DNA of 64,000 nt from contig CALXEQ010000001.1 in assembly GCA_944387375.1 (NCBI GenBank), positions 64,483 through 128,482 on the forward strand. Direction: 5' to 3'. A program made the translations under genes and the position numbers. Source of the DNA: an uncultured Clostridia bacterium. GTDB taxonomy: Bacteria; Bacillota; Clostridia; TANB77; CAG-465. Below, in pieces: positions 1 through 64,000 of the stretch (positions are counted from its first letter, which is position 1; every line of letters starts with the position of its first letter). The notes beneath the pieces were generated by a model. It was not told the origin of the DNA, did no database searches, and saw only the letters and a list, made by a program, of their open reading frames with translations.

Positions 1-303
1 TCAATGTCAAAAGAAGTATATGATGCTGTAGTTGAACTTAAAAAATTTAATTACGACAATATTTATGAGGATGCTATAACACCTGAAGACAGTCAAAGAT
101 ATACAAGTACAATAGAGACACTTTATGGTATATATAGTAGAGCATTAGAGTTAAATGATTATGATAATGATATATATAAAGTATTTTTACATAGTATGAG
201 TGACGAATATAAGAAGAATACAACTGATTCACAAAAAATAATAGATTATATTTCTGGTATGACAGATAATTTTTTACAAAGACAATATGAAAAGTATAAA
301 TAA
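1..303 (+). CDS. C-terminal fragment of a dGTPase-like HD-domain phosphohydrolase
   Basis: The frame is open from the first base and ends at a TAA, so this is the last ~100 residues of a longer protein whose start lies outside the window. The visible part is all helical and resembles the C-terminal region of deoxyguanosinetriphosphate triphosphohydrolases: a segment like 'LKKFNYDNIY' followed by a terminal 'DYISGMTDNFLQRQY', close to the conserved '(D)YIAGMTDRYA' signature of that family. The HD metal-binding motifs would lie upstream and cannot be checked. leuS begins 12 bases later. The Met at position 4 is internal, not a credible start. Confidence 0.62.
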   Translation, partial: SMSKEVYDAVVELKKFNYDNIYEDAITPEDSQRYTSTIETLYGIYSRALELNDYDNDIYKVFLHSMSDEYKKNTTDSQKIIDYISGMTDNFLQRQYEKYK

Positions 304-315
304 AGGAGAAGTATT

Positions 316-2733
316 ATGTATAATAAAGAAATAGATAAAAAATGGCAAAAAGTATGGGAAGAGAAAAATTGTTTTCATGCTACAAATGATAGCGACAAAG
401 AAAAATTTTATGCTTTAATTGAATTTCCATATCCTTCAGGTGCAGGATTACATGTAGGGCATGTCAGAGCATTTATGGGAATGGAAGTTTTAAGTAGAAA
501 AAAGAGAATGGAAGGAAAAAATGTGTTATTTCCAATAGGATTTGATGCGTTTGGTTTACCTACAGAAAATTATGCTATAAAAACAGGTATTCATCCAAGA
601 GTAGTTACAGACAATAATATTGCTACATTTACAAAGCAACTAAAATCTGTAGGATTTTCATTTGATTGGGACAGAGTAATAGATACAACAGATCCTAATT
701 ATTATAAATGGACACAATGGATATTTTTAAAATTATTCGAACATGGTCTTGCATATAAAGATAAAACATATGTAAATTATTGTCCTAATTGTAGAGTAAT
801 ACTTGCAAATGAAGAATCACAAGGTGGAGTTTGCGATAGATGTGATAGTCAAATAGTTCAAATGGAAAAAGAAGTTTGGATGTTAAAGATAACAGATTAT
901 GCAGATAAATTACTTGAGGGATTAGACGAGGTAAATTTTCCACCAAGAGTAAGACATGAACAAGAAAATTGGATAGGCAGATCATATGGAGCAGAAATTA
1001 ACTTTAAACTTAATAATAAAGAAGATATATTAACTGTATATACAACAAGACCAGATACTATATTTGGAGTTACATACATGGCAATCGCACCAGAACATCC
1101 ATTACTTGAAAAATATAAAGATGAAATTAAAAATTATGATGAAATATTAAAGTATAAAGCAGAAGCAACTAAAAAGTCTGAATTTGAAAGAGTTGAGCTA
1201 TCTAAAAATAAAACAGGAGTAAAAGTAGATGGTCTTGAAGTTCTAAATCCAGTAAGTGGTAAAGTTGTACCATTATGGGTTACAGATTATGTAATGATGG
1301 GATATGGTACTGGTGCTATAATGGCAGTACCTGCACATGATACAAGAGACTATGATTTTGCAAAGAAATTCAATATAGATATGATACAAGTGGTTGCAAA
1401 TTCAAAAGGTGAAGAAGTATCATTGGAAGATGGTGCATACACAGATATAGAAGATGGAGTAATAATTAATTCAGATTTTATTAATGGAATGAGTGTAGAA
1501 GATGCAAAAGCAAAAATTATAAAATACTTAGAAGATAATAAAATAGGACACAGTAAGAAAAATTATCATATGAAAGATTGGGCTTTTGCAAGACAAAGAT
1601 ATTGGGGAGAACCAGTACCTATTGTAAAATGTGAAAAATGTGGACTTGTACCATTAGATGAAAAGGATTTACCATTAACATTACCTGATGTAGAAGATTT
1701 CGTTCCTGGAGAAGATGGAGAGTCACCTCTTGCAAAAGTTGATTCTTGGGTAAATACAACATGTCCAAAATGTGGTGGACCTGCAAAAAGAGAAACTGAT
1801 ACAATGCCACAATGGGCTGGATCATCTTGGTATTTCTTAAGATATATGGATCCTAAAAATAATGATGCTTTAGCATCTAAAGAAGCTCTAAATTATTGGA
1901 AGAGTGTAGACTGTTATAATGGTGGTATGGAGCATGTAACTAGACACTTAATTTATTCAAGATTTTGGCATAGATTTTTATATGATATAGGTGTTGTACC
2001 AACTAAAGAGCCATATAATAAAAGAACAACACAAGGATTAATATTGGGACCTGATGGAGACAAAATGTCAAAATCTAAAGGAAATGTAGTTAATCCAGAT
2101 GATATAGTAAAACAATATGGCGCAGATACTTTAAGAACATATATATTATTTATTGGAGATTATGGTATGTCAGCACCTTGGTCAGAAAATGGAGTAAAAG
2201 GTGCAAAGAAATTCTTAGATAGAATAATGCGACTAGAAGCACTAGCAACAGATGAGGATATAACATCTAAAGAACTAGATAGAGAAGTGAATTTTGTAAT
2301 TAAGAAAGTTTCACAAGATTATGAGGATATGAAATATAATACTGCAATAGCTGCAATGATGAGCTATGTAAATGTATTATATAAACAAAATAAAGTAAGT
2401 AAAAAATATATCAAACCTTTATTACAAATTTTAAATCCAGTAGCACCTCATGTTACAGAAGAGTTATGGGAAAAATTAAATTTAGGTGGATACATTTTTG
2501 AAAGTAAATGGCCTACATATGATGAAAGTAAAATAGTATCAGATGAGATAGAAATACCAGTACAAATTAATGGTACTGTAAGATATAGAATAAATATACC
2601 AGCACAAAGTGATGAAAAGGAAATAGAAAAGATTGCTTTAGAAGCACCTGCATTAAAAAATTATATTGCAGGAAAAGAAATAAAGAAAGTTATTGTTATA
2701 AAATCTAAGATTGTAAACATAGTTTTAGGATAA
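316..2733 (+). CDS. leuS: leucyl-tRNA synthetase
   Basis: Class Ia synthetase charging tRNA-Leu in the cytoplasm; 805 residues, the normal bacterial length. The HIGH-type motif is in 'PSGAGLHVGHVRAF' (about residues 40-53) and the KMSKS motif in 'GDKMSKSKGN' (about 582-591). Between them are two zinc-knuckle-like Cys pairs (CPNC ... CDRC, about 156-175), the CP1 editing domain with the threonine-rich 'TVYTTRPDTIFG', and a second Cys pair set (CEKC, CPKC) in the leucine-specific region. The anticodon-binding and C-terminal domains follow. The start is set by AAAGGAGAAG seven or so bases upstream. I saw no T-box leader in front of it; it seems to be read through from the upstream gene. Confidence 0.97.
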   Translation: MYNKEIDKKWQKVWEEKNCFHATNDSDKEKFYALIEFPYPSGAGLHVGHVRAFMGMEVLSRKKRMEGKNVLFPIGFDAFGLPTENYAIKTGIHPRVVTDNNIATFTKQLKSVGFSFDWDRVIDTTDPNYYKWTQWIFLKLFEHGLAYKDKTYVNYCPNCRVILANEESQGGVCDRCDSQIVQMEKEVWMLKITDYADKLLEGLDEVNFPPRVRHEQENWIGRSYGAEINFKLNNKEDILTVYTTRPDTIFGVTYMAIAPEHPLLEKYKDEIKNYDEILKYKAEATKKSEFERVELSKNKTGVKVDGLEVLNPVSGKVVPLWVTDYVMMGYGTGAIMAVPAHDTRDYDFAKKFNIDMIQVVANSKGEEVSLEDGAYTDIEDGVIINSDFINGMSVEDAKAKIIKYLEDNKIGHSKKNYHMKDWAFARQRYWGEPVPIVKCEKCGLVPLDEKDLPLTLPDVEDFVPGEDGESPLAKVDSWVNTTCPKCGGPAKRETDTMPQWAGSSWYFLRYMDPKNNDALASKEALNYWKSVDCYNGGMEHVTRHLIYSRFWHRFLYDIGVVPTKEPYNKRTTQGLILGPDGDKMSKSKGNVVNPDDIVKQYGADTLRTYILFIGDYGMSAPWSENGVKGAKKFLDRIMRLEALATDEDITSKELDREVNFVIKKVSQDYEDMKYNTAIAAMMSYVNVLYKQNKVSKKYIKPLLQILNPVAPHVTEELWEKLNLGGYIFESKWPTYDESKIVSDEIEIPVQINGTVRYRINIPAQSDEKEIEKIALEAPALKNYIAGKEIKKVIVIKSKIVNIVLG

Positions 2734-2749
2734 TAAAGGTGTGATAAAA

Positions 2750-4192
2750 ATGGATTTTTTTATACAATATAAAGATATATTAATCGAGGTATTAAAAGCA
2801 GCTATAATAGCTATAGCTGCAATACTCGTATATAAACTTTTAATAAGAGATAAAAGTTCTAAAAAAGTTAGAAAACAAGCATATACAGATGAGCTTACAG
2901 GAAAAGGAAATAGATATTTATTTTATGCAGATTTAGATAAATTAATAGATCAAGATAAAAACTTAGCTGTAGGATTTATGGATTTAGATGGATTTAAACA
3001 GGTAAATGATACACTAGGTCATGATATAGGAGATGAGCTTTTAAAAGCTATGTCTTTAAAATTTGATGAAGCATTGCCACAAAATGCTAAAGCGTATAGA
3101 CTTGGTGGAGATGAATTTGCTATTATAATTGAAAAAATTAATACTAAAGAGGAAGTTATATTAATATTGGAAAATTTAAAAAATATAATGAATAAGCCTG
3201 CAGTAATAGAAAATAATACTATTTCTATAGAATATAGCTTAGGTGTAGTTTTAGCAATAGATGAAAGGTATTCTAGAAAAGATTTAATAAACTATGCAGA
3301 TAACGCTATGTATTATATAAAAGAACATGGTGGAAATGATTATTATTTCCATAATGACAGTCTAAAAGCTAAACTAGACAATAATGTAAAGATGGAAAAA
3401 GATCTAAAAAAGGCTTATGATAATAATGAATTTGGCATAAATTTACAACCTAGAATTAATGCTGAAGATACATCAAAAATTGGATTTGAGGCTTTACTTA
3501 GTTGGAATCATCCAGTACTTGGTAATTTAGATGCAGCATATTTTATTACACAAGCTGAAGCTATGGGACTTACAATCAAATTAGATGAGTATGTTTTAAA
3601 AACTGTATGCGAAAAAATATTAGAATTTAAAGATAAAGGATATGAAAATGTTCAAATTGCTGTAAATATTTCAAATAAGACAGCTTTAAAAAAGGAATTT
3701 GTAGATACAATTTGTGACATCATATCTTCTTATGATTTACCACAAAATAGCTTGCAAATTGAAATGACAGGAAGCATAGAGACATCTAAGCTTGAATTAT
3801 ATAAGGTAATGTTTGAAAGATTAAAGCAAATGAATGTAGATATAATTATAAATAATTTTGATATTAAACAAGAATCATTAGAGTTATTTAAAGAATTACC
3901 AATAGATGAGGTAAAAATAAGTTCTAGTATATTGTCTAGCGAGATAATAAATGATAAGGTATTTCTTGATTTAATTGTATTATGTAAAGATTTAGGATAT
4001 AAAGTTATAGTAGGAAAAATAAATGATGATATGAAACTTGTAAAAGCTATTATAGATGGTGCAGATAAAATACAAGGAGATTTTCTATTTAAGAAAATGG
4101 ATGAAAGTTTAGCAGAGGAAGTATTAATTAACTATGGAACATATAGATTGCGTATAGATGAAATAATAATTAATGCTAAAAAAATATTATAG
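2750..4192 (+). CDS. membrane-anchored GGDEF protein with degenerate EAL domain
   Basis: 480 residues. An N-terminal hydrophobic helix (about 6-28) anchors the protein; a GGDEF diguanylate cyclase domain follows with the intact signature 'RLGGDEFA' (about 116-123) and the metal/substrate segment 'DLDGFKQVND'. No RxxD inhibitory site is seen upstream of GGDEF. The second half aligns with EAL phosphodiesterases ('GFEALLSWNHP', 'VNIS') but key acidic residues are gone: the DDFG motif reads NNFD (about residue 366) and the usual EGVE glutamate region reads 'VGKIND'. I infer an active cyclase with a non-hydrolytic, perhaps c-di-GMP-binding, EAL domain. ATG at 2750 is chosen over the in-frame GTG at 2741 because AAAGGTG is then 8 bases upstream. 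It starts 16 bases after leuS. Confidence 0.85.
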   Translation: MDFFIQYKDILIEVLKAAIIAIAAILVYKLLIRDKSSKKVRKQAYTDELTGKGNRYLFYADLDKLIDQDKNLAVGFMDLDGFKQVNDTLGHDIGDELLKAMSLKFDEALPQNAKAYRLGGDEFAIIIEKINTKEEVILILENLKNIMNKPAVIENNTISIEYSLGVVLAIDERYSRKDLINYADNAMYYIKEHGGNDYYFHNDSLKAKLDNNVKMEKDLKKAYDNNEFGINLQPRINAEDTSKIGFEALLSWNHPVLGNLDAAYFITQAEAMGLTIKLDEYVLKTVCEKILEFKDKGYENVQIAVNISNKTALKKEFVDTICDIISSYDLPQNSLQIEMTGSIETSKLELYKVMFERLKQMNVDIIINNFDIKQESLELFKELPIDEVKISSSILSSEIINDKVFLDLIVLCKDLGYKVIVGKINDDMKLVKAIIDGADKIQGDFLFKKMDESLAEEVLINYGTYRLRIDEIIINAKKIL

Positions 4193-4210
4193 TAAAGATA
4201 TAAAAAACTG

Positions 4211-4239
4211 TTGACAAATGTTATAATATACGTTATAAT
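4211..4239 (+). promoter_or_regulatory. consensus promoter of the tRNA cluster
   Basis: TTGACA (4211-4216), 17-base spacer and TATAAT (4234-4239): a perfect consensus. Transcription would begin near 4246, about 15 bases before tRNA-Val. The -35 lies inside the left arm of a perfect 10-base inverted repeat, CTGTTGACAA at 4208-4217 and TTGTCAACAG at 4245-4254, which brackets the promoter. Confidence 0.9.
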
Positions 4240-4260
4240 AATACTTGTCAACAGATAAAT

Positions 4261-4336
4261 GGGCGCTTAGCTCAGTTGGGAGAGCATCTGCCTTACAAGC
4301 AGGGGGTCACAGGTTCGAGCCCTGTAGTGCCCACCA
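4261..4336 (+). tRNA. tRNA-Val (anticodon UAC)
   Basis: 76-base cloverleaf. Acceptor GGGCGCT pairs with AGTGCCC, D arm GCTC/GAGC, anticodon loop CTTACAA giving anticodon TAC, T arm with GGTTCGAGCC, and an encoded 3' CCA. First of three tRNAs from one promoter. Confidence 0.97.
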
Positions 4337-4344
4337 CTTATTAT

Positions 4345-4421
4345 GGCCTGGTAGTTCAGTTGGTTAGAACGCTAGCCTGTCACGCTAGAGGTCGTGGGTT
4401 CGAGCCCCATTCAGGTCGCCA
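4345..4421 (+). tRNA. tRNA-Asp (anticodon GUC)
   Basis: 77-base cloverleaf. Acceptor GGCCTGG pairs with TCAGGTC, anticodon loop CTGTCAC gives GTC, T loop GGTTCGAGCC, 3' CCA encoded. Eight bases separate it from tRNA-Val. Confidence 0.97.
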
Positions 4422-4441
4422 CTTTTTTTTTATCTTTTTGA

Positions 4442-4517
4442 GGTCAGATAGCTCAGTCGGTAGAGCAGGGGACTGAAAATCCCCGTGTCGGGGGTTCGAT
4501 TCCCTCTCTGACCACCA
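4442..4517 (+). tRNA. tRNA-Phe (anticodon GAA)
   Basis: 76-base cloverleaf. Acceptor GGTCAGA pairs with TCTGACC, anticodon stem GGGGA/TCCCC with loop CTGAAAA gives GAA, T loop GGTTCGATTCC, 3' CCA encoded. Last tRNA of the cluster. Confidence 0.97.
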
Positions 4518-4553
4518 CATGCAGTGCTATTAAATTAAAACTTTTTCATTTAG

Positions 4554-4585
4554 AAATATTCCCTTTTTAAGAAGGGAATATTTTT
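4554..4585 (+). terminator. terminator of the tRNA cluster
   Basis: AAATATTCCCTT and AAGGGAATATTT form a perfect 12-base stem with a 6-base loop, followed by a T run. Confidence 0.88.
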
Positions 4586-4598
4586 ATGTATAAAAGTG

Positions 4599-4627
4599 TT
4601 GACTATTTTACATAAAAATGATAAAAT
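4599..4627 (+). promoter_or_regulatory. promoter of the AAA_28 (pseudo)gene
   Basis: TTGACT (4599-4604), 17-base spacer, TAAAAT (4622-4627); the start codon at 4660 follows with AAAGGAGATG in front of it. Confidence 0.7.
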
Positions 4628-4659
4628 TATATGACAATTTAAATAAAGGAGATGATTTT

Positions 4660-5371
4660 ATGTTAAAGTCAAAATTGGTTTTAACGGGACGGGCCTTGTG
4701 CTGGTAAGACTTGTGTTATTAAGTCTTTGATGCAACAAAACAAGCCTGAATATGTATTAGTATGGGAGACAGCTTTAGCACTTCATAATACTGGATTACA
4801 AATAGGAAGAAATATTTCAGTAGAAAATTTTGAAAGGTTAATTATACTTATTCAATATCAAAAGGAATTGCATGCTGAAAAATTAGCTTCTAAAAATAAA
4901 CAAGAAAAGATCATAGTTTGTGATAGAGGTATACTAGATAATTTAGCTTATAGTGGCAACGAATTGTTTTTTAAAATTTTAGATGAATATGGAATGGATA
5001 TAGATAATATAGTACATTCATATGATAAAGTTATATACTTAAAAAGCATGGCACAAACAGATCCAGAAATATTTAAAAAAAGTAGAAATCCTCAAAAGTT
5101 AGAAAGAGCTGTAACGTTAAGTGATTCGATACTTAAAGGATGGGGCAAATATCAAGAGGATATTATACAAATAGAGGCTACAGAAAAACTTAAAGATAAA
5201 TTAAAGCAAACTAGAAATTACATAAAAGATGTAACTCCTAAATCTGATAGACAAAAGCTAAAGGTAATAAGTGACGAGGTAATAAATGACTATATAAATA
5301 AAATATTTGAAGAAGAACAATTACCTTATAAAATATGTAGAAATGTACGCAGGACTTTAGCTAGAAAATAA
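4660..5371 (+). pseudogene. AAA_28-type P-loop NTPase, frameshifted in Walker A
   Basis: An ATG at 4660 with a good Shine-Dalgarno (AAAGGAGATG) opens a frame that reads MLKSKLVLTG and then stops at 4705. If the C at 4690 is skipped, the reading continues as TGGPCAGKTCVIKSL and joins without a break the long frame ending at 5371, giving a protein of about 236 residues. That restores a Walker A motif (GGPCAGKT), and the downstream frame has the Walker B-like 'IIVCDRGILDNLAY'. Both fit the AAA_28 / NadR-like NTPase family. So one extra base has broken the gene exactly in its nucleotide-binding loop: either a recent inactivation or an assembly or sequencing error. The rest of the coding frame is undamaged, which argues for something recent. 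The biological substrate of this family member is unknown. A TTG at 4727 could start a truncated protein without a P-loop. Confidence 0.85.
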
Positions 5372-5407
5372 TATTAATAATGTAGGATATTATTAATACT
5401 TAATTTT

Positions 5408-5441
5408 AAGAAGGAAATTTTTAAATTTTCTTCTTTATTTT
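5408..5441 (+). terminator. terminator after the AAA_28 gene
   Basis: AAGAAGGAAATTT (5408-5420) pairs with AAATTTTCTTCTT (5423-5435) with one G-T pair, followed by a T-rich run. Confidence 0.7.
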
Positions 5442-5451
5442 TTATCATTAA

Positions 5452-5480
5452 TTGACAAAAAACTGTTTATAGTATATTAT
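5452..5480 (+). promoter_or_regulatory. promoter of the prs leader
   Basis: TTGACA (5452-5457), 17-base spacer and TATTAT (5475-5480). Transcription near 5487 gives a leader of about 135 bases before prs. Confidence 0.85.
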
Positions 5481-5506
5481 AGTAGTGTCAATGAGGAGTT
5501 TTTACA

Positions 5507-5560
5507 ATGAAAAATATTATTTACTGTAAAAGAAAATTAAAATATATTAATCGGTTATAA
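5507..5560 (+). CDS. putative 17-residue leader peptide upstream of prs
   Basis: ATG at 5507 preceded by GAGGAG at suitable spacing encodes MKNIIYCKRKLKYINRL and ends at TAA 5558-5560. The stop codon touches the 5' arm of the terminator hairpin that follows, the arrangement expected of a translated leader that senses ribosome progress. The peptide is basic and not enriched in one amino acid, so any sensed signal is unclear. Its reality rests on the ribosome binding site and position only. Confidence 0.5.
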   Translation: MKNIIYCKRKLKYINRL

Positions 5561-5604
5561 AACTATATGATATGATAGTCTTTTCATATTTATATAGTTT
5601 TTTT
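5559..5604 (+). terminator. terminator hairpin in the prs leader (candidate attenuator)
   Basis: AAAACTATAT (5559-5568) pairs with ATATAGTTTT (5592-5601), extended through a small bulge by ATATGA/TCATAT, and followed by a T run. It lies between the promoter and the prs start, so most transcripts would stop here unless the hairpin is prevented from forming. Confidence 0.7.
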
Positions 5605-5623
5605 ATGTTTAAGGAGGAGAAAA

Positions 5624-6562
5624 ATGAGAGATATTAAGATTTTTGCATGTCCTAGTGCTGAAAATTTTACAGACGAAGTATGTGAATATTTAGGACTTAA
5701 AAAGGGGCGAATGAAAGTATTAAAATTTAAAAATGATAACACATTTGTACAAATTTTAGAGACGGTAAGAGATAAGGATGTGTATATAGTTCAGACAACA
5801 AAACCACCTGTAAACGAGAGAGTAATGGAGCTTTTAATTGCTATAGAAGCTTTAAAGCGTGCATCTGCTGGAAGAATAAATGTAGTACTTCCATACTACT
5901 TATATTCAAGATCAGATAAAAAAGATCAACCAAGAGTACCAGTAACAGCAAAGCTTATGGCAAAGCTTTTAGAGGCAGCGGGAACTACAAGAGTTATAAC
6001 TTGTGACTTACATAATCCTGCAATTCAAGCTTATTTTGATATTAATTGTGATAGAATATCTGCACAAAATTTATTACAAGAATACTTTTTAAAGAAAAAA
6101 TTAAAAGACATGGTTGTTGTCGCAACAGATGCTGGAAGCTCAAAAAAAGCATACAAATATTCTGAGTTCTTTAATTGTCCTATAGCACTTATAGATAAAA
6201 GAAGAAATGGTAATGACGATAATGCAATTGCTTCAACAGTAATAGGTGAAGTAAATGGCAAACAATGTATTATATTTGATGATGAGATTGATACAGCAGG
6301 TTCTATTATAGAGACTGCAAGAATACTAGAAGAACATGGGGCAAAAGAAATTTATGCTGGATGTACTCATGGAATATTATCTTCTAACGCTACAGAAAGA
6401 ATAAGAAAATCTCCAATAAAAGAATTAGTTATCACAAATACTGTACCACTTCCTAAAGAAAAACAAATAGAAAAAATTAAGGTATTGTCTATTGCACCGC
6501 TTTTTGGTGAGACAATAAAAAGAATAAATGAAGGAAGACCACTTGGAGAAATACTAAAATAG
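5624..6562 (+). CDS. prs: ribose-phosphate pyrophosphokinase (PRPP synthetase)
   Basis: 312 residues, the usual length for the enzyme that makes PRPP from ribose 5-phosphate and ATP for purine, pyrimidine, His, Trp and NAD synthesis. Recognisable family segments are 'LKRASAGRINVVLPYY', 'YSRSDKK' (canonical YARQDRK), 'TAKLMAKLLEAAG', 'DLHNPAIQAYFDI', 'DKRR' and the PRPP-binding loop 'DDEIDTAGSI' (canonical DDMIDTAGT). Departures from the canonical sequence (S for Q in the SRxDKK motif, IQAYF for IQGFF) suggest a divergent subfamily, but all blocks are in order. The start has AAGGAGGAG upstream. It follows a leader with a short ORF and terminator, and is followed 9 bases later by a DUF1653 gene. 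Confidence 0.9.
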   Translation: MRDIKIFACPSAENFTDEVCEYLGLKKGRMKVLKFKNDNTFVQILETVRDKDVYIVQTTKPPVNERVMELLIAIEALKRASAGRINVVLPYYLYSRSDKKDQPRVPVTAKLMAKLLEAAGTTRVITCDLHNPAIQAYFDINCDRISAQNLLQEYFLKKKLKDMVVVATDAGSSKKAYKYSEFFNCPIALIDKRRNGNDDNAIASTVIGEVNGKQCIIFDDEIDTAGSIIETARILEEHGAKEIYAGCTHGILSSNATERIRKSPIKELVITNTVPLPKEKQIEKIKVLSIAPLFGETIKRINEGRPLGEILK

Positions 6563-6571
6563 GAGGTGGAA

Positions 6572-6799
6572 ATGGAAGAAATAAAGATAAATAGAATATA
6601 TAGACACTATAAAGGGGATATGTATTTAATAGAAGACGTTGGATATAATTCAGAAAATGGAGAGAAAATGGTAATTTATAGATCACTTTATGGAGACGGA
6701 AAGTTATGGATTAGACCATATAATATGTTTTTTGATGAGGTAAATAAAAATGGTCAAAAATATAGATTTGAACTACAAGATATACAAAGTAAAAGATAA
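6572..6799 (+). CDS. DUF1653 family protein
   Basis: 75 residues. The sequence 'IYRHYKGDMYLIEDVG ... VIYRSLYGDGKLWIRPYNMF' matches the DUF1653 fold signature (a short beta-rich domain with conserved 'YRHYKG' and 'YGD..LWVRP..MF'). Function is unknown. ATG 6572 is preferred because AGGAGGTGG lies just in front; a GTG at 6566 is inside that ribosome binding site. It is probably co-transcribed with prs and ends in a strong terminator. Confidence 0.88.
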   Translation: MEEIKINRIYRHYKGDMYLIEDVGYNSENGEKMVIYRSLYGDGKLWIRPYNMFFDEVNKNGQKYRFELQDIQSKR

Positions 6800-6800
6800 A

Positions 6801-6827
6801 AAGTTTGGAGTGCTCCAAACTTTTTTT
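6801..6827 (+). terminator. terminator of prs-DUF1653 operon
   Basis: AAGTTTGGAG and CTCCAAACTT flank a two-base centre (effective loop slightly larger), followed by seven T residues. Confidence 0.88.
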
Positions 6828-6851
6828 ATGAAGAAATTTATTTATATATTC

Positions 6852-6871
6852 TTCTTACAAAAATGTAAGAA
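6852..6871 (+). promoter_or_regulatory. inverted-repeat operator upstream of the two-component system
   Basis: TTCTTACA-AAAA-TGTAAGAA, a perfect 8-base inverted repeat with a 4-base centre, sits directly upstream of a weak -35 region. A closely related CTTACG-AAAA-TGTAAG repeat lies before the ABC transporter at 8603. It is the likely binding site of the response regulator encoded just downstream (inference). Confidence 0.65.
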
Positions 6872-6897
6872 AAGTATGTAATATTATATGGTATAAT
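6869..6897 (+). promoter_or_regulatory. promoter of the two-component operon
   Basis: A good -10, TATAAT (6892-6897), with a poor -35 (GAAAAG at 6869-6874) overlapped by the right arm of the inverted repeat. This is the geometry of an activator-dependent promoter. Confidence 0.55.
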
Positions 6898-6915
6898 ATA
6901 TTCGGAGGAAAAAAT

Positions 6916-7587
6916 ATGAGTAGGATTTTAATAGTTGAAGATGATAAAAAATTAAGAGAAGAATTAGGAATATTTCTAAAGAAAAATGGATATGAAATTG
7001 AAATACTGGAAAAATTTGAAGATACAATAAATGATATATTGAAAACAAAAACAGACTTGATACTTTTAGATATTAATTTACCAAATTTAGATGGTGAATA
7101 TATTTGTAAAGAATTAAGAAAGGTATCAAATGTACCAGTTATAATTATAACAAGCAGAGAAAGTGAAATTGATGAAATTATTTCTTTAAATTATGGTGCA
7201 GATCAATATGTTACAAAACCTTTTAATATACATATATTACTTGCTAAAATTGCTAGTCTTTTAAGAAGAACAAAAGACTTGAGCTACGTACAAGATAAAA
7301 TTGATTGTAAAGAATTTATACTTAATATTTCTCAAAGTAAAATAGAAAAAGATGATATACAGATAGAACTTACTAAAAATGAATTAAAAATATTACATTT
7401 TTTGGTATTAAATAGAGGAAGAATAGTTTCAAGAGATAAAATAATGAGCTATTTGTGGGATAGTGAAAGTTTTGTAGATGAAAATACTTTGTCTGTTAAT
7501 ATAAAGAGGTTAAGAGATAAAATGGAAGAGATAAATCTTAAAAGCTTAATTGAAACAAAAAGAGGACAGGGGTATATATTAAAATGA
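6916..7587 (+). CDS. OmpR-family response regulator of a Bce-type module
   Basis: 223 residues. Receiver domain (about 1-118) with acidic pocket 'VEDDKK', phospho-acceptor Asp in 'LLLDINLPNLDG' (about residue 52), Thr/Ser region 'IIITSRE' and the lysine in 'VTKPFN'. A winged-helix DNA-binding domain follows (about 125-223) ending 'RGQGYILK'. The start has CGGAGGAAAAAAT. It overlaps the kinase gene by four bases (ATGA). By context it regulates the adjacent BceAB-like transporter, probably through the CTTAC/GTAAG repeats upstream of both operons. Confidence 0.92.
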   Translation: MSRILIVEDDKKLREELGIFLKKNGYEIEILEKFEDTINDILKTKTDLILLDINLPNLDGEYICKELRKVSNVPVIIITSRESEIDEIISLNYGADQYVTKPFNIHILLAKIASLLRRTKDLSYVQDKIDCKEFILNISQSKIEKDDIQIELTKNELKILHFLVLNRGRIVSRDKIMSYLWDSESFVDENTLSVNIKRLRDKMEEINLKSLIETKRGQGYILK

Positions 7588-8597
7588 ATTTTTTAAATTT
7601 TCTTAAAGAAAAAGTTTCATATTTATTAAGTATAATTTTTTTACAAATTACAATAGCAATTTTTTTGATGCCATATAATGTTAATAAAGTTATAATAATG
7701 TATATTATATTTGTTCCTATTATAATAACTATAATTATGATTTTCTTAGAATATAAGAAGAAAAAGAGTTTTTATGATAATGTAGATGCTAAATTAAATG
7801 AGTTAGATGAAAAATATTTACTATCAGAAGTAATAGATAATACTAATTTTATAGAAGCAGAAAAATTAGAAGAATATGTAAGAGATCTTGGAAGATCTAT
7901 GATTGAAAATGTTAATAAATACAAATTTTCCCAAAAAGAATATAAAGAATATATAGAAATGTGGATTCATGAAATTAAAATACCTATTTCTGTAGTTAAG
8001 CTTATAATAGAAAATAATAGAAATGAAGTAACAAAAAGTATTGAAGAGGAAATAGATAAAATAGAAAATTTTATAGAACAAGCACTATTTTATGCCAGAA
8101 GCAGTAATGTAGAAAAAGATTATAGTATTAAAAAATCTACATTAAAGGATATTGTAAATGAATCTATTAAAAGAAATAAAAATATTTTAATACAAAGTGA
8201 TATAAATATAAATGTTCATGATTTAGATAATATAGTTTATACAGACAGTAAATGGATTATTTTTATACTAAATCAAATTATTCAAAATTGTATTAAGTAT
8301 AGTAAGGATATAAATAAACAAATAGAAATTTATAGCAAAGAATTTAATCAAAGAATAGAGCTTTATATAATTGATAACGGGATAGGAATAGATTCTTCAG
8401 ATTTACCTAGAGTTTTTGATAAAGGTTTTACTGGAAAAAATGGAAGAATTATATCTAAAAAATCCACTGGAATTGGTCTTTATCTTTGTAAAAAACTTTG
8501 CGATAAGTTAGGAATGGGTATAGAAATTACATCAAAAATTAATGAGACTACCTGTGCTATATTAAAGTTTCCTAAAGGTACGCATTTAAGCTTTTAG
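7584..8597 (+). CDS. intramembrane-sensing histidine kinase of a Bce-type module
   Basis: 337 residues. Two closely spaced N-terminal membrane helices (about 12-32 and 36-54) with almost no extracellular loop, then a dimerisation segment with the H box 'EMWIHEIKIPIS' (His about residue 130) and an ATPase domain with N box 'QIIQNCIKYS', 'DNGIGI' and 'STGIGLYLCK'. The lack of a sensory domain is typical of BceS-like kinases, which read the state of their partner ABC transporter instead of binding the antibiotic directly. The neighbouring BceAB-like genes agree. Confidence 0.92.
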   Translation: MNFLNFLKEKVSYLLSIIFLQITIAIFLMPYNVNKVIIMYIIFVPIIITIIMIFLEYKKKKSFYDNVDAKLNELDEKYLLSEVIDNTNFIEAEKLEEYVRDLGRSMIENVNKYKFSQKEYKEYIEMWIHEIKIPISVVKLIIENNRNEVTKSIEEEIDKIENFIEQALFYARSSNVEKDYSIKKSTLKDIVNESIKRNKNILIQSDININVHDLDNIVYTDSKWIIFILNQIIQNCIKYSKDINKQIEIYSKEFNQRIELYIIDNGIGIDSSDLPRVFDKGFTGKNGRIISKKSTGIGLYLCKKLCDKLGMGIEITSKINETTCAILKFPKGTHLSF

Positions 8598-8602
8598 AAT
8601 AG

Positions 8603-8629
8603 CTTACGAAAATGTAAGAATGGCGTAAG
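8603..8629 (+). promoter_or_regulatory. response-regulator site upstream of the ABC transporter
   Basis: CTTACG-AAAA-TGTAAG at 8603-8618 repeats the operator found before the two-component operon, and a third half-site GTAAG occurs one helical turn downstream (8625-8629). A possible -10 TAGAAT lies at 8662-8667; the -35 is weak, consistent with activation. Confidence 0.6.
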
Positions 8630-8691
8630 GATAATCAATGGCAAGTCAGAATAGATAGTTGTAGAATATATTTAAAGAAAGGAGTAAAAAT

Positions 8692-9459
8692 ATGGAAAAT
8701 GTATTAGAAGTAAAAAATATAGAAAAATACTATGGAAATAAATCTAATTTGACAAAAGCTATAGATAATATTAGCTTTAATGTTAAAAAAGGTGAATTCA
8801 TAGGCATAATGGGAGCTAGCGGAAGTGGTAAGACTACTCTTTTAAATTGTATTTCTACAATAGATAAAGTAACATCAGGAAGAATAAATGTAGATGGAAA
8901 AGATGTTACAAGACTTAAAGGTTCGTCATTAAATAAGTTTAGAAGGGAAGAGTTGGGATTCATATTCCAAGACTTTAACTTACTTGATACTTTAACTGTA
9001 TATGAAAATATTGCTTTAGCTCTTACTATTCAAAGAGAAAAGCCAGATGTCATAGATAAAAAGGTAAGAGAAATTGCCAAAAAACTTGAAATATCAGAAG
9101 TATTAGATAAATATCCATATCAAATATCTGGTGGACAAAAACAAAGATGTGCAGCGGCAAGAGCAGTTATAACTAGTCCGAGTTTAGTTTTAGCAGATGA
9201 GCCAACAGGAGCACTAGATTCAAAATCTGCAAGGCAATTACTTGAAATATTGGAAAATCTTAATAAAGAGTTAAATGCAACAATTCTTGTTGTTACACAT
9301 GATGCTTTTACAGCAAGTTATGCAAATAGAATTTTATTTATAAAAGACGGGAAGTTATTTAATGAGATTATAAAAGGAGATGATTCAAGAAAAGAGTTCT
9401 TTGAGAAGATAATTGATGTTCAAACTCTTCTTGGAGGTGAACTAAATGATGTTATTTAA
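8692..9459 (+). CDS. BceA-like ABC transporter ATP-binding protein
   Basis: 255 residues with Walker A 'GASGSGKTT' (about 43-51), Q loop 'GFIFQDFNLL', signature 'ISGGQKQRCAAARAV', Walker B 'LVLADEPTGALD' and H loop 'VVTHD'. This is the MacB/BceA-type subfamily that powers FtsX-fold permeases. It starts with AAAGGAG upstream and its 3' end overlaps the permease gene by 14 bases. Likely role: resistance to, and sensing of, peptide antibiotics that bind cell-wall lipid intermediates (inferred from the whole module). Confidence 0.95.
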   Translation: MENVLEVKNIEKYYGNKSNLTKAIDNISFNVKKGEFIGIMGASGSGKTTLLNCISTIDKVTSGRINVDGKDVTRLKGSSLNKFRREELGFIFQDFNLLDTLTVYENIALALTIQREKPDVIDKKVREIAKKLEISEVLDKYPYQISGGQKQRCAAARAVITSPSLVLADEPTGALDSKSARQLLEILENLNKELNATILVVTHDAFTASYANRILFIKDGKLFNEIIKGDDSRKEFFEKIIDVQTLLGGELNDVI

Positions 9460-11539
9460 ATTATCTTTAAAAAATATTAGAAAAAGCTTTAAAGATTATG
9501 CAATTTATTTTATGACTCTGATACTTGGAGTTACAATATTTTATATGTTTAATTCTATTGAAAGTCAAGAAGCTATGATGCAAGTAAATCAGTCTCAAAA
9601 AATGATCATAGAGCTTATGACTCAACTTATAGGATTTGTATCAGGTTTTGTAGCTATAATACTTGCTTTTTTAATAATATATGCAAATAATTTTTTAATT
9701 AAAAGAAGAAAAAAAGAATTTGGAATTTATATGACACTTGGTATGGGAAAGAGACAGATATCTAAAATTTTGTTATTTGAAACAATTTTAATCGGAATTA
9801 TATCTTTAGGGATAGGACTTGTAATAGGAATATTTGGCTCACAACTTATGTCTATTTTGGTATCAAAATTATTTGAGGTAGATATGACAGAATTTCAGTT
9901 TATTTTTTCAAAAGATGCTTTTGTAAAAACATGTATATATTTTGCACTAATGTATTTTGCAGTTATGATATTTAATACTATATCAGTGTCAAGATATAAA
10001 TTAATTGACCTTTTAAATGCAGCTAAGAAAAATGAAAAAGTAATTATAAAAAATCCAATTATTTGTACCATTATATTTCTATTGTCTTGTTGTGTACTTG
10101 GATATGCGTATTATATAGTAAGTGCAAAGGCATATACATTAACAAGTTTTTCAAAAATTTGGCCTATACTTGTTATGGGAACTGTAGCAACACTTTTGTT
10201 ATTTTGGTCTTTATCTGGTCTTATGATAAAATTAGTTCAGATAAGAAAAAAGACATATTTAAAAGATGCTAATATGTTTGTTTTAAGGCAAATTAATAAT
10301 AAAATTAATACAACAGTTGTAAGTATGACTGTAATATGTTTGATGTTATTTATAACAATAACAATACTTTCAACTGCTTTATCAATAAAAAATACAATGA
10401 CAAGAGAATTAGTTGAAATGACACCAGTAGATATTAATCTATATAAAACAGCTAGTCTTCCAGAAAGGTATGTAAATAGATATGGAGAAGAAATAGTATA
10501 TACGAAAGAACAAATAGAAGACTCGCAAGAATCTGTGCAATATACATTAGAAAATGCGGGATTAGACATGAATTTACTTAAAGATGTTGTTGAGATTTCT
10601 ACTTATACAAGTCCAAATCTAACTTGGGAGACATATTTAAAAGATGTTTTTGATGAGGTAAAAGCTCAGTTTCCGGGTCTTGCGTATGGTACGCCAGAAT
10701 TAATTGTTAAAGAGTCAGAATATAATAGAGTTGCAAGATTATATGGATTAGAAGAGTTTAGTTTAAATGATGATGAATATGTAATGCTTTGTGATTTTGA
10801 TAATATGATAAATATACGAAACAAAGAGCTTCAAATAAATGGTGTAATAAATTTATGTGGAAAAGAATATACACCAAAATATAAAGAATGTAAAAGTGGA
10901 TATATTATGATGTCTACATCACATACAAATACAGGAATAATACTTGTTCCTGATAGTTGTCCTTTAACTAAAGATATGCAAGAGCAACAAATACTTATTG
11001 CAAACTATAATGCAACTACTGACGAACAAAAACAAGAAATAGAAAATTTATTTGCAAGTGATGATTCAATTTTGATACAAAACTTAGATAAAAACGGAAT
11101 TGACCTTGAAGGTGCTACAAGAATATCTATTTATGATGGAAGTGTGGGAATTGCAACAATAATTGTGTTTTTGGCAATTTATTTAGGCATAATATTTTTA
11201 ATATCAAGTTCTGCAATTTTAGCATTAAAGCAACTTACAGAAAGTTCAGATAATAAGCTTAGATATTCTATTTTAAGAAAAATAGGTGCAGATGATAAAA
11301 TGATTAATCGATCATTGTTTTTACAAATAGGAATATTCTTTGCTTTTCCAATTGTTATAGCTATAATACATTCAATATTTGGTATACAATTTGCTTTATC
11401 TACAATGTCTGGTATTGCTGATGCAGCAGATCTTTTACCATCAATTATAGCAACTGTTTTAATTATAGGATTTATATATGGAATATATTTTCTTGCAACA
11501 TATTTTGAAAGTAAAAATATAATAAAAGAAAATATTTAA
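9446..11539 (+). CDS. BceB-like ABC transporter permease
   Basis: 697 residues. One N-terminal helix, then a block of membrane helices (about 15-310), a large extracytoplasmic insert (about 315-560) and three or more C-terminal helices. This 10-helix FtsX-type layout with a single big external domain is diagnostic of BceB permeases; smaller MacB/FtsX permeases have four helices. GGAGGTGAACTAA precedes the ATG, so it is translationally coupled to the ATPase. A strong terminator follows. Confidence 0.93.
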   Translation: MMLFKLSLKNIRKSFKDYAIYFMTLILGVTIFYMFNSIESQEAMMQVNQSQKMIIELMTQLIGFVSGFVAIILAFLIIYANNFLIKRRKKEFGIYMTLGMGKRQISKILLFETILIGIISLGIGLVIGIFGSQLMSILVSKLFEVDMTEFQFIFSKDAFVKTCIYFALMYFAVMIFNTISVSRYKLIDLLNAAKKNEKVIIKNPIICTIIFLLSCCVLGYAYYIVSAKAYTLTSFSKIWPILVMGTVATLLLFWSLSGLMIKLVQIRKKTYLKDANMFVLRQINNKINTTVVSMTVICLMLFITITILSTALSIKNTMTRELVEMTPVDINLYKTASLPERYVNRYGEEIVYTKEQIEDSQESVQYTLENAGLDMNLLKDVVEISTYTSPNLTWETYLKDVFDEVKAQFPGLAYGTPELIVKESEYNRVARLYGLEEFSLNDDEYVMLCDFDNMINIRNKELQINGVINLCGKEYTPKYKECKSGYIMMSTSHTNTGIILVPDSCPLTKDMQEQQILIANYNATTDEQKQEIENLFASDDSILIQNLDKNGIDLEGATRISIYDGSVGIATIIVFLAIYLGIIFLISSSAILALKQLTESSDNKLRYSILRKIGADDKMINRSLFLQIGIFFAFPIVIAIIHSIFGIQFALSTMSGIADAADLLPSIIATVLIIGFIYGIYFLATYFESKNIIKENI

Positions 11540-11543
11540 TAAA

Positions 11544-11582
11544 AAAGGATATATAATAGAGAGATTATATATCCTTTATTTT
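11544..11582 (+). terminator. terminator of the BceAB-like operon
   Basis: AAAGGATATATAAT (11544-11557) and ATTATATATCCTTT (11564-11577) form a perfect 14-base stem with loop AGAGAG, followed by ATTTT. Confidence 0.85.
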
Positions 11583-11613
11583 GTCATAATTATAAATAAT
11601 ATTTATTTTTTTA

Positions 11614-11642
11614 TTGTTAATATAAAATAAAAATGTTATTAT
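11614..11642 (+). promoter_or_regulatory. promoter of the LiaF-like operon
   Basis: TTGTTA (11614-11619), 17-base spacer and TATTAT (11637-11642), about 30 bases before the ATG. Confidence 0.65.
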
Positions 11643-11671
11643 ATTAGTATAAATTAAAAAAGGAGAGTTAT

Positions 11672-12349
11672 ATGAAAAATAAATCAAATATATTATGGGG
11701 AATTGTATTAATTGTAATTGGAATAATATGGGGAATAAATTCACTTGGAATAGTACATATAAACATATTTTTCAAGGGATGGTGGACTCTATTTATAATA
11801 GTTCCAAGTATTATTGGAATTATAAAGAATGTAAGAGAGTTTTCAAATTATGTATGGTTATTGCTAGGAGTAGTATTATTACTTTGTACAAGGGGAATAT
11901 TATCATTTGAGTTAATAAGAAAACTTTTATTACCTGCTATTTTGGTAATTGTTGGTATTAGTTTTATTTTTAAAAATATAACAAGCGAAAAAATAAATAA
12001 AAAAATAAAAAATATTGATACTGATGGAATGGAAATATATGTAGCAAGTTTTTCTGAAAATAAGGTAAAACTTGTTGGTGACGAATTTAAAAATGCAAAT
12101 TTAGATTCAACATTTGGAAATATTAAGTTTGATATTTCTGAGTGTAATATTAATGAAGATAAAATAATAAAGATAAGTGCAATATTTGCAGGTGTTGAAA
12201 TAATAGTACCACAAAATGTAAATGTTAGAGTTAAATCGACAAATATTTTTGGTGGAACATCTAATAAAATTAAAGATAATAAAAGTGACGAAAAACATAC
12301 TGTATACATAGAAAGTTTTGCAATGTTTGGGGGTGTTACTATACGATGA
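11672..12349 (+). CDS. LiaF-like membrane protein
   Basis: 225 residues. Four closely packed hydrophobic helices fill residues 7-110, beginning with 'GIVLIVIGIIWGINSLGI', typical of the LiaI/LiaF-like (DUF5668) membrane region. The C-terminal half (about 125-225) is a beta-repeat domain like the cell-wall-active antibiotic response domain of LiaF ('DSTFGNIKFDIS', 'SAIFAGVEIIVPQNVNVRVKS', 'FAMFGGVTI'). LiaF-type proteins restrain envelope-stress kinases, so proximity to a Bce-type kinase may be meaningful. Start has AAAAAGGAGAG. It overlaps the next gene by four bases. Confidence 0.8.
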   Translation: MKNKSNILWGIVLIVIGIIWGINSLGIVHINIFFKGWWTLFIIVPSIIGIIKNVREFSNYVWLLLGVVLLLCTRGILSFELIRKLLLPAILVIVGISFIFKNITSEKINKKIKNIDTDGMEIYVASFSENKVKLVGDEFKNANLDSTFGNIKFDISECNINEDKIIKISAIFAGVEIIVPQNVNVRVKSTNIFGGTSNKIKDNKSDEKHTVYIESFAMFGGVTIR

Positions 12350-13194
12350 ATACAACACAAAAAATAATAAAAGGACTTGCTATTGCACTTGCTGTATTTA
12401 TAATATTTAATATATTAGTTGCAATAATATCTTTTGTTGGTGCAATTTCTGGAATTACCTATATTTCTAATTTATTTAATACACAAGATACTATAAATAT
12501 TAATTATGATGAAGTCTTTGATATAAACAAAGTAAAAAGGCTTGAACTAGAAGCAAGTTTTTCAAATGTTAATATAATACAGTCAGATGTATTAAGAGTG
12601 GAAGCTCAAAATGTAACTGATAGATTTTCTTGTAATATACAAGGAGATAAATTAATAATAAAAGAAGATAAAAATAGAGGTATAAATTTTAGCTTAAATA
12701 GTGAAACTGAGTCTACAATAAATATATATATTCCAGAAAATACAACATTTAACGAGGTTGAAATCGATTTTGGAGTTGGAAATTGTAATGTGGACTATAT
12801 ATCTGCAAATAATGTAGATATTACATCAGGAGTTGGAAATACTGTAATAGAATATTTAGAATCATTAAACAAATGTGATATAGAACTTGGTATTGGAGAA
12901 TTTGAAATAGTAGAATCTAACATCAATAATTTAGATTTTGAATCTGGTATGGGAAATTATATATTAAATTCAAGCATAACTGGAGTTGGAAAGATAGAAA
13001 GTGGAATAGGAAATGGTCAAATTAATCTTGTTAATTTTGATAGTAATAATAGTAAGATAAGAATAGAAAAAGGTATTGGAAATATTAAGATTAATGGAGA
13101 GGAATATTCAAATAATCAAACGTATGGTAATGGAAAAAGTAATATAGATATTAAAGGTGGAATGGGAAATATAGATATTACTGTAAATGAATAA
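12346..13194 (+). CDS. membrane-anchored DUF4097-type beta-repeat protein
   Basis: 282 residues: one N-terminal membrane helix (about 8-36), then an extracytoplasmic, glycine- and asparagine-rich domain made of repeating 'GxGN' turns ('FGVGN', 'SGVGN', 'LGIGE', 'SGMGN', 'SGIGN', 'KGIGN', 'GGMGN') spaced roughly 20 residues apart, which predicts a stacked beta-solenoid. This matches DUF4097 ('putative adhesin') proteins. It is translationally coupled to the LiaF-like gene, and proteins with such domains often occur with PspC/Lia stress genes. Biochemical function unknown. Confidence 0.78.
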   Translation: MNTTQKIIKGLAIALAVFIIFNILVAIISFVGAISGITYISNLFNTQDTININYDEVFDINKVKRLELEASFSNVNIIQSDVLRVEAQNVTDRFSCNIQGDKLIIKEDKNRGINFSLNSETESTINIYIPENTTFNEVEIDFGVGNCNVDYISANNVDITSGVGNTVIEYLESLNKCDIELGIGEFEIVESNINNLDFESGMGNYILNSSITGVGKIESGIGNGQINLVNFDSNNSKIRIEKGIGNIKINGEEYSNNQTYGNGKSNIDIKGGMGNIDITVNE

Positions 13195-13217
13195 AAACTG
13201 GTAAAGCCAGTTTTTTT
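13194..13217 (+). terminator. terminator of the LiaF-like operon
   Basis: AAAACTGG (13194-13201) pairs with CCAGTTTT (13207-13214), loop TAAAG, followed by Ts; overlaps the last base of the stop codon. Confidence 0.85.
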
Positions 13218-13219
13218 CA

Positions 13220-13247
13220 TTGAAAAAATTTTTTAATATGATATAAT
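13220..13247 (+). promoter_or_regulatory. promoter of the hydrogenase-regulator operon
   Basis: TTGAAA (13220-13225), 16-base spacer and TATAAT (13242-13247). Confidence 0.7.
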
Positions 13248-13253
13248 AAATTT

Positions 13254-13347
13254 GACTGAGCTAGTAAGAATAGCTTTATAGCAAAGTAAATTATTTGTTT
13301 ATTCTAATACCGAAAATTTGTTTAAGGTAGAAGTAAAGGAGGAAAAA
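13254..13347 (+). promoter_or_regulatory. unassigned ~95-base 5' leader
   Basis: Transcribed leader between promoter and the TM1266-type gene. AGCTA/TAGCT can form a hairpin around GTAAGAA near 13260, and AGAATA can alternatively pair with a downstream TATTCT. I do not recognise a riboswitch class; the fold may be incidental. Confidence 0.25.
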
Positions 13348-13593
13348 ATGGAAACAAGAGTAGCTATAATAGGAATAATATTAGAAAGAAAAGACAATGT
13401 AGATAAGTTAAATTCAATATTACATGAGTATTCTAATAGAATTATAGGAAGAATGGGTATGCCATATCCTAAAAAAGCAATAAATATTATTACTATTATA
13501 ATTGATGCTCCACAAGATGAGATAAATACATTATCTGGTAAAATTGGGAAATTATCTGGAATAACAAGTAAGGTTATGTATTCTAATGTTTAA
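13348..13593 (+). CDS. iron-only hydrogenase system regulator, TM1266 type
   Basis: 81 residues from the ATG that follows AAAGGAGGAAAAA. The sequence (METRVAIIGIILE ... YSNRIIGRMGMPYP ... IIIDAPQDEINTLSGKIGKLSGI) closely follows the small ACT-like TM1266 family, which is found in anaerobes near [FeFe]-hydrogenase structural and maturation genes. Its exact role is not established. No hydA, hydE, hydF or hydG is in this window. It is followed 47 bases on by a membrane protein gene, probably in one operon. An in-frame ATG at 13318 has no ribosome binding site. Confidence 0.85.
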   Translation: METRVAIIGIILERKDNVDKLNSILHEYSNRIIGRMGMPYPKKAINIITIIIDAPQDEINTLSGKIGKLSGITSKVMYSNV

Positions 13594-13640
13594 AGATATT
13601 CATATTGGCTCTATTTCTTAAAGGAAAGAGAGGTAAAAAT

Positions 13641-14243
13641 ATGGAAGAAATTATAAATAAAAAAATCGCAGGATTTTCAAAAGTAACTGACATAGTTCAA
13701 ACTATTTTAATTTTTCTTATTGCACTTTTAGTTCCAACATTTTTAGGAGAGATAATATCAAATGTATTTGGAGCACAAAGTGTAATAGCTAAAAATTCAC
13801 AAATAATAATAGGTTCAATTGTAAATACGGCTTTGGTTGTAACAGCTATTAATTTAAATGGTTGGGTAAAAATTTTAGGAGTTGTTACAATGCCAAGCAT
13901 TTCTACAATTTTAAGTGGTTATGTATTTGGTAGTGCATCAACATATATGGTGTATATGATACCTGCTATATGGATAGGAAATTTTATATTAGTATATTTA
14001 TACAAATTACTATTATTAGATAAAAAATTGAATTATTTTCTAGCAGGAATAGCTGGTGTGTTATTAAAGGTTGCAGTAATTTTTTTATTTTTTAATGTTT
14101 TAAATTTATTTAATTTATTTCCAGAAAAATTAGTTTCAACACTTCAAAATGCAATGGGTATAACACAACTTATTACAGCATCAATTGGTGTTGTGGTAGC
14201 TTTTGTAATATATAAAGCAGAAAAGGTAAGTAAAAAAATATAA
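13641..14243 (+). CDS. multi-spanning membrane protein of unknown function, next to TM1266-type gene
   Basis: 200 residues from ATG 13641 (AAGAGAGG upstream), with about six hydrophobic helices: 'ILIFLIALLVPTFLG', 'IIIGSIVNTALVVTA', 'WVKILGVVTMPSISTILSGYVFG', 'YMIPAIWIGNFILVYLY', 'YFLAGIAGVLLKVAVIFLFF' and 'LITASIGVVVAFVIY'. Size and helix number resemble an ECF transporter substrate-binding (S) subunit, but no substrate motif is evident. From memory, relatives are often labelled 'iron hydrogenase' because of neighbouring genes; there are no Fe-S cysteines here, so that name would be misleading. Confidence 0.6.
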   Translation: MEEIINKKIAGFSKVTDIVQTILIFLIALLVPTFLGEIISNVFGAQSVIAKNSQIIIGSIVNTALVVTAINLNGWVKILGVVTMPSISTILSGYVFGSASTYMVYMIPAIWIGNFILVYLYKLLLLDKKLNYFLAGIAGVLLKVAVIFLFFNVLNLFNLFPEKLVSTLQNAMGITQLITASIGVVVAFVIYKAEKVSKKI

Positions 14244-14250
14244 AGTAGTA

Positions 14251-14283
14251 AAAAGATTATCATAAAAATATGGTAATCTTTTA
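14251..14283 (+). terminator. terminator after the membrane protein gene
   Basis: AAAAGATTATCAT pairs with ATGGTAATCTTTT (one T-G pair), ending in the TTTTATT motif that marks the left edge of the IS element. Confidence 0.75.
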
Positions 14284-14297
14284 TTGGTTTTAGGGAA

Positions 14298-14320
14298 AAC
14301 CACAGGCTATGCCTGTGGTT
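14298..14320 (+). repeat. left-end hairpin of the IS200-like element
   Basis: Perfect 10-base stem with three-base loop TAT; the kind of subterminal palindrome recognised by Y1 transposases on single-stranded DNA. Confidence 0.8.
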
Positions 14321-14361
14321 CAAAAAAACTTATAGTTTTGAACAAAGTAACAGAAAAAAGA

Positions 14362-14420
14362 ACTCTCCTTGTAGTATAATGTAATTGGTCCGACAACCAA
14401 ACATTATAAAAAAGGAGAGT
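14362..14420 (+). promoter_or_regulatory. tnpA leader stem-loop sequestering the ribosome binding site
   Basis: ACTCTCCTT (14362-14370) pairs with AAGGAGAGT (14412-14420), TATAATGT (14375-14382) with ACATTATA (14401-14408), and TTGGT with ACCAA around the loop. The AAGGAG Shine-Dalgarno of tnpA is thus buried in a long stem, matching the translational self-repression known for IS200. Confidence 0.8.
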
Positions 14421-14427
14421 GGTACGT

Positions 14428-14886
14428 ATGAAAAATTCATACACAGAAAGTTTAGCACATACAACGTGGGAATGCAAGTATCATATAGTATTTGCACCAA
14501 AATATAGAAGACAAGAGATATATGGAGAATTAAAGCAAGAAATAGGAATGATAATAAGAACATTATGTGAAAGAAAAGAAGTAACAATAATAGAAGCAGA
14601 AGCATGTAAAGATCATATACATTTGTTAGTAAGTATACCACCAAAATTAAGTGTATCAAGTTTTATGGGATATTTAAAAGGAAAAAGCAGTTTAATGATA
14701 TTTGAAAGACATGCAAATTTAAAATATAGATATGGAAATCGTGTCTTCTGGGCAAAAGGATATTATGTAAGTACAGTAGGAAAAAATAAGAGAAAAATAG
14801 AAGAATACATAAGAAACCAGATACAAGAAGACATGATATCAGACCAAATAACAATAAAAGAATATATAGACCCTTTTAAAGGGTAG
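14428..14886 (+). CDS. tnpA: IS200/IS605-type Y1 transposase TnpA
   Basis: 152 residues, normal length. The HUH motif is 'KDHIHLLV' and the catalytic tyrosine lies in 'WAKGYYVSTVGKN', with the family-typical opening 'TTWECKYHIVFAPKYRR'. It catalyses peel-and-paste transposition of single-stranded DNA as a dimer. ATG 14428 is used because AAGGAGAGTGGTACGT precedes it; an upstream GTG at 14419 lies inside the ribosome binding site. Intact, no frameshift. Confidence 0.95.
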   Translation: MKNSYTESLAHTTWECKYHIVFAPKYRRQEIYGELKQEIGMIIRTLCERKEVTIIEAEACKDHIHLLVSIPPKLSVSSFMGYLKGKSSLMIFERHANLKYRYGNRVFWAKGYYVSTVGKNKRKIEEYIRNQIQEDMISDQITIKEYIDPFKG

Positions 14887-14954
14887 CGAGTAGGATTGCG
14901 GTTGTCGGACTAAGATACCTCTTGAGAGGTTGCTCGCAATAGTCCCTTATAGGG
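14870..14954 (+). other. structured region after tnpA inside the IS
   Basis: Successive pairings: ACCCTTT/AAAGGGT across the stop codon (14870-14884), ATTGCG/CGCAAT (14895-14900 with 14935-14940) enclosing ACCTCT/AGAGGT (14917-14930), and CCCT/AGGG (14944-14954). The internal loop holds GGTTGTCGGAC (14900-14910), the exact complement of the tnpA leader loop at 14388-14398. Confidence 0.55.
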
Positions 14955-14966
14955 CGCAAAGAAAAA

Positions 14967-14985
14967 CTACGGGTTATACCCGTAG
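14967..14985 (+). repeat. right-end hairpin of the IS200-like element
   Basis: CTACGGGT-TAT-ACCCGTAG, perfect 8-base stem flanked by A-rich and T-rich arms; it could also act as a bidirectional terminator. Confidence 0.75.
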
Positions 14986-14997
14986 ATTTTTATTATG

Positions 14998-15029
14998 CTT
15001 ATTTTCTATAGTAGTATATAGAAAATAAG
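14998..15029. repeat. 13-base perfect inverted repeat just outside the IS
   Basis: CTTATTTTCTATA and TATAGAAAATAAG with loop GTAGTA. No T run follows, so it is not an ordinary terminator. It abuts the right edge of the insertion and may have been the structured target. Confidence 0.6.
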
Positions 15030-15092
15030 TATTTGTAATAGATAAGATATTGTAATATAATAATAAAAAACAAATAATAAATATATAAAGTA

Positions 15093-15123
15093 TTGACCTA
15101 AAGTATACTTTATATGATATAAA
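15093..15123 (+). promoter_or_regulatory. MerR-type promoter of the DUF362-LarC-AKR operon
   Basis: TTGACC (15093-15098) and TATAAA (15118-15123) are 19 bases apart, and the spacer holds the perfect 14-base palindrome TAAAGTATACTTTA (15099-15112). An over-long 19-base spacer with a dyad between -35 and -10 is the hallmark of MerR-family activators. No MerR gene is in the window. Confidence 0.7.
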
Positions 15124-15150
15124 TATAGTATATAAGAAAGGATGATTTAT

Positions 15151-16035
15151 ATGGAAAAAGCAAAAGTATATTTTACAAAAGAAATAACACCTGAAAATTT
15201 AGTTAAAATGTATAAGGTATTAGGAAAAGAGTTAAAAGGAAATGTAGCAGTAAAATTACATTCAGGTGAGAAAGGTAATCAAAATTATTTAAGACCAGAA
15301 TTTGTAAAACCATTAGTTGATTATGTAGATGGTACTGTAGTTGAGTGTAATACTGCTTATGAGGGAGCTAGAAATACTACTCAAAAACATAGGGAGTTAA
15401 TTAAAGAACATGAATGGGATAAATATTTTAAATTTGATTTATTAGATGAAGAAGGACCAGATATGGTATTAGATGTACCAAATGGAAAAATTTTAAATAA
15501 AAATTACGTTGGTAAAGACTTAGAAAAATACGATTCAATGCTTGTATTATCACATTTTAAAGGACATGCCATGGGTGGATATGGTGGAGCTTTAAAGCAA
15601 CTTTCAATAGGTTGTGCTTCATCAGAAGGAAAAACTTTAATTCATACGGCTGGAGTAACAAATAATCAGTATGAATTATTTAATAATCTACCTGAACAAG
15701 ATCGTTTCTTAGAAGCAATGGCAGATGCTGCAGAAAGTGTTGTAAATTATTTTAAAGGAAATATTGTATTTGTTAATGTTATGAAAAAAATTTCAGTAGA
15801 TTGTGATTGTGATGGTAATGCTTCTGCACCTTGTATGAAAGATATTGGTATACTTGTAAGTACTGATCCTATTGCGATTGATCAAGCATGTCTAGATTTA
15901 GTATATAATTCTAATGATCCTGGTAAAGATAAATTAATAAAAAGAATTGAGTCTTTACATGGAGTTCATACAGTAGAAGCTGCTTCAGATCTAGGCTTTG
16001 GTACAAGAGAGTATGAATTAATAAATGTAGATTAA
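15151..16035 (+). CDS. DUF362 family protein
   Basis: 294 residues from ATG 15151 (AGAAAGGATG upstream; an ATG at 15142 sits too close to that site). The DUF362 core is visible in 'VAVKLHSGEKG', 'MLVLSHFKGHAMGGYGGALKQLSIGCAS' and 'GILVSTDPIAIDQACLDLV'. Several DUF362 proteins carry a ferredoxin domain; this one does not, although it has a Cys cluster 'DCDCDGNASAPC'. Function is unknown, with redox or metal-related roles usually suspected. It is the first gene of a three-gene run with a LarC fragment and an Fe-S aldo/keto reductase. Confidence 0.82.
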   Translation: MEKAKVYFTKEITPENLVKMYKVLGKELKGNVAVKLHSGEKGNQNYLRPEFVKPLVDYVDGTVVECNTAYEGARNTTQKHRELIKEHEWDKYFKFDLLDEEGPDMVLDVPNGKILNKNYVGKDLEKYDSMLVLSHFKGHAMGGYGGALKQLSIGCASSEGKTLIHTAGVTNNQYELFNNLPEQDRFLEAMADAAESVVNYFKGNIVFVNVMKKISVDCDCDGNASAPCMKDIGILVSTDPIAIDQACLDLVYNSNDPGKDKLIKRIESLHGVHTVEAASDLGFGTREYELINVD

Positions 16036-16055
16036 TAATACAGAAAGAGGATAAA

Positions 16056-16808
16056 ATGAAGACATTATATTTTGATTGCAGTAGTGGAATAAGTGGAAAT
16101 ATGACACTTGGTGCACTATTAGAAATTGTTGGAGATAGTGATTATTTAATAAGTGAACTAAAAAAATTAAATATTGATGAATATGAGATAAATATTTCTA
16201 AAAAGATAAAAAATGGTATTACAGGGACTTATGTTGATGTTATTTTAAAACATCAACATAGTCACGTGCACCATCATGAACACACTCATGGTCATAGAAA
16301 TTTAGATGATATATATAGTATTATAGATAATAGTCAATTAGATGAAAATACTAAAAATTTAGCTAAAAAAATTTTTATGAGAGTTGCAAAGGCAGAAAGT
16401 AAGGTACATAATAAACCTTTATCTGAAATACATTTTCATGAGGTCGGTGCAACTGACTCTATTGTTGATATAGTTGGCACAGCAATCTTAATTAATAAAA
16501 TAAATCCAGATAAAATCATATCAAGTGTGGTTAATGATGGATATGGATTTATAGAATGTGCTCATGGCACTATGTCTGTGCCTGTTCCTGCGACAAGTGA
16601 GATTTTTGCAGATTCTAATGCAAAAATAAGACAAATTGATGTGAATACTGAACTTGTAACTCCTACAGGTGCTGCTATAATAACTGAACTTAGTTCAGAT
16701 TTTTCAACTTTACCTACTATGAAAGTAGAAAAAATTGGATGGGGTGCAGGTCTTAAAGATTTAAATATACCAAACGTTTTAAAAGTGTATTATGGTGAAA
16801 CAGAATAA
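16056..16808 (+). CDS. larC: LarC N-terminal part (LarC1-like), nickel-pincer cofactor family
   Basis: 250 residues. Opens with the family motif 'YFDCSSGISGNMTLGALL', has the histidine-rich linker 'HQHSHVHHHEHTHGH' (about 68-82), 'HFHEVGATDSIVDIVG' and 'VPVPATSEI ... ELVTPTGAAIITEL', then 'IGWGAGLKDLNIPNVLKVYYGE'. This is the LarC1 portion of LarC, which inserts nickel into the pincer cofactor of lactate racemase. Full LarC is about 400 residues, in Lactobacillus made from larC1 and larC2 by ribosomal frameshifting. Here the frame stops after LarC1 and the next gene begins 17 bases later, so no LarC2 portion exists locally. larB and larE are also not in the window. Confidence 0.85.
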   Translation: MKTLYFDCSSGISGNMTLGALLEIVGDSDYLISELKKLNIDEYEINISKKIKNGITGTYVDVILKHQHSHVHHHEHTHGHRNLDDIYSIIDNSQLDENTKNLAKKIFMRVAKAESKVHNKPLSEIHFHEVGATDSIVDIVGTAILINKINPDKIISSVVNDGYGFIECAHGTMSVPVPATSEIFADSNAKIRQIDVNTELVTPTGAAIITELSSDFSTLPTMKVEKIGWGAGLKDLNIPNVLKVYYGETE

Positions 16809-16825
16809 AATAAAGAGGGAGAAAA

Positions 16826-17965
16826 ATGATATATAAAGATTTTAGAGATTTAAAGTTGTCAAATTTAGGTCTTGGAGCAATGCGTTTACCAGTAAAAGAA
16901 ATAGATGGAAAGCAATCAATTGACGAAGAGGAAACTTCTAAAATGGTTAAATATGCTATAGATAATGGTATAAACTATTTTGATACAGCATGGGGATATC
17001 ATGATGGTGAATCTGAAATAGTAATGGGAAATATTTTAAGTAAGTATCCAAGAGATGAATTCTATTTAGCAACAAAGTTTCCAGGATATGATATATCTAA
17101 TATGGATAAGGTAGAGCAGATATTTGAAAAACAATTGCAAAAATGTAAAGTAGATTATTTTGATTTTTATTTATTTCATAATGTTTATGAAATAAATGTA
17201 GATTTATATTTAGATAAAAAATATGGGATTTTAGAATATCTTTTAAAGCAAAAAGAAAACAGAAGAATTAAACATTTAGGATTTTCATGTCATGGAAGTT
17301 TAGATGTAATGGATAAGTTTTTAAAAGCATATGGTAAATATATGGAATTTGGTCAAATTCAACTAAATTATCTAGATTATAAGTTTCAAGATGCAAAAGC
17401 TAAAATAGAACTATTAAATAAATATAATATTCCTATTTGGGTAATGGAGCCTTTAAGAGGTGGAAGACTTGCAAAACTTGCAGATGATCAAGAAAAAAGA
17501 TTAAAAAAATTAAGAACAGGTGAAAATATTCCCGCATGGGCTTTTAGATTTTTACAATCTATTCCAAATGTTACAATGATTCTTTCTGGTATGTCCACAA
17601 TGGAGCAATTAAAAGAAAATATTAATACTTTTAAAGAGGACAAGCCATTAAATGACGAAGAAATGAAAGAAATATTAAAAATTGCAGATGAAATGTTAGA
17701 TAAAAAGATTTTACCATGTACAGCTTGTCGTTATTGTACAGCTCATTGTCCTAAAGGATTAGATATACCAAAATTATTATCTTTATATAATGAGCATACA
17801 TTTACCAAAGGTGGTTTTATTGCTCCAATGGCAATATCTGCACTTCCAGAAGATAAAAGACCTAGTACATGTATTGGTTGTAGAAGTTGTGAAGCTGTTT
17901 GTCCTCAACAGATAAAAATATCTGAAGCTATGTCAAATTTTACTAAGCAATTAGGTGAAATTTAA
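16826..17965 (+). CDS. aldo/keto reductase with C-terminal 4Fe-4S ferredoxin domain
   Basis: 379 residues. N-terminal TIM-barrel AKR domain (about 1-290) with 'LGLGAMRLP', the Asp-Tyr region 'FDTAWGYHDGESE', and 'DFYLFHNV'. The C-terminal 85 residues carry two cluster motifs, 'CTACRYCTAHCP' and 'CIGCRSCEAVCP', so electrons probably come from or go to ferredoxin clusters. AKRs of this architecture are common in clostridia; substrates are unknown. It starts with AGAGGGAG upstream, is the last gene of the DUF362-LarC operon and ends at a terminator shared with the opposing ATPase gene. Confidence 0.9.
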   Translation: MIYKDFRDLKLSNLGLGAMRLPVKEIDGKQSIDEEETSKMVKYAIDNGINYFDTAWGYHDGESEIVMGNILSKYPRDEFYLATKFPGYDISNMDKVEQIFEKQLQKCKVDYFDFYLFHNVYEINVDLYLDKKYGILEYLLKQKENRRIKHLGFSCHGSLDVMDKFLKAYGKYMEFGQIQLNYLDYKFQDAKAKIELLNKYNIPIWVMEPLRGGRLAKLADDQEKRLKKLRTGENIPAWAFRFLQSIPNVTMILSGMSTMEQLKENINTFKEDKPLNDEEMKEILKIADEMLDKKILPCTACRYCTAHCPKGLDIPKLLSLYNEHTFTKGGFIAPMAISALPEDKRPSTCIGCRSCEAVCPQQIKISEAMSNFTKQLGEI

Positions 17966-17998
17966 TAAAAAACTTCAGGGGATACCTGAAGCTTTTTA
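17966..17998. terminator. bidirectional terminator between AKR and Ca2+ ATPase genes
   Basis: CTTCAGG (17973-17979) pairs with CCTGAAG (17985-17991); an A run on the left and a T run on the right let it work in both directions. Confidence 0.85.
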
Positions 17999-20653
17999 TT
18001 ATATTTTTTTAGTATTAAATGAATAAATTACTTTCCCATGTCTTACTTCGTGGAGTTTCTTTTTAGCTTCCATAATAAATAGAGGACAAATAGAAATAAC
18101 TATAGTGTAAATCCATTGAATAGGTGAGAGTGGCATTACATCAAAAATAGTTGCTACTTGAGGTATTATTGATACACCTATTTGTAATATAGCTCCTAGT
18201 AAAAATGCAAATATTAAGTATTTATTTTTAAATAATCCTATTTCAAATAGTGATTCATCACTTCTAATATTTAAGCTATGTATAAGCTCTGTAAGTCCAA
18301 GTGTTAAAAATGCCATTGTTCTTCCAACATTTATGCCATATTGAGTTGAGCCAATATAGAAAGCTAATAATGTTAGTATTCCTATCATGCAACCTTCAAA
18401 AAAGATTTTAAACCATAATCCATCAGCAAATAATCCTTTTTTGGGATTTTTTGGCTTTCTATTCATTATATATTTGTCTTCTGGCTCAAGTCCAAGACCT
18501 ATTGCTGGAAAAGAATCTGTAACTAAATTTATCCATAACAGATGTATAGCAAGTAGTGGAGTTTCAAGTCCTAAAATTAATCCTAAAAATATAGTAACAA
18601 TTTCTCCAACGTTTGTAGATATTAGAAAATGCACAGCTTTTTTTATATTATCATATATATGTCTTCCTTCTTTTACAGCTTTTACTATAGTTACAAAATT
18701 GTCATCTGTAAGTACCATGTCTGATGCATTTTTTGCAACATCTGTGCCATTAAGACCCATTGATACACCGATGTCTGCATTTTTTAGTGCTGGTGCATCA
18801 TTTACTCCGTCTCCTGTCATTGCTACTACATTTCCTGTCTTTTGAAAAGCTTTTACTATTTTTACTTTATGTTCAGGAGATACTCTTGCAAATACAGAAT
18901 ATTTCATTATATTTTTTTGAAATTCTCTATCAGAAAGTTTATCTAACTCATTTCCAGTTATTGCAATATCTCCATCTGAATATATTCCTAAATCTTTTGC
19001 TATAGCTTTGGCAGTTAGAATATGATCTCCTGTTATCATAACAGTTTTAATACCTGCTTTTTTTGCTGTAAATATTGCTTCTTTAACTCCAGCACGTGGT
19101 GGATCAATCATTCCTATGAGTCCTACGAATACCAAGTCTTTTTCTATATTTTCCGAGTTTATATTATTTGGAAGAGATGATACATCTTTATATGCTATTG
19201 CAATAACACGTAAAGCTTCATTTGCCATTTTTTCATTTGTATTTAGTATATTATTTTGAGTACTAGTGTTCATGTAATTTGTAGAGCCGTTATTATATAT
19301 ATAATTACATTTTTGAATTATAACATCAGGTGCTCCTTTAGTTATAATCCTATATTTACTACCTATTTTATGAATAGTTGTCATCATTTTTCTTTCAGAA
19401 TCAAATGGTATTTCATTTACACGTCTCATTTGCTCATATAAAGTATTTTTATTTTTTCCATATTTTAGACCTGCATTAACTATTGCTGATTCTGTAGGCT
19501 CACCAATTACTGTTTTGCCATTTATCTTACAATCGTTACACATACTTCCAAGTTCTAATATAAAGTTGAAATTTTGAGAATGTATATCGTTTGTAATATC
19601 TTCTTTATAGTTACAAATTTTTGTGACTTTCATTTTATTTTGGGTAAGTGTACCTGTTTTATCTGAACATATAATTGAACTGCTTCCTAAAGTTTCTACT
19701 GCAGGAAGTTTCCTAATTATTGCATTATTCTTAGACATTTTAGTAACTCCAATTGAAAGCATAATTGTAACTACTGCAGGTAGTCCTTCAGGTATTGCAG
19801 CAACAGCAAGACCAACTGATGTCATAAACATTTCACTTATTGATATTCCTTTAAATAGACCAATAATAAATATTGTAAGGCATATTATAAGACATATAAT
19901 GCCTAAACTTTTTCCAATACCTGCAAGTTTCTTTTGAAGTGGTGTTTGAGGTGCTTCATCTGTTATTATCATTTTAGCAATTTTTCCTACTTTTGTATTC
20001 ATTCCAGTTTCTGTAACAATTGCTTGAGCATGACCATTTGTGACAATAGTTGTTGAAAAAGCCATGTTAATCATATCGCCAAGAGCAACATTTGATGGCA
20101 GTATTACTTTTGCATCTTTTGTTACTGGAACAGTTTCACCTGTTAGTGCTGATTCCTCTATTTTTAAATTATATGAAGAAATAAGTCTACAGTCTGCTGG
20201 AACAAAATTACCAGCTTCAAGCTCTATTATATCTCCTGGAACAAGCAAAGTACTATCTATAGTTATATTTTTTCCATTTCTTAACACCTTAGAAGTTGGT
20301 GAAGAGAGTTTTTTTAGTGCTTCAAGAGATTTTTCAGCTTTACTTTCTTGTATAACACCAATTAGTGCATTAATTACAACAATAACCACAATTATTATTG
20401 AGTCTGTATATTCTTTAGTTCCTTCAAAATATGAAACAATAGCAGATACTAAAGCCGCAATAAGTAAAATAATAATCATAAAATCTTTAAATTGAGAAAT
20501 AAACTTAATAAATATACTTTCTTTCTTTTTTTCATCGAGTTTGTTATATCCATATTTTTTTCTTAGCTTTATTACTTCTTTGTCTGTTAGTCCTTTATAC
20601 ATATCTGTATTAATTTTTTTTCTTATTTCATCAGCTGAAAGTGTATGCCACAT
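17999..20653 (-). CDS. P-type calcium-transporting ATPase
   Basis: 884 residues from the ATG at 20653, preceded on the minus strand by AAAGGAGTGATTTT; an ATG nine codons upstream lacks such a site. N-terminal cation ATPase domain (MWHTLSADEI), 'TGETVPV' actuator loop, helix 4 'AAIPEGLPAVVTI' with the Ca2+-binding PEGLP, phosphorylation site 'CSDKTGTLTQNKM', nucleotide domain 'KGAPDV', hinge 'TGDGVNDAPALK' and helix 6 'NLVTDSFPAIGLG' with the site residues N and D. Ten membrane helices are expected. This is a SERCA/PMCA-type exporter of Ca2+. It is monocistronic. Confidence 0.93.
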   Translation of the reverse strand: MWHTLSADEIRKKINTDMYKGLTDKEVIKLRKKYGYNKLDEKKKESIFIKFISQFKDFMIIILLIAALVSAIVSYFEGTKEYTDSIIIVVIVVINALIGVIQESKAEKSLEALKKLSSPTSKVLRNGKNITIDSTLLVPGDIIELEAGNFVPADCRLISSYNLKIEESALTGETVPVTKDAKVILPSNVALGDMINMAFSTTIVTNGHAQAIVTETGMNTKVGKIAKMIITDEAPQTPLQKKLAGIGKSLGIICLIICLTIFIIGLFKGISISEMFMTSVGLAVAAIPEGLPAVVTIMLSIGVTKMSKNNAIIRKLPAVETLGSSSIICSDKTGTLTQNKMKVTKICNYKEDITNDIHSQNFNFILELGSMCNDCKINGKTVIGEPTESAIVNAGLKYGKNKNTLYEQMRRVNEIPFDSERKMMTTIHKIGSKYRIITKGAPDVIIQKCNYIYNNGSTNYMNTSTQNNILNTNEKMANEALRVIAIAYKDVSSLPNNINSENIEKDLVFVGLIGMIDPPRAGVKEAIFTAKKAGIKTVMITGDHILTAKAIAKDLGIYSDGDIAITGNELDKLSDREFQKNIMKYSVFARVSPEHKVKIVKAFQKTGNVVAMTGDGVNDAPALKNADIGVSMGLNGTDVAKNASDMVLTDDNFVTIVKAVKEGRHIYDNIKKAVHFLISTNVGEIVTIFLGLILGLETPLLAIHLLWINLVTDSFPAIGLGLEPEDKYIMNRKPKNPKKGLFADGLWFKIFFEGCMIGILTLLAFYIGSTQYGINVGRTMAFLTLGLTELIHSLNIRSDESLFEIGLFKNKYLIFAFLLGAILQIGVSIIPQVATIFDVMPLSPIQWIYTIVISICPLFIMEAKKKLHEVRHGKVIYSFNTKKI

Positions 20654-20718
20654 AAAATCACTCCTTTGTACAAGTTTCATTTGAGTATATGAGTTAAAAT
20701 TATCTTTTATACATAAAG

Positions 20719-20747
20719 TTGTGTTTTTAAATTTGCTATGGTAAAAT
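20719..20747 (+). promoter_or_regulatory. promoter of the CoA-disulfide reductase gene
   Basis: TTGTGT (20719-20724), 17-base spacer, TAAAAT (20742-20747) with an extended -10 TGG in front. Confidence 0.65.
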
Positions 20748-20779
20748 TAAATTAATTTTAAAAGTAAAGGAGTGTGTAT

Positions 20780-22423
20780 ATGAAAGTATTAATAGTAGGA
20801 GGAGTAGCAGGTGGTGCTACGACTGCAACAAGGTTAAGAAGACTTGATGAGAAGGCTCAAATTATAATATTTGAAAGAGGAGAATTCGTATCTTTTGCAA
20901 ATTGTGGACTTCCATATTATATTGGAGATGTAATAAAAGAGAAAAAGAATTTGTTGCTTCAAACTCCAAAATCTTTTAAAGATAGGTTTAATATAGACGT
21001 AAGAGTAAATAATGAGGTAGTAAAAATAGATAGAGAAAAAAAGCAAGTTTTAATAAGAAAAGTAAATAGTGGAGAAGAATATATAGAAACTTATGATAAG
21101 CTTGTGCTATCTCCTGGAGCTGAGCCAATAAATCCATTTAAAGTGATAAAAAGTGAGAAAATAGCAACATTAAGAAATGTAAATGATAGTGTAAAAATAA
21201 AAGATTATATACAAAAAAATAATCCAAAAAATATTGTAATAATTGGTGGTGGATATATAGGAGTTGAAGTAGCTGAAAATATAAAACATTATGGTAGTGT
21301 AAATGTAACTATTGTTGAAAAAGCACCACATGTTATAGCTTCTATAGATAAAGATATTGCATCTATTATTCAAAATAGACTTAGGGAAAATAATATTAAT
21401 TTAATTTTAAATAATGGTGTAAAAGAGATAAAAGAAGAAAGTATATTTAATATTTTGCTAGACAAAGGAGAAATTAAAGCGGATTATATTATTTTATCTA
21501 TTGGTGTAAAACCAGAAACTGCTATTGCTAAAGATGCTGATATTGCTTTAAACTCAAGAGGAAGTATTATAGTGGATGAATATATGAGAACAAATGACAA
21601 AGATATTTATGCTTTAGGTGATGCAGTAGAAATAAAAAATTATGTAACAAATATGCCAGACTATATTCCACTTGCGGGGCCTGCAAATAGGCAAGCAAGA
21701 ATAGTTGCAAATAATATATTTGGATTAGAGTCAAAATATAAAGGTACTATGGGAAGTAGTATATTAAAGTTTTTTGATTATACATTAGCAACTACAGGGA
21801 TAAGTGAGGAAAAATGTAAGATGCTAGATATAAAGTATAAAAAGATTATTATAACACCTTTTTGTCATGCTACATATTATCCTGGAGCAAGTGAAATGAT
21901 GGTAAAAGTTATATATTGTGAAAAAGAAAAAATACTTTTAGGTGCACAAGTGATAGGAAAAGAGGGAGTAGATAAGGTGTCAGATATTTTAGCTACCGCT
22001 ATAAGAAGTAAGCTTAACATTTATGATTTAGAAGACTTAGAACTATGTTATGCACCACCTTTTTCATCTGCTAAAAGTGTAGTAAATATTGTTGGAAATG
22101 TAATAGAAAATGAGATAAACGGTCTTGTTAAAAATATATTTTGGGAAGATGTTGAAAATACAGATACTCCTTATGTTTTAGATGCTAGAACAAAGGGAGA
22201 GTATGAAAGTGGACATTTTAGTAAGGCAATAAATATTCCTTTAGATGAATTAAGAGAAAATATTAGTAAATTAGATAAAAGTAAAGAAATTTTAGTATAT
22301 TGTAAGACAGGAGTAAGAAGCTATATTGCTTGTAGAATACTTATGCAAAATGGATTTAAAGTAAAAAATATAATGGGAGGTTATAATTTATATAAAGAAA
22401 TAGAAAAAGATAGATTAAGCTAA
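20780..22423 (+). CDS. CoA-disulfide reductase / FAD pyridine-nucleotide oxidoreductase with rhodanese domain
   Basis: 547 residues. FAD-binding 'VGGVAGGATTATRLRR' at the N-terminus and redox cysteine in 'SFANCGLPYY' (Cys about 42), the single active cysteine of CoA-disulfide reductases and related NADH oxidases; NAD(P)H-binding 'IIGGGYIGVEVAEN' (about 155-168); dimerisation domain to about 450. The last 95 residues are a rhodanese domain with active-site loop 'VYCKTGVRS' (Cys about 509). Fusion enzymes of this kind act as CoA-dependent persulfide or polysulfide reductases. ATG 20780 is preferred over GTG 20774 by spacing to AAAGGAG. A ccdA/thioredoxin pair follows. Confidence 0.9.
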   Translation: MKVLIVGGVAGGATTATRLRRLDEKAQIIIFERGEFVSFANCGLPYYIGDVIKEKKNLLLQTPKSFKDRFNIDVRVNNEVVKIDREKKQVLIRKVNSGEEYIETYDKLVLSPGAEPINPFKVIKSEKIATLRNVNDSVKIKDYIQKNNPKNIVIIGGGYIGVEVAENIKHYGSVNVTIVEKAPHVIASIDKDIASIIQNRLRENNINLILNNGVKEIKEESIFNILLDKGEIKADYIILSIGVKPETAIAKDADIALNSRGSIIVDEYMRTNDKDIYALGDAVEIKNYVTNMPDYIPLAGPANRQARIVANNIFGLESKYKGTMGSSILKFFDYTLATTGISEEKCKMLDIKYKKIIITPFCHATYYPGASEMMVKVIYCEKEKILLGAQVIGKEGVDKVSDILATAIRSKLNIYDLEDLELCYAPPFSSAKSVVNIVGNVIENEINGLVKNIFWEDVENTDTPYVLDARTKGEYESGHFSKAINIPLDELRENISKLDKSKEILVYCKTGVRSYIACRILMQNGFKVKNIMGGYNLYKEIEKDRLS

Positions 22424-22429
22424 TATTAC

Positions 22430-22458
22430 TTGAAATATAAAGTAATTTAGTTTATAAT
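22430..22458 (+). promoter_or_regulatory. promoter of the ccdA-thioredoxin operon
   Basis: TTGAAA (22430-22435), 17-base spacer and TATAAT (22453-22458). An ATTACTT/AAGTAAT inverted repeat (22425-22446) overlaps the -35. Confidence 0.75.
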
Positions 22459-22482
22459 CAAAATATCAGAAAAGGAGAATTT

Positions 22483-23118
22483 ATGGAATACTTATTTACA
22501 TTTTTAGAGGGAATAGCAAGCTTTATATCCCCATGTTTACTTCCGATGCTTCCAATATATATATCATATTTTATTGGAGAAGAAGAGAAAAAAAGTTCAA
22601 AAAAAATAATAAATGCTTTAGGATTTGTACTTGGATTTACATTAGTATTTTTAATTCTATCTATATTTGCTAGTAGTCTAGGAATGATAATTAGTGAAAA
22701 TATAAGATATATAAAAATAATATTTGGAATAATAATAATATTTTTAGGACTAAACTACATGGAAGCTATAAATATAAAATTTTTAAATAAAACTAAAGTT
22801 ATAGATGCAGATAAGAAAAATTTAAACTTTTTAAAAGCAATTTTATTTGGTGCGATTTTTTCAATTAGTTGGACACCTTGTATTGGAACTTTTTTAAGTT
22901 CAGCATTACTCTTAGTAGCAAAACATCAAGATATGTTAAAGGGGATATTACTTATGCTAGTATATTCTATAGGACTTGGAATTCCTTTTGTTGTGTCTGT
23001 AGCTTTGATTGAAAAGTTAAAGCAGGTATTTAATGTTATAAAGAAAAATTATAATATTATAAAAAAAGTATCAGGAGTTATTTTAATAGTAATTGGTATT
23101 TATACTATATTTTTTTAA
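22483..23118 (+). CDS. ccdA: CcdA-type thiol-disulfide electron transporter
   Basis: 211 residues, about six membrane helices. Two proline-flanked cysteines in the internal repeats, 'FISPCLLPMLP' near residue 19 and 'SWTPCIGTFL' near 132, are the redox pair that carries electrons from cytoplasmic thioredoxin across the membrane. It starts at AAAAGGAG and is followed 11 bases later by a membrane-anchored thioredoxin, its expected acceptor. Downstream targets could be secreted thiol proteins or cytochrome maturation; no cytochrome genes are near. Confidence 0.9.
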   Translation: MEYLFTFLEGIASFISPCLLPMLPIYISYFIGEEEKKSSKKIINALGFVLGFTLVFLILSIFASSLGMIISENIRYIKIIFGIIIIFLGLNYMEAINIKFLNKTKVIDADKKNLNFLKAILFGAIFSISWTPCIGTFLSSALLLVAKHQDMLKGILLMLVYSIGLGIPFVVSVALIEKLKQVFNVIKKNYNIIKKVSGVILIVIGIYTIFF

Positions 23119-23129
23119 AGGAGAGTTAA

Positions 23130-23552
23130 ATGAAACAGAAAATATCTATTCTTATAATAATAATTGTTTTTGTACTAGGATTAGTTTTTTTAAATATTTA
23201 TATAAATAATTCAGTAAATGAACAAGAAGTTGTAAGTATACCAAAAGTTACAAGCACTAATTTTGATAGTGAAGTGCTTCAAAGTGATAAAATAGTACTT
23301 GTAGATTTTTATGCTGATTGGTGTGAGCCATGTAAAGTATTTTCACCAATACTTGAAGATGTAGCAGATGATTATGATTATGTTAAAGTTGTAAAAGTAA
23401 ATGTGGATGAAGAGGTAGAGCTTGCACAAAAATATGGAATTATTTCACTTCCAACATTACTTGTTGTAAAAAATGGAAAAGTAGTAGATAGAAGTACAGG
23501 TGCATTAGAAAAAATTTATGTACTAGATATGATAAGAGAGGCAAATAAATAA
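23130..23552 (+). CDS. membrane-anchored extracytoplasmic thioredoxin
   Basis: 140 residues. An uncleaved-looking signal anchor (about 5-26, 'ISILIIIIVFVLGLVFLNIYI') leads to a thioredoxin fold with active site 'DWCEPCK' and cis-proline region 'GIISLPTLLVV'. Placement directly after ccdA indicates that CcdA reduces it outside the membrane. Start AAAGGAGAG. Terminates before the beta-helix gene, which follows 13 bases later and may be in the same transcript. Confidence 0.9.
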   Translation: MKQKISILIIIIVFVLGLVFLNIYINNSVNEQEVVSIPKVTSTNFDSEVLQSDKIVLVDFYADWCEPCKVFSPILEDVADDYDYVKVVKVNVDEEVELAQKYGIISLPTLLVVKNGKVVDRSTGALEKIYVLDMIREANK

Positions 23553-23565
23553 GGAGGAAAATAAA

Positions 23566-24231
23566 ATGGAAGAGTGTAAAATTGAAAATTTATATGACTT
23601 AAATCAAACAATAGCAAAAGACATTTTTAAAGGAGCGACATATCCATGGGAAGTATTACCTAAAATTGAAAATTTTATAATAGAGCTTGGAAATACTTTA
23701 AGTGAAGATGAATATGAAAAAAGAGAAGATAATATATGGATTGCAAAAAGTGCAAAGGTTGCTCCGACAGCATATATAAAAGGACCAGCAATAATAGGAA
23801 AGGATGCAGAAGTAAGACATTGTGCTTTTATTAGAGGTAAGGCAATTATTGGAGAGGGAGCAGTTGTAGGAAATTCTACAGAGCTTAAAAATGTTATACT
23901 ATTTAATAAAGTACAAGTTCCACATTATAATTATGTAGGGGATTCAATTTTGGGATATAAGGCTCATATGGGAGCAGGCTCTATTACTTCTAATGTAAAA
24001 TCAGATAAAAAATTAGTTATAATAAAAAATATAGGTGAAAAAATTGAGACTGGACTAAAAAAAGTGGGAGCAATGCTTGCAGATAATGTAGAAGTTGGAT
24101 GTGGAAGCATATTAAATCCTGGTAGTGTTGTTGGAAGAGGTACTAATATTTATCCACTTTCTTCGGTAAGAGGAGTAATACCACCAAATAGCATATATAA
24201 AAATCAAAATGAGATAGTAGATAAAATATAA
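23566..24231 (+). CDS. left-handed beta-helix protein (GlmU C-terminal / acyltransferase-like)
   Basis: 221 residues. After a ~55-residue helical start there are hexapeptide-type repeats ('IAKSAKVAPTAYIKGPAIIGKDAEVRH', 'AIIGEGAVVGNSTELKN', 'VGCGSILNPGSVVGRGTNIYP'), predicting a trimeric left-handed beta helix. 'NYVGDSILGYKAHMGAGSITSN' closely follows the acetyltransferase part of GlmU, so relatives are annotated as UDP-N-acetylglucosamine pyrophosphorylase-like, but the nucleotidyltransferase domain is absent. Substrate not assignable. Start AAGGAGG. Confidence 0.82.
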   Translation: MEECKIENLYDLNQTIAKDIFKGATYPWEVLPKIENFIIELGNTLSEDEYEKREDNIWIAKSAKVAPTAYIKGPAIIGKDAEVRHCAFIRGKAIIGEGAVVGNSTELKNVILFNKVQVPHYNYVGDSILGYKAHMGAGSITSNVKSDKKLVIIKNIGEKIETGLKKVGAMLADNVEVGCGSILNPGSVVGRGTNIYPLSSVRGVIPPNSIYKNQNEIVDKI

Positions 24232-24233
24232 TG

Positions 24234-24266
24234 AAAAATACCTGAAATTTTTCTCAGGTATTTTTT
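24234..24266 (+). terminator. terminator after the beta-helix gene
   Basis: AAAATACCTGA pairs with TCAGGTATTTT around a T-rich loop, followed by Ts. Confidence 0.85.
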
Positions 24267-24384
24267 AGTGTGAATTTTTGTATAATTAATGTAGTAAATT
24301 GTGGATTTGTGTATATCTATTCCATCTTGATTTTGAAATATATATATTATATAATTTTCTATGTAAAAAGGAGATTTTATTATT

Positions 24385-25923
24385 ATGGAAAAATATAAAG
24401 TTAAAGAGTATATAGAGTTATTAAGAGAAGAAAATTTAATAAATGAAATTATAAATTGTGACGATATTTTAGAAAAAGAAGTAAATTTAGTGTCATATAA
24501 TTCAAAAGAAATTGAAGAAGATACTTTATTTATTTGTAAAGGAATGAATTTTAAAGATGAATATCTAAAAGAAGCAATAGATAATGGTGTGTTTATATAT
24601 GTAGCAGAAAAAAAATATAATGTAGATACACCATGTGTAATAGTAAATGATATAAGAAAAGCTTTATCTTGCCTTTCAGCAATGTATTTTAATTATCCTT
24701 GTGAGAAAGTTAATGTAATTGGAGTAGGTGGAACAAAGGGAAAATCTACAACTACATATTATATAAAATCAATACTTGATGAATATTCAAAAATAATGAA
24801 TAAAAAAGATACAGCAGTTATTTCATCAATAGATACATATGATGGTGTAGAAAATTTTGAATCTCACATTACTACACCAGAATCTTATGATATTCAAAAG
24901 CATTTATTTAATGCATATAATTGTGGCATGGAAAATTTAGTTATGGAAGTATCATCTCAAGCTTTAAAACTTGAAAGAGTTGCAGATGTATTTTTTGATG
25001 TTGGGATATTTATGAATATAAGTGAAGATCATATAAGTCCAATAGAGCATCCTAATTTTGAAGATTATTATAATTCAAAATTAAAGATGTTTGCAAATAC
25101 AAAAAATGCAATTGTAAATATGGATGCAGATTATGCGGATAATACACTATCTGTAGCTAAAAGAGATAGTGCAAGAGTATTTACTTTTTCTATGAAAAAT
25201 AAAAATACAGATTTTTATGCTTATGATATTAGAAAAGATGGATTTAACACATTATTTAAAGTACATACTCCGACTTATGATGAAGATTTTATATTAACTA
25301 TGCCGGGACTTTTTAATATAGAAAATGCACTTGCAGCTATTGCGACAACATATTTAATGGATATACCTGTAGATATTATACGACATGGATTAAAAGTTGC
25401 AAGATCAAGTGGTAGAATGGAATTTTTCCATACAAAAGATATGAAAATAATTGTATTAGTAGATTATGCACACAATAAATTGAGCTTTGAAAAGCTGTTT
25501 AGCTCTGTAAAAGAAGAATATAAGGGAAGAAGAATAGTAGCAATATTTGGGTGTCCAGGTAAGAAAGCTTTGCTTAGAAGAAAAGATTTGGGGCTTATAG
25601 CTGGTAAATATTCAGATTTTGTATATTTAGTAGCAGAAGATCCTGGAGCAGAGCCAGTAATAGATATATCTACTGAGATTGCAAAATACGTTAAAGAATA
25701 TACTAATAATTATGCTTTAATAGAAGATAGAGGAGAAGCTTTAGAAGATGCAATTTTAAAAGCAGAAAAAGAAGAAAATCCAACAATAATATTATTTACA
25801 GGAAAAGGAAGAGAAACAAGACAAAAATATGGAAATGAATATTTACCATGTATGTCAGATGTAGAATTTACAGAAAAATTCTTAGGTGAATATGATAAAA
25901 GACATGAAGGAAAAGAGGAGTAA
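24385..25923 (+). CDS. murE: MurE-type Mur ligase (UDP-MurNAc-tripeptide synthetase-like)
   Basis: 512 residues with all three Mur ligase domains: N-terminal UDP-binding, central ATPase with P-loop 'GTKGKSTTTYY' (about 115) plus 'TTPESYDIQ' and 'VMEVSSQALKLERV', and C-terminal 'SGRMEFF', 'DYAHNKLSFEKLF' and 'IFGCPGKKALLRR'. These are MurE features. The DNPR motif that selects meso-diaminopimelate is replaced by 'EDPGAEP', so the third residue added is probably not DAP; lysine or ornithine are possible (inference). The stop codon is one base from the start of an arginase gene, which would generate ornithine. It could be a second, specialised MurE rather than the main one. Confidence 0.85.
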   Translation: MEKYKVKEYIELLREENLINEIINCDDILEKEVNLVSYNSKEIEEDTLFICKGMNFKDEYLKEAIDNGVFIYVAEKKYNVDTPCVIVNDIRKALSCLSAMYFNYPCEKVNVIGVGGTKGKSTTTYYIKSILDEYSKIMNKKDTAVISSIDTYDGVENFESHITTPESYDIQKHLFNAYNCGMENLVMEVSSQALKLERVADVFFDVGIFMNISEDHISPIEHPNFEDYYNSKLKMFANTKNAIVNMDADYADNTLSVAKRDSARVFTFSMKNKNTDFYAYDIRKDGFNTLFKVHTPTYDEDFILTMPGLFNIENALAAIATTYLMDIPVDIIRHGLKVARSSGRMEFFHTKDMKIIVLVDYAHNKLSFEKLFSSVKEEYKGRRIVAIFGCPGKKALLRRKDLGLIAGKYSDFVYLVAEDPGAEPVIDISTEIAKYVKEYTNNYALIEDRGEALEDAILKAEKEENPTIILFTGKGRETRQKYGNEYLPCMSDVEFTEKFLGEYDKRHEGKEE

Positions 25924-25924
25924 G

Positions 25925-26794
25925 ATGAGAAGTATAGACATAATAGATGCATGTACAGACTTGGGTGTATCAGTTGATGGTGCAGCACTTGGACCTGAAA
26001 TATTAACAGAAGATCTGATAAATAAAAAGGTAGATAATATACATATAATACATGCTGATGAAGATGGAAAAGAAAAAGAGAAAGATAATAAAAAGAAAAA
26101 TCTAAAAAAATTGAATGAATTTAATATAGAATTATACAATAGAGTATTAAAAAGTATAGATGAAAAGAAATTCCCACTTACAATAGGTGGCGATCATAGT
26201 TTAGTCATTGCATCTGCACTCGCATCAATAAAGAAAAATCAAAATTTAGGAATAATATGGATAGATGCACATGGAGATTATAATACATTTAAAACAACTA
26301 TAACTGGAAATATTCATGGATTGCCACTTGCAGTAATTGATGGATATGAAAAAATGTATTTAGCAGATTTTCATAATGGTTCTTTTTATAATTCTAAAAA
26401 TACTGTGATAGTGGGTGGAAGGGATATTGATCCATTGGAACAAGAAAATTTAAAAGATGCTGGAGTTACTGTATTTACAACAGAAGAAATACATAAAAGA
26501 GGAATGAAGGGTGTTATGGAAGATGCAATAAAAATTGCTTGTAATAATACAAATGGAATGCATATAAGCTATGATTTAGATGTAATTGATCCTGTTATAT
26601 GTCCAGGAGTATCAGTTCCAGCAAAAAATGGGATTAATTTAGAAGAGGCGTATGAGGCAGTAGATGAAATAATAAAATATAAAGATAAATTAAAATCATT
26701 AGATTTAGTAGAATATAACCCTTTAAAAGATATAGATAATAAAACTAAAGTCATAGCTAAAACTATACTAGAAAGTTTAATTAATAATATATAG
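25925..26794 (+). CDS. arginase / ureohydrolase family enzyme
   Basis: 289 residues from ATG 25925, which follows GAGGAGTAAG at the end of the previous gene. Mn-binding motifs are complete: 'GGDHS' (about 87), 'WIDAHGDYN' and 'SYDLDVIDP', with the arginase-typical 'GNIHGLPLA' and 'VEYNP'. The sequence pattern fits arginase (arginine to ornithine plus urea) better than agmatinase. A lysine-rich insertion 'EKEKDNKKKNLKK' replaces a surface loop near residue 50. Co-transcribed with the MurE-like ligase. Confidence 0.88.
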   Translation: MRSIDIIDACTDLGVSVDGAALGPEILTEDLINKKVDNIHIIHADEDGKEKEKDNKKKNLKKLNEFNIELYNRVLKSIDEKKFPLTIGGDHSLVIASALASIKKNQNLGIIWIDAHGDYNTFKTTITGNIHGLPLAVIDGYEKMYLADFHNGSFYNSKNTVIVGGRDIDPLEQENLKDAGVTVFTTEEIHKRGMKGVMEDAIKIACNNTNGMHISYDLDVIDPVICPGVSVPAKNGINLEEAYEAVDEIIKYKDKLKSLDLVEYNPLKDIDNKTKVIAKTILESLINNI

Positions 26795-26795
26795 G

Positions 26796-26819
26796 AGATG
26801 CCATAAGGCATCTTTTTTT
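26796..26819 (+). terminator. terminator of the murE-arginase operon
   Basis: AGATGCC, loop ATAA, GGCATCT, then seven T residues. Confidence 0.88.
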
Positions 26820-26856
26820 ATACTAAAATTTGCTATAAAAAACATACTAAAAAAGT

Positions 26857-26885
26857 TTGCTATTCAAAAATTAAAAGAGTATAAT
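26857..26885 (+). promoter_or_regulatory. promoter of the Rpn-type gene
   Basis: TTGCTA (26857-26862), 17-base spacer, TATAAT (26880-26885). Confidence 0.6.
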
Positions 26886-26914
26886 AACCTTGCTTTAACT
26901 AAAGGAGGTGTTAT

Positions 26915-27808
26915 ATGAAAAAATTAAAGCCAACAAATGATTATGTATTCAAAAAAATATTTGGAAGTATTGACTCTGAAGATATAACAAGAGAATTTAT
27001 AAAATCAGCAACAGGACTAGAATTTGAAGATATAAATTTAGATACAACACCAATACTTGAAAAAGATTTAATAGATAAAAAGATAGGAATACTAGATGTA
27101 AAAGTAGTAGCAGATAAAATAAATAATATTGATATAGAGATGCAAGTAGTAAAAAGTGAACATATAGCAGAAAGAATATTATTTTACTGGTCAAAAATGT
27201 ATAATAAAACAATAAGAAAAGGATATGGATATGAAAGAGGACAAAAAGCAATATGTATATTAATAGCAGATTTTAAACTAAGTAATTTAACGCAAATAGA
27301 TAAGTTTTATACAAGATGGAAAATAATGGAAGAAAACTACACAAGACTAAACTTTACAGATAAGTTATACATAGTTATAATAGAATTAGAAAAGATAAAA
27401 GATATAAAAGAAACAGAAAACAAAGAATTATTAAACTGGTGTAAATTCATAAAAAATCCAGAAGAAATGGAGGGAGAAGAAATGAAAAACAAATATATAA
27501 AAAAAGCAAAAGAAAAACTAGACGAAATAAACCAAAGTGAAGAAGAAAGAAGATTAGCAGAAATAAGAGAAAGAACAATAAGAGATGAAATGGCAATAAG
27601 AGATAGTGGATATATAGATGGAAAAAATGATGGGATAGAGATTGGAATAAAAGAAGGAGAGAAAAAAGGTAAAATAGAGGGAAGAGCCGAAACAAAAAAG
27701 GAGATGATAAAAGAAATGTTAAAAAATAATATATCATTTGAAGTCATACTGAAAATAACACATATGTCAAGAAATGAAGTTGAAGAATTAATGGACTTTG
27801 TCAAGTAA
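26915..27808 (+). CDS. Rpn / PD-(D/E)XK nuclease family protein ('putative transposase')
   Basis: 297 residues. Starts 'KPTNDYVFKKIFGS', the family signature, with nuclease core 'GILDVKVVADKINNIDIEMQV' (Asp then ExQ) and 'RILFYWSKMYNKTI'. The C-terminal third is highly charged (repeated 'GxxxGxxEG' turns, residues 225-265), predicting coiled coil. Rpn proteins are PD-(D/E)XK DNA endonucleases that promote RecA-independent recombination and spread horizontally. Base use is more purine-rich on the coding strand than in the neighbours. Start AAAGGAGGTG; own promoter and terminator. Confidence 0.87.
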   Translation: MKKLKPTNDYVFKKIFGSIDSEDITREFIKSATGLEFEDINLDTTPILEKDLIDKKIGILDVKVVADKINNIDIEMQVVKSEHIAERILFYWSKMYNKTIRKGYGYERGQKAICILIADFKLSNLTQIDKFYTRWKIMEENYTRLNFTDKLYIVIIELEKIKDIKETENKELLNWCKFIKNPEEMEGEEMKNKYIKKAKEKLDEINQSEEERRLAEIRERTIRDEMAIRDSGYIDGKNDGIEIGIKEGEKKGKIEGRAETKKEMIKEMLKNNISFEVILKITHMSRNEVEELMDFVK

Positions 27809-27862
27809 AGAGTGTGTAGAATAGTTTGTGTAAACTAAAATAAACTTTCTATGATAATTTTT

Positions 27863-27899
27863 AAATAGATACTATACTTAAAGTATAGTGTCTATTTTT
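27863..27899 (+). terminator. terminator of the Rpn-type gene
   Basis: AAATAGA-T-ACTATACTT pairs with AAGTATAGT-G-TCTATTT, followed by Ts. The rest of the 255-base gap to 28063 shows only AT-rich sequence. Confidence 0.75.
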
Positions 27900-28001
27900 A
27901 ACTTAATTCAAGTACACTATCAATTAATGAGTATTTAGAATAAAATCTTTGTCGGTAGGGTTCTGATTTTTAAAATTTTACTTTAAAGGATTGTATATAA
28001 T

Positions 28002-28033
28002 AAAAAATACCTTAACTTTTTAGCTAAGGTATT
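28002..28033 (-). terminator. terminator of the Lon-type protease gene
   Basis: AATACCTTA (28006-28014) and TAAGGTATT (28025-28033); the A run at 28002-28007 supplies the U tract on the minus strand. Confidence 0.8.
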
Positions 28034-28063
28034 AATATATAAGTAACTTTTTAACTTGGTACT

Positions 28064-30478
28064 CTAATTGTTATATTTAGCACTATTTTGTGCATATTTT
28101 TCTAACTTTTTATATACTAAATAATTAATAGTTCCTTCTTCATAAGTTCCATCTTCTTTTTGTTTTCCGGCTGGTATTCCAGTTAATATTTCTATTCCTT
28201 CATCAATCGAATTTACAGGATAAATATGGAATTTTCCTGATTTAACAGCTTCAACTATTTCATCACTTAAAGTTAGATTTTTTATATTTTGATATGGTAT
28301 TAAAACACCATTTTCTTCATTTAGTCCTTTTTCTTTACATACTTTAAAGAATCCTTCAATTTTATCTGTAACACCACCAATTGGCTGTATTTCACCTTTT
28401 TGGTTAACTGATCCTGTTACTGCAAGACTTTGATTTATAGGTACATCTGCAAGGGAAGATAATATAGCATAAAGTTCAGTAGATGAAGCGCTATCACCAT
28501 CTATAGGATTGTATAATTGTTCAAAACATATACTTGCAGTAAGAGAAAGCGGAATGTCTTGAGCATATTTTTCACCGATATATGCAGAAAGAATAAATAC
28601 TCCTTTTGAATGAGATTTTCCACTCATAGAAACTTCTCTTTCAATATTTAAAACACCACTTTTTCCTATAAATGTATTGGCAGTAATTCTTACTGGTTGA
28701 CCAAAAGAGCAATCTCCTGATACAGCTATAGTAAGACCATTGATTTGACCTACTTTTTTACCACTAGTTGAAATTATTATATCTCCTTGCTTAATCATTT
28801 TATTTAATGCATCATTATATTTAGAAAATCTTTTTGTTTTAGCTTCAAGAGCTTTTTGTACTTCATAATCTGTTATAATTTTTTTTCTTGAGCTTGTTGC
28901 AACAAAGTTTGATTCTATAATTAAATCTGATATATCTTGCATTATAGCAGTTAATTTGTTTTGATTACCTGCACATTTTGAGCTATATTCAATTATTTCT
29001 TTTACACCTGTTTTATCAAGAGGTAGAAGAGAATGTTTTTTACAAACATAAGCTATAAATTGAACTAGTTTTTTTACATTTTCTTTATTTCTATCGTATG
29101 TATCATCAAAATCTGCTTTTACTTTAAATAGTTTTTTAAAGTCTGCATCCATTGCACAAAGTTGTTGATAATGAAGTTCAGATCCTATTAATATAACTTG
29201 CATGTTTATTGGTATAGGCTCTGGTTTTAAAGATACAACAGTAATTGGTTGATGAATATCACGTGAGCTATCAATAGATAATTCTTGGTTTCTTAATACT
29301 CTTTTAAAAGCTTCCCAAGTAGGAGCACTAAGTAATAGATCTCTTATATTAATTATTAAAAAGCCACCATTTGCTTTATGGACAAGACCTGGTTTTAGCA
29401 TATTATAATTAGTTCTTGTACCTTGTGGAGTACTTTCGAATTCAAGTTTTCCAAATAAATCAAAATAGTTTGGATTTTTACATAAAACTACAGGTGCATG
29501 TTGAAGTCTATCATTATTTATTACTAAATTTACACGATATTTTTCCCAAGGTTTTTGATTTTTTGCTTTAATCATTTGTTGCATAAGATATGGATTACTC
29601 ATCATTTTTAAATCTTTTTCAGCATTATCTTTTTTAAAGAATTCTACATTTTTTACAACATCACTTTGAATAGAGTACAAGAAATTCTGTATTTTTAAGT
29701 TTTTCTTGTATTTTATTTTTAAATCACTCATACATTGTGTTACAGCAAAAGTAGCTAAATTATTTTCCCATTCTTTTAAAACTTGTTCACATTTTTTATC
29801 TAGTGCATCTAATTCTTTTAAAACTTGTAGAGTTTGTTCTTGAATTTCTGGACTTTTTTCTTCAAAGTATTTTTTTGTTTTTTCATCTAATACTTTAAAA
29901 GATTTTTCATCAAGTACAACGCCATTGTGAACAGGTGAAAAGTAAATACCATTTTCAGTGTTACGCACTTTAAATCCTTTCTCAAAAGTGGATTTATCAA
30001 ACTCACGCATTAAGTTTTCTTTAGCTCTTTTATATCTATCTACAATAGTCTTTTTTTCTTTTTCGTACATATCACCAGTTAGTTCTTTATTAATACGTGT
30101 AATTATTGAATTAATAAATCTATTCATATCTTGCTTAAATTCCATACCTTCACCAGGAGCAAGGCATACAGCTATAGGTTCATTTGGATTTTCAAAATTA
30201 TTAATATAGCAATAATCTTGAGGCACTGGTAATTTTTCGCTTAAAGAATTTACTACTGATAGTGCATATGCAGTTTTTCCAATTCCAAGTGTACCTGCTA
30301 TATATAAATTAAAACCTTTTTGTGGTATTTGCATAGCAGATTTTATAGCTTCAAGAGCTCTTTCTTGACCAATAATTCCATTAAATGGTTCAACTTCATC
30401 TGTTGTTGTAAATTGTAAACTATCTACATTAAAAGTATTATTTAAACTAGCAGACTTAAGTTCCTTAATTTTCTTCAT
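28064..30478 (-). CDS. LonB-like ATP-dependent protease (AAA + Lon S16 domains)
   Basis: 804 residues from the ATG at 30478 (GGAGGT ten bases upstream; an ATG three codons earlier is too close). P-loop 'AGTLGIGKTA' (62-69 region), a long coiled-coil insertion (about 130-330), arginine-finger region, and a C-terminal S16 peptidase domain with catalytic Ser in 'DGDSASSTE' (about 663) and Lys in 'GGVTDKIEGF' (about 706), 43 residues apart as in classical Lon. The N-terminal Lon substrate domain is absent and there is no clear membrane segment, so it belongs to the bacterial LonB-like/LonC-type AAA proteases. Own promoter and terminator. Confidence 0.9.
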   Translation of the reverse strand: MKKIKELKSASLNNTFNVDSLQFTTTDEVEPFNGIIGQERALEAIKSAMQIPQKGFNLYIAGTLGIGKTAYALSVVNSLSEKLPVPQDYCYINNFENPNEPIAVCLAPGEGMEFKQDMNRFINSIITRINKELTGDMYEKEKKTIVDRYKRAKENLMREFDKSTFEKGFKVRNTENGIYFSPVHNGVVLDEKSFKVLDEKTKKYFEEKSPEIQEQTLQVLKELDALDKKCEQVLKEWENNLATFAVTQCMSDLKIKYKKNLKIQNFLYSIQSDVVKNVEFFKKDNAEKDLKMMSNPYLMQQMIKAKNQKPWEKYRVNLVINNDRLQHAPVVLCKNPNYFDLFGKLEFESTPQGTRTNYNMLKPGLVHKANGGFLIINIRDLLLSAPTWEAFKRVLRNQELSIDSSRDIHQPITVVSLKPEPIPINMQVILIGSELHYQQLCAMDADFKKLFKVKADFDDTYDRNKENVKKLVQFIAYVCKKHSLLPLDKTGVKEIIEYSSKCAGNQNKLTAIMQDISDLIIESNFVATSSRKKIITDYEVQKALEAKTKRFSKYNDALNKMIKQGDIIISTSGKKVGQINGLTIAVSGDCSFGQPVRITANTFIGKSGVLNIEREVSMSGKSHSKGVFILSAYIGEKYAQDIPLSLTASICFEQLYNPIDGDSASSTELYAILSSLADVPINQSLAVTGSVNQKGEIQPIGGVTDKIEGFFKVCKEKGLNEENGVLIPYQNIKNLTLSDEIVEAVKSGKFHIYPVNSIDEGIEILTGIPAGKQKEDGTYEEGTINYLVYKKLEKYAQNSAKYNN

Positions 30479-30521
30479 ATATGTCATTACCTCCAATTTT
30501 TCTTTTGTAAACCTTAATTAC

Positions 30522-30550
30522 ATTGTATAGTATATGTAAAAAATATTCAA
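30522..30550 (-). promoter_or_regulatory. promoter of the Lon-type protease gene
   Basis: On the minus strand TTGAAT (30550-30545), 17-base spacer, TACAAT (30527-30522). Confidence 0.6.
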
Positions 30551-30616
30551 CTTAAATTACAGAAAAATTTTTTCTTTGTTTAAATTCATCGAAAAAGGTA
30601 AAAAATAATAAAAGTA

Positions 30617-30645
30617 TTTACTTTAATTTTATTTAGTTGTATAAT
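30617..30645 (+). promoter_or_regulatory. possible promoter of the 30729 gene
   Basis: TTTACT (30617-30622), 17-base spacer, perfect TATAAT (30640-30645). The -35 is weak. Confidence 0.5.
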
Positions 30646-30728
30646 TTAAATGTATATAAAAATGTGGTATATGCATTGTTTGAAAAAAGAAAGGAGAGTA
30701 AAGTAGACAAGTACTTTACAGGTGATGT

Positions 30729-31403
30729 ATGAAAAAGCAAAAGACAATAATAGCTATTTTAGTAGTAGTTGCTATAATAGTAATAGGAGTGGTATTATTT
30801 TTAGTATATAGGGATATTAGTGCTAAAAATAAGTTAACAGAAGAAATTAATAGTTTATCTGAAACAAATATTAATATGGAGATAAAGACATCTGGGCAGT
30901 ATGGAATAGTTGAAAAACTAGTAAAAGAAAATTTTAAATCATATTATGACTCAATTAATACCTTAAGAGAAAATTATGATGAGGTTGCAAATATTAAGGC
31001 TCTTAATATAGAAAATTATAAAAATGACGGACCAGAATTTAATACTACACTTGAAACTTTAAATACAATTAAGACAGAAGATCAAAATCTTATTGCAACA
31101 TTAAATGATTTAATTGATGAAGCAAAGATAGAAGAAAAAGCTGCAAATAATGGACTAAAAGGAAAATATGTTCAAGAATATAAAGATATATTAGAACAAA
31201 TAAAACTAGCTGATGGAGTAAATAAAATAAAAGAAACAGATGCTAAATTTGATGGATATCTAAGTTCATTAATAGATGTTTTAACTTATATGAAAGATAA
31301 TAAAGATGTTTGGTTTATCGAAAATGATACATTAAAATCTAATAGTCAAACATTTATAGATGAATATAATAAAAAAGTAGACCAAACAAATATTGAGTTA
31401 TAA
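30729..31403 (+). CDS. single-pass membrane protein with helical extracytoplasmic domain, unknown function
   Basis: 224 residues: N-terminal anchor (about 6-29, 'IIAILVVVAIIVIGVVLFLVY') then a hydrophilic, Asn/Lys/Glu-rich domain that looks all-helical. There is no lipobox cysteine. I do not recognise the family. AGGTGATGT lies right before the ATG; a stronger AAGGAGAG lies 30 bases further up, separated from it by a GTAAAGTA/TACTTTAC hairpin (30698-30719). Stands alone between divergent operons. Confidence 0.75.
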   Translation: MKKQKTIIAILVVVAIIVIGVVLFLVYRDISAKNKLTEEINSLSETNINMEIKTSGQYGIVEKLVKENFKSYYDSINTLRENYDEVANIKALNIENYKNDGPEFNTTLETLNTIKTEDQNLIATLNDLIDEAKIEEKAANNGLKGKYVQEYKDILEQIKLADGVNKIKETDAKFDGYLSSLIDVLTYMKDNKDVWFIENDTLKSNSQTFIDEYNKKVDQTNIEL

Positions 31404-31437
31404 AAAAACGAGCTTAACATAGAGTTAAGCTCATTTT
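31403..31437. terminator. bidirectional terminator between 30729 gene and rimI
   Basis: GAGCTTAA (31410-31417) pairs with TTAAGCTC (31424-31431), with an A run on the left and TTTT on the right; it overlaps the rimI stop codon. Confidence 0.85.
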
Positions 31438-31874
31438 ATATTTAGCTTCATTATATATGCATCTTCTAAATTATCATAATACTTTTTTCGTGTAGATATT
31501 TGTTTAAATCCAAATTTTTCATATAGTTTTTGTGCAGGAATGTTAGAGCTTCTTACCTCTAGTATAATTTCAATTATATTATTTTTTCTACAAAAAGAGA
31601 TAATGTCGTTTAGCATAAATGTTGCAACACTCATGTTTATTTTTTCTTTATCTACAACAATAGATATTAAATCTGCACTATCTAATACATAAGATATACC
31701 AGCATATCCTACTGTTTTATTATTTATTTTAGCAACTATATAATATGTGTTTGTATTTTCAATTTCATTTTCTAATAAAGTTTTTGAAAGTATTTTTATA
31801 TTATGGCTTTTTTCTAAATTTAGAACATCTTGTATATCATCTTTTGTCATTTTATATATTTTAATATTATTCAT
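31431..31874 (-). CDS. rimI: RimI-like GNAT N-acetyltransferase
   Basis: 147 residues from the ATG at 31874, which overlaps the end of tsaB. GNAT fold with 'LISIVVDKE', an acetyl-CoA region that is less typical than usual ('KINMSVATFMLNDI' in place of the RxxGxG/A motif), and the RimI-typical 'LEVRSSNIPAQKLYEKFGFKQISTRKKYY'. RimI acetylates the N-terminal Ala of ribosomal protein S18 in E. coli and is commonly linked to tsaB and tsaE, as here. The weak RxxGxG motif makes activity less certain. Confidence 0.85.
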   Translation of the reverse strand: MNNIKIYKMTKDDIQDVLNLEKSHNIKILSKTLLENEIENTNTYYIVAKINNKTVGYAGISYVLDSADLISIVVDKEKINMSVATFMLNDIISFCRKNNIIEIILEVRSSNIPAQKLYEKFGFKQISTRKKYYDNLEDAYIMKLNIK

Positions 31875-32571
31875 GATCAGACATTCTTTCTGCTTGAGAT
31901 TTTCTAGCATATAATGCATCAAGACTATAAGCATTGTACATGTATTTTGAAGTATCAACTAAATTTAAATAACAATTTATTAAATCATTAGTTGTTGGAT
32001 ATATATTTAATAATTTACTAGAAATAGGAGATAAAGTATCCTTAAATTTATCTATGCAATTTCCGGCTATAATTAGATCTTTATAATTGTCTTTTATAAT
32101 AGATACAACATTATCTAATGTATCATTATCTACATCCTTTATTTTTTCTATTAGCACTTTATTATCCTTAAAACTTAATTTATTTATGCCATAATATACT
32201 CTATTATTTCTTGCATCAATCAAAGAAAGTATATATGCTTTATTATTTTCTTCCAGTTTTTTATATGCAGTATACGTGATTAAATCTATAGATGAGATAG
32301 AGAAGATAGGTAAATCCTTAACTTGAGCAAAAGCTTTAATAGTTGCAAGCCCTATACGAAGCCCTGTAAAAGACCCAGGACCATTTATGCAAGCAAGTAT
32401 ATTTATACCATCTAAGTCTGTTCCTGACTCTATTAGAGTTTCATCTATTATTGGGAGTAATTTCTCTGAGTGTGTAATTTCGTTATCTATAGATTTTATA
32501 TAATATTTTTCGTTATTTAATACGCTACAACTTGCGATTTTTGTTGTAGTATCTATTCCTAAAATATTCAT
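31867..32571 (-). CDS. tsaB: tRNA threonylcarbamoyladenosine biosynthesis protein TsaB
   Basis: 234 residues from ATG 32571 (GGAGGAAGAAATA upstream). 'MNILGIDTTTKIASCSVLNN' at the N-terminus, 'SEKLLPIIDETL' and 'GPGSFTGLRIGLATIKAFA' are TsaB signatures of the ASKHA fold. TsaB bridges TsaD and TsaE in making t6A37 on ANN-decoding tRNAs. tsaD is not in the window. Overlaps tsaE by one base and rimI by eight. Confidence 0.95.
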   Translation of the reverse strand: MNILGIDTTTKIASCSVLNNEKYYIKSIDNEITHSEKLLPIIDETLIESGTDLDGINILACINGPGSFTGLRIGLATIKAFAQVKDLPIFSISSIDLITYTAYKKLEENNKAYILSLIDARNNRVYYGINKLSFKDNKVLIEKIKDVDNDTLDNVVSIIKDNYKDLIIAGNCIDKFKDTLSPISSKLLNIYPTTNDLINCYLNLVDTSKYMYNAYSLDALYARKSQAERMSDHE

Positions 32572-33071
32572 TATTTCTTCCTCCAAATTTTAAAATATCT
32601 TGTATTTATATCACTATTATCTTTTTGAATGTCTATATGAATTGTGGCTTTTGGTAAAATATCTTGTATTATTTCATCTCCCCATTCAATCAAGCATATT
32701 CCGTCTTCAAAATATTCAGTTCCAATGTCATCTAAAAATTCTTCACTATCTTTAATTCTATAAACATCGAAATGATATATAGGGTAGTCTTTATTTATGT
32801 TATATTCATTTACTATTGTAAATGTTGGACTACATACATCTTTTTCTATATTAAAATAACTTGCTATACCATTTAAAAATACAGTTTTTCCAGAGCCTAA
32901 TTCACCATTTAGTGTTATAATATCTCCTTTTTTTAAGTACTTTGCAAAAAAGTTTGCAAGCCATTTTGTATCATTTACATTTTTAGATATATATTCATAT
33001 TCAAAAGAATTATTGGTATTAAATATTATATTTAGTATATTATCTATATTTTTATCTGTTATTCTTTCCAA
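32571..33071 (-). CDS. tsaE: tRNA threonylcarbamoyladenosine biosynthesis ATPase TsaE
   Basis: About 166 residues. Walker A 'LNGELGSGKTVF', 'SPTFTIVNEY', 'IYHFDVYRI' and 'LIEWGDEI' are TsaE signatures. The start is uncertain: the only ATG (33116) would add a hydrophobic tail without a ribosome binding site; TTG at 33071 follows GGTGAT at good spacing and is preferred. Even so there is an N-terminal extension of some 30 residues relative to typical TsaE. First gene of the tsaE-tsaB-rimI operon. Confidence 0.92.
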   Translation of the reverse strand: MERITDKNIDNILNIIFNTNNSFEYEYISKNVNDTKWLANFFAKYLKKGDIITLNGELGSGKTVFLNGIASYFNIEKDVCSPTFTIVNEYNINKDYPIYHFDVYRIKDSEEFLDDIGTEYFEDGICLIEWGDEIIQDILPKATIHIDIQKDNSDINTRYFKIWRKK

Positions 33072-33212
33072 AAAAATCACCAATATAATTATATCAAAAA
33101 TGTAGCAAAATAGCAATTATAAAGCATATTTTATAACATTAATAATTAAACATATAAAATGGTTGCAAATTTGGAAAAGAAAATATAAAATATATAAAAA
33201 AGGAGAAAGAAT

Positions 33213-36200
33213 ATGTCAGAGACTAAGTGGACTAAAGAGCAAAGTGAAGCAATAGAAAAAAGAGATAAAAATATTTTAGTAAGTGCATCTGCTGGAAGTG
33301 GTAAAACAGCGGTATTAGTTGAAAGAATAATACAAAAGGTAGTAAATGAGTATTTAGATGTGGACAAGATATTAGTTGTTACATTTACAAATGCTGCAGC
33401 ACAAGAGTTAAAAGAAAAGATATTAAATGCTATATATAAAGCTTTAAATACACAAAAAGATATAAAGCAAATTAATCATTTGAAAAATCAATTGATATAT
33501 ATAAATAGAGCAAGTATAACTACAATAGATGCTTTTTGCTTAAGACTTGTAAAAGAAAATTTTAATATTTTAAATATAGATCCAAATATAAAAATATGTG
33601 AGGAATCTCAAAGTATTTTAATAAAATCAAAAATATTAGAAGAGCTTTTAGAAGATGAATATGAAGGATATGTAGATAAAAAAGATGTTTTTGGACTATA
33701 TAATATCTTAGAGCTATTTAATGGAAAAGATGAGGAGCTTTTAGAAAATATATTAAGAATATATAATTATATTCAGTCATTTCCATATCCTTTTGATTGG
33801 CTAAGGGAACAAATAGAAAAATATAATATAAATGAAGATGTTGACTTATATAATACAGATTTTGGGAAAGACATTTACCAGGATATAGTAGATGAAATAG
33901 AACTTTGTATTATAAAATATGATGAATATTTAGAGAAAATACAGTCAAATGAAGAATTTAATAAGTGTTTTGAGCTTTTAAATGAAGATTTATATATGCT
34001 AAAAAGTTGTATAAATATTGATGTATCAAATTGGGATACCTTATATGATAATATAAATGAAATTGAATTTAAAAGATTTAATATTGGTAAGGTATCAGAT
34101 ATAGAGCTAAAAGAAGAAATATCTACTTTTAGAAAAAATGAAGTAAAGGATGTTATAGAAAAATGCAAAAAGAGAATATATGCTAAAAGTAAAGAAATAA
34201 TAGAAGATAATAAGATAGCATATAGTTATCTAAGCTATTTATATAATTTCCTTGTAGAATTTGATACAAGATTTAAAGAGGAAAAAAGGGTACAAGGAGT
34301 AGCTGAATTTAATGATATAATGCATTATGCATTAGAGCTATTGTTAGATAAAGAATATAATTTAACAGATATAGCAATTTCACTAAAAGATAGATATAAA
34401 GAAATTTATACAGATGAGTATCAAGATACAAGCTTTGTTCAAGAAAAAATATTAGAAGCTATATCTAAAGAAAACAACAGATTTATGGTAGGTGATATAA
34501 AACAAAGTATATATGGTTTTAGACAAGCACGACCAGATATATTTAATGAAAAATATATAACATATAAAAAAGGGAACGAATGCAGTGATGAAGATATAAA
34601 CTCAAAAATAATACTTTCTAAGAATTTTAGAAGTAGATATCAAGTAATAGATGGAATAAATTATATTTTTGAAAAGATAATGAGTATGAAAAATGGTCAG
34701 TGTAATTATGATAATGATGAGACTCTAAAATGTGGAAATACAAATTATATTGACCAAGAAAGAGAAATGTATAATACACAAATAAATATAATAGATTTAA
34801 AAGAAGAAGAAAAAAATATTTTTGAAGAAAATGAAGAACAAGAAAATATAGATGAGGATCTAACTTCTACACAAATTGAAGCAAAATGTATTGCATATAG
34901 AATAAAAGATATTATACAAAATGTCAAAGTATCATCTAAAGATAATACATTAAGAGATGCTACATATAAGGATATAGTAATACTTTTAAGAGGTATAAAG
35001 AATAAAGCAGATATAATAGAACAGGTTTTAAAAGAAAATGATATACCAGTATTTTGTGATACTTCTAGTAGTATTTTTGAAGGTGATGAAGTAAAATTAA
35101 TATTATCATTTTTGAAAATATTAGATAATCCATATCAGGATGTTTATATGGTAAGCATATTGTACAGTATAATTGGTGGATTTACATTAGATGAAATTAC
35201 AAAAATTAGACTTTATGATAGTAAATCATATGTTTATGATACATTAAATAATATATTAAAAGATGATGAATTTTTAAAGGATGAAAAAGAATTGGTAAGA
35301 AAAATTGATACTTTTTTAAAGTTAATTGAAAAATATATTAAATATTCTAAAATATATAATATATCTGATTTATTAGTTAGAATATATAAAGACACAAATA
35401 TATATTACCAATTTGACTTAGAAGAAGATGCACAATCTAAAAAAGCAAATTTAGACTATTTAATAGAGCTTGCTTCAAATTTTTATTCATATGCGGGTAA
35501 TACATTAAATTCATATATTAAATATGTAGATAATTTAAAAGATAAACAGGATACTTCAAGCTCAGCTGCTAAAATAATAGGAGAAAATGAAAATGTAGTA
35601 AGAATAATGACAATACATAAGTCAAAAGGCTTAGAATTTCCTATTGTAATTTTGGCAGATTGTGCAAAAGGATATAATTTCAAAGATGCAAGACAGCAAA
35701 AAGTTTTATTACATCATAGCTATGGTATAGGAATAGATGTAGTAAATCAAAATTTAGGCGTTACATATCCTTCAGTTATAAAACAATCTGTAAAGTCTGT
35801 AATTGAAAAGGAAACTAAATCAGAAGAAATGAGACTATTATATGTTGCACTTACTAGAGCTAAGGAAAAGCTATATTTATTTGTCACAGTTAGTGATTTT
35901 GAAAAAGATTATAATATGCAGTCTATTAATATAAAAAATAATAAATTTAATGAAACACTTATATCTCTAAATACAAGTTACTATAAAAATTTATTACCAG
36001 TTATAAAATATTATGATAAGTATGATAAAGATAAAAATATTTTAGATATTGTGCACTTAAAAATTAATTCTAATATTACAGATGATAAACTAAAAGAACT
36101 TTTTAAAGTAAAAGAAGATGATATAGTAAATATGTCTATATCAGATAAACTTCAAAAAATATTTAATAATAAAGAGTTAAGTGTAGATAACAGTACTATA

Positions 36201-36890
36201 GAAAAATTAAAAGATACTTTTGATAGCGAGTATAATTATATTGAAGATACAAAATCTCCAGCAAGAATTAGTGTTAGTAACTTAAAAAAGGAGAGTAGTC
36301 AAGAAGCTATATCAAAATTTAAAGATGAATCTGATGAAGAAATAATGGATGAAAAATTTAAAATGCCATATGAGTTAAGTGAAGATAAAAATATATATAC
36401 TGCTGTAAGAAAAGGTATTTTAATACATTTTATACTTCAAAATTTAGATTTTAGTCTTACTACAAAAGAAGAAATAAAAGACTATATAGATAAGTTATAT
36501 GAAAAAGGAATAATAAATGAATATGATAAAAAATATATAAGTATTAATAAAATATATAATTTTTTAAATTCTAGTATTGGAAAAAATATAAAAAATGCGA
36601 CTAATATTTTTAGAGAATATGAGTTTATACTAGATGACAAGAATATTTCTAATAGCTTAATACAAGGTGTTATAGATCTATTTTTTGTAATAGATGGAAA
36701 AGCTATACTTGTAGATTTTAAAACTGATAGATTAGAAGATGAAAATGAGTTTATTAAAAGATACAAAGTACAGCTAGATATATATAAAGATGCAATCAAT
36801 AAATTAACTAAGTATATTGTAGATAAGGTATATATATATTCATTTAATTTAAATAAAGCAATAGAAATTAGGGAGGATAAAAATGAATAA
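33213..36890 (+). CDS. addA: ATP-dependent helicase/nuclease subunit A
   Basis: 1225 residues. UvrD-like helicase motifs: Q motif 'WTKEQSEAIE', Walker A 'SASAGSGKTAVL' (25-33), Walker B region 'YTDEYQDTS', 'GDIKQSIYGFRQARPD', 'MTIHKSKGLEFPIVIL' and 'LLYVALTRAKEKLYL'. The C-terminal RecB-type nuclease domain has 'AILVDFKTDR' and 'QLDIYKDAI'. AddAB processes double-strand breaks for RecA loading. Its partner gene addB, normally directly upstream, is missing here; the divergent neighbour is tsaE. Start AAAAAGGAGAAAG. Overlaps pgeF by eight bases. Confidence 0.95.
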   Translation: MSETKWTKEQSEAIEKRDKNILVSASAGSGKTAVLVERIIQKVVNEYLDVDKILVVTFTNAAAQELKEKILNAIYKALNTQKDIKQINHLKNQLIYINRASITTIDAFCLRLVKENFNILNIDPNIKICEESQSILIKSKILEELLEDEYEGYVDKKDVFGLYNILELFNGKDEELLENILRIYNYIQSFPYPFDWLREQIEKYNINEDVDLYNTDFGKDIYQDIVDEIELCIIKYDEYLEKIQSNEEFNKCFELLNEDLYMLKSCINIDVSNWDTLYDNINEIEFKRFNIGKVSDIELKEEISTFRKNEVKDVIEKCKKRIYAKSKEIIEDNKIAYSYLSYLYNFLVEFDTRFKEEKRVQGVAEFNDIMHYALELLLDKEYNLTDIAISLKDRYKEIYTDEYQDTSFVQEKILEAISKENNRFMVGDIKQSIYGFRQARPDIFNEKYITYKKGNECSDEDINSKIILSKNFRSRYQVIDGINYIFEKIMSMKNGQCNYDNDETLKCGNTNYIDQEREMYNTQINIIDLKEEEKNIFEENEEQENIDEDLTSTQIEAKCIAYRIKDIIQNVKVSSKDNTLRDATYKDIVILLRGIKNKADIIEQVLKENDIPVFCDTSSSIFEGDEVKLILSFLKILDNPYQDVYMVSILYSIIGGFTLDEITKIRLYDSKSYVYDTLNNILKDDEFLKDEKELVRKIDTFLKLIEKYIKYSKIYNISDLLVRIYKDTNIYYQFDLEEDAQSKKANLDYLIELASNFYSYAGNTLNSYIKYVDNLKDKQDTSSSAAKIIGENENVVRIMTIHKSKGLEFPIVILADCAKGYNFKDARQQKVLLHHSYGIGIDVVNQNLGVTYPSVIKQSVKSVIEKETKSEEMRLLYVALTRAKEKLYLFVTVSDFEKDYNMQSINIKNNKFNETLISLNTSYYKNLLPVIKYYDKYDKDKNILDIVHLKINSNITDDKLKELFKVKEDDIVNMSISDKLQKIFNNKELSVDNSTIEKLKDTFDSEYNYIEDTKSPARISVSNLKKESSQEAISKFKDESDEEIMDEKFKMPYELSEDKNIYTAVRKGILIHFILQNLDFSLTTKEEIKDYIDKLYEKGIINEYDKKYISINKIYNFLNSSIGKNIKNATNIFREYEFILDDKNISNSLIQGVIDLFFVIDGKAILVDFKTDRLEDENEFIKRYKVQLDIYKDAINKLTKYIVDKVYIYSFNLNKAIEIREDKNE

Positions 36891-37722
36891 ATATGAAGAT
36901 AATGAAATTTTACATATAAAGGATGGAGATTTAGAATATATACAATTTAAGGTACTAAATAAGTATAATGTTAAAAATTGTATTACTCTAAAACATGGTG
37001 GCGTAAGCACTGGCGAATATAGTAGTTTAAATTTTAGAACTGTTGGAAACGATAAAATAGAAAATGTACTCAAAAATGTAGAAATTATAAAAAAAGCGGT
37101 TGGCTTTAATAAAATTTGTAAAGGAAAACAAGATCACACAGATAATGTTATTATTTTAGATAAAAGTAATGAAGATGAATATAAGTTTGAAAATTTAAAC
37201 ACTACTTTAGTTGATGGGTATATTACAAAAGATCATGGCATAGCTTCTCTTGTTACAGTGGCAGATTGTAATCCAATCATTATATATGATGTAAAAAATA
37301 ATATAGTTGCAAATATTCATGCAGGATGGAAAGGCGTAATAAATAAAATATATATAAATGCAATAAATATTATGAAAGAAAAATATAATAGTAAAGTAGA
37401 AGATTTAATAGTATGCATTGGTCCATCTATTAGAAAGTGTTGTTTTACTAGCAAAGAGGAAAGCTTTAAGGAGAAGTTTACTAATATTTTTAAATATCAA
37501 GATAAATATTTAACATATGAAGATGATAAAGAAACATTTCATATTGATTTAATTGAAATTTTAAAGACAGAACTAAAAAATATAGGCATAAAAGAAGAAA
37601 ATATACACGTAGCAAATATTTGTACTAGATGTGAGTGTGATAACTTTTTTTCTTATAGAAAAGCGACACAGTCTGGTAAAAAAGATTATGCAACTATGGC
37701 TTGTATAGTAGAACTTAATTAA
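36883..37722 (+). CDS. pgeF: PgeF/YlmD-type laccase-domain protein (purine nucleoside phosphorylase)
   Basis: 279 residues. Metal and active-site motifs of the Cu-oxidase_4 / DUF152 fold are present: 'KQDHTDNV' (His), 'VTVADCNPI' (Cys), 'NIHAGWKGV' (His) and 'CTRCECDNFFSYR'. Family members once called polyphenol oxidases act as purine nucleoside phosphorylases or correct MurC misincorporation. GGGAGGATAAAA sets the start within the end of addA. Confidence 0.9.
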   Translation: MNKYEDNEILHIKDGDLEYIQFKVLNKYNVKNCITLKHGGVSTGEYSSLNFRTVGNDKIENVLKNVEIIKKAVGFNKICKGKQDHTDNVIILDKSNEDEYKFENLNTTLVDGYITKDHGIASLVTVADCNPIIIYDVKNNIVANIHAGWKGVINKIYINAINIMKEKYNSKVEDLIVCIGPSIRKCCFTSKEESFKEKFTNIFKYQDKYLTYEDDKETFHIDLIEILKTELKNIGIKEENIHVANICTRCECDNFFSYRKATQSGKKDYATMACIVELN

Positions 37723-37752
37723 GTGAAAATAATGTGAAATATAGGTAAATTA

Positions 37753-37781
37753 TTGACTATATATTTTTAGTTTGTTATAAT
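37753..37781 (+). promoter_or_regulatory. promoter of pgsA
   Basis: TTGACT (37753-37758), 17-base spacer, TATAAT (37776-37781). Confidence 0.85.
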
Positions 37782-37807
37782 TTACAAGTGAAAGAGGAGG
37801 TATAAAC

Positions 37808-38452
37808 ATGCTTAGTAAAATGAACTTGCCTAACAAGTTAACTATGTTAAGAATTATATTAGTACCAATATTTATTTTAGTTTTATGTATTCCAAAGGAG
37901 TTCTTTGAATTCTTAAAGATAGAGGTTGCATACGATTATATGGGATATGTTGCTTTAGGAATATTTGCTATTGCTGCATTTACTGACTTTTTAGATGGTA
38001 GAATATCTAGAAGTAAAGGAATAGTTACTAAATTTGGAAAAATAATGGATCCTTTAGCAGATAAATTACTTGTATCAGCTGGATTTATAATGCTTACAGG
38101 ACTTGGAATTGTTCCAGCATTTATAACTGCTATAATTGTATTTAGAGATTTCTTTGTAAATGCTTTAAGAATGTTTGGATCAGATAATCAAAAGGACGTA
38201 TCTGCAGGACTAAGTGGAAAAATAAAAACATTATTCCAAATGCTTTCTATAGTATTTGCACTATTAAGTTATTCGATGATGCCAACAATGGGAATAGGAA
38301 GTTTTATGACTACTTCTTTAGATATGAGCATATTTGAGCTTATAATAAATGTTGCAATGAGTGTAACTTTAATATTTGCATTAATAGCAACAATATGGTC
38401 TTTTGTAGATTATTTCTTAAGATTTAAAGAAGACATAGATGTAGAAAATTAG
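37808..38452 (+). CDS. pgsA: CDP-diacylglycerol-glycerol-3-phosphate 3-phosphatidyltransferase
   Basis: 214 residues with several membrane helices. Opens 'NLPNKLTMLRIILVPIF' and carries the CDP-alcohol phosphotransferase motif as 'DFLDGRISRSKGIVTKFGKIMDPLADK', where the usual AR is SR but all acidic residues remain. It makes phosphatidylglycerol phosphate, the first committed step to PG and cardiolipin. GAGGAGG seven bases before the ATG. Monocistronic. Confidence 0.93.
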   Translation: MLSKMNLPNKLTMLRIILVPIFILVLCIPKEFFEFLKIEVAYDYMGYVALGIFAIAAFTDFLDGRISRSKGIVTKFGKIMDPLADKLLVSAGFIMLTGLGIVPAFITAIIVFRDFFVNALRMFGSDNQKDVSAGLSGKIKTLFQMLSIVFALLSYSMMPTMGIGSFMTTSLDMSIFELIINVAMSVTLIFALIATIWSFVDYFLRFKEDIDVEN

Positions 38453-38473
38453 AAAATAAAATATATTAATTGT

Positions 38474-38503
38474 AAATAGGTAGTTTTAACTATCTATTTT
38501 TTT
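38474..38503 (+). terminator. terminator of pgsA
   Basis: AAATAGGTAGTT pairs with AACTATCTATTT (one G-T pair), two-base centre, then T run. Confidence 0.8.
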
Positions 38504-38547
38504 ATTTGAATTTAGGAGTATAATTATATATGTAAGGAGGAATAAAG

Positions 38548-39324
38548 ATGGGAACTTTTTTGGGTGTATTAATACCTTTTTTAGGGACAACTTTTGGAGC
38601 AGCACTAGTGTTTTTTATGAAAAATAAAATAAGTAATAAAGTTGAAAGATTTTTAACAGGTCTTGCATCAGGTGTTATGATGGCAGCTTCGATTTGGTCA
38701 TTACTTATTCCTTCAATAGATATGGCAACTGAACAAGGAAAAGTTAGTTGGCTTCCAGCAGCAGTAGGATTTTCGTTAGGTATAATCTTTTTACTTGTTT
38801 TAGATGTAATTATTCCACATTTACATATTAGTAGTAAAAAGCCAGAAGGAATAGAAAGTAAATTTAAAAAAGTTACAATGTTAGTATTAGCTGTAACATT
38901 ACACAATATACCAGAAGGTATGGCAGTAGGTGTTGTGCTAGCTGGAGCAATTGCTCAAAATTCAGGTATTACACTAGCTGCAGCTTTTGCACTATCTATT
39001 GGCATTGCGATTCAAAATTTACTTGAAGGTGCAATAATATCTATGCCTTTAAAGAGTGAAGGAATGAGTAAAGTAAAATCTTTTGCTTATGGTGCGTTGT
39101 CTGGAATAGTTGAGCCAATAGGAGCTATTCTTACAATACTTTTAACAAGTCAAATTGTGTCATTACTTCCATATTTATTTGCATTTGCAGCTGGTGCAAT
39201 GATTTATGTGGTAGTAGAAGAATTAATACCAGATTCACAAGCAGGAGAGCATAGCAATATTGGGATAATAGGAGTAGCTATAGGATTCGTTTTGATGATG
39301 ATATTAGATATAGCATTAGGATAG
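38548..39324 (+). CDS. ZIP family divalent metal transporter
   Basis: 258 residues, about eight membrane helices. Helix 4 has 'VTLHNIPEGMAVGVV' and helix 5 'GIAIQNLLEGAIIS', the metal-binding HNxPEG and QNxxEG motifs of ZIP (ZupT-like) importers. A short charged loop 'HISSKKPEGIESKFKK' precedes helix 4. Probable substrate zinc or another divalent metal. Start GTAAGGAGGAATAAAG. Confidence 0.93.
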   Translation: MGTFLGVLIPFLGTTFGAALVFFMKNKISNKVERFLTGLASGVMMAASIWSLLIPSIDMATEQGKVSWLPAAVGFSLGIIFLLVLDVIIPHLHISSKKPEGIESKFKKVTMLVLAVTLHNIPEGMAVGVVLAGAIAQNSGITLAAAFALSIGIAIQNLLEGAIISMPLKSEGMSKVKSFAYGALSGIVEPIGAILTILLTSQIVSLLPYLFAFAAGAMIYVVVEELIPDSQAGEHSNIGIIGVAIGFVLMMILDIALG

Positions 39325-39327
39325 AGT

Positions 39328-39364
39328 AGAAAGTAAATAGGTATGCCTGCTTATTTACTTTTTT
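39328..39364 (+). terminator. terminator of the ZIP transporter gene
   Basis: AAGTAAATA and TATTTACTT arms around a mixed loop, followed by TTTTTT-rich sequence. Confidence 0.7.
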
Positions 39365-39383
39365 ATTTGTTATATTTTTTTCC

Positions 39384-39412
39384 TTGAAATAATATATAAT
39401 CTATAGTAAAAT
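39384..39412 (+). promoter_or_regulatory. promoter of ligA-mfd
   Basis: TTGAAA (39384-39389), 17-base spacer, TAAAAT (39407-39412). Confidence 0.7.
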
Positions 39413-39426
39413 GTATATAATAAAAG

Positions 39427-39453
39427 CATAGAATATTATCTATTCTATGTTTT
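39427..39453 (+). terminator. hairpin in the ligA leader
   Basis: CATAGAAT, loop ATTATCT, ATTCTATG, then TTTTC. It sits within the transcript between promoter and ligA and has the shape of a weak terminator or attenuator. Confidence 0.5.
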
Positions 39454-39480
39454 CTGTGCGTATATTTAGAGGTGTAAAAA

Positions 39481-41505
39481 ATGAGTGATCAAATTAACTT
39501 TTTTGATAATAATATAGATGCTATAAAAGAAGAATTAGAAAGATTAAGAAAAGAAATAGAGTATCATAACAAGTTATATTATGAACAAGATAGTCCTGAA
39601 ATATCAGATTATGAGTATGATAAATTAACACAAAGGCTAAAACAAATTGAAAAAGAACATCCAGAGCTTATAACAAAAAATTCTCCTACACAAAAGGTAG
39701 GTGGTAGAACTAAAAATATATTTACTCAAGTAACACATGATGTACAAATGCAAAGTTTACAAGATGTATTTTCTTTAGAAGAGGTAGAAGAATTTGTAGA
39801 TAAAGTAAAAGAAGAGTATGGAGATAGAACTGACTTTTGCGTTGAAACAAAAATAGATGGTTTATCTGTGTCTTTAGAATATGAAAATGGAGTTTTAAAA
39901 AGAGGATCTACTCGTGGAGATGGTTTTGTTGGAGAAGATGTTACTCAAAATATAATGCAAATAAAAGATATACCATATAGACTTAAAAGTAATGATACAA
40001 TAGAGGTAAGAGGAGAGGTATTTTTACCAAGAAAAGAATTTGAAAAGATAAACGAAGAACTAATATTAAAAGATAAGCCACAGTTATCTAATCCAAGAAA
40101 TGCGGCGGCAGGTACACTAAGGCAGCTAGATAGTGAACTTGTAAAAAAAAGAAATTTAAGTATATTTATATTTAATGTTCAAAAAGGTAAAAAATTTGAT
40201 ACTCATTATGAAAGTTTAGATTATTTAGATAGTATTGGTATGAATACTATAAAAGTAAGATTTTTATGTAAAAGTAAGGAAGAAGTAGTATTTGCTATTA
40301 AAAAAATTGGTAATATGAGAGACTCTTTGGAGTATGATATTGATGGTGCAGTTGTAAAGGTAAATAACTTGCAAGTAAGACAAGAAATGGGGCAAACAAT
40401 AAAAGTACCTAAATGGGCTGTTGCATATAAATATCCACCAGAGCAAAAAGAAACTAAAGTATTAGATATAATTTTTCAAGTTGGAAGAACAGGACAGGTA
40501 ACACCTGTAGTAATACTTAAGCCTGTAAGAGTTGCAGGAAGTATTATATCTAAGACAACACTTCATAATTTTGATTTTATGAGAGAAAAAGATATACAAA
40601 TTGGAGATACTGTTGTTATACAAAAAGCAGGAGATGTAATACCAGAGGTATATAGAGTATTAAAAGAAAAAAGAGATGGAACTCAAAGAGAAGTTAAAAT
40701 TCCAGATGTATGTCCAGTATGTGGGGAAACTCTAGAAAAAGAAGAAGGAGAGGTAGCACTAAGGTGTACAAATAGTGAGTGCCCTGCTCAGATCTATAGA
40801 AGTATTACACATTTTGTATCAAGAGATTGCATGGATATATCTGGTATGGGAGAAGCTATTGTTGATACTTTAATTGAAAAGGGACTATTAAAAGATGTTG
40901 CAGATATATATTATTTAAAATATGAAGATATTTATGAATTAGATGGATTTAAAGAAAAATCTGCATCAAATATAATTAATGCTATAGAAAAAACAAAATC
41001 TAATTCTTTAGATAAGTTAATATTTGGACTTGGAATAAGACATATTGGAAAAAGAGCATCTAAAATATTAAGTGAGAACTTTAAAGATATTTACGATATT
41101 AAAGATGCAAGTGTAGAAACATTAAACGAGTTAGAAGATTTTGGTCTTGTTATGGCAGAGTCTGTTCATGAATTTTTTAATAAATCAAAAACAATGGAAA
41201 TAATAAAAAAATTAGATGATGCAGGTGTTAATCTCAAGGGAGAGAAAAAACAAAGAAAATCTAACATTTTAGAGAATATGAATATATGTATAACAGGATC
41301 TTTTGATGAATATACTAGAGATGATATTGTAAAAATGATTGAAGAGAACTCAGGAAAAGCTACTACTTCTGTTTCAAAAAAGACTAGTATATTAATAGCA
41401 GGAGAGGCAGCAGGTTCTAAGCTTCAAAAGGCTACTACTCTTGGAATAAGAGTAGTAACAATAGATGAGTTTTTAGATATGATAAATAAAGAAGGGAATA
41501 AATAA
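39481..41505 (+). CDS. ligA: NAD-dependent DNA ligase
   Basis: 674 residues, standard length. N-terminal Ia domain (NAD binding, 'YHNKLYYEQDSPEISDYEYD'), adenylation lysine in 'VETKIDGLSVS' (about residue 124), OB fold, four-cysteine zinc finger 'CPVCGETL ... CTNSECPAQ', helix-hairpin-helix region and C-terminal BRCT domain (about 595-674). Seals nicks in replication and repair. Stop codon overlaps the mfd start by one base. Confidence 0.97.
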   Translation: MSDQINFFDNNIDAIKEELERLRKEIEYHNKLYYEQDSPEISDYEYDKLTQRLKQIEKEHPELITKNSPTQKVGGRTKNIFTQVTHDVQMQSLQDVFSLEEVEEFVDKVKEEYGDRTDFCVETKIDGLSVSLEYENGVLKRGSTRGDGFVGEDVTQNIMQIKDIPYRLKSNDTIEVRGEVFLPRKEFEKINEELILKDKPQLSNPRNAAAGTLRQLDSELVKKRNLSIFIFNVQKGKKFDTHYESLDYLDSIGMNTIKVRFLCKSKEEVVFAIKKIGNMRDSLEYDIDGAVVKVNNLQVRQEMGQTIKVPKWAVAYKYPPEQKETKVLDIIFQVGRTGQVTPVVILKPVRVAGSIISKTTLHNFDFMREKDIQIGDTVVIQKAGDVIPEVYRVLKEKRDGTQREVKIPDVCPVCGETLEKEEGEVALRCTNSECPAQIYRSITHFVSRDCMDISGMGEAIVDTLIEKGLLKDVADIYYLKYEDIYELDGFKEKSASNIINAIEKTKSNSLDKLIFGLGIRHIGKRASKILSENFKDIYDIKDASVETLNELEDFGLVMAESVHEFFNKSKTMEIIKKLDDAGVNLKGEKKQRKSNILENMNICITGSFDEYTRDDIVKMIEENSGKATTSVSKKTSILIAGEAAGSKLQKATTLGIRVVTIDEFLDMINKEGNK

Positions 41506-44500
41506 TGAATCCACTTATTAAAACTTTAGCAAATAGTAGTAATTATACAACACTTGTAAAACAAATTGTAAAGAAAAGTGATGAAAAATTAAGTATTGTT
41601 GGCCTTACTGATAGCAGTAAGGCTTGGATGCTTTATGGAATTACACAAAATACAAATAAAAGCTCAATAATTGTATGTAGTAATGTATTTCAAGCAAATA
41701 AGATTATCCAAGATTTAAAGTTTTATGCTAATGGAATTGAGGTGGTATTTCTACCACCAAGAGCATTACAGTATTATGATATAGAAGCAGAAAGTAAGGA
41801 AATCTCAAATCAAAGAATGTATGCAATAGAAAGAATACTTAGTGGTAAAAGATTAATTGCTGTTACTACTATAGATGCATTACTTGTTCAGATGTTTCCA
41901 AATACTAAATATAAAGGAGAAGAATTTAGCATAAAGTCAGGAGATAGCATTTCAATGAATAAACTCGTAGAAAAGCTATCTAAGTTTGGATTTGAAAGAA
42001 CAGAAAATGTAGAAGGAAAAGGACAATTTGCTCTAAGAGGAGGAATAGTAGATTTATTTTGTATAAATAATGACTTACCATTTAGAATTGAGTTTTTTGG
42101 AGAAGAAGTAGATAGTATTAGAACTTTTGATCCAATAACTCAAAGAAGTATTGATACAGTAAAAAAGATAGATATGTCTCAGGTATCAGAAAATTATGTG
42201 ACTTTGGATAAAATAAATGCTGTCATTTCTGAGTTAAAGACTTTCTTAAGGCAAGATAATATAAATGAAGAATTAAAGCAGAATATAGAGTCGGATATTG
42301 AAAAAATAAGAGAAGGATCTTTGGATAATTTAATAGATAAATATTTTAATTTACTTGTGAAAAGACCAGAAAATTTATTGGATTATTTAAAAGAGTATAA
42401 TATTTTTATTGATGAACCGACAAAATGTAAAGAAAAGGCAAGTAGTATAACTTATGAAAATAATGAGACAATAAAAGTACTTGCTCAAAGAAATTATATT
42501 TACATGCCTTTTGTAAATAAATATTTATCTTTTGAAGAGATAGAAGCAAAACTTGAAAATGGAATGTGTAGCATTTATCTAGAGAGAATAAATATAGATA
42601 AGGTTATTTTAAGAAATAGAAAAGTATATAACTTTAGCATAAAAGAAGCAAACTTTTATAAAAGCTCTATGGAGGTATTAAATTTAGATGTATCAAGAGC
42701 AAAAGATAAAGCAGTACTTTTAGTATTTCCAACAGACACTAGATATAATCAAGTTAAAAATTATCTTATGGATAATAATATAAAAGTAGAGGAAGTTTTA
42801 GACATATTATCTCAAGATGATTTAGATAGTGGACATGTATATATAACAAAAGGAATATTATCTGGAGGATTTTATTCAGATGAGTTTGAAATATTAGTTA
42901 TTGCAGAGCCTGTTAGTGGACTTTCTACAACAACTAAAAAAATAAAAAAGAGTAGTGTAGGACAAAGAATTAATACTTATGCAGATCTTCAAATTGGAGA
43001 TTATGTAGTTCATGAAAACCATGGTATTGGTATTTATAGAGGAGTAGAAACTGTTAAAGTACAAGACACACAAAAAGATTATATAAAAATTGAGTATGCA
43101 GACAGAGGTGTTCTGTATGTACCTATTAACCAACTAGACTGTGTTGGAAAATATGTATGTGATGATGGAGCAAAACCTAAGATAAATTCACTTGGTACAA
43201 AAGAGTGGGAAAAGACAAAAACTAAAGTTAAAGCACATGTAAAAGAAATGGCAAAAGAGCTTATGTTACTTTATGCTAAAAGGGAAAAAATGAAAGGATA
43301 TGCTTTTAGAGAGGATACACCTTGGCAAAGAGAGTTTGAAGATTCATTTGAATATGAGCTTACTCCTGATCAAAAGACATCTTTAGAAGAAATAAAAGAA
43401 GATATGGAGTCAGATAAACCAATGGATAGATTACTTTGTGGAGATGTTGGATATGGTAAAACAGAACTGGCATTGAGGGCAGCATTTAAAGCTGTAATGG
43501 ATTCAAAACAGGTTGCATACTTAGTGCCAACAACAGTACTTGCACTTCAGCAATATAGAACATTTGAATCTAGAATGAAATCTTTTGGAGTTAAAGTTGA
43601 ATTTTTAAGTAGATTTAAAAGTAAAAAAGAGCAAACAGATATTTTAAAAGACTTGGTAGATGGAAAAATAGATATTATAATAGGTACACATAGAATATTA
43701 TCTAAGGATGTATTTTTTAAAGATCTAGGTCTTTTAATTATAGACGAAGAGCATAGATTTGGGGTAAAAGATAAAGAAAAAATTAAAATATTAAAAGAAA
43801 CTGTGGATGTTTTATCCATGACTGCAACACCTATTCCAAGAACATTACATATGTCAATGATTGGAATAAGAGGTATGAGTACTTTAACTGAGCCTCCAAT
43901 GGAGAGATTACCAGTTCATACTTATGTACTTGAATATAATGATAATATTATTAAAGAGGCAATAGAAAAAGAGATGCTAAGAGATGGACAAATAATATAT
44001 TTAAATAATAGAGTAAGTAAAATAGATGAAATTAGTGCAAGACTTAAAAATTTAGTACCAGAAGCAAGAATTGGAGTAGCACATGGGCAAATGCCACCAG
44101 ATATGGTAGAAGATGTAATGCTTAAATTTATAAGTCATGAAATAGATATCATAGTTTGTACAACAATACTTGAATCTGGAATAGATGTTCCTAATGCTAA
44201 TACACTAGTAGTAGAAGATGCAGATACATTAGGACTTGCACAACTTTATCAGATAAGAGGTAGAGTTGGAAGATCAAATAGACTTGCATATGCATATATA
44301 ACATATGAGCCCAATAAAGCTTTATCTGAAGTATCTCAAAAAAGATTAAAGGCTATAAAAGATTTTACAGAATTTGGTAGTGGATTTAAAATAGCATTAA
44401 GAGATTTAGAGATAAGAGGTGCTGGAAATTTACTTGGAAAAGAACAACATGGTCATATGGCAAAGGTTGGATATGAATTATATTTAGCACTTCTTGAAAA

Positions 44501-44930
44501 AGCAATAAGAGAAGAAAAAGAAGGAAAAGATGAAACAAGTAAAGAAGAAATATCAAAAGAAGTAAAAATAGATATAAATGTGTCTGCATATATTAGTGAT
44601 ATGTATATTAAAGATCCTATTCAAAAAATTGATATGTATCAAAAAATATCAGACATAAAAAATGAAGAAGAGTCTATGGAAGTAGTGGATGAATTATTAG
44701 ATAGATTTGGAGATATTCCTAAAGAAACAGAAAATTTAATAAAAATTGTCGAAATAAGAAATAAAGCTAGAAAGCTTGGAATTACAAGAATATTAGCAAC
44801 AGATAGACTAATTAAAATTGAACCAATGAATTTAAAAATCGCATTGACAAACTCTAGCAATAATGATATACTTATCCGTGTACAGTTAGAGATTAGTAAA
44901 TTAGAAAATACTATAAAAGAAAAGGGGTAA
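41505..44930 (+). CDS. mfd: transcription-repair coupling factor
   Basis: 1141 residues. UvrB-like N-terminal module, RNA polymerase interaction domain at 'GDYVVHENHGIGIYRGVETV' (about 498-517), RecG-like translocase with Walker A 'CGDVGYGKTE' (about 645), 'DEEHRFG' (about 746), 'TATPIPRTLHMS', and the C-terminal D7 domain. Displaces stalled RNA polymerase and recruits UvrA. Translationally coupled to ligA; the PrsA-like gene begins four bases after its stop. Confidence 0.97.
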   Translation: MNPLIKTLANSSNYTTLVKQIVKKSDEKLSIVGLTDSSKAWMLYGITQNTNKSSIIVCSNVFQANKIIQDLKFYANGIEVVFLPPRALQYYDIEAESKEISNQRMYAIERILSGKRLIAVTTIDALLVQMFPNTKYKGEEFSIKSGDSISMNKLVEKLSKFGFERTENVEGKGQFALRGGIVDLFCINNDLPFRIEFFGEEVDSIRTFDPITQRSIDTVKKIDMSQVSENYVTLDKINAVISELKTFLRQDNINEELKQNIESDIEKIREGSLDNLIDKYFNLLVKRPENLLDYLKEYNIFIDEPTKCKEKASSITYENNETIKVLAQRNYIYMPFVNKYLSFEEIEAKLENGMCSIYLERINIDKVILRNRKVYNFSIKEANFYKSSMEVLNLDVSRAKDKAVLLVFPTDTRYNQVKNYLMDNNIKVEEVLDILSQDDLDSGHVYITKGILSGGFYSDEFEILVIAEPVSGLSTTTKKIKKSSVGQRINTYADLQIGDYVVHENHGIGIYRGVETVKVQDTQKDYIKIEYADRGVLYVPINQLDCVGKYVCDDGAKPKINSLGTKEWEKTKTKVKAHVKEMAKELMLLYAKREKMKGYAFREDTPWQREFEDSFEYELTPDQKTSLEEIKEDMESDKPMDRLLCGDVGYGKTELALRAAFKAVMDSKQVAYLVPTTVLALQQYRTFESRMKSFGVKVEFLSRFKSKKEQTDILKDLVDGKIDIIIGTHRILSKDVFFKDLGLLIIDEEHRFGVKDKEKIKILKETVDVLSMTATPIPRTLHMSMIGIRGMSTLTEPPMERLPVHTYVLEYNDNIIKEAIEKEMLRDGQIIYLNNRVSKIDEISARLKNLVPEARIGVAHGQMPPDMVEDVMLKFISHEIDIIVCTTILESGIDVPNANTLVVEDADTLGLAQLYQIRGRVGRSNRLAYAYITYEPNKALSEVSQKRLKAIKDFTEFGSGFKIALRDLEIRGAGNLLGKEQHGHMAKVGYELYLALLEKAIREEKEGKDETSKEEISKEVKIDINVSAYISDMYIKDPIQKIDMYQKISDIKNEEESMEVVDELLDRFGDIPKETENLIKIVEIRNKARKLGITRILATDRLIKIEPMNLKIALTNSSNNDILIRVQLEISKLENTIKEKG

Positions 44931-44934
44931 AGAT

Positions 44935-46038
44935 ATGAATATTAAAACAAAAAGTTTAAAATCCGGCAGTGAGAATAGTGTTATAATAATAATACTTGCC
45001 AGTCTTCTAATAATAGTACTTGCTATTGTAGGAGTTTATGTAGCAAAAGACAATCAAGGAATTGCTACATTTGATGGTGGTAAAGTAACAAAAGCAGAAT
45101 ATAAGATATACTACCAGATGTTCTCTTCATATCTACAATACTATGGATATGATCAAAATGAAATACCAAATGAAATTGCTATAAAAGCAGCAACAGATAA
45201 AATGATATTAGAAGATGCAAAAGCAGCAGGTGTTACATTAACAGAAGAAAATAAAGCAGAAGTAGATTCAATTTTTGAAGATGAATCTTATATAGAATAT
45301 TTTAAAAGTTATGGATTTGATATAGATGATTTAAGAGAAATTTATTATAATGATTATATAATACAAGATTATATACAAAAATTAGCAGATGAGGCTTCTG
45401 CAGATGATGTAGCTAATTATATAAAATCACAAGCTAGTGAAGGAGAAGAAGTTGATATGAATGAATATGATACTTCACATATATTATTCTCTTTCACAAA
45501 AGAAGATAATACTACAATGAGTGATGAAGAAAAAGCAACTTTAAAAACTGAAGCTGAAGCTGTACTTGCTAGAGCATTAAACGGAGAAGACTTTGCAACA
45601 CTAGCACAAGAAAATTCAGATGATTCTACTGCTTCAAATGGTGGACAATATAAAATGTATATGGATGGAAATACAGTTGAAGAATACTCTAATGCAGTAA
45701 AAAGTATGAAAGTAGGAGAAGTATATCCTCAATTAGTAGAAAGTTCATATGGATATCATATTATTAAATTAAATGGTATAGCTGAAAATGGAAGAGTAAA
45801 TAATTCAACTGAAAGAACAGCTTATGCAAACTCATTATTTACTAATATAGATGAAACTAAAAATTTAAGTATAAATGAAGATTTATTAAAGAAATTTGTA
45901 ATGGAAATTGATCCAGATGCTTATGCAACAGATGAAGAGACAGATAGCACTACAACAACAGATGGTACTTCTGATGTTGTTGACGTTACAACAGAGGAGC
46001 CTACTGATACATCAACAGATACTACAACAGAACAATAG
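44935..46038 (+). CDS. membrane-anchored parvulin-type foldase (PrsA-like)
   Basis: 367 residues. Membrane anchor at about 18-42 (no lipobox cysteine), a SurA-like N-terminal helical region, and a parvulin domain (about 170-290): 'YDTSHILFSFTKE', 'DFATLAQENSDDSTASNGGQYKMY', 'GEVYPQLVESSYGYHIIKL'. The last 35 residues are a low-complexity Thr/Asp/Glu tail. Probably assists folding of secreted proteins. AAAGGGGTAAAG precedes the ATG. Same operon as ligA-mfd by spacing. Confidence 0.9.
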   Translation: MNIKTKSLKSGSENSVIIIILASLLIIVLAIVGVYVAKDNQGIATFDGGKVTKAEYKIYYQMFSSYLQYYGYDQNEIPNEIAIKAATDKMILEDAKAAGVTLTEENKAEVDSIFEDESYIEYFKSYGFDIDDLREIYYNDYIIQDYIQKLADEASADDVANYIKSQASEGEEVDMNEYDTSHILFSFTKEDNTTMSDEEKATLKTEAEAVLARALNGEDFATLAQENSDDSTASNGGQYKMYMDGNTVEEYSNAVKSMKVGEVYPQLVESSYGYHIIKLNGIAENGRVNNSTERTAYANSLFTNIDETKNLSINEDLLKKFVMEIDPDAYATDEETDSTTTTDGTSDVVDVTTEEPTDTSTDTTTEQ

Positions 46039-46046
46039 GAGAGAAC

Positions 46047-46850
46047 ATGGAATTAATAGTTAGTAAATCTAATGATAAGGTTAAATTCATTAGAAGTTTA
46101 AATGAAAAGAAATATAGAACAAAATATAATGCTTTTTATTTAGAAGGTGTAAAGGTTACAAATGAGATATTAGATAAAAATGAAGCGATAGACATTTTGT
46201 TTATCGCTTATTCTAAATCTTTGCTAATTTCAACCAATGGTGGACAAGCCTTATTAGATAGAATAAGTAGTTTAAAAAATGTTAAAGTTTTAGAATTTGA
46301 AGAAAATATTTTTAAATATATGACAGATACAGTAAATACTCAGGGAATTTTAGTTGTTATGAAAATTCCTAAATACAGCTTAGAAAATGAAGAAAATAAA
46401 AATATAATACTTTTAGATAAAGTTCAAGATCTTGGAAATATTGGAACTATTATTAGAAGTTGTAATGCTTTTGGAGTGGATACTATATTATGCACTTCTG
46501 GAACAGCTGACGTTTACTCACCAAAAGCTGTAAGAGCTACAATGGGTGGAATATTAAATGTAAAAATAATATATTTAGATGATATAGAAAAGCTTAATTT
46601 ATTTAAAAAAATGGGATATAAAATAGCTACAACAAGTTTAAAAACACAAAATAGTATAGATAGTATTGATTATAATAACAAATATATATTTGTTATGGGA
46701 AATGAGGCAAATGGAGTATCAAAGGAAATTATAGACATATCAGACTTTGTGGTTAAAATACCAATGAGTGAGAAAATAGAATCTTTAAATGTTGGTGTAG
46801 CAACATCAATTATATTATATGAGCAATATAAAAAAACATCTAGAAAATAA
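46047..46850 (+). CDS. SpoU/TrmH family RNA 2'-O-methyltransferase
   Basis: 267 residues. N-terminal substrate-binding domain ('FYLEGVKVTNEIL') and a SPOUT knot with motif 1 'LLDKVQDLGNIGTIIRSCNAFG', motif 2 'FVMGNEANGVSKE' and motif 3 'IPMSEKIESLNVGVATSIILYE'. RlmB/TsnR-like; likely methylates 23S rRNA, target not determinable. Start AGGAGAGAAC. Its terminator overlaps the end of the gene. Confidence 0.9.
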   Translation: MELIVSKSNDKVKFIRSLNEKKYRTKYNAFYLEGVKVTNEILDKNEAIDILFIAYSKSLLISTNGGQALLDRISSLKNVKVLEFEENIFKYMTDTVNTQGILVVMKIPKYSLENEENKNIILLDKVQDLGNIGTIIRSCNAFGVDTILCTSGTADVYSPKAVRATMGGILNVKIIYLDDIEKLNLFKKMGYKIATTSLKTQNSIDSIDYNNKYIFVMGNEANGVSKEIIDISDFVVKIPMSEKIESLNVGVATSIILYEQYKKTSRK

Positions 46851-46868
46851 AAATCTAGATGTTTTTTT
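46832..46868 (+). terminator. terminator overlapping the end of the SpoU gene
   Basis: AAAAACATCTAGA pairs with TCTAGATGTTTTT; the stop codon is in the loop. Confidence 0.85.
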
Positions 46869-46876
46869 AATAGGTA

Positions 46877-47092
46877 CTAAGAATGACTTCTTTCTTCTTC
46901 ATTTATTGGACCGTAAAGAGCTATAGCTCCAAGTCCACATAAGCCAACAAGAACAAATATTATTCTGCTTATAGCACTAGTCATTCCACCAAATATGGAA
47001 CCGATAAGGTCCATTTTAAATAAGCCTAATATTCCCCAGTTTATTGCACCTATTATAACTAGAGTTAGCATTATATTATATAAAGCTTTCAT
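46877..47092 (-). CDS. DUF378 small membrane protein
   Basis: 71 residues with two membrane helices: 'LYNIMLTLVIIGAINWGILGLF' and 'ISRIIFVLVGLCGLGAIALY'. The 'GAINWGLxG' pattern defines DUF378. Function unknown. AGGAGGTATTT precedes the ATG. Confidence 0.9.
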   Translation of the reverse strand: MKALYNIMLTLVIIGAINWGILGLFKMDLIGSIFGGMTSAISRIIFVLVGLCGLGAIALYGPINEEERSHS

Positions 47093-47150
47093 AAATACCT
47101 CCTGACAAAAATATTTGTCATAAATATTTTGTGTGTTTTTTGAATATATA

Positions 47151-47375
47151 TTACAATTTAAAAGTATTTTTTAAAATTTCTAGTATTTTAAATGAGTATT
47201 CATTATTTTGTTCTATATTTTTAACATTAGTTTCTTCATTATATAAAGTTTGAATTCCAGGAATTATAGTTTTCAATTCTTTTAAGTTTATCATATTTTC
47301 TTTAGTTGGTAACATAGATGTAAATATTATAAAGGCGTATAGGTAAATTGTTATATATTTTTTAAAATTTTTCAT
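47151..47375 (-). CDS. hypothetical small exported or membrane protein
   Basis: 74 residues from the ATG at 47375, which has GGTGATAAA upstream; the longer frame to 47444 lacks a site. An N-terminal hydrophobic stretch ('YITIYLYAFIIFTSMLP') looks like a signal or anchor, followed by a charged tail. No family recognised. Coding status is moderately supported only. Confidence 0.5.
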   Translation of the reverse strand: MKNFKKYITIYLYAFIIFTSMLPTKENMINLKELKTIIPGIQTLYNEETNVKNIEQNNEYSFKILEILKNTFKL

Positions 47376-47508
47376 TTTATCACCTATAAATATAATGTGT
47401 AATTTTTTATAATTTAAAAAAATAAAAAGATCTAAAAATGTCATGTACTATATTAGAACAAAATTTTTATTCATAATGTTTTAAAATATAGCACAGAGGT
47501 GTTTTTTA

Positions 47509-47940
47509 ATGAAAAATATTAAGGTTTGTTCTTTTGTTGCAAATTATACACATTCGTGTATTGTTGCAAATAATTTTATCTCAAAAGAATTTTCAAATGC
47601 AAAAGTAATTTATATAAATGAAAGGAGCGAAAAAGAAAAGCTAAAAAATATTGTTAATAAATATTTTAAAAGCTTAAATGAAAAAATATTATATATGGAA
47701 TGGTTAAATGAAGAAGTTACTAATGACTATGTTAATGAAAATATAATATTAGTAATAAATGGAAGTGAGAATTTCATTAATAAAGTAAATGGATATATGT
47801 GTTTTTTGCAAAGCCATATAGTAGTTATAAACTGTTATAATATTATGGATATAAAAAGCAATATTAATGATATAATAGCAAAACATGATTATTATTTAAA
47901 TACTAACGGAATTGAAATACGCCATGATAAAATATGTTAA
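47509..47940 (+). CDS. hypothetical protein, 143 residues
   Basis: Unrecognised. Begins with a beta strand 'IKVCSFVANYTHSCIVANNFI', has alternating strands and helices ('KILYMEWL', 'NIILVINGSENFI', 'HIVVINCY'), so a small alpha/beta fold is likely, possibly nucleotide-handling, but no P-loop or catalytic motif is seen. AGAGGTG precedes the ATG and a strong terminator follows, so it is probably a real gene. Confidence 0.65.
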   Translation: MKNIKVCSFVANYTHSCIVANNFISKEFSNAKVIYINERSEKEKLKNIVNKYFKSLNEKILYMEWLNEEVTNDYVNENIILVINGSENFINKVNGYMCFLQSHIVVINCYNIMDIKSNINDIIAKHDYYLNTNGIEIRHDKIC

Positions 47941-47974
47941 AAGGGAATGATTATTTATCATTCCCTTTTTTTAC
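47941..47974. terminator. bidirectional terminator
   Basis: AAGGGAATGAT (47941-47951) pairs with ATCATTCCCTT (47957-47967), then T run. It serves the 47509 gene and overlaps the stop codon of the opposing DUF2207 gene. Confidence 0.88.
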
Positions 47975-49159
47975 ATTTTTTATATAGTCAATAATATTTC
48001 CAATTATTTTATCTGCGGCTTTATTAAATTCTTCATTGTTGCTATTTACATATCTTATTCGTGTTTCCTGATTAATAGAATTAGAAGTTATATCAGAATT
48101 TATGGTATAACTTTGATTTGCTTTTATTTCTGAATTATTTAGACTATCGTTTATATCAAATACTATATATTTTTCTTGTATTTTAGATATTAAGTCATCA
48201 TTTAAATCAAAAATTATTGAGTATATTAAATAATCCTCCCAAACAATTAAATCTTTTAATTCTTTTTCTTCTAATAATGAGAATTGAGTAATATAGTTTT
48301 TTAATCCCAAAAGTTTTTTTCTTAATTGTTTTCCTTCTTTGGATAATTTATATGGATTATATGCTCTTAAAATAGAATATATTATAATACCAGGGATTCC
48401 TAAAAATAAAACAATAAAAATTAGTGGTATTAATATAACTGAAATAAATCCTAAAATTCCTCCGCTTGGTAATGCAATTGTTATTATAAAAAAAAGAAAA
48501 ATAATAATTATAGCAACAAATAACATAGAGAATGCGGACATATTTTTTTTAGAACCTTTATTAGTAAGATTTTTATTTTTTACATCTTCTTGTACTATTT
48601 GTTGGAACTTAATGAATTCAAAGTTTGTTAATTTTCCATCTTTAATTTTATTTAGTACATATTTTTCTGAATTTGAAATATTGCCATCTTTTTGAAGAAC
48701 TGTTATGGTATTGCTTTCATTATTAAAATCAATTATTTTTTTTAGTTTTAAAGAAAGCAATGTGGTAACAGCATCTTTTGGAAATTGTGTATTTGCGGAA
48801 TAGACGTAATTTAATTCGGCTGGTGAGTAGCTACTAAGTACTTCTCTATAATATTGTAAATCATCGGTTTTTTTATCTGTAGAATTTTTATTGTAAAATT
48901 CCTTATTGCTTTTCTTTAATACTATGTTTGCAATTATAAGTCCAATAATGATTGGTATGTTTAATACTATTGTCATAATTAAAGATATAATTAATGCAGT
49001 TGCAATATAAAATACTACATTGCTTGTTGGAACTTTAGAACCATTGACTATTAGTTCTTCTATTACGCCATTTTCATCACAAAAATGTATAGTATAAAAA
49101 ATAAAAAATAATATCATATAAACGAAAAATATTTTAACTATTTTTTTGAAAGTTTTCAT
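47951..49159 (-). CDS. DUF2207-type membrane protein
   Basis: 402 residues. Membrane helices at about 10-28 and 48-78, a cytoplasmic stretch with 'YSPAELNYVYSANTQFPKDAVTTLLSLKLKKII' (winged-helix-like), two further helices at about 208-268, and a C-terminal part 'LLGLKNYITQFSLLEEKELKDLIVWEDYLIYSIIF', all typical of the C-terminal region of DUF2207. The large extracellular N-terminal beta domain of full-length DUF2207 proteins is missing, so this is a short form. Function unknown. Start ATAGGAGGCAAAC. Confidence 0.75.
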   Translation of the reverse strand: MKTFKKIVKIFFVYMILFFIFYTIHFCDENGVIEELIVNGSKVPTSNVVFYIATALIISLIMTIVLNIPIIIGLIIANIVLKKSNKEFYNKNSTDKKTDDLQYYREVLSSYSPAELNYVYSANTQFPKDAVTTLLSLKLKKIIDFNNESNTITVLQKDGNISNSEKYVLNKIKDGKLTNFEFIKFQQIVQEDVKNKNLTNKGSKKNMSAFSMLFVAIIIIFLFFIITIALPSGGILGFISVILIPLIFIVLFLGIPGIIIYSILRAYNPYKLSKEGKQLRKKLLGLKNYITQFSLLEEKELKDLIVWEDYLIYSIIFDLNDDLISKIQEKYIVFDINDSLNNSEIKANQSYTINSDITSNSINQETRIRYVNSNNEEFNKAADKIIGNIIDYIKNVKKGNDK

Positions 49160-49249
49160 GTTTGCCTCCTATAAATACATAATACTATGATATCATATAT
49201 TAAAAGTAATTTAAATAAAAATTAAAATTAACATATATTTTTAATTTTA

Positions 49250-49278
49250 TTGAAAAAATATAAATATTTTGGTAAAAT
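49250..49278 (+). promoter_or_regulatory. promoter of the histidine phosphatase gene
   Basis: TTGAAA (49250-49255), 17-base spacer, TAAAAT (49273-49278). Confidence 0.7.
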
Positions 49279-49306
49279 AAATCAAAATTAAGTTAGGAGA
49301 GAATTT

Positions 49307-49918
49307 ATGAATATTTATTTAGTAAGGCATGGAGATGATGATGAAAGATATAGAGGTGGATGGAGTGAACTTCCACTTGTAGAAGAAGGAATAATAAAGT
49401 GTGAAAAATTAGGAGATTATTTGTATAAGCATAAGAATGAATTTAATATAGAAAAAATAATAAGTAGTGATTTAACTAGAGCAAGAATGACATCAGATAT
49501 TATAAATAAAAAATTACAAGTACCTATAATGTATGATCAAAGACTAAGAGAAAATAATAATGGTATTTTTGCAGGTATGTTAAATGAAAAGGCGATAAAA
49601 GAATATCCTAATGCTTTTTTTTCAAATTTAGAATATGATGAGAGATTTCCACAAGGAGAAAGTCCAAGAGAATTTTTTGAAAGAATAAGAAAGGATTTTT
49701 TTGACATTATTAAAGAAAATAGTAATGCAGAAAATCTTATGATTGTAACTCATGCAGGTGTTATTTCTATTATTTATCATGTTATAAATAATATTAAATG
49801 GACAAATAAAGTTAAAGCTTTAAAGATAGCAAAAACATCTATTTCAAAAATTATAATAGATGATGATAAAAATATTAAATATGACTATCAAAATTATACT
49901 CCACATCTGGAAAATTGA
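49307..49918 (+). CDS. histidine phosphatase (phosphoglycerate mutase-like) family protein
   Basis: 203 residues. Phosphohistidine motif 'VRHGDDDERYRGG' at the N-terminus, 'SSDLTRARMTSDI', 'RLRENNNGIFAG' and the second histidine in 'VTHAGVISIIYH'. A broad family of phosphatases and mutases; the substrate cannot be read from sequence. Start TTAGGAGAG. Confidence 0.9.
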   Translation: MNIYLVRHGDDDERYRGGWSELPLVEEGIIKCEKLGDYLYKHKNEFNIEKIISSDLTRARMTSDIINKKLQVPIMYDQRLRENNNGIFAGMLNEKAIKEYPNAFFSNLEYDERFPQGESPREFFERIRKDFFDIIKENSNAENLMIVTHAGVISIIYHVINNIKWTNKVKALKIAKTSISKIIIDDDKNIKYDYQNYTPHLEN

Positions 49919-49936
49919 CATAATATGTGATATAAT
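49915..49936 (+). promoter_or_regulatory. possible extended -10 promoter of the methyltransferase gene
   Basis: TGA-TATAAT at 49928-49936. TTGACA at 49915 overlaps the preceding stop codon but is only ten bases away, too close for a normal -35. Confidence 0.4.
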
Positions 49937-49961
49937 ATTATTGTTGATTTGGAGGGAAAAA

Positions 49962-50825
49962 ATGAATACAGAAGAGATATATTCATATATATTAACTGTT
50001 TTTGAGGGAAAAAGCTTTGAAAATTTAATATTAAATAAAAGAAATACAGAGTATAAAGATTCATTTGAAAATGAATATCGTGAAAAAATTATAAATGCTA
50101 TGAATACTGATGAGTATACTAAAGTAATGAATAAACTTGCTAAAAGCTTTATGACAAATCTTGCAAAAGGAGCACAAACTAATAGATTTACACAAAAAGA
50201 TTGTAATGAGATATTAGATATTTATCATAAGCTTATTGAGGATATTTCAAATTTTGATATGAGCTATGAAAAAATTGCTTTAGAACATTTTGTAAGAGTA
50301 AGAAATTTTATAAACGATTTTACAACTAAAAGTGATGATGATAAAGAAAAATTAAGTTATTCACCAGAATTTATATTAAAAGTTTTAAATGTTAATCTAG
50401 AAAATATAGAAGGAAAAGTATTAGATATAGGTTGTGGAAAAAAAGGAGAACTTGTAAATTTTTTAAGACAAAAAGGGATACAGGCATATGGAGTGGATAT
50501 GAACTGTGAAGATAGCGACATTTTAGAACAAGAGGATTGGTTACAAAAAGAATATCCAAAAGATACATATAGCCTTATTACATCAAATTTATCATTTACA
50601 AAGTATTTTAATCAAGCAAATTTAGAAGAGCAAAATGATGAAGAATGTATAGAGTATGCTCAAGCATATATGAAAATATTACATTCGCTTAAAGTTGGAG
50701 GAAAATGGCATTATGTACCAGCAGTTACTTTTATAGAAGAGTTGCTACCAGAAGATGAATTTGAGGTTGTAAATTCATTTGTAAATGATAATGTAATGAG
50801 AACGGAAGTAAAAAAATTAAAATAA
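49962..50825 (+). CDS. SAM-dependent methyltransferase-like protein
   Basis: 287 residues from ATG 49962 (GGAGGGAAAAA upstream; the longer frame from 49860 lies inside the previous gene). A helical N-terminal region of about 130 residues precedes a Rossmann domain with motif I 'VLDIGCGKKGELVNFL' (about 150), the acidic residue of motif II in 'AYGVDMN' and 'YSLITSNLSF'. The substrate is not evident. Confidence 0.75.
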   Translation: MNTEEIYSYILTVFEGKSFENLILNKRNTEYKDSFENEYREKIINAMNTDEYTKVMNKLAKSFMTNLAKGAQTNRFTQKDCNEILDIYHKLIEDISNFDMSYEKIALEHFVRVRNFINDFTTKSDDDKEKLSYSPEFILKVLNVNLENIEGKVLDIGCGKKGELVNFLRQKGIQAYGVDMNCEDSDILEQEDWLQKEYPKDTYSLITSNLSFTKYFNQANLEEQNDEECIEYAQAYMKILHSLKVGGKWHYVPAVTFIEELLPEDEFEVVNSFVNDNVMRTEVKKLK

Positions 50826-50855
50826 TACACCTATAGAGGTGTGTTATTTTATTTT
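50819..50855 (+). terminator. terminator of the methyltransferase gene
   Basis: AATAATACACCT pairs with AGGTGTGTTATT (one T-G pair), followed by T-rich sequence; overlaps the stop codon. Confidence 0.8.
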
Positions 50856-50862
50856 ATTAAAA

Positions 50863-50876
50863 CGTACATTTGTTCT
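50863..50876 (+). promoter_or_regulatory. candidate LexA (SOS) box upstream of uvrA
   Basis: GTAC-ATTT-GTTC matches the Gram-positive LexA dyad GAAC-N4-GTTC in seven of eight positions and lies nine bases upstream of the uvrA -35. UvrA is a classical SOS gene. Confidence 0.5.
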
Positions 50877-50884
50877 AAAAAATG

Positions 50885-50913
50885 TTGTAAAAATATAATA
50901 TGTGTGGTATAAT
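50885..50913 (+). promoter_or_regulatory. promoter of uvrA
   Basis: TTGTAA (50885-50890), 17-base spacer, TATAAT (50908-50913) with extended -10 TGG. Confidence 0.8.
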
Positions 50914-50938
50914 ACGTAAGAATAAAAAAGGTGAGAAT

Positions 50939-53773
50939 ATGAATGATAAATTAATTATAAAAGGTGCAAAAGAAAACAATTTAAAAAATATTGATTTGGA
51001 AATACCAAGAGATAATCTTGTTGTATTTACTGGACTTTCTGGATCAGGGAAGTCTTCTTTAGCGTTTGATACGATTTATGCAGAAGGTCAAAGAAGATAT
51101 GTTGAATCCTTATCTTCATATGCAAGACAGTTTTTAGGTATAATGGAAAAACCAAATGTTGAGTATATTGAAGGATTATCTCCTGCTATATCTATTGATC
51201 AAAAAACAACATCTAAAAATCCTCGTTCTACTGTTGGTACTGTAACAGAAATATATGATTATTTAAGACTACTTTATGCAAGAGTTGGTATACCTCATTG
51301 TCCAAAATGTGGAAAGAGAATAAAAAGACAAACTGTAGATGAGATGGTAGACCAAATACTTGAATATCCTGAAGGAACTAAAATACTAGTTATGACTCCT
51401 GTTATAAGAGGAAGAAAAGGAGAGCATGTAAAGTTACTTGAAAGAGTATTAAAGGATGGATTTATACGTGCAAGGATAGATGGAGAAACTTATGATTTGT
51501 CTGAGGAAATTCCACAACTAGATAAGCAAAAAAAACATAATATAGAAATAGTTGTTGATAGACTTGTTGTAAGAGATGATATTAGAAAAAGACTTGCAGA
51601 CTCTGTAGAGCTTGCTTTAAAATATGCTGAAAATTTAGTTATTATACATAGATTAGATGATGATACAGAGCAAGTATTTTCACAAAACTATGCGTGTGTA
51701 GATTGTGGAATTAGTTTAGAAGAGTTAACTCCAAGAATGTTTTCGTTTAATAGTCCATTTGGTGCATGTCCATATTGTACAGGACTTGGTGAAATATTAA
51801 GTATTGATCCAGAAAAAATTATGCCAAATAAAGAAAAACGTTTAAATGATTATGGTGCAATTCAAGGATGGACAGGATCTGGAAGTATTATAGATGGAAT
51901 AAGTAAAATGTACATAGAAGGACTATGTAAACACTATAAAGTAGATCCAAATACAAAGCTAAAAGATTTACCTAAAAAATTTATGGATGTACTACTTTAT
52001 GGAAGTAAAGGAGAAAAAATAAAATTTAAGCATAATACAAGAACAATGCAACGTGAGTTTGAAAATGAATTTGAGGGCGTAATAAATACACTTCAAAGAA
52101 GATTTAATGAGACAAAGTCTCAAGGAATGAAAACATTTTATGAAGGGTTTATGTCTAGTGCTCATTGTGATTATTGTGATGGTGCAAGGCTTAAAAAAGA
52201 AAGTTTGGCTGTAACAATTGGAAAACTTAATATTCATGAATTATGTTGTAAAAATATTGTGTATATAAAAGATTATATAAATAAAGAATATGAAAAAATG
52301 GGCAAGAAAGATAAAACAATTGCAGAGCAAATTGTAAAAGAGCTAAATTCAAGATTACAATTTTTAATAGATGTTGGACTTAGCTATTTAACTCTTTCAA
52401 GAAGTGCTGGAACTTTATCTGGAGGAGAATCACAAAGAATAAGACTTGCGACTCAAATAGGATCAGGACTTACAGGAGTATTATACATATTAGATGAGCC
52501 AAGTATTGGTTTGCATCAAAAAGATAACGAGAAACTTCTTAATTCATTAAAGAAAATGAGAGATTTAGGAAATACATTAATCGTGGTAGAACATGATGAT
52601 GATACTATGAGACAGTCAGATTTTATTGTAGATATAGGACCTGGAGCGGGAGTTCATGGTGGAGAGGTTGTTTTTGCTGGAAAACCAGAAGATATTTTAA
52701 ATTGTGAAGAGTCAATTACAGGAAAATATCTAAGTGGAAAATTAAAAATTCCAGTTCCAAAAACAAGAAGAAAAACAAATGTAGGCTATCTAGAGATAAA
52801 GGGTGCTAAAGAGCATAACTTAAAAAATATTAATGTAAAAATACCAGTTGGTGTATTTAATTGTGTAACAGGGGTATCTGGATCTGGAAAATCTACACTT
52901 GTAAATGAAATATTATATAAGACTATGGCACGAGATATAAATAGAGCATTTGAAAGACCTGGTAAATATGACAAAATAAAAGGTTTAGAATTTTTTGATA
53001 AAGTAATAAATATAGATCAATCTCCAATTGGAAGAACACCACGTTCAAATCCTGCAACTTATACTGGAATGTTTGATGCTATAAGAGAGATTTTTGCAAA
53101 CACTAATGAAGCGAAACTTAGAGGATATGCTAAAGGAAGATTTAGTTTTAATATACCTGGTGGAAGATGTGAAGCATGCTCTGGAGATGGAATTATTAAA
53201 ATTGAAATGAATTTTTTACCAGATGTTTATGTTCCATGCGAAGTTTGTAAAGGAAAAAGATATTCAAGAGAAACATTAGAGGTAAAATACAAAGGAAAAA
53301 GTATAAGTGATGTCTTAGATATGACAGTAGAAGAAGGACTTGAATTTTTTAAAAATATTCCTACTATAAAAAATAAATTACAAACATTAATGGATGTAGG
53401 ACTTGGGTATATAAAGATAGGTCAGCCTTCTACAACGCTTTCTGGTGGTGAAGCACAAAGAATTAAACTTGCTACAGAGTTATCTAAAAGATCAACTGGT
53501 AAAACAATGTATATATTAGATGAACCAACAACAGGTCTTCATATGGCAGATGTTCATAAATTGATAAATATATTACAAAGACTTGTTGAAGGTGGAAATA
53601 CACTTGTTGTAATTGAGCATAACCTAGATGTAATAAAGAGTGCGGATAACATAATAGACTTAGGTCCTGAAGGTGGAGACGAAGGAGGACAAGTTATAGC
53701 AACAGGTACACCAGAAGAAGTAGCAAAGGTAAAAGAAAGCTATACAGGAGAATTTTTAAGAAAAATATTATAA
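50939..53773 (+). CDS. uvrA: excinuclease ABC subunit A
   Basis: 944 residues from ATG 50939 (AAAAAAGGTGAG upstream). Two ABC modules: first Walker A '[13 protein letters not shown]' (about 32), zinc finger 'CPKCGKRI', damage-binding insertion, second zinc site 'CVDCGISL ... CPYCTG', signature '[16 protein letters not shown]' and '[13 protein letters not shown]'; second Walker A '[11 protein letters not shown]' (about 644), third zinc finger 'CEACSGDG ... CEVCKG', '[15 protein letters not shown]' and '[10 protein letters not shown]'. Damage recognition in nucleotide excision repair. uvrB and uvrC are not in the window. Confidence 0.98.
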
Positions 53774-53777
53774 TAAT

Positions 53778-53812
53778 AAGGTGGAAGAAAATAATCTCTT
53801 CCACCTTTATGT
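53778..53812 (+). terminator. terminator of uvrA
   Basis: AAGGTGGAAGA pairs with TCTTCCACCTT; the following T run is short (TTTAT). Confidence 0.65.
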
Positions 53813-53824
53813 ATTTATGTGCAA

Positions 53825-53983
53825 TTAGCAACAACAGCAACAAAGAACTATAATTATTAATACGATCCAAATACAGCAGCAGTTTCCTCCTCCGAAGAAT
53901 CCATTACCACCGAATCCGCCGCATCCGCAGTTATTGCATCCACAACCACCACAGTTGCCACATCCGCATCTTTCATCCATCAT
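53825..53983 (-). CDS. 52-residue cysteine/glycine-rich small membrane protein
   Basis: Minus-strand ORF starting ATGATG at 53983 with GAGAGGTGAACAG upstream and ending TAA at 53825-53827. Fifteen of 52 residues are cysteine. Layout: MMDER, a cysteine lattice CGCGNCGGCGCNNCGC, a Gly/Phe turn region, CCC, one hydrophobic segment IWIVLIIIVL, and a terminal CCCCC. The even CxC/CxxC spacing suggests metal or cluster binding; the Cys-flanked membrane segment recalls small spore-coat-like or CYSTM-like proteins, but I know no exact family. The codon composition is locally GC-rich because of Gly and Cys codons. A second small membrane protein gene lies directly upstream on the same strand. Confidence 0.72.
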   Translation of the reverse strand: MMDERCGCGNCGGCGCNNCGCGGFGGNGFFGGGNCCCIWIVLIIIVLCCCCC

Positions 53984-54012
53984 TCTGTTCACCTCTCTTT
54001 ATATATAAACTT

Positions 54013-54144
54013 CTAACTACTCTCAAAGAAAGTATCGAAGTTTAATGGTGTAGATGAAGTTCTTTCGTTACATATAAAGTATAAAATAATGAGTATTAAG
54101 ACTAGGATTATTAGCCATATAATATTATCACTATCTATGCACAT
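54013..54144 (-). CDS. 43-residue small membrane protein
   Basis: Minus-strand ORF: ATG at 54144 with AAAGGAG nine bases upstream, stop TAG at 54013-54015. Starts MCIDSDN, has one strongly hydrophobic helix 'IIWLIILVLILIILYFIC' and a polar tail. Only 29 bases separate it from the cysteine-rich gene, so they are probably co-transcribed. No family recognised. Confidence 0.6.
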   Translation of the reverse strand: MCIDSDNIIWLIILVLILIILYFICNERTSSTPLNFDTFFESS

Positions 54145-54225
54145 ACATTTCAACTCCTTTGTTTTTAGTTGACTATCAACTACTATAATATATTCAAAAA
54201 AAAATAAATGGTTACAAAATAAATA

Positions 54226-54255
54226 TTGAATAATTTTATTATGTTATGATATAAT
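54226..54255 (+). promoter_or_regulatory. promoter of the RlmD-type gene
   Basis: TTGAAT (54226-54231), 18-base spacer, TATAAT (54250-54255) with extended -10 TGA. Confidence 0.7.
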
Positions 54256-54285
54256 CATATAAGTTAAGAAAAAGGTGGAATAATT

Positions 54286-55647
54286 TTGAATAAAAATGAT
54301 GAAATTGAATTAGAAATTTTAGATAATGGAATAAATTTTGAAGGAATTTCAAGAGTAGATAATAAGGTAGTATTTGTACCTGATGCTATAAAGGGAGAAA
54401 AAGTACTTACTAAAATAATAAAAGTAAATAAATCATTTTGTATAGGAAAAATTGAAAAAATACTTGAAGAAAGCTCTAAAAGACAAACTCCTTTTTGTAG
54501 TGTATATAAAAGATGTGGTGGATGTTCAGCTCAGCATATAAAATATAAAGCACAACTTGAAATAAAGTATGAAAATGTAAAAAATACTTTGGCAAAGCAA
54601 GATATAAAATATGAATCTTTAGACAAAGTTATAGGAATGGGAATACCATATAATTATAGAAATAAAGCACAATATCCTGTAAGAATCGGTAAAGATGGAA
54701 AAAATAAAATTGGATTTTATGCTAAAAGGAGCCACGAAGTAATAGAAAATGAAGAATGTTTAATTCAAAATCAAGATATTGATAGACTCTCTAAAGAAGT
54801 ATTTAAATTATTGCTTTTGAAAGGATTTGTAGGATATAATGAGCTAACTAATCAAGGAGATATACGTCATATTCTAATTAGAAGAGGATATCATACAAAC
54901 GAGACTATGATAGTTATTGTAGTAAATAAAAAAGAAATTTTTGAAGATGTAAGAATAGAGGAAATAGTTAAAATCTTAAAAGAAAGTAACGATAAAATCA
55001 AAAGCATAATATTAAATTTTAATCCATCTAAAACAAATGAAATATTAGGTGAAGAAGAAAAGCTTGTATATGGCGTAGAATACATTACAGATTATATAGG
55101 AGAATATAAGTATTATATAAGCTCAAAATCTTTTTTTCAAGTAAATACAGTACAAGCAGAAGTATTGTATAATAAATTAAAAGAGCTTTTAAATTTAAAA
55201 GGTGATGAGATTCTTTTTGATTTATATAGTGGAGTAGGTTCAATAGGAATATTTTTAAGCAGTAATGTAAAAAAAGTATACGGAATTGAAATAGAAGAGC
55301 AGGCTATTAAAATGGCAAATTTAAATTTAGAAACAAATAATGTAAAAAATGCGGAATATATAGCAGGAAGTGTAGATAAGAAAATAGTAGAATTCGAAAA
55401 AAGAAACATTCATCCAGATGTTATAGTAATTGATCCACCAAGAAAGGGATTAGATTTAGAAAGTATAGAATATATTATAAAATTTAGACCTAAAAAAATT
55501 GGTTATGTAAGTTGCTCACCTGCAACACTTGCACGTGATTTAAAGCTTTTAAGTACATATTATGATATAGGTAAAATAGTACCAGTAGATCTTTTTCCAA
55601 ATAGTGTGCATTGTGAAGTTGTAACAAATTTAGAGCTAAAAAAATAA
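54286..55647 (+). CDS. rlmD: 23S rRNA (uracil-C5)-methyltransferase, RlmD/TrmA family
   Basis: 453 residues starting with TTG (AAGGTGG seven bases upstream; no in-frame ATG fits). N-terminal TRAM-like domain, Fe-S cluster cysteines in 'PFCSVYKRCGGCSAQHIKY', SAM site 'DLYSGVGSIGIFL', 'VIDPPRKGLD' and the catalytic cysteine in 'YVSCSPATLARDL'. Members methylate U1939 and/or U747 of 23S rRNA or U54 of tRNA; which one cannot be told by eye, so the symbol is provisional. Confidence 0.88.
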   Translation: MNKNDEIELEILDNGINFEGISRVDNKVVFVPDAIKGEKVLTKIIKVNKSFCIGKIEKILEESSKRQTPFCSVYKRCGGCSAQHIKYKAQLEIKYENVKNTLAKQDIKYESLDKVIGMGIPYNYRNKAQYPVRIGKDGKNKIGFYAKRSHEVIENEECLIQNQDIDRLSKEVFKLLLLKGFVGYNELTNQGDIRHILIRRGYHTNETMIVIVVNKKEIFEDVRIEEIVKILKESNDKIKSIILNFNPSKTNEILGEEEKLVYGVEYITDYIGEYKYYISSKSFFQVNTVQAEVLYNKLKELLNLKGDEILFDLYSGVGSIGIFLSSNVKKVYGIEIEEQAIKMANLNLETNNVKNAEYIAGSVDKKIVEFEKRNIHPDVIVIDPPRKGLDLESIEYIIKFRPKKIGYVSCSPATLARDLKLLSTYYDIGKIVPVDLFPNSVHCEVVTNLELKK

Positions 55648-55672
55648 TGAATGAAATTTTATAAAAAACTTT

Positions 55673-55708
55673 AAATAAAGTACTTAGTCTGAGTACTTTA
55701 TTTTTGTA
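55673..55708 (+). terminator. terminator of the RlmD-type gene
   Basis: AAATAAAGTACT and AGTACTTTATTT form a perfect 12-base stem with a 7-base loop, then TTG. The remaining ~155 bases to the next gene are AT-rich without recognisable features. Confidence 0.8.
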
Positions 55709-55864
55709 TTAAATTTTAAATAATTGGTAATTTTTAATAATATAATCAAATAGACAAATTAGTAAATATATGATAAAATTTCAAAGTAAATGACGAATAA
55801 TATCAAAATTTAACATATAAATAATTAGCAAAAAAATATATAAAATTATAATGGAAGGAAAAAT

Positions 55865-57799
55865 ATGAATATTTTAACATCAGTAAATAAGAAATATATA
55901 AGACAACTAAATGTATTATTAAATTCAATATCATATTCTAATAAAGAGGAAGAATTTAATATATATGTTTTAAATAAAAATTTAGATAAGGATGATCTTG
56001 AAAATATAACTGTAAATTTAGATTCAAAAAGATTCAATATAGTTGATATAAAAATACCAGATAGTGAAATTGATACGTTCCCAGTTATAGAAAAAAGATA
56101 TCCAATTGAAATCTACTTTAGATTATTTGCAAGTGATTATTTACCAAGTGATATAGATAGAATATTATATTTAGATTGTGATACAGTTGTAATTAATAGT
56201 TTAAGTGAATTATATAATATGAATTTTGAAGATAACTATTATATTGCAGCTACGCATATAAGTAAAGTATTACATAAATTTAATGAGATTAGACTAAACA
56301 TTCAAGAAGATGAGCCATATGTAAATACAGGAGTTCTTTTAATTAATTTAAAACAATTAAGAAAAATAAATGTAAAAGAAAAAATAATAAAATTTATAGA
56401 GAAAAATCAAAAAAGACTACTTTTACCAGATCAAGATATAATAGTATCTCTTTTTGGGAATAAGATAAAATTAATAGATGAATTAAAATATAACTTAAGT
56501 GAGATAGCTTGGTATAAATTCAATATTAATAATTCAAAAAACAAAATAACCTTAAAATGGATTATAAAAAATACAGTTATTATACATTATTGTGGTAGAA
56601 ATAAACCTTGGAATAGGGAATACATTGGTAGTTTAGATTGCTTTTATAATAAGATATTAAAACAAATTAAAAAGAATAAGCCAAAAAAAGTACTGATACT
56701 TTCATGTGGCACAGGCGGAGGACATAATTCGGCAGCAAAAGCAGTAAAACAAGCTTTAAATGCAAAAAATATACAAGCAGATTTTAAAGAATATTTAGAA
56801 ATAACTAGACCTAATTTAAAAGATACTGTAAATAATTTATATATAAATTCAACAAATAATGAAGGCAAAGTATTTAAGCATGTATATAATTTAGGAAAGT
56901 TGTATCAAAAGACGAAATTAAAATCTCCAATATATACGTTAAATAAGCTAAATGGAAATAAATTGTATTATTATATAGAAAATAATTTTTATGATTATGT
57001 TGTTACTACACATCTATTTGCAGCTCAAGCTTTAACTGCAATAAAAAAAGAGCATGATATTCATTTTATTGCTATTGCAACAGATTATGTGAGTATTCCT
57101 TTTTGGGAGGAAACTAATCCAGATTATTTCATAATTCCAAGTGAAAAACTAAAAGCAGATTTTATGAAAAAAGGAATAGAAGAAAAAAAGCTTATACCTT
57201 TAGGAATACCAGTGCAACTTGAGTGTAGTCAAGATTATAAAATAGAAGAAGTAAGAAAAGAACTAAATTTAAAAAATGATGAAAAATATATATTAATTTT
57301 AACAGGAAGTATGGGATTTGGGAATATAAAAGGATTAATCAAAGATTTAATTAGCGAGATAAAAGATGCTAATTTTATAATATCTTGTGGAAATAACAAT
57401 GAGTTATTAAACGAACTAAAAAATGAATATGAGGGAAATGATAAAATTATCTTATTACCATTTACAGATAAATTAAATCTTTATATAAAGGCTTCTAATA
57501 TTATTCTTACAAAACCTGGAGGTCTAACAACAACAGAAATTGCAACTATAGGTAAGCCTTTTATACATACAATGCCAATACCTGGATGCGAAAACTATAA
57601 TTCTAACTTTTTTCAAAATTTAAAAATGTCAATAAAAAGTGATACTAAAGAAGAAGTTATAAAAAATACAAAGAAATTATTAACTGATGAAAAATTACAA
57701 AAAGAGATGGTAATAAACCAAAGAAAATACATAAATAGAAATGCAAGCATGGATATTGCAGAGCTTATATGTAAAGAGTTGAAAGAAAAGGGAGAATAA
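55865..57799 (+). CDS. two-domain glycosyltransferase: GT8 fused to MGDG synthase/UgtP-type GT28
   Basis: 644 residues in one uninterrupted frame. Residues 1-260 are a GT8 transferase: 'YPIEIYFRLFASDYLP', DxD metal site 'LYLDCDTVVI' (104-106), 'PYVNTGVLLINL', 'LPDQDIIVSLFGNKI' and 'IIHYCGRNKPW'. Residues 273-644 are a processive diacylglycerol glucosyltransferase/MGDG-synthase-type enzyme: 'LILSCGTGGGHNSAAKAV', 'DYVVTTHLFAAQAL', 'IATDYVSIPFWEE' and sugar-nucleotide site 'LTKPGGLTTTEIATIGKPFI' (about 547). No membrane segment. I infer that one protein adds two sugars in membrane glycolipid or lipoteichoic acid anchor synthesis; the following acyltransferase gene, overlapping by one base, supports a lipid pathway. 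GGAAGG precedes the ATG. Confidence 0.85.
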   Translation: MNILTSVNKKYIRQLNVLLNSISYSNKEEEFNIYVLNKNLDKDDLENITVNLDSKRFNIVDIKIPDSEIDTFPVIEKRYPIEIYFRLFASDYLPSDIDRILYLDCDTVVINSLSELYNMNFEDNYYIAATHISKVLHKFNEIRLNIQEDEPYVNTGVLLINLKQLRKINVKEKIIKFIEKNQKRLLLPDQDIIVSLFGNKIKLIDELKYNLSEIAWYKFNINNSKNKITLKWIIKNTVIIHYCGRNKPWNREYIGSLDCFYNKILKQIKKNKPKKVLILSCGTGGGHNSAAKAVKQALNAKNIQADFKEYLEITRPNLKDTVNNLYINSTNNEGKVFKHVYNLGKLYQKTKLKSPIYTLNKLNGNKLYYYIENNFYDYVVTTHLFAAQALTAIKKEHDIHFIAIATDYVSIPFWEETNPDYFIIPSEKLKADFMKKGIEEKKLIPLGIPVQLECSQDYKIEEVRKELNLKNDEKYILILTGSMGFGNIKGLIKDLISEIKDANFIISCGNNNELLNELKNEYEGNDKIILLPFTDKLNLYIKASNIILTKPGGLTTTEIATIGKPFIHTMPIPGCENYNSNFFQNLKMSIKSDTKEEVIKNTKKLLTDEKLQKEMVINQRKYINRNASMDIAELICKELKEKGE

Positions 57800-58605
57800 T
57801 GAGACAGGATAATAATGAAAATGTAGCAGAACTTGATGATTTAGAAATTCAAGATGAAAATGAACATATTATTAAGTTGTGGGAACCATTAGATTTTAAT
57901 ATTGATGAAAAATATAATTTTGTATCTAAAGGGGTAATCTTTTCTATTTTATCTAATTTTGTATATTATATAGTAGCATATCCTATATTAAAAGTACTGA
58001 CTAAAGTGGTATATGATTTAGAAATTGAAGGAAAAGAAAACTTAAGAGATATAAAAGAGAGCGTAATTACTGTGTCTAATCATGTATTATTTTTAGACTG
58101 TGCAATGGTAGGTCTTGTCTATGGATTTAAAAAGGTGTATTTTACAACACGAGAGGGAAGCTTTAAAATTCCTGGTGTTAGAAAATTAATAAAGTTATTA
58201 AGAGCAATTCCAATACCAGAAGGTATAAAAAATAAAGAGTATTTTTTGAATGCAATAGATGATATTTTAAAGAGTGGGAAAAGTGTACATTTGTATCCTG
58301 AAGCATCTTTAATTCCATATCATAGTAAAATACGCCACTTTAAAAACGGGGCATTTAATATAGCAATTAAAAATAATAAAAAAATTGTTCCAATAGTTAT
58401 TACTTTTAGAGAACCACGAGGAATAAGAAAATTATTTAAATATAAAAAAGATGTTACATTAACTATTGTAGAACCAATCGAACCACCAAAACAAGGAGAT
58501 ACAAAACAAAAAATAGAAATTTTAAAGCAGGAAGTCTATGAAAAAATGAAAAAAGTAAATGAAGACAAAAAAGATAGACTAAAAAATGAAGTAAGATTTA
58601 ATTAG
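57799..58605 (+). CDS. PlsC-like 1-acylglycerol-3-phosphate acyltransferase
   Basis: 268 residues. Acyltransferase block I 'VSNHVLFLDCAM' (HxxxxD), block II region 'TTREGSFKIPGV', block III 'VHLYPEASLIPYH' (canonical PEGTRS altered) and block IV 'IVPIVITFREPRG'. A membrane-associated helix 'VIFSILSNFVYYIVAYPILKVL' precedes them. An acidic 40-residue N-terminal extension is unusual. Translationally coupled to the glycosyltransferase fusion, so the pair likely acts in glycerolipid or glycolipid assembly. Confidence 0.87.
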   Translation: MRQDNNENVAELDDLEIQDENEHIIKLWEPLDFNIDEKYNFVSKGVIFSILSNFVYYIVAYPILKVLTKVVYDLEIEGKENLRDIKESVITVSNHVLFLDCAMVGLVYGFKKVYFTTREGSFKIPGVRKLIKLLRAIPIPEGIKNKEYFLNAIDDILKSGKSVHLYPEASLIPYHSKIRHFKNGAFNIAIKNNKKIVPIVITFREPRGIRKLFKYKKDVTLTIVEPIEPPKQGDTKQKIEILKQEVYEKMKKVNEDKKDRLKNEVRFN

Positions 58606-58630
58606 CAAAAAATTATATTTGGAGGAAATT

Positions 58631-59191
58631 ATGAATATAGGAATAGATATAGATGACACAATTACTAATACTTTAGAGATTTTGATACCATATGTTTCAA
58701 AAAATAGTGCATTAGACATAGGTAAATTAAAAGAAAGTAATAAAATGTCTTATGATAAAATCTTGGAACAATATAAAGATAAAATAAAAGAGATAGGAAA
58801 AGTGATGTTTGAACAAGTTTTACCAAATGTTACATTAAAAGAAGATGCAAAAGAAATTATAGATAAATTAAAATATGAAGGAAACAAAATAATAATTATT
58901 ACAGCAAGAGATAAAGCTTTTTATGATAAAGCGTTTGAATTTACGTCAAATCAATTAAATAATCTTGGTATTAATTATGATAAACTTTTTTGTACGTATA
59001 ATAAAAGACAAGTTTGTATTGATGAAAAAATAGATTTATTTATAGATGATAATATAAAAAATTTAGATAGTGTAAAAGGAATAGTAGATAGTGTTTTACT
59101 ATTTAATAGCAAAATAAATTTGCAACAAGATTGTAATTTTAAAAGAGTAAGTGATTGGAAAGAAATATATGATTATATAAATAATATTTAA
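58631..59191 (+). CDS. HAD-superfamily 5'-nucleotidase-like protein
   Basis: 186 residues from ATG 58631 (GGAGGAAATT upstream). HAD motif I 'IGIDIDDTITNTLE', motif II 'IIIITARDK', and the acidic motif 'IDLFIDDNIKNL' place it in the 5'(3')-deoxyribonucleotidase / NT5C-like group. May dephosphorylate nucleotides; substrate unknown. First of a run of small accessory genes. Confidence 0.82.
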   Translation: MNIGIDIDDTITNTLEILIPYVSKNSALDIGKLKESNKMSYDKILEQYKDKIKEIGKVMFEQVLPNVTLKEDAKEIIDKLKYEGNKIIIITARDKAFYDKAFEFTSNQLNNLGINYDKLFCTYNKRQVCIDEKIDLFIDDNIKNLDSVKGIVDSVLLFNSKINLQQDCNFKRVSDWKEIYDYINNI

Positions 59192-59214
59192 ATTATAGTT
59201 ATTGGAGAGAAAAT

Positions 59215-59694
59215 ATGTCAATAGATATGAAAAAATTTTCGTTAGCTAAGCATGATCCAGAAATTCAAGAATTAATAAAGACAACTGATCAAAAAATATT
59301 AGCTCAATGGGCTATTGATTGTCTTTATAGGGTATTTTACCTTTTTGAACAAAAATATCCTAATGAAAAAATACCACAAAATGCTATTAATATTTTAAAA
59401 GATTGGATGAGTGGAAAAATATCAATGTGGGAGGCAAGAAAATATTGTTGGAAAGTATTAGAATTTGCAAGAAAAATTGAAAATGAAGACAAAGCTTGTT
59501 GCCAAATAGTAAGAGCAACAAGTCATTGCTTAGCTACATGCCATGTTCCTACACATGCGGAAGGTACAGCAATGTATGTTATTTCTGCTATTAAATATAT
59601 TAATAAGGATAAGAAAAATGTTATAGAAATAATGGAAAATGAAAGAAAATGGCAGATTGAGCATTTGTTAATGTTAAAAAATGCAAATAAATAA
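59215..59694 (+). CDS. Imm-5-like putative immunity protein
   Basis: 159 residues, all helical. 'TTDQKILAQWAIDCLYRVFYLFEQKYPNE' and 'RATSHCLATCHVPTHAEGTAMYVISAI' match the pattern of the Imm-5-like domain ('DHKxLAxWAADCAExVLPLFE ... AGHAxATAHVxxHAxxAA'), predicted by genome context as an immunity protein of toxin systems. No toxin gene is adjacent, so its role here is open. Start GGAGAGAAAAT. Confidence 0.7.
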   Translation: MSIDMKKFSLAKHDPEIQELIKTTDQKILAQWAIDCLYRVFYLFEQKYPNEKIPQNAINILKDWMSGKISMWEARKYCWKVLEFARKIENEDKACCQIVRATSHCLATCHVPTHAEGTAMYVISAIKYINKDKKNVIEIMENERKWQIEHLLMLKNANK

Positions 59695-59708
59695 GGAGAA
59701 GAGAATAT

Positions 59709-60107
59709 ATGAAATTAATAGATAAAATAGCACTTATATATGTAAAAGACAAAAGAATATTATGTACATTATCTAAAGGAAAAGATATATATTATTTACC
59801 TGGTGGAAAAAGAGAAAAAGATGAATCAGATACTGATACTTTATTAAGAGAATGTAAAGAAGAACTAAATGTTGAAATTATTAAAGATACTATACAGTAT
59901 TATGGAACATTTGAAGCACAAGCACATGCAAAAGATGAAGGAATATTAGTAAAAATGACATGCTATATAGCTGATTTTAATGGTGATATAAAACCTAGTA
60001 GTGAAATTGAAAGTATAAATTGGTTAAACTGTAATGATTTAGAAAAAATTTCTCAAGTAGATAAATTAATATTTGACGATTTAAATAAAAAAGGTTTAAT
60101 AAGCTAA
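59709..60107 (+). CDS. Nudix hydrolase
   Basis: 132 residues with Nudix box 'GGKREKDESDTDTLLRECKEEL' (GX5EX7REUXEE pattern, about 33-54). MutT-like fold; hydrolyses nucleoside diphosphate derivatives, substrate unknown. Start AAGGAGAAGAG. A second Nudix gene follows 27 bases later. Confidence 0.92.
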   Translation: MKLIDKIALIYVKDKRILCTLSKGKDIYYLPGGKREKDESDTDTLLRECKEELNVEIIKDTIQYYGTFEAQAHAKDEGILVKMTCYIADFNGDIKPSSEIESINWLNCNDLEKISQVDKLIFDDLNKKGLIS

Positions 60108-60133
60108 ATTTCTATTTGAAATGGAGAAGTAAT

Positions 60134-60562
60134 ATGCGAAAGTTAAATTTAATAGTTGTATTTAATAAAAACTTAGATAAAGCTCTTTTTTGTATTCGAT
60201 CAAAAGAGCCATACAAAGGTCTATATAATTTTGTTGGTGGAAAAGTAGAAGAAAATGAATCAAATTATGTAGCAGCATACAGAGAATTATTTGAAGAAAC
60301 TGGAATATCAAATAAAGATATAGAGTTAGATCATTTTATGGATATAAATTATTTTAAGTATGAAAATAATTTACAAGTTTTTTATGGTATTTTAAATCAT
60401 GAAGTAAAGCTAATAGAAGAAAAAAATAAATTAGAATGGTTAGATATAAATGATAGTTTGTTAAATAATGATAAATTTGCTGGTAATTATAATATTCCAC
60501 ATATAATACGACAGATTAAAATTTACTTAAGTACAAAAAATAACGAGAAAATAATTTTATAA
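60134..60562 (+). CDS. Nudix hydrolase
   Basis: 142 residues from ATG 60134 (GGAGAAG upstream; an ATG at 60116 has no site). Nudix box 'GGKVEENESNYVAAYRELFEET' with a complete REUXEE core. Different enough from the preceding Nudix protein that a recent duplication is unlikely. Confidence 0.92.
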   Translation: MRKLNLIVVFNKNLDKALFCIRSKEPYKGLYNFVGGKVEENESNYVAAYRELFEETGISNKDIELDHFMDINYFKYENNLQVFYGILNHEVKLIEEKNKLEWLDINDSLLNNDKFAGNYNIPHIIRQIKIYLSTKNNEKIIL

Positions 60563-60574
60563 ATAAATATATTA

Positions 60575-60609
60575 AAAATACAGATAAAATTGAATTTTAT
60601 CTGTATTTT
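60575..60609 (+). terminator. terminator of the nucleotidase-to-Nudix operon
   Basis: AAAATACAGATAAAAT and ATTTTATCTGTATTTT form a perfect 16-base stem with loop TGA. It overlaps the -35 of the next promoter. Confidence 0.85.
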
Positions 60610-60619
60610 ATGCTATAAT
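60590..60619 (+). promoter_or_regulatory. promoter of the GNAT gene
   Basis: TTGAAT (60590-60595), 18-base spacer, TATAAT (60614-60619) with extended -10 TGC. The -35 lies in the loop of the preceding terminator. Confidence 0.7.
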
Positions 60620-60651
60620 CATTTTAAATTAGATAGTTGGTGAGTTAGATT

Positions 60652-61197
60652 ATGATAATAGATAGTAAAAGAATATTATTAAGAAGTTGGAAAGAAGAAG
60701 ATATAGAAGATTTAGTAGAAGGGCTAAATAATATAAATGTATCAAAGTGGCTTGCAAATATACCATATCCATATACAAAGCAAGATGCAAAAGATTTTAT
60801 TGAATATTCAAATATGACTAATGAAAATAATATAATGCTTGCTATAGTTTTAAAGGAAAATGGTAAAGTTATAGGTGGTACAACAATAGAAAATATAAAT
60901 AAAAAAGATGGTACGGCTGGTGGTGGAATTTGGCTAAATGAAAGCTATCAAAAAAATGGATATGGCATAGAAGCTTTTTGTATAAGAGCTAAGTTTTGTT
61001 TTGAAATACTAAATTTAAGAAGGTTAGAAAATGGATATTTTAAAGAAAATGAAAAATCTAGAAATATGCAGTATAAACTTGGATATAAAGATGAAGGAAT
61101 AAGAAGAAAAAGATATTTATGCTTAGCAACTAATGATTATGTTGATGAGTGTATTACTGGATTATTGAAGGAAGAATTTGTTGATATTAATAAATAG
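60652..61197 (+). CDS. RimJ/RimL-type GNAT acetyltransferase
   Basis: 181 residues. 'RILLRSWKEEDIEDL' opening, 'VIGGTTIENIN', acetyl-CoA loop 'NESYQKNGYGIEAF' and 'NLRRLENGYFKENEKSRNMQYKLGYKDEG' are typical of the ribosomal-protein-acetyltransferase-like GNAT branch, which also includes many resistance and amino-acid enzymes. Substrate unknown. Confidence 0.9.
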   Translation: MIIDSKRILLRSWKEEDIEDLVEGLNNINVSKWLANIPYPYTKQDAKDFIEYSNMTNENNIMLAIVLKENGKVIGGTTIENINKKDGTAGGGIWLNESYQKNGYGIEAFCIRAKFCFEILNLRRLENGYFKENEKSRNMQYKLGYKDEGIRRKRYLCLATNDYVDECITGLLKEEFVDINK

Positions 61198-61206
61198 GAG
61201 GAAGTT

Positions 61207-61644
61207 ATGGAGTATAAGTATAAATTTTTTATTGCAGGTAGAACTAGAAATAGGGAGAATATTTTAAATGTTTGTAAAATATTTGAGGATTTAAATATTT
61301 CACATTATTGCTTTTTAAAAAATGAAGCATCACATAAAGAGGCAGGGCTTGATATAAATGATAGTCATCTTGCCGATACTTTTGAATCATTAGGACTTGA
61401 TAATCCTAGAGTCAGAACAATTTTTGAACATGATTTAGATGGAGAGAAAAATTCTGAGAACTTTTTAATTGTACTTCCAGCTGGTAAATCTGCACATATC
61501 GAAGCTGGCATTGCATATGGAATGGGTAAAAAATGTTATGCTATAGGAGAATATGATGTAACTGATTCATTATATCTTATTTTTGATAAGATATTTAAAG
61601 ATGAAAATGAATTAAAAGAGTTTTTAGAAAGTAAAAATTATTAA
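61207..61644 (+). CDS. nucleoside 2-deoxyribosyltransferase-like protein
   Basis: 145 residues. Rossmann-like start 'KFFIAGRTRNRENIL' and 'NFLIVLPAGKSAHIEAGIAYGMGKKCYAIGE' match the fold and the conserved 'DxxxA...S.GT..E.G.A.a.gKp' region of nucleoside 2-deoxyribosyltransferase relatives. Used in nucleotide salvage or as part of defence and surveillance proteins; the catalytic activity is not certain. Start TAGGAGGAAGTT, ten bases after the GNAT gene. Confidence 0.78.
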   Translation: MEYKYKFFIAGRTRNRENILNVCKIFEDLNISHYCFLKNEASHKEAGLDINDSHLADTFESLGLDNPRVRTIFEHDLDGEKNSENFLIVLPAGKSAHIEAGIAYGMGKKCYAIGEYDVTDSLYLIFDKIFKDENELKEFLESKNY

Positions 61645-61658
61645 AATAGAGGTAGATA

Positions 61659-61994
61659 ATGAGTAAAAAAATAATTGGTATAATAATTTTATCTTTAGTA
61701 ATATATAATATAATTCCTATTTTAAATGATATATTTCCTGAAACTGTTACGTATACATTTTTATTAGATTTATGGTTTATTAACTCACTTTATTCATTAA
61801 TTGCGGCAATTGTATTTTGTAAAAAGTATGGATTTAAAATATGGATATCTATAATTATAGCATTATTATTTTTACCTACTATGTTTATTTTTTATAACAA
61901 GACAGCTTATATATATATGATAGTGTATTTTATTTTTGCATTAATTGGTACTTTTATAGGTAGCATTTTAAATAAATACAAAAAAAGTAAATAG
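61659..61994 (+). CDS. small four-helix membrane protein, unknown
   Basis: 111 residues, nearly all hydrophobic: 'IIGIIILSLVIYNIIPIL', 'SLYSLIAAIVFC', 'IWISIIIALLFLPTMFIFY' and 'IYMIVYFIFALIGTFIGSIL'. No family recognised. AGAGGTAG precedes the ATG; terminator follows. Confidence 0.7.
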   Translation: MSKKIIGIIILSLVIYNIIPILNDIFPETVTYTFLLDLWFINSLYSLIAAIVFCKKYGFKIWISIIIALLFLPTMFIFYNKTAYIYMIVYFIFALIGTFIGSILNKYKKSK

Positions 61995-62017
61995 ACGGCA
62001 TATTGTCGTCTATTTTT
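61990..62017 (+). terminator. terminator after the 61659 gene
   Basis: AATAGACG and CGTCTATT arms, then TTTTAT. Confidence 0.75.
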
Positions 62018-62084
62018 ATATAAAAGTCATAAAAAAGTCATTTTATTATGATATTATTTTAAAAAAATAAGTGAGGTAATTTTT

Positions 62085-62636
62085 ATGCAAAGGATAGATG
62101 CATATGTTAGATTAGCTATTATATTCGTTATAGTTATAACTATATTATATCTACCAATATTATTTTATTTAAAAAAGAAAGGTAAAAATGTTATTAGACA
62201 ATTAAGCTATTTGGGATTAATTTGTTCATTATTTTTAATTATATTTGCAACTATATTATATATGCCAATTGAATTTCCACCAAAAAGGTATGTTTTAAAT
62301 TTAGTACCTTTTAATTTTAAAGATAATATTTATGGACCGTATCAATTTATAAACGAAAAGATTCCTAATATTATGTTATTTATACCGCTTGGATTTTTTC
62401 TTCCTATTGTATTTAAAAGTAAAAGAAAACTATATAAAATAACTATAATAGCATTTTTTGTAACATTTGGAGTAGAATTTATTCAGTATTTTATAGGTAG
62501 AGCAGCAGATATAGATGATGTTATAACTAATCTTTTAGGTGGAGTTATTGGTTATGGCATATTTAAAATAGCAGATAGATTTCTTAAAAAACAAAATTGG
62601 TGGCTAAAGTTTATAGGTAAAGATAAAAACAGTTAA
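62085..62636 (+). CDS. VanZ-like family membrane protein
   Basis: 183 residues, about five membrane helices. 'LNLVPFNFKDNIYGPYQFINEKIPNIMLFIPLGFFLPIVF' and 'GVEFIQYFIGRAADIDDVITNLLGGVIGYGIF' are the conserved VanZ signature (NxxxFxPxGxxLP ... EixQ ... R..DidDvi.Nt.G). VanZ-like proteins alter susceptibility to glycopeptide or lipoglycopeptide antibiotics in some species, but most are uncharacterised. Start GTGAGGTAATTTT. Confidence 0.9.
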   Translation: MQRIDAYVRLAIIFVIVITILYLPILFYLKKKGKNVIRQLSYLGLICSLFLIIFATILYMPIEFPPKRYVLNLVPFNFKDNIYGPYQFINEKIPNIMLFIPLGFFLPIVFKSKRKLYKITIIAFFVTFGVEFIQYFIGRAADIDDVITNLLGGVIGYGIFKIADRFLKKQNWWLKFIGKDKNS

Positions 62637-62651
62637 AGTTTATAAATTTGA

Positions 62652-62680
62652 TTGATAATTACATGTTATTATGGTAGTAT
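62652..62680 (+). promoter_or_regulatory. promoter of the 62731 GNAT gene
   Basis: TTGATA (62652-62657), 17-base spacer, TAGTAT (62675-62680) with TGG before it. Confidence 0.55.
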
Positions 62681-62730
62681 TAAGAAGTAATAAATTAATA
62701 TTAAAATACTAGGGATTAAAGGAGAATATA

Positions 62731-63243
62731 ATGTTAGAAATAAGACAAGAGAATATAGATGACTATGAAGATGTATATAATGTTGTAAAAATTGCATTTG
62801 AAGGAGCAGAACATAGTGATGGTAATGAACAGGATTTAGTTATAGAACTAAGAAAAAGTGAAAATTTTATTCAAAAATTATCTTTAGTTGCTATTAAAGA
62901 TAATAAAATTGTAGGATATATTTTGTTTACAAAAATAAAAATAGGTAAAAATACAGAATTAGCATTAGCACCATTAGCAGTTTTACCTGAGTATCAAAGA
63001 CAAGGAATTGGAAGAAAATTAATAGAAAAAGGTCATGAAGTAGCAAAAAAATTAGGATATCACTATTCTGTTGGTTTGGGCAGTGAAAATTACTATCCAC
63101 GATTTGGTTATGTTCCAGCAGTGAAATATGGAATAAAAGCTCCTTTTGAAGTACCTTCTAAAAATTTTATGGCAATAAAATTAAATGATACAAATAAAGA
63201 AATAAAAGGCATTGTTAAATATGGAAAAGAATTTGAAATATAG
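62731..63243 (+). CDS. GNAT acetyltransferase (YhbS-like)
   Basis: 170 residues. 'LAPLAVLPEYQRQGIGRKLIEKGHEVAKKLGYHYSVGLGSENYYPRFGYVPA' contains the acetyl-CoA motif Q/RxxGxG and the YhbS-type 'G.p.YY.RFGF'. Substrate unknown. AAAGGAG precedes the ATG. Confidence 0.9.
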   Translation: MLEIRQENIDDYEDVYNVVKIAFEGAEHSDGNEQDLVIELRKSENFIQKLSLVAIKDNKIVGYILFTKIKIGKNTELALAPLAVLPEYQRQGIGRKLIEKGHEVAKKLGYHYSVGLGSENYYPRFGYVPAVKYGIKAPFEVPSKNFMAIKLNDTNKEIKGIVKYGKEFEI

Positions 63244-63287
63244 TAGCTAATATTATAAATAGTAATTTAATTGTTAGGAGTATTGAA

Positions 63288-63809
63288 ATGAATAATTATA
63301 AAATTAAAGTTGATGGTAAGTTTGGAATTTTAAATATTATTTGTATTATTATATTATTAATAACATTAATATTTTTATTATGCATAAGTTATTTACATAG
63401 CCAAAATGATGGTATTAAGGAAATAGTTACCAATTGGAAAGAGCCACAAAATACTTGGAATGCGTTTGATATTGTTATTTTTCCTATAATAGTAGGTATC
63501 TATTTTGCATATAAGCTAAGAAAGAAAATAATAGTAGTGGCAAAAGTTGATGTAGAAGACAATAAAATAATAATTAAATATTTGGAAGAAAGCTATACTA
63601 TCAATATGCAACAAGTAAGAAAAATAGAATTCATTACTGATAAGGAGAATAATTGTTATTTATTATCTTTTATTGGAAATAAAGAAATGGTAATATCTAG
63701 CAAAGATAAAAAATTTTCAAAGTATGAAATTGTATTCATGAATAATATAAATAAATTATGTGAAGATATTGAAAAAATAACAAAGCATGAAATTATATTT
63801 AGTATATAA
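63288..63809 (+). CDS. membrane protein with two helices and a C-terminal soluble domain, unknown
   Basis: 173 residues. Helices at about 13-34 and 57-75, then a ~95-residue cytoplasmic beta-rich domain ('NKIIIKYLEESYTINMQQVRKIEFITD') that resembles a PH-like (bPH) domain in strand pattern. No confident family. Start TAGGAGTATTGAA. Confidence 0.65.
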   Translation: MNNYKIKVDGKFGILNIICIIILLITLIFLLCISYLHSQNDGIKEIVTNWKEPQNTWNAFDIVIFPIIVGIYFAYKLRKKIIVVAKVDVEDNKIIIKYLEESYTINMQQVRKIEFITDKENNCYLLSFIGNKEMVISSKDKKFSKYEIVFMNNINKLCEDIEKITKHEIIFSI

Positions 63810-63868
63810 TTATAGAAATTTCTAATTATTGATTAGTTATAAAATAGTGATTTGAAAATGAGGATATT

Positions 63869-64000
63869 ATGAAAAATAAGAAAGTTAATAAGCAAGAAAT
63901 TAAAGATGGAACAAAAACATATATGTTAGAAGGAATGTCAATAGGAATGTGCATTGGAACATCACTAGGGATAATTATAGGTGTGTTTATTGATAATATT
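63869..64000 (+). CDS. start of a glycine-zipper small membrane protein (truncated by window end)
   Basis: ATG at 63869 with GAGGATATT upstream; 44 codons are visible with no stop. After a polar start the frame reads 'GMSIGMCIGTSLGIIIGVFIDNI', a glycine-zipper membrane segment. The rest lies outside the window. Confidence 0.6.
   Translation, partial: MKNKKVNKQEIKDGTKTYMLEGMSIGMCIGTSLGIIIGVFIDNI

Follow-up and report, generated by a model that had tools for sequence, protein, structure and literature searches.

What do two mini-genes contribute to an uncultured Clostridia bacterium when one of them encodes a protein of 52 residues with 15 cysteines and the other a one-helix partner? The pair lies in tandem on the minus strand of the window, the stretch of 64,000 nucleotides analyzed here, and a preliminary description, made from the letters alone, had offered a metal-binding, Fe-S or spore/envelope structure. 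The reading that we favor, and consider probable, is that the products are made late in the mother cell and belong to the spore coat or exosporium, as proteins tethered to a membrane and cross-linked by disulfides; both their expression and their location are what we infer from the promoter, the relatives and the genomic context set out below.

Two conserved mini-genes in one operon

Gene B (53825–53983, minus strand) encodes a Gly/Asn/Cys-rich protein, MMDERCGCGNCGGCGCNNCGCGGFGGNGFFGGGNCCCIWIVLIIIVLCCCCC, in which 15 of the 52 residues are cysteines (28.8%), five of them at the C-terminal end, and a short hydrophobic helix lies between cysteine runs. Gene A (54013–54144, minus strand) encodes the 43-residue one-helix partner (MCIDSDN...FFESS), whose C-terminal SSTPLNFDTFFE motif is conserved in the family. 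Each gene is preceded by a ribosome-binding stretch on the same strand that is kept in relatives: AAAGAGAGGTGAA at 53988–54000 for B, with the Shine-Dalgarno-like GAGAGGTGA, and AAAGGAG at 54154–54160 for A. Re-reading the sequence confirmed the preliminary description in its coordinates, its residue counts and its ribosome-binding stretches, and translation returned the 15 cysteines and five-cysteine terminus of B and the 43-residue partner as described. The single membrane helix that had also been assigned to B is likely but short, since its aliphatic core comprises just 10 residues (18 counting the flanking cysteines). The AlphaFold2 model of B contains a helix at residues 37–51, predicted with modest confidence (mean pLDDT 56.8), the remainder being of low confidence.

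Among 143 related genomes searched with B, 77 contained a match. True orthologues, of the DERCG type, are present in 26 of the 28 genomes of the genus and in all eight genomes from the rest of the family; the two genus members without one are 77% (G020) and 88% (G022) complete, and the sole match in the latter is a relative of another type. The refuting condition named at the outset, a frame that is not conserved in relatives, is thus not borne out. Across nine orthologues B differs chiefly at third codon positions (147/113/590 at positions 1/2/3), and among the listed pairs that differ, dN is 0.03–0.14 against a dS of 0.43–1.99, with a pairwise dN/dS of about 0.03–0.14. For A, the corresponding counts over nine orthologues are 232/83/356. 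Of the 34 family loci with a gene B, 33 have A directly upstream of it. In one genome (G017, locus L021) A is reduced to a remnant in which a coding stretch for STPLN is visible, whereas the promoter and B have been retained, which suggests that B can act without A. A and B are real, conserved genes, and together they form a bicistronic operon; their coding character, conservation, joint arrangement and promoter motif are established. In a second family of the order, B is represented by MPENRGCGGFGFGGDCCWIIILIILICCCC-type proteins, and an A-like gene of the MGCCNNSEILWFIILFLLLFCC type is found upstream in 8 of 12 loci.

The operon is adjoined on one side by uvrA (plus strand, ending at 53773) and on the other by a gene at 54286–55647 (plus strand) that encodes a protein matching the tRNA uracil-5-methyltransferase family; no sporulation gene lies beside A–B. 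The convergent genes uvrA and B are separated at their ends by an inverted repeat, GGTGGAAGA...TCTTCCACC (53780–53805), read from the sequence by eye, which is likely a terminator shared by the two. The uvrA neighbor belongs to the genus of the window; at five loci of the second family (L038, L039, L043, L051 and L052) the cassette is apparently divergent from another gene, which we take from its start to resemble mutL. In a single open reading frame further along the window, on the plus strand (55865–57799), a domain of glycosyltransferase family 8 is joined to MGDG-synthase-like and glycosyltransferase family 28 sequence; the fused protein may take part in glycolipid synthesis.

A sigma-K-type promoter and the sporulation background

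Alignment of the upstream regions revealed a single strongly conserved block ahead of A, composed of GTAAC(A/C), about 16 bases and AATATAGTATATTA. In the window it reads GTAAC-N16-AATATATTA, a sigma-K-type promoter at 54215–54186 (minus strand) that precedes the start codon of A by 41 bases; it is an addition to the preliminary description. The extended motif GT(A/C)AC-N15–17-(C/A)ATANNNTA, scored within at most 400 bases upstream of B, is present at 32 of 34 loci of the family and at 9 of 12 of the second family, while Markov-resampled controls carry it at about 0.2% and 0%, respectively, and none of the 57 open reading frames of at least 120 residues in the window is preceded by it. The −10 box often reads CATATTATA in the second family. 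Since in the window's own family it mostly starts with AATA and not with CATA, the loci fit a sigma-K promoter in a relaxed form, the strict AC-N16-CATANNNTA form, with CATA, being found at just 3 of the 34 and 4 of the 12 loci. Across the organism's own genome, the exact pattern is not enriched: it matches four times, and its reversed control six. By itself the pattern therefore cannot list a regulon, and its weight comes only from conservation between genomes.

The sigma-K promoters of C. difficile are reported to differ from those of sigma-E at the −35 element, “AC” versus “ATA,” with a −10 common to both, such as CATATAAT (PMC3789822). The gene yabG, reported to be under sigma-K control in B. 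subtilis and C. difficile (PMC10681294; PMC3789822), is described as the single gene of the sigma-K regulon in the genomic signature of sporulation, co-opted vegetative genes aside (PMC10681294), and its upstream regions were used as a positive control for the motif in this genus. AC-N15–17-CATANNNTA is found ahead of yabG at 15 of 18 genus loci, the own genome included, with a spacing of 16 bases in 12 of them and a control rate of 0.9%. By its promoter motif, the A–B operon is probably under sigma-K control and switched on late in the mother cell.

The genome itself contains sporulation genes. SpoIVA (751 bits) and YabG (324 bits) score over their cut-offs, and there are two sigma factor candidates, each below its own curated cut-off: a sigma-E-like protein (C8:6728), scoring 326 bits against the sigma-E model and 263 against that of sigma-K, and a sigma-K-like protein (C3:212295; 264 bits on the sigma-K model, precisely 263.6 against a cut-off of 298.65, and 218 on the sigma-E model). 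Five genomes of the same order (G042, G054, G066, G068 and G070) have no SpoIVA and give weak matches to the sigma-K model (best E-values from 6e-19 to 5e-21); no match to B was found in any of them.

The association extends across the class. Of 391 genomes sampled from the Clostridia, 116 match a profile of B at E ≤ 0.1, and SpoIVA is present in 104 of these 116 versus 177 of the 275 others (Fisher p = 1.4e-7, ignoring shared ancestry); at E = 0.01 the figures are 70 of 77 versus 211 of 314 (p = 1.5e-5, shared ancestry again being ignored). B is not detectable in 177 of the 281 SpoIVA-positive genomes. Conversely, 12 of the 116 genomes matched by the profile have no SpoIVA; two of the 12 are 61% complete and several others are 91–100% complete, and one, G010, is a member of the genus with strong matches to the sigma-K model. 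The mini-proteins found class-wide are mostly 32–60 residues long, contain up to 29% cysteine and a single helix, and are often paired: among 18 loci from the class search that were read, two of them from the order of the window, six carry two or more mini-genes in tandem, and five include an open reading frame with the strict AC-N15–17-CATANNNTA motif within 130 bases. Of the functions first proposed, the spore option is thus supported by the conserved sigma-K-type promoter, the sporulation genes of the genome and the class-wide association with SpoIVA, whereas nothing that was tested favors metal or Fe-S binding.

A peroxiredoxin paired with related mini-proteins

Three weak matches of the search with B are mini-protein relatives encoded directly downstream of a peroxiredoxin. 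The two intact peroxiredoxins that were tested match AhpC/TSA together with the 1-Cys C-terminal domain, and a search found the same peroxiredoxin in 27 of 36 genomes of the family. Four of the 27 loci had no usable frame; among the 23 that were scored, a small Cys-rich helix protein follows the enzyme in 22, the own genome included, counting mini-genes that start from 8 bases before to 26 bases after the end of the peroxiredoxin frame. AC-N15–17-CATANNNTA is found upstream of the peroxiredoxin at 13 of the 23. For comparison, none of the 56 open reading frames of at least 150 residues in the window has a Cys-rich follower, and one has the motif upstream. The copy of the organism itself, a 1-Cys peroxiredoxin outside the window (L136, G000:C12:16017-16631), is preceded by a sigma-K-like TCAC-N16-CATACCATA, and a Cys-rich one-helix mini-gene, MNNCCCNEQNNSSNCISNLFCNGNFILILLLLLLFFCFCCN, starts 3 bases downstream of it. 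The pairing of the two genes is established, and the enzyme may either oxidize the thiols of these mini-proteins or protect them.

A peroxiredoxin is already known from the spore surface of C. difficile, where CotE, a peroxiredoxin-chitinase, is reported to be made under sigma-K and to be located in the spore coat and exosporium. Unlike CotE, the enzyme paired with the mini-proteins is a stand-alone 1-Cys peroxiredoxin that lacks a chitinase, bears a CxDWYLCFN-like tail and is accompanied by a separate Cys-rich mini membrane protein. This extra tail, CxDWYLC(F/Y)N, which follows the peroxiredoxin domain, is conserved in many copies (L123–L149).

Proteins of the same kind and competing readings

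No convincing match to A, B or their relatives was found in Pfam, NCBIfam or the PDB sequences, the weak matches to Pfam and NCBIfam (FtsH_ext, ATP-synt_8, LptM and others) being to the hydrophobic helix. The preliminary description knew of no characterized family; this stands for the three collections, but the kind of protein is known, and the unnamed family probably belongs with the Cys-rich spore-surface proteins and the tiny membrane proteins of the sigma-K regulon. No title or abstract retrieved by a literature search describes the mini-protein family, supplements and most subscription papers being outside its scope. Neither A nor B nor the peroxiredoxin of locus L040 matched any model of anti-phage defense, and one class-wide relative, searched against plasmids, had no match there.

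By analogy of chemistry, the nearest known proteins are CdeC and CdeM, which are Cys-rich, have sigma-K promoters and build the exosporium of C. difficile (PMC6101409). Disulfide linkage has been proposed for these two and reported for CotY/CotZ (PMC6101409), and for Cys-rich spore proteins including CsxA of C. sporogenes and CotY/CotZ of B. subtilis a disulfide-linked assembly has been proposed or shown (PMC6101409; PMC7333573; PMC7677010). CdeC and CdeM share with B a high cysteine content, and CdeM contains Asn/Gly/Cys repeats such as NGNNGGNNNNC. However, CdeM and CdeC are 161 and 405 residues long with 8.7–9% cysteine and, as far as their published description goes, have no membrane helix, in contrast to the much shorter, one-helix and more Cys-rich mini-proteins; CdeM is also described as confined to C. 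difficile, whereas the mini-proteins, often paired, are spread across the Clostridia. No homology of A or B to Cys-rich coat or exosporium proteins was found in Pfam, NCBIfam or the PDB, and CdeC and CdeM were compared by description.

In style, the closest counterpart is YjcZ (PF09680), which resembles A and B as a tiny single-helix protein with a late mother-cell promoter, the helix of B being of modest confidence. In YjcZ a Gly-rich head precedes a single helix, and to our knowledge no runs of cysteine stand on the two sides of that helix. Its gene is reported in the sigma-K regulon of B. subtilis, and the protein is described as membrane-associated (PMC517825; PMC11796252). Membership of this family was rejected, as neither A nor B nor the class-wide relatives match PF09680, with the reservation that HMMER filters may suppress short biased sequences; none of the 28 genus genomes has a protein over the PF09680 cut-off, the B. 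subtilis control being positive. The eukaryotic CYSTM proteins, described as small, tail-anchored and Cys-rich membrane proteins (PMC10217909), are also reminiscent of B. The Pfam CYSTM models do not match A, B or their relatives, and the likeness is likely convergent.

A mechanism for the A–B operon can be proposed from these elements. Late in endospore formation, the mother cell would transcribe the operon from the sigma-K-type promoter. Each of the two small products would then use its helix to enter the membrane that surrounds the forespore, or hydrophobic assemblies on it, and both would assemble on the forespore surface, tethered to the membrane. There B would expose a dense lattice of thiols that would become cross-linked by disulfides in the spore coat or exosporium, A would serve as a co-expressed partner helix, and the sporulation peroxiredoxin made with the related mini-protein could drive or limit the oxidation of these thiols.

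Alternatively, B could be a membrane-anchored protein that binds metal, of metallothionein-like type or as an Fe-S or zinc scaffold, and provides vegetative cells or the spore with a metal store or buffer. Its CxC/CxxC spacing and 29% cysteine content are typical of thiolate metal sites, and the number of cysteines, though variable, is high in all orthologues. In an alignment of 23 B proteins the best-conserved part is the helix with its cysteine flanks, while the cysteine lattice of the head varies in length. Among close relatives, however, both the number and the spacing of cysteines in the N-terminal half vary freely, unlike a fixed metal site; the promoter of sigma-K type and the pairing of relatives with a peroxiredoxin point to thiol oxidation in spores; and no metal transporter or regulator adjoins A–B. 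The metal-binding function is therefore unlikely.

Tiny one-helix proteins with a promoter of late mother-cell type might also be small hydrophobic peptides that act on membranes late in sporulation, for instance in mother-cell lysis or as membrane modulators, and not part of a structural coat. We consider this distinctly improbable, because it leaves the 15 cysteines, the Gly/Asn/Cys-rich head and the peroxiredoxin pairing unexplained. That the short, Cys- and Gly-rich B gives rise to a modified, bacteriocin-like peptide with thiazole or thioether bridges is very improbable, as no modifying enzyme, protease or exporter directly adjoins the operon, which is flanked by UvrA and the uracil-5-methyltransferase-family protein, and as it is the hydrophobic helix with its cysteine flanks that is most conserved. 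Finally, chance open frames without function, to which the short length and the lack of database matches might point, are ruled out by the conserved frames, the operon, the ribosome-binding sites, the promoter and a dN/dS far below 1.

A role of A and B in the spore coat or exosporium would carry a wider implication. Spore-surface proteins are poorly conserved and mostly uncharacterized beyond model species, and genes of the A/B type are small enough to escape length cut-offs, yet they recur across the Clostridia in a family that is linked to SpoIVA and has its own promoter and, in the sister operon, an enzyme partner. A bolder and rather doubtful extension is that the paired Cys-lattice mini membrane proteins of the class and the sporulation peroxiredoxin constitute a curing system, in which traces of peroxide turn membrane-anchored thiols into a disulfide-welded spore envelope; if so, the encounter of an anaerobe with oxygen would itself harden its spore. 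If confirmed, the family would provide a handle on how uncultured gut spore-formers make oxygen-resistant spores.
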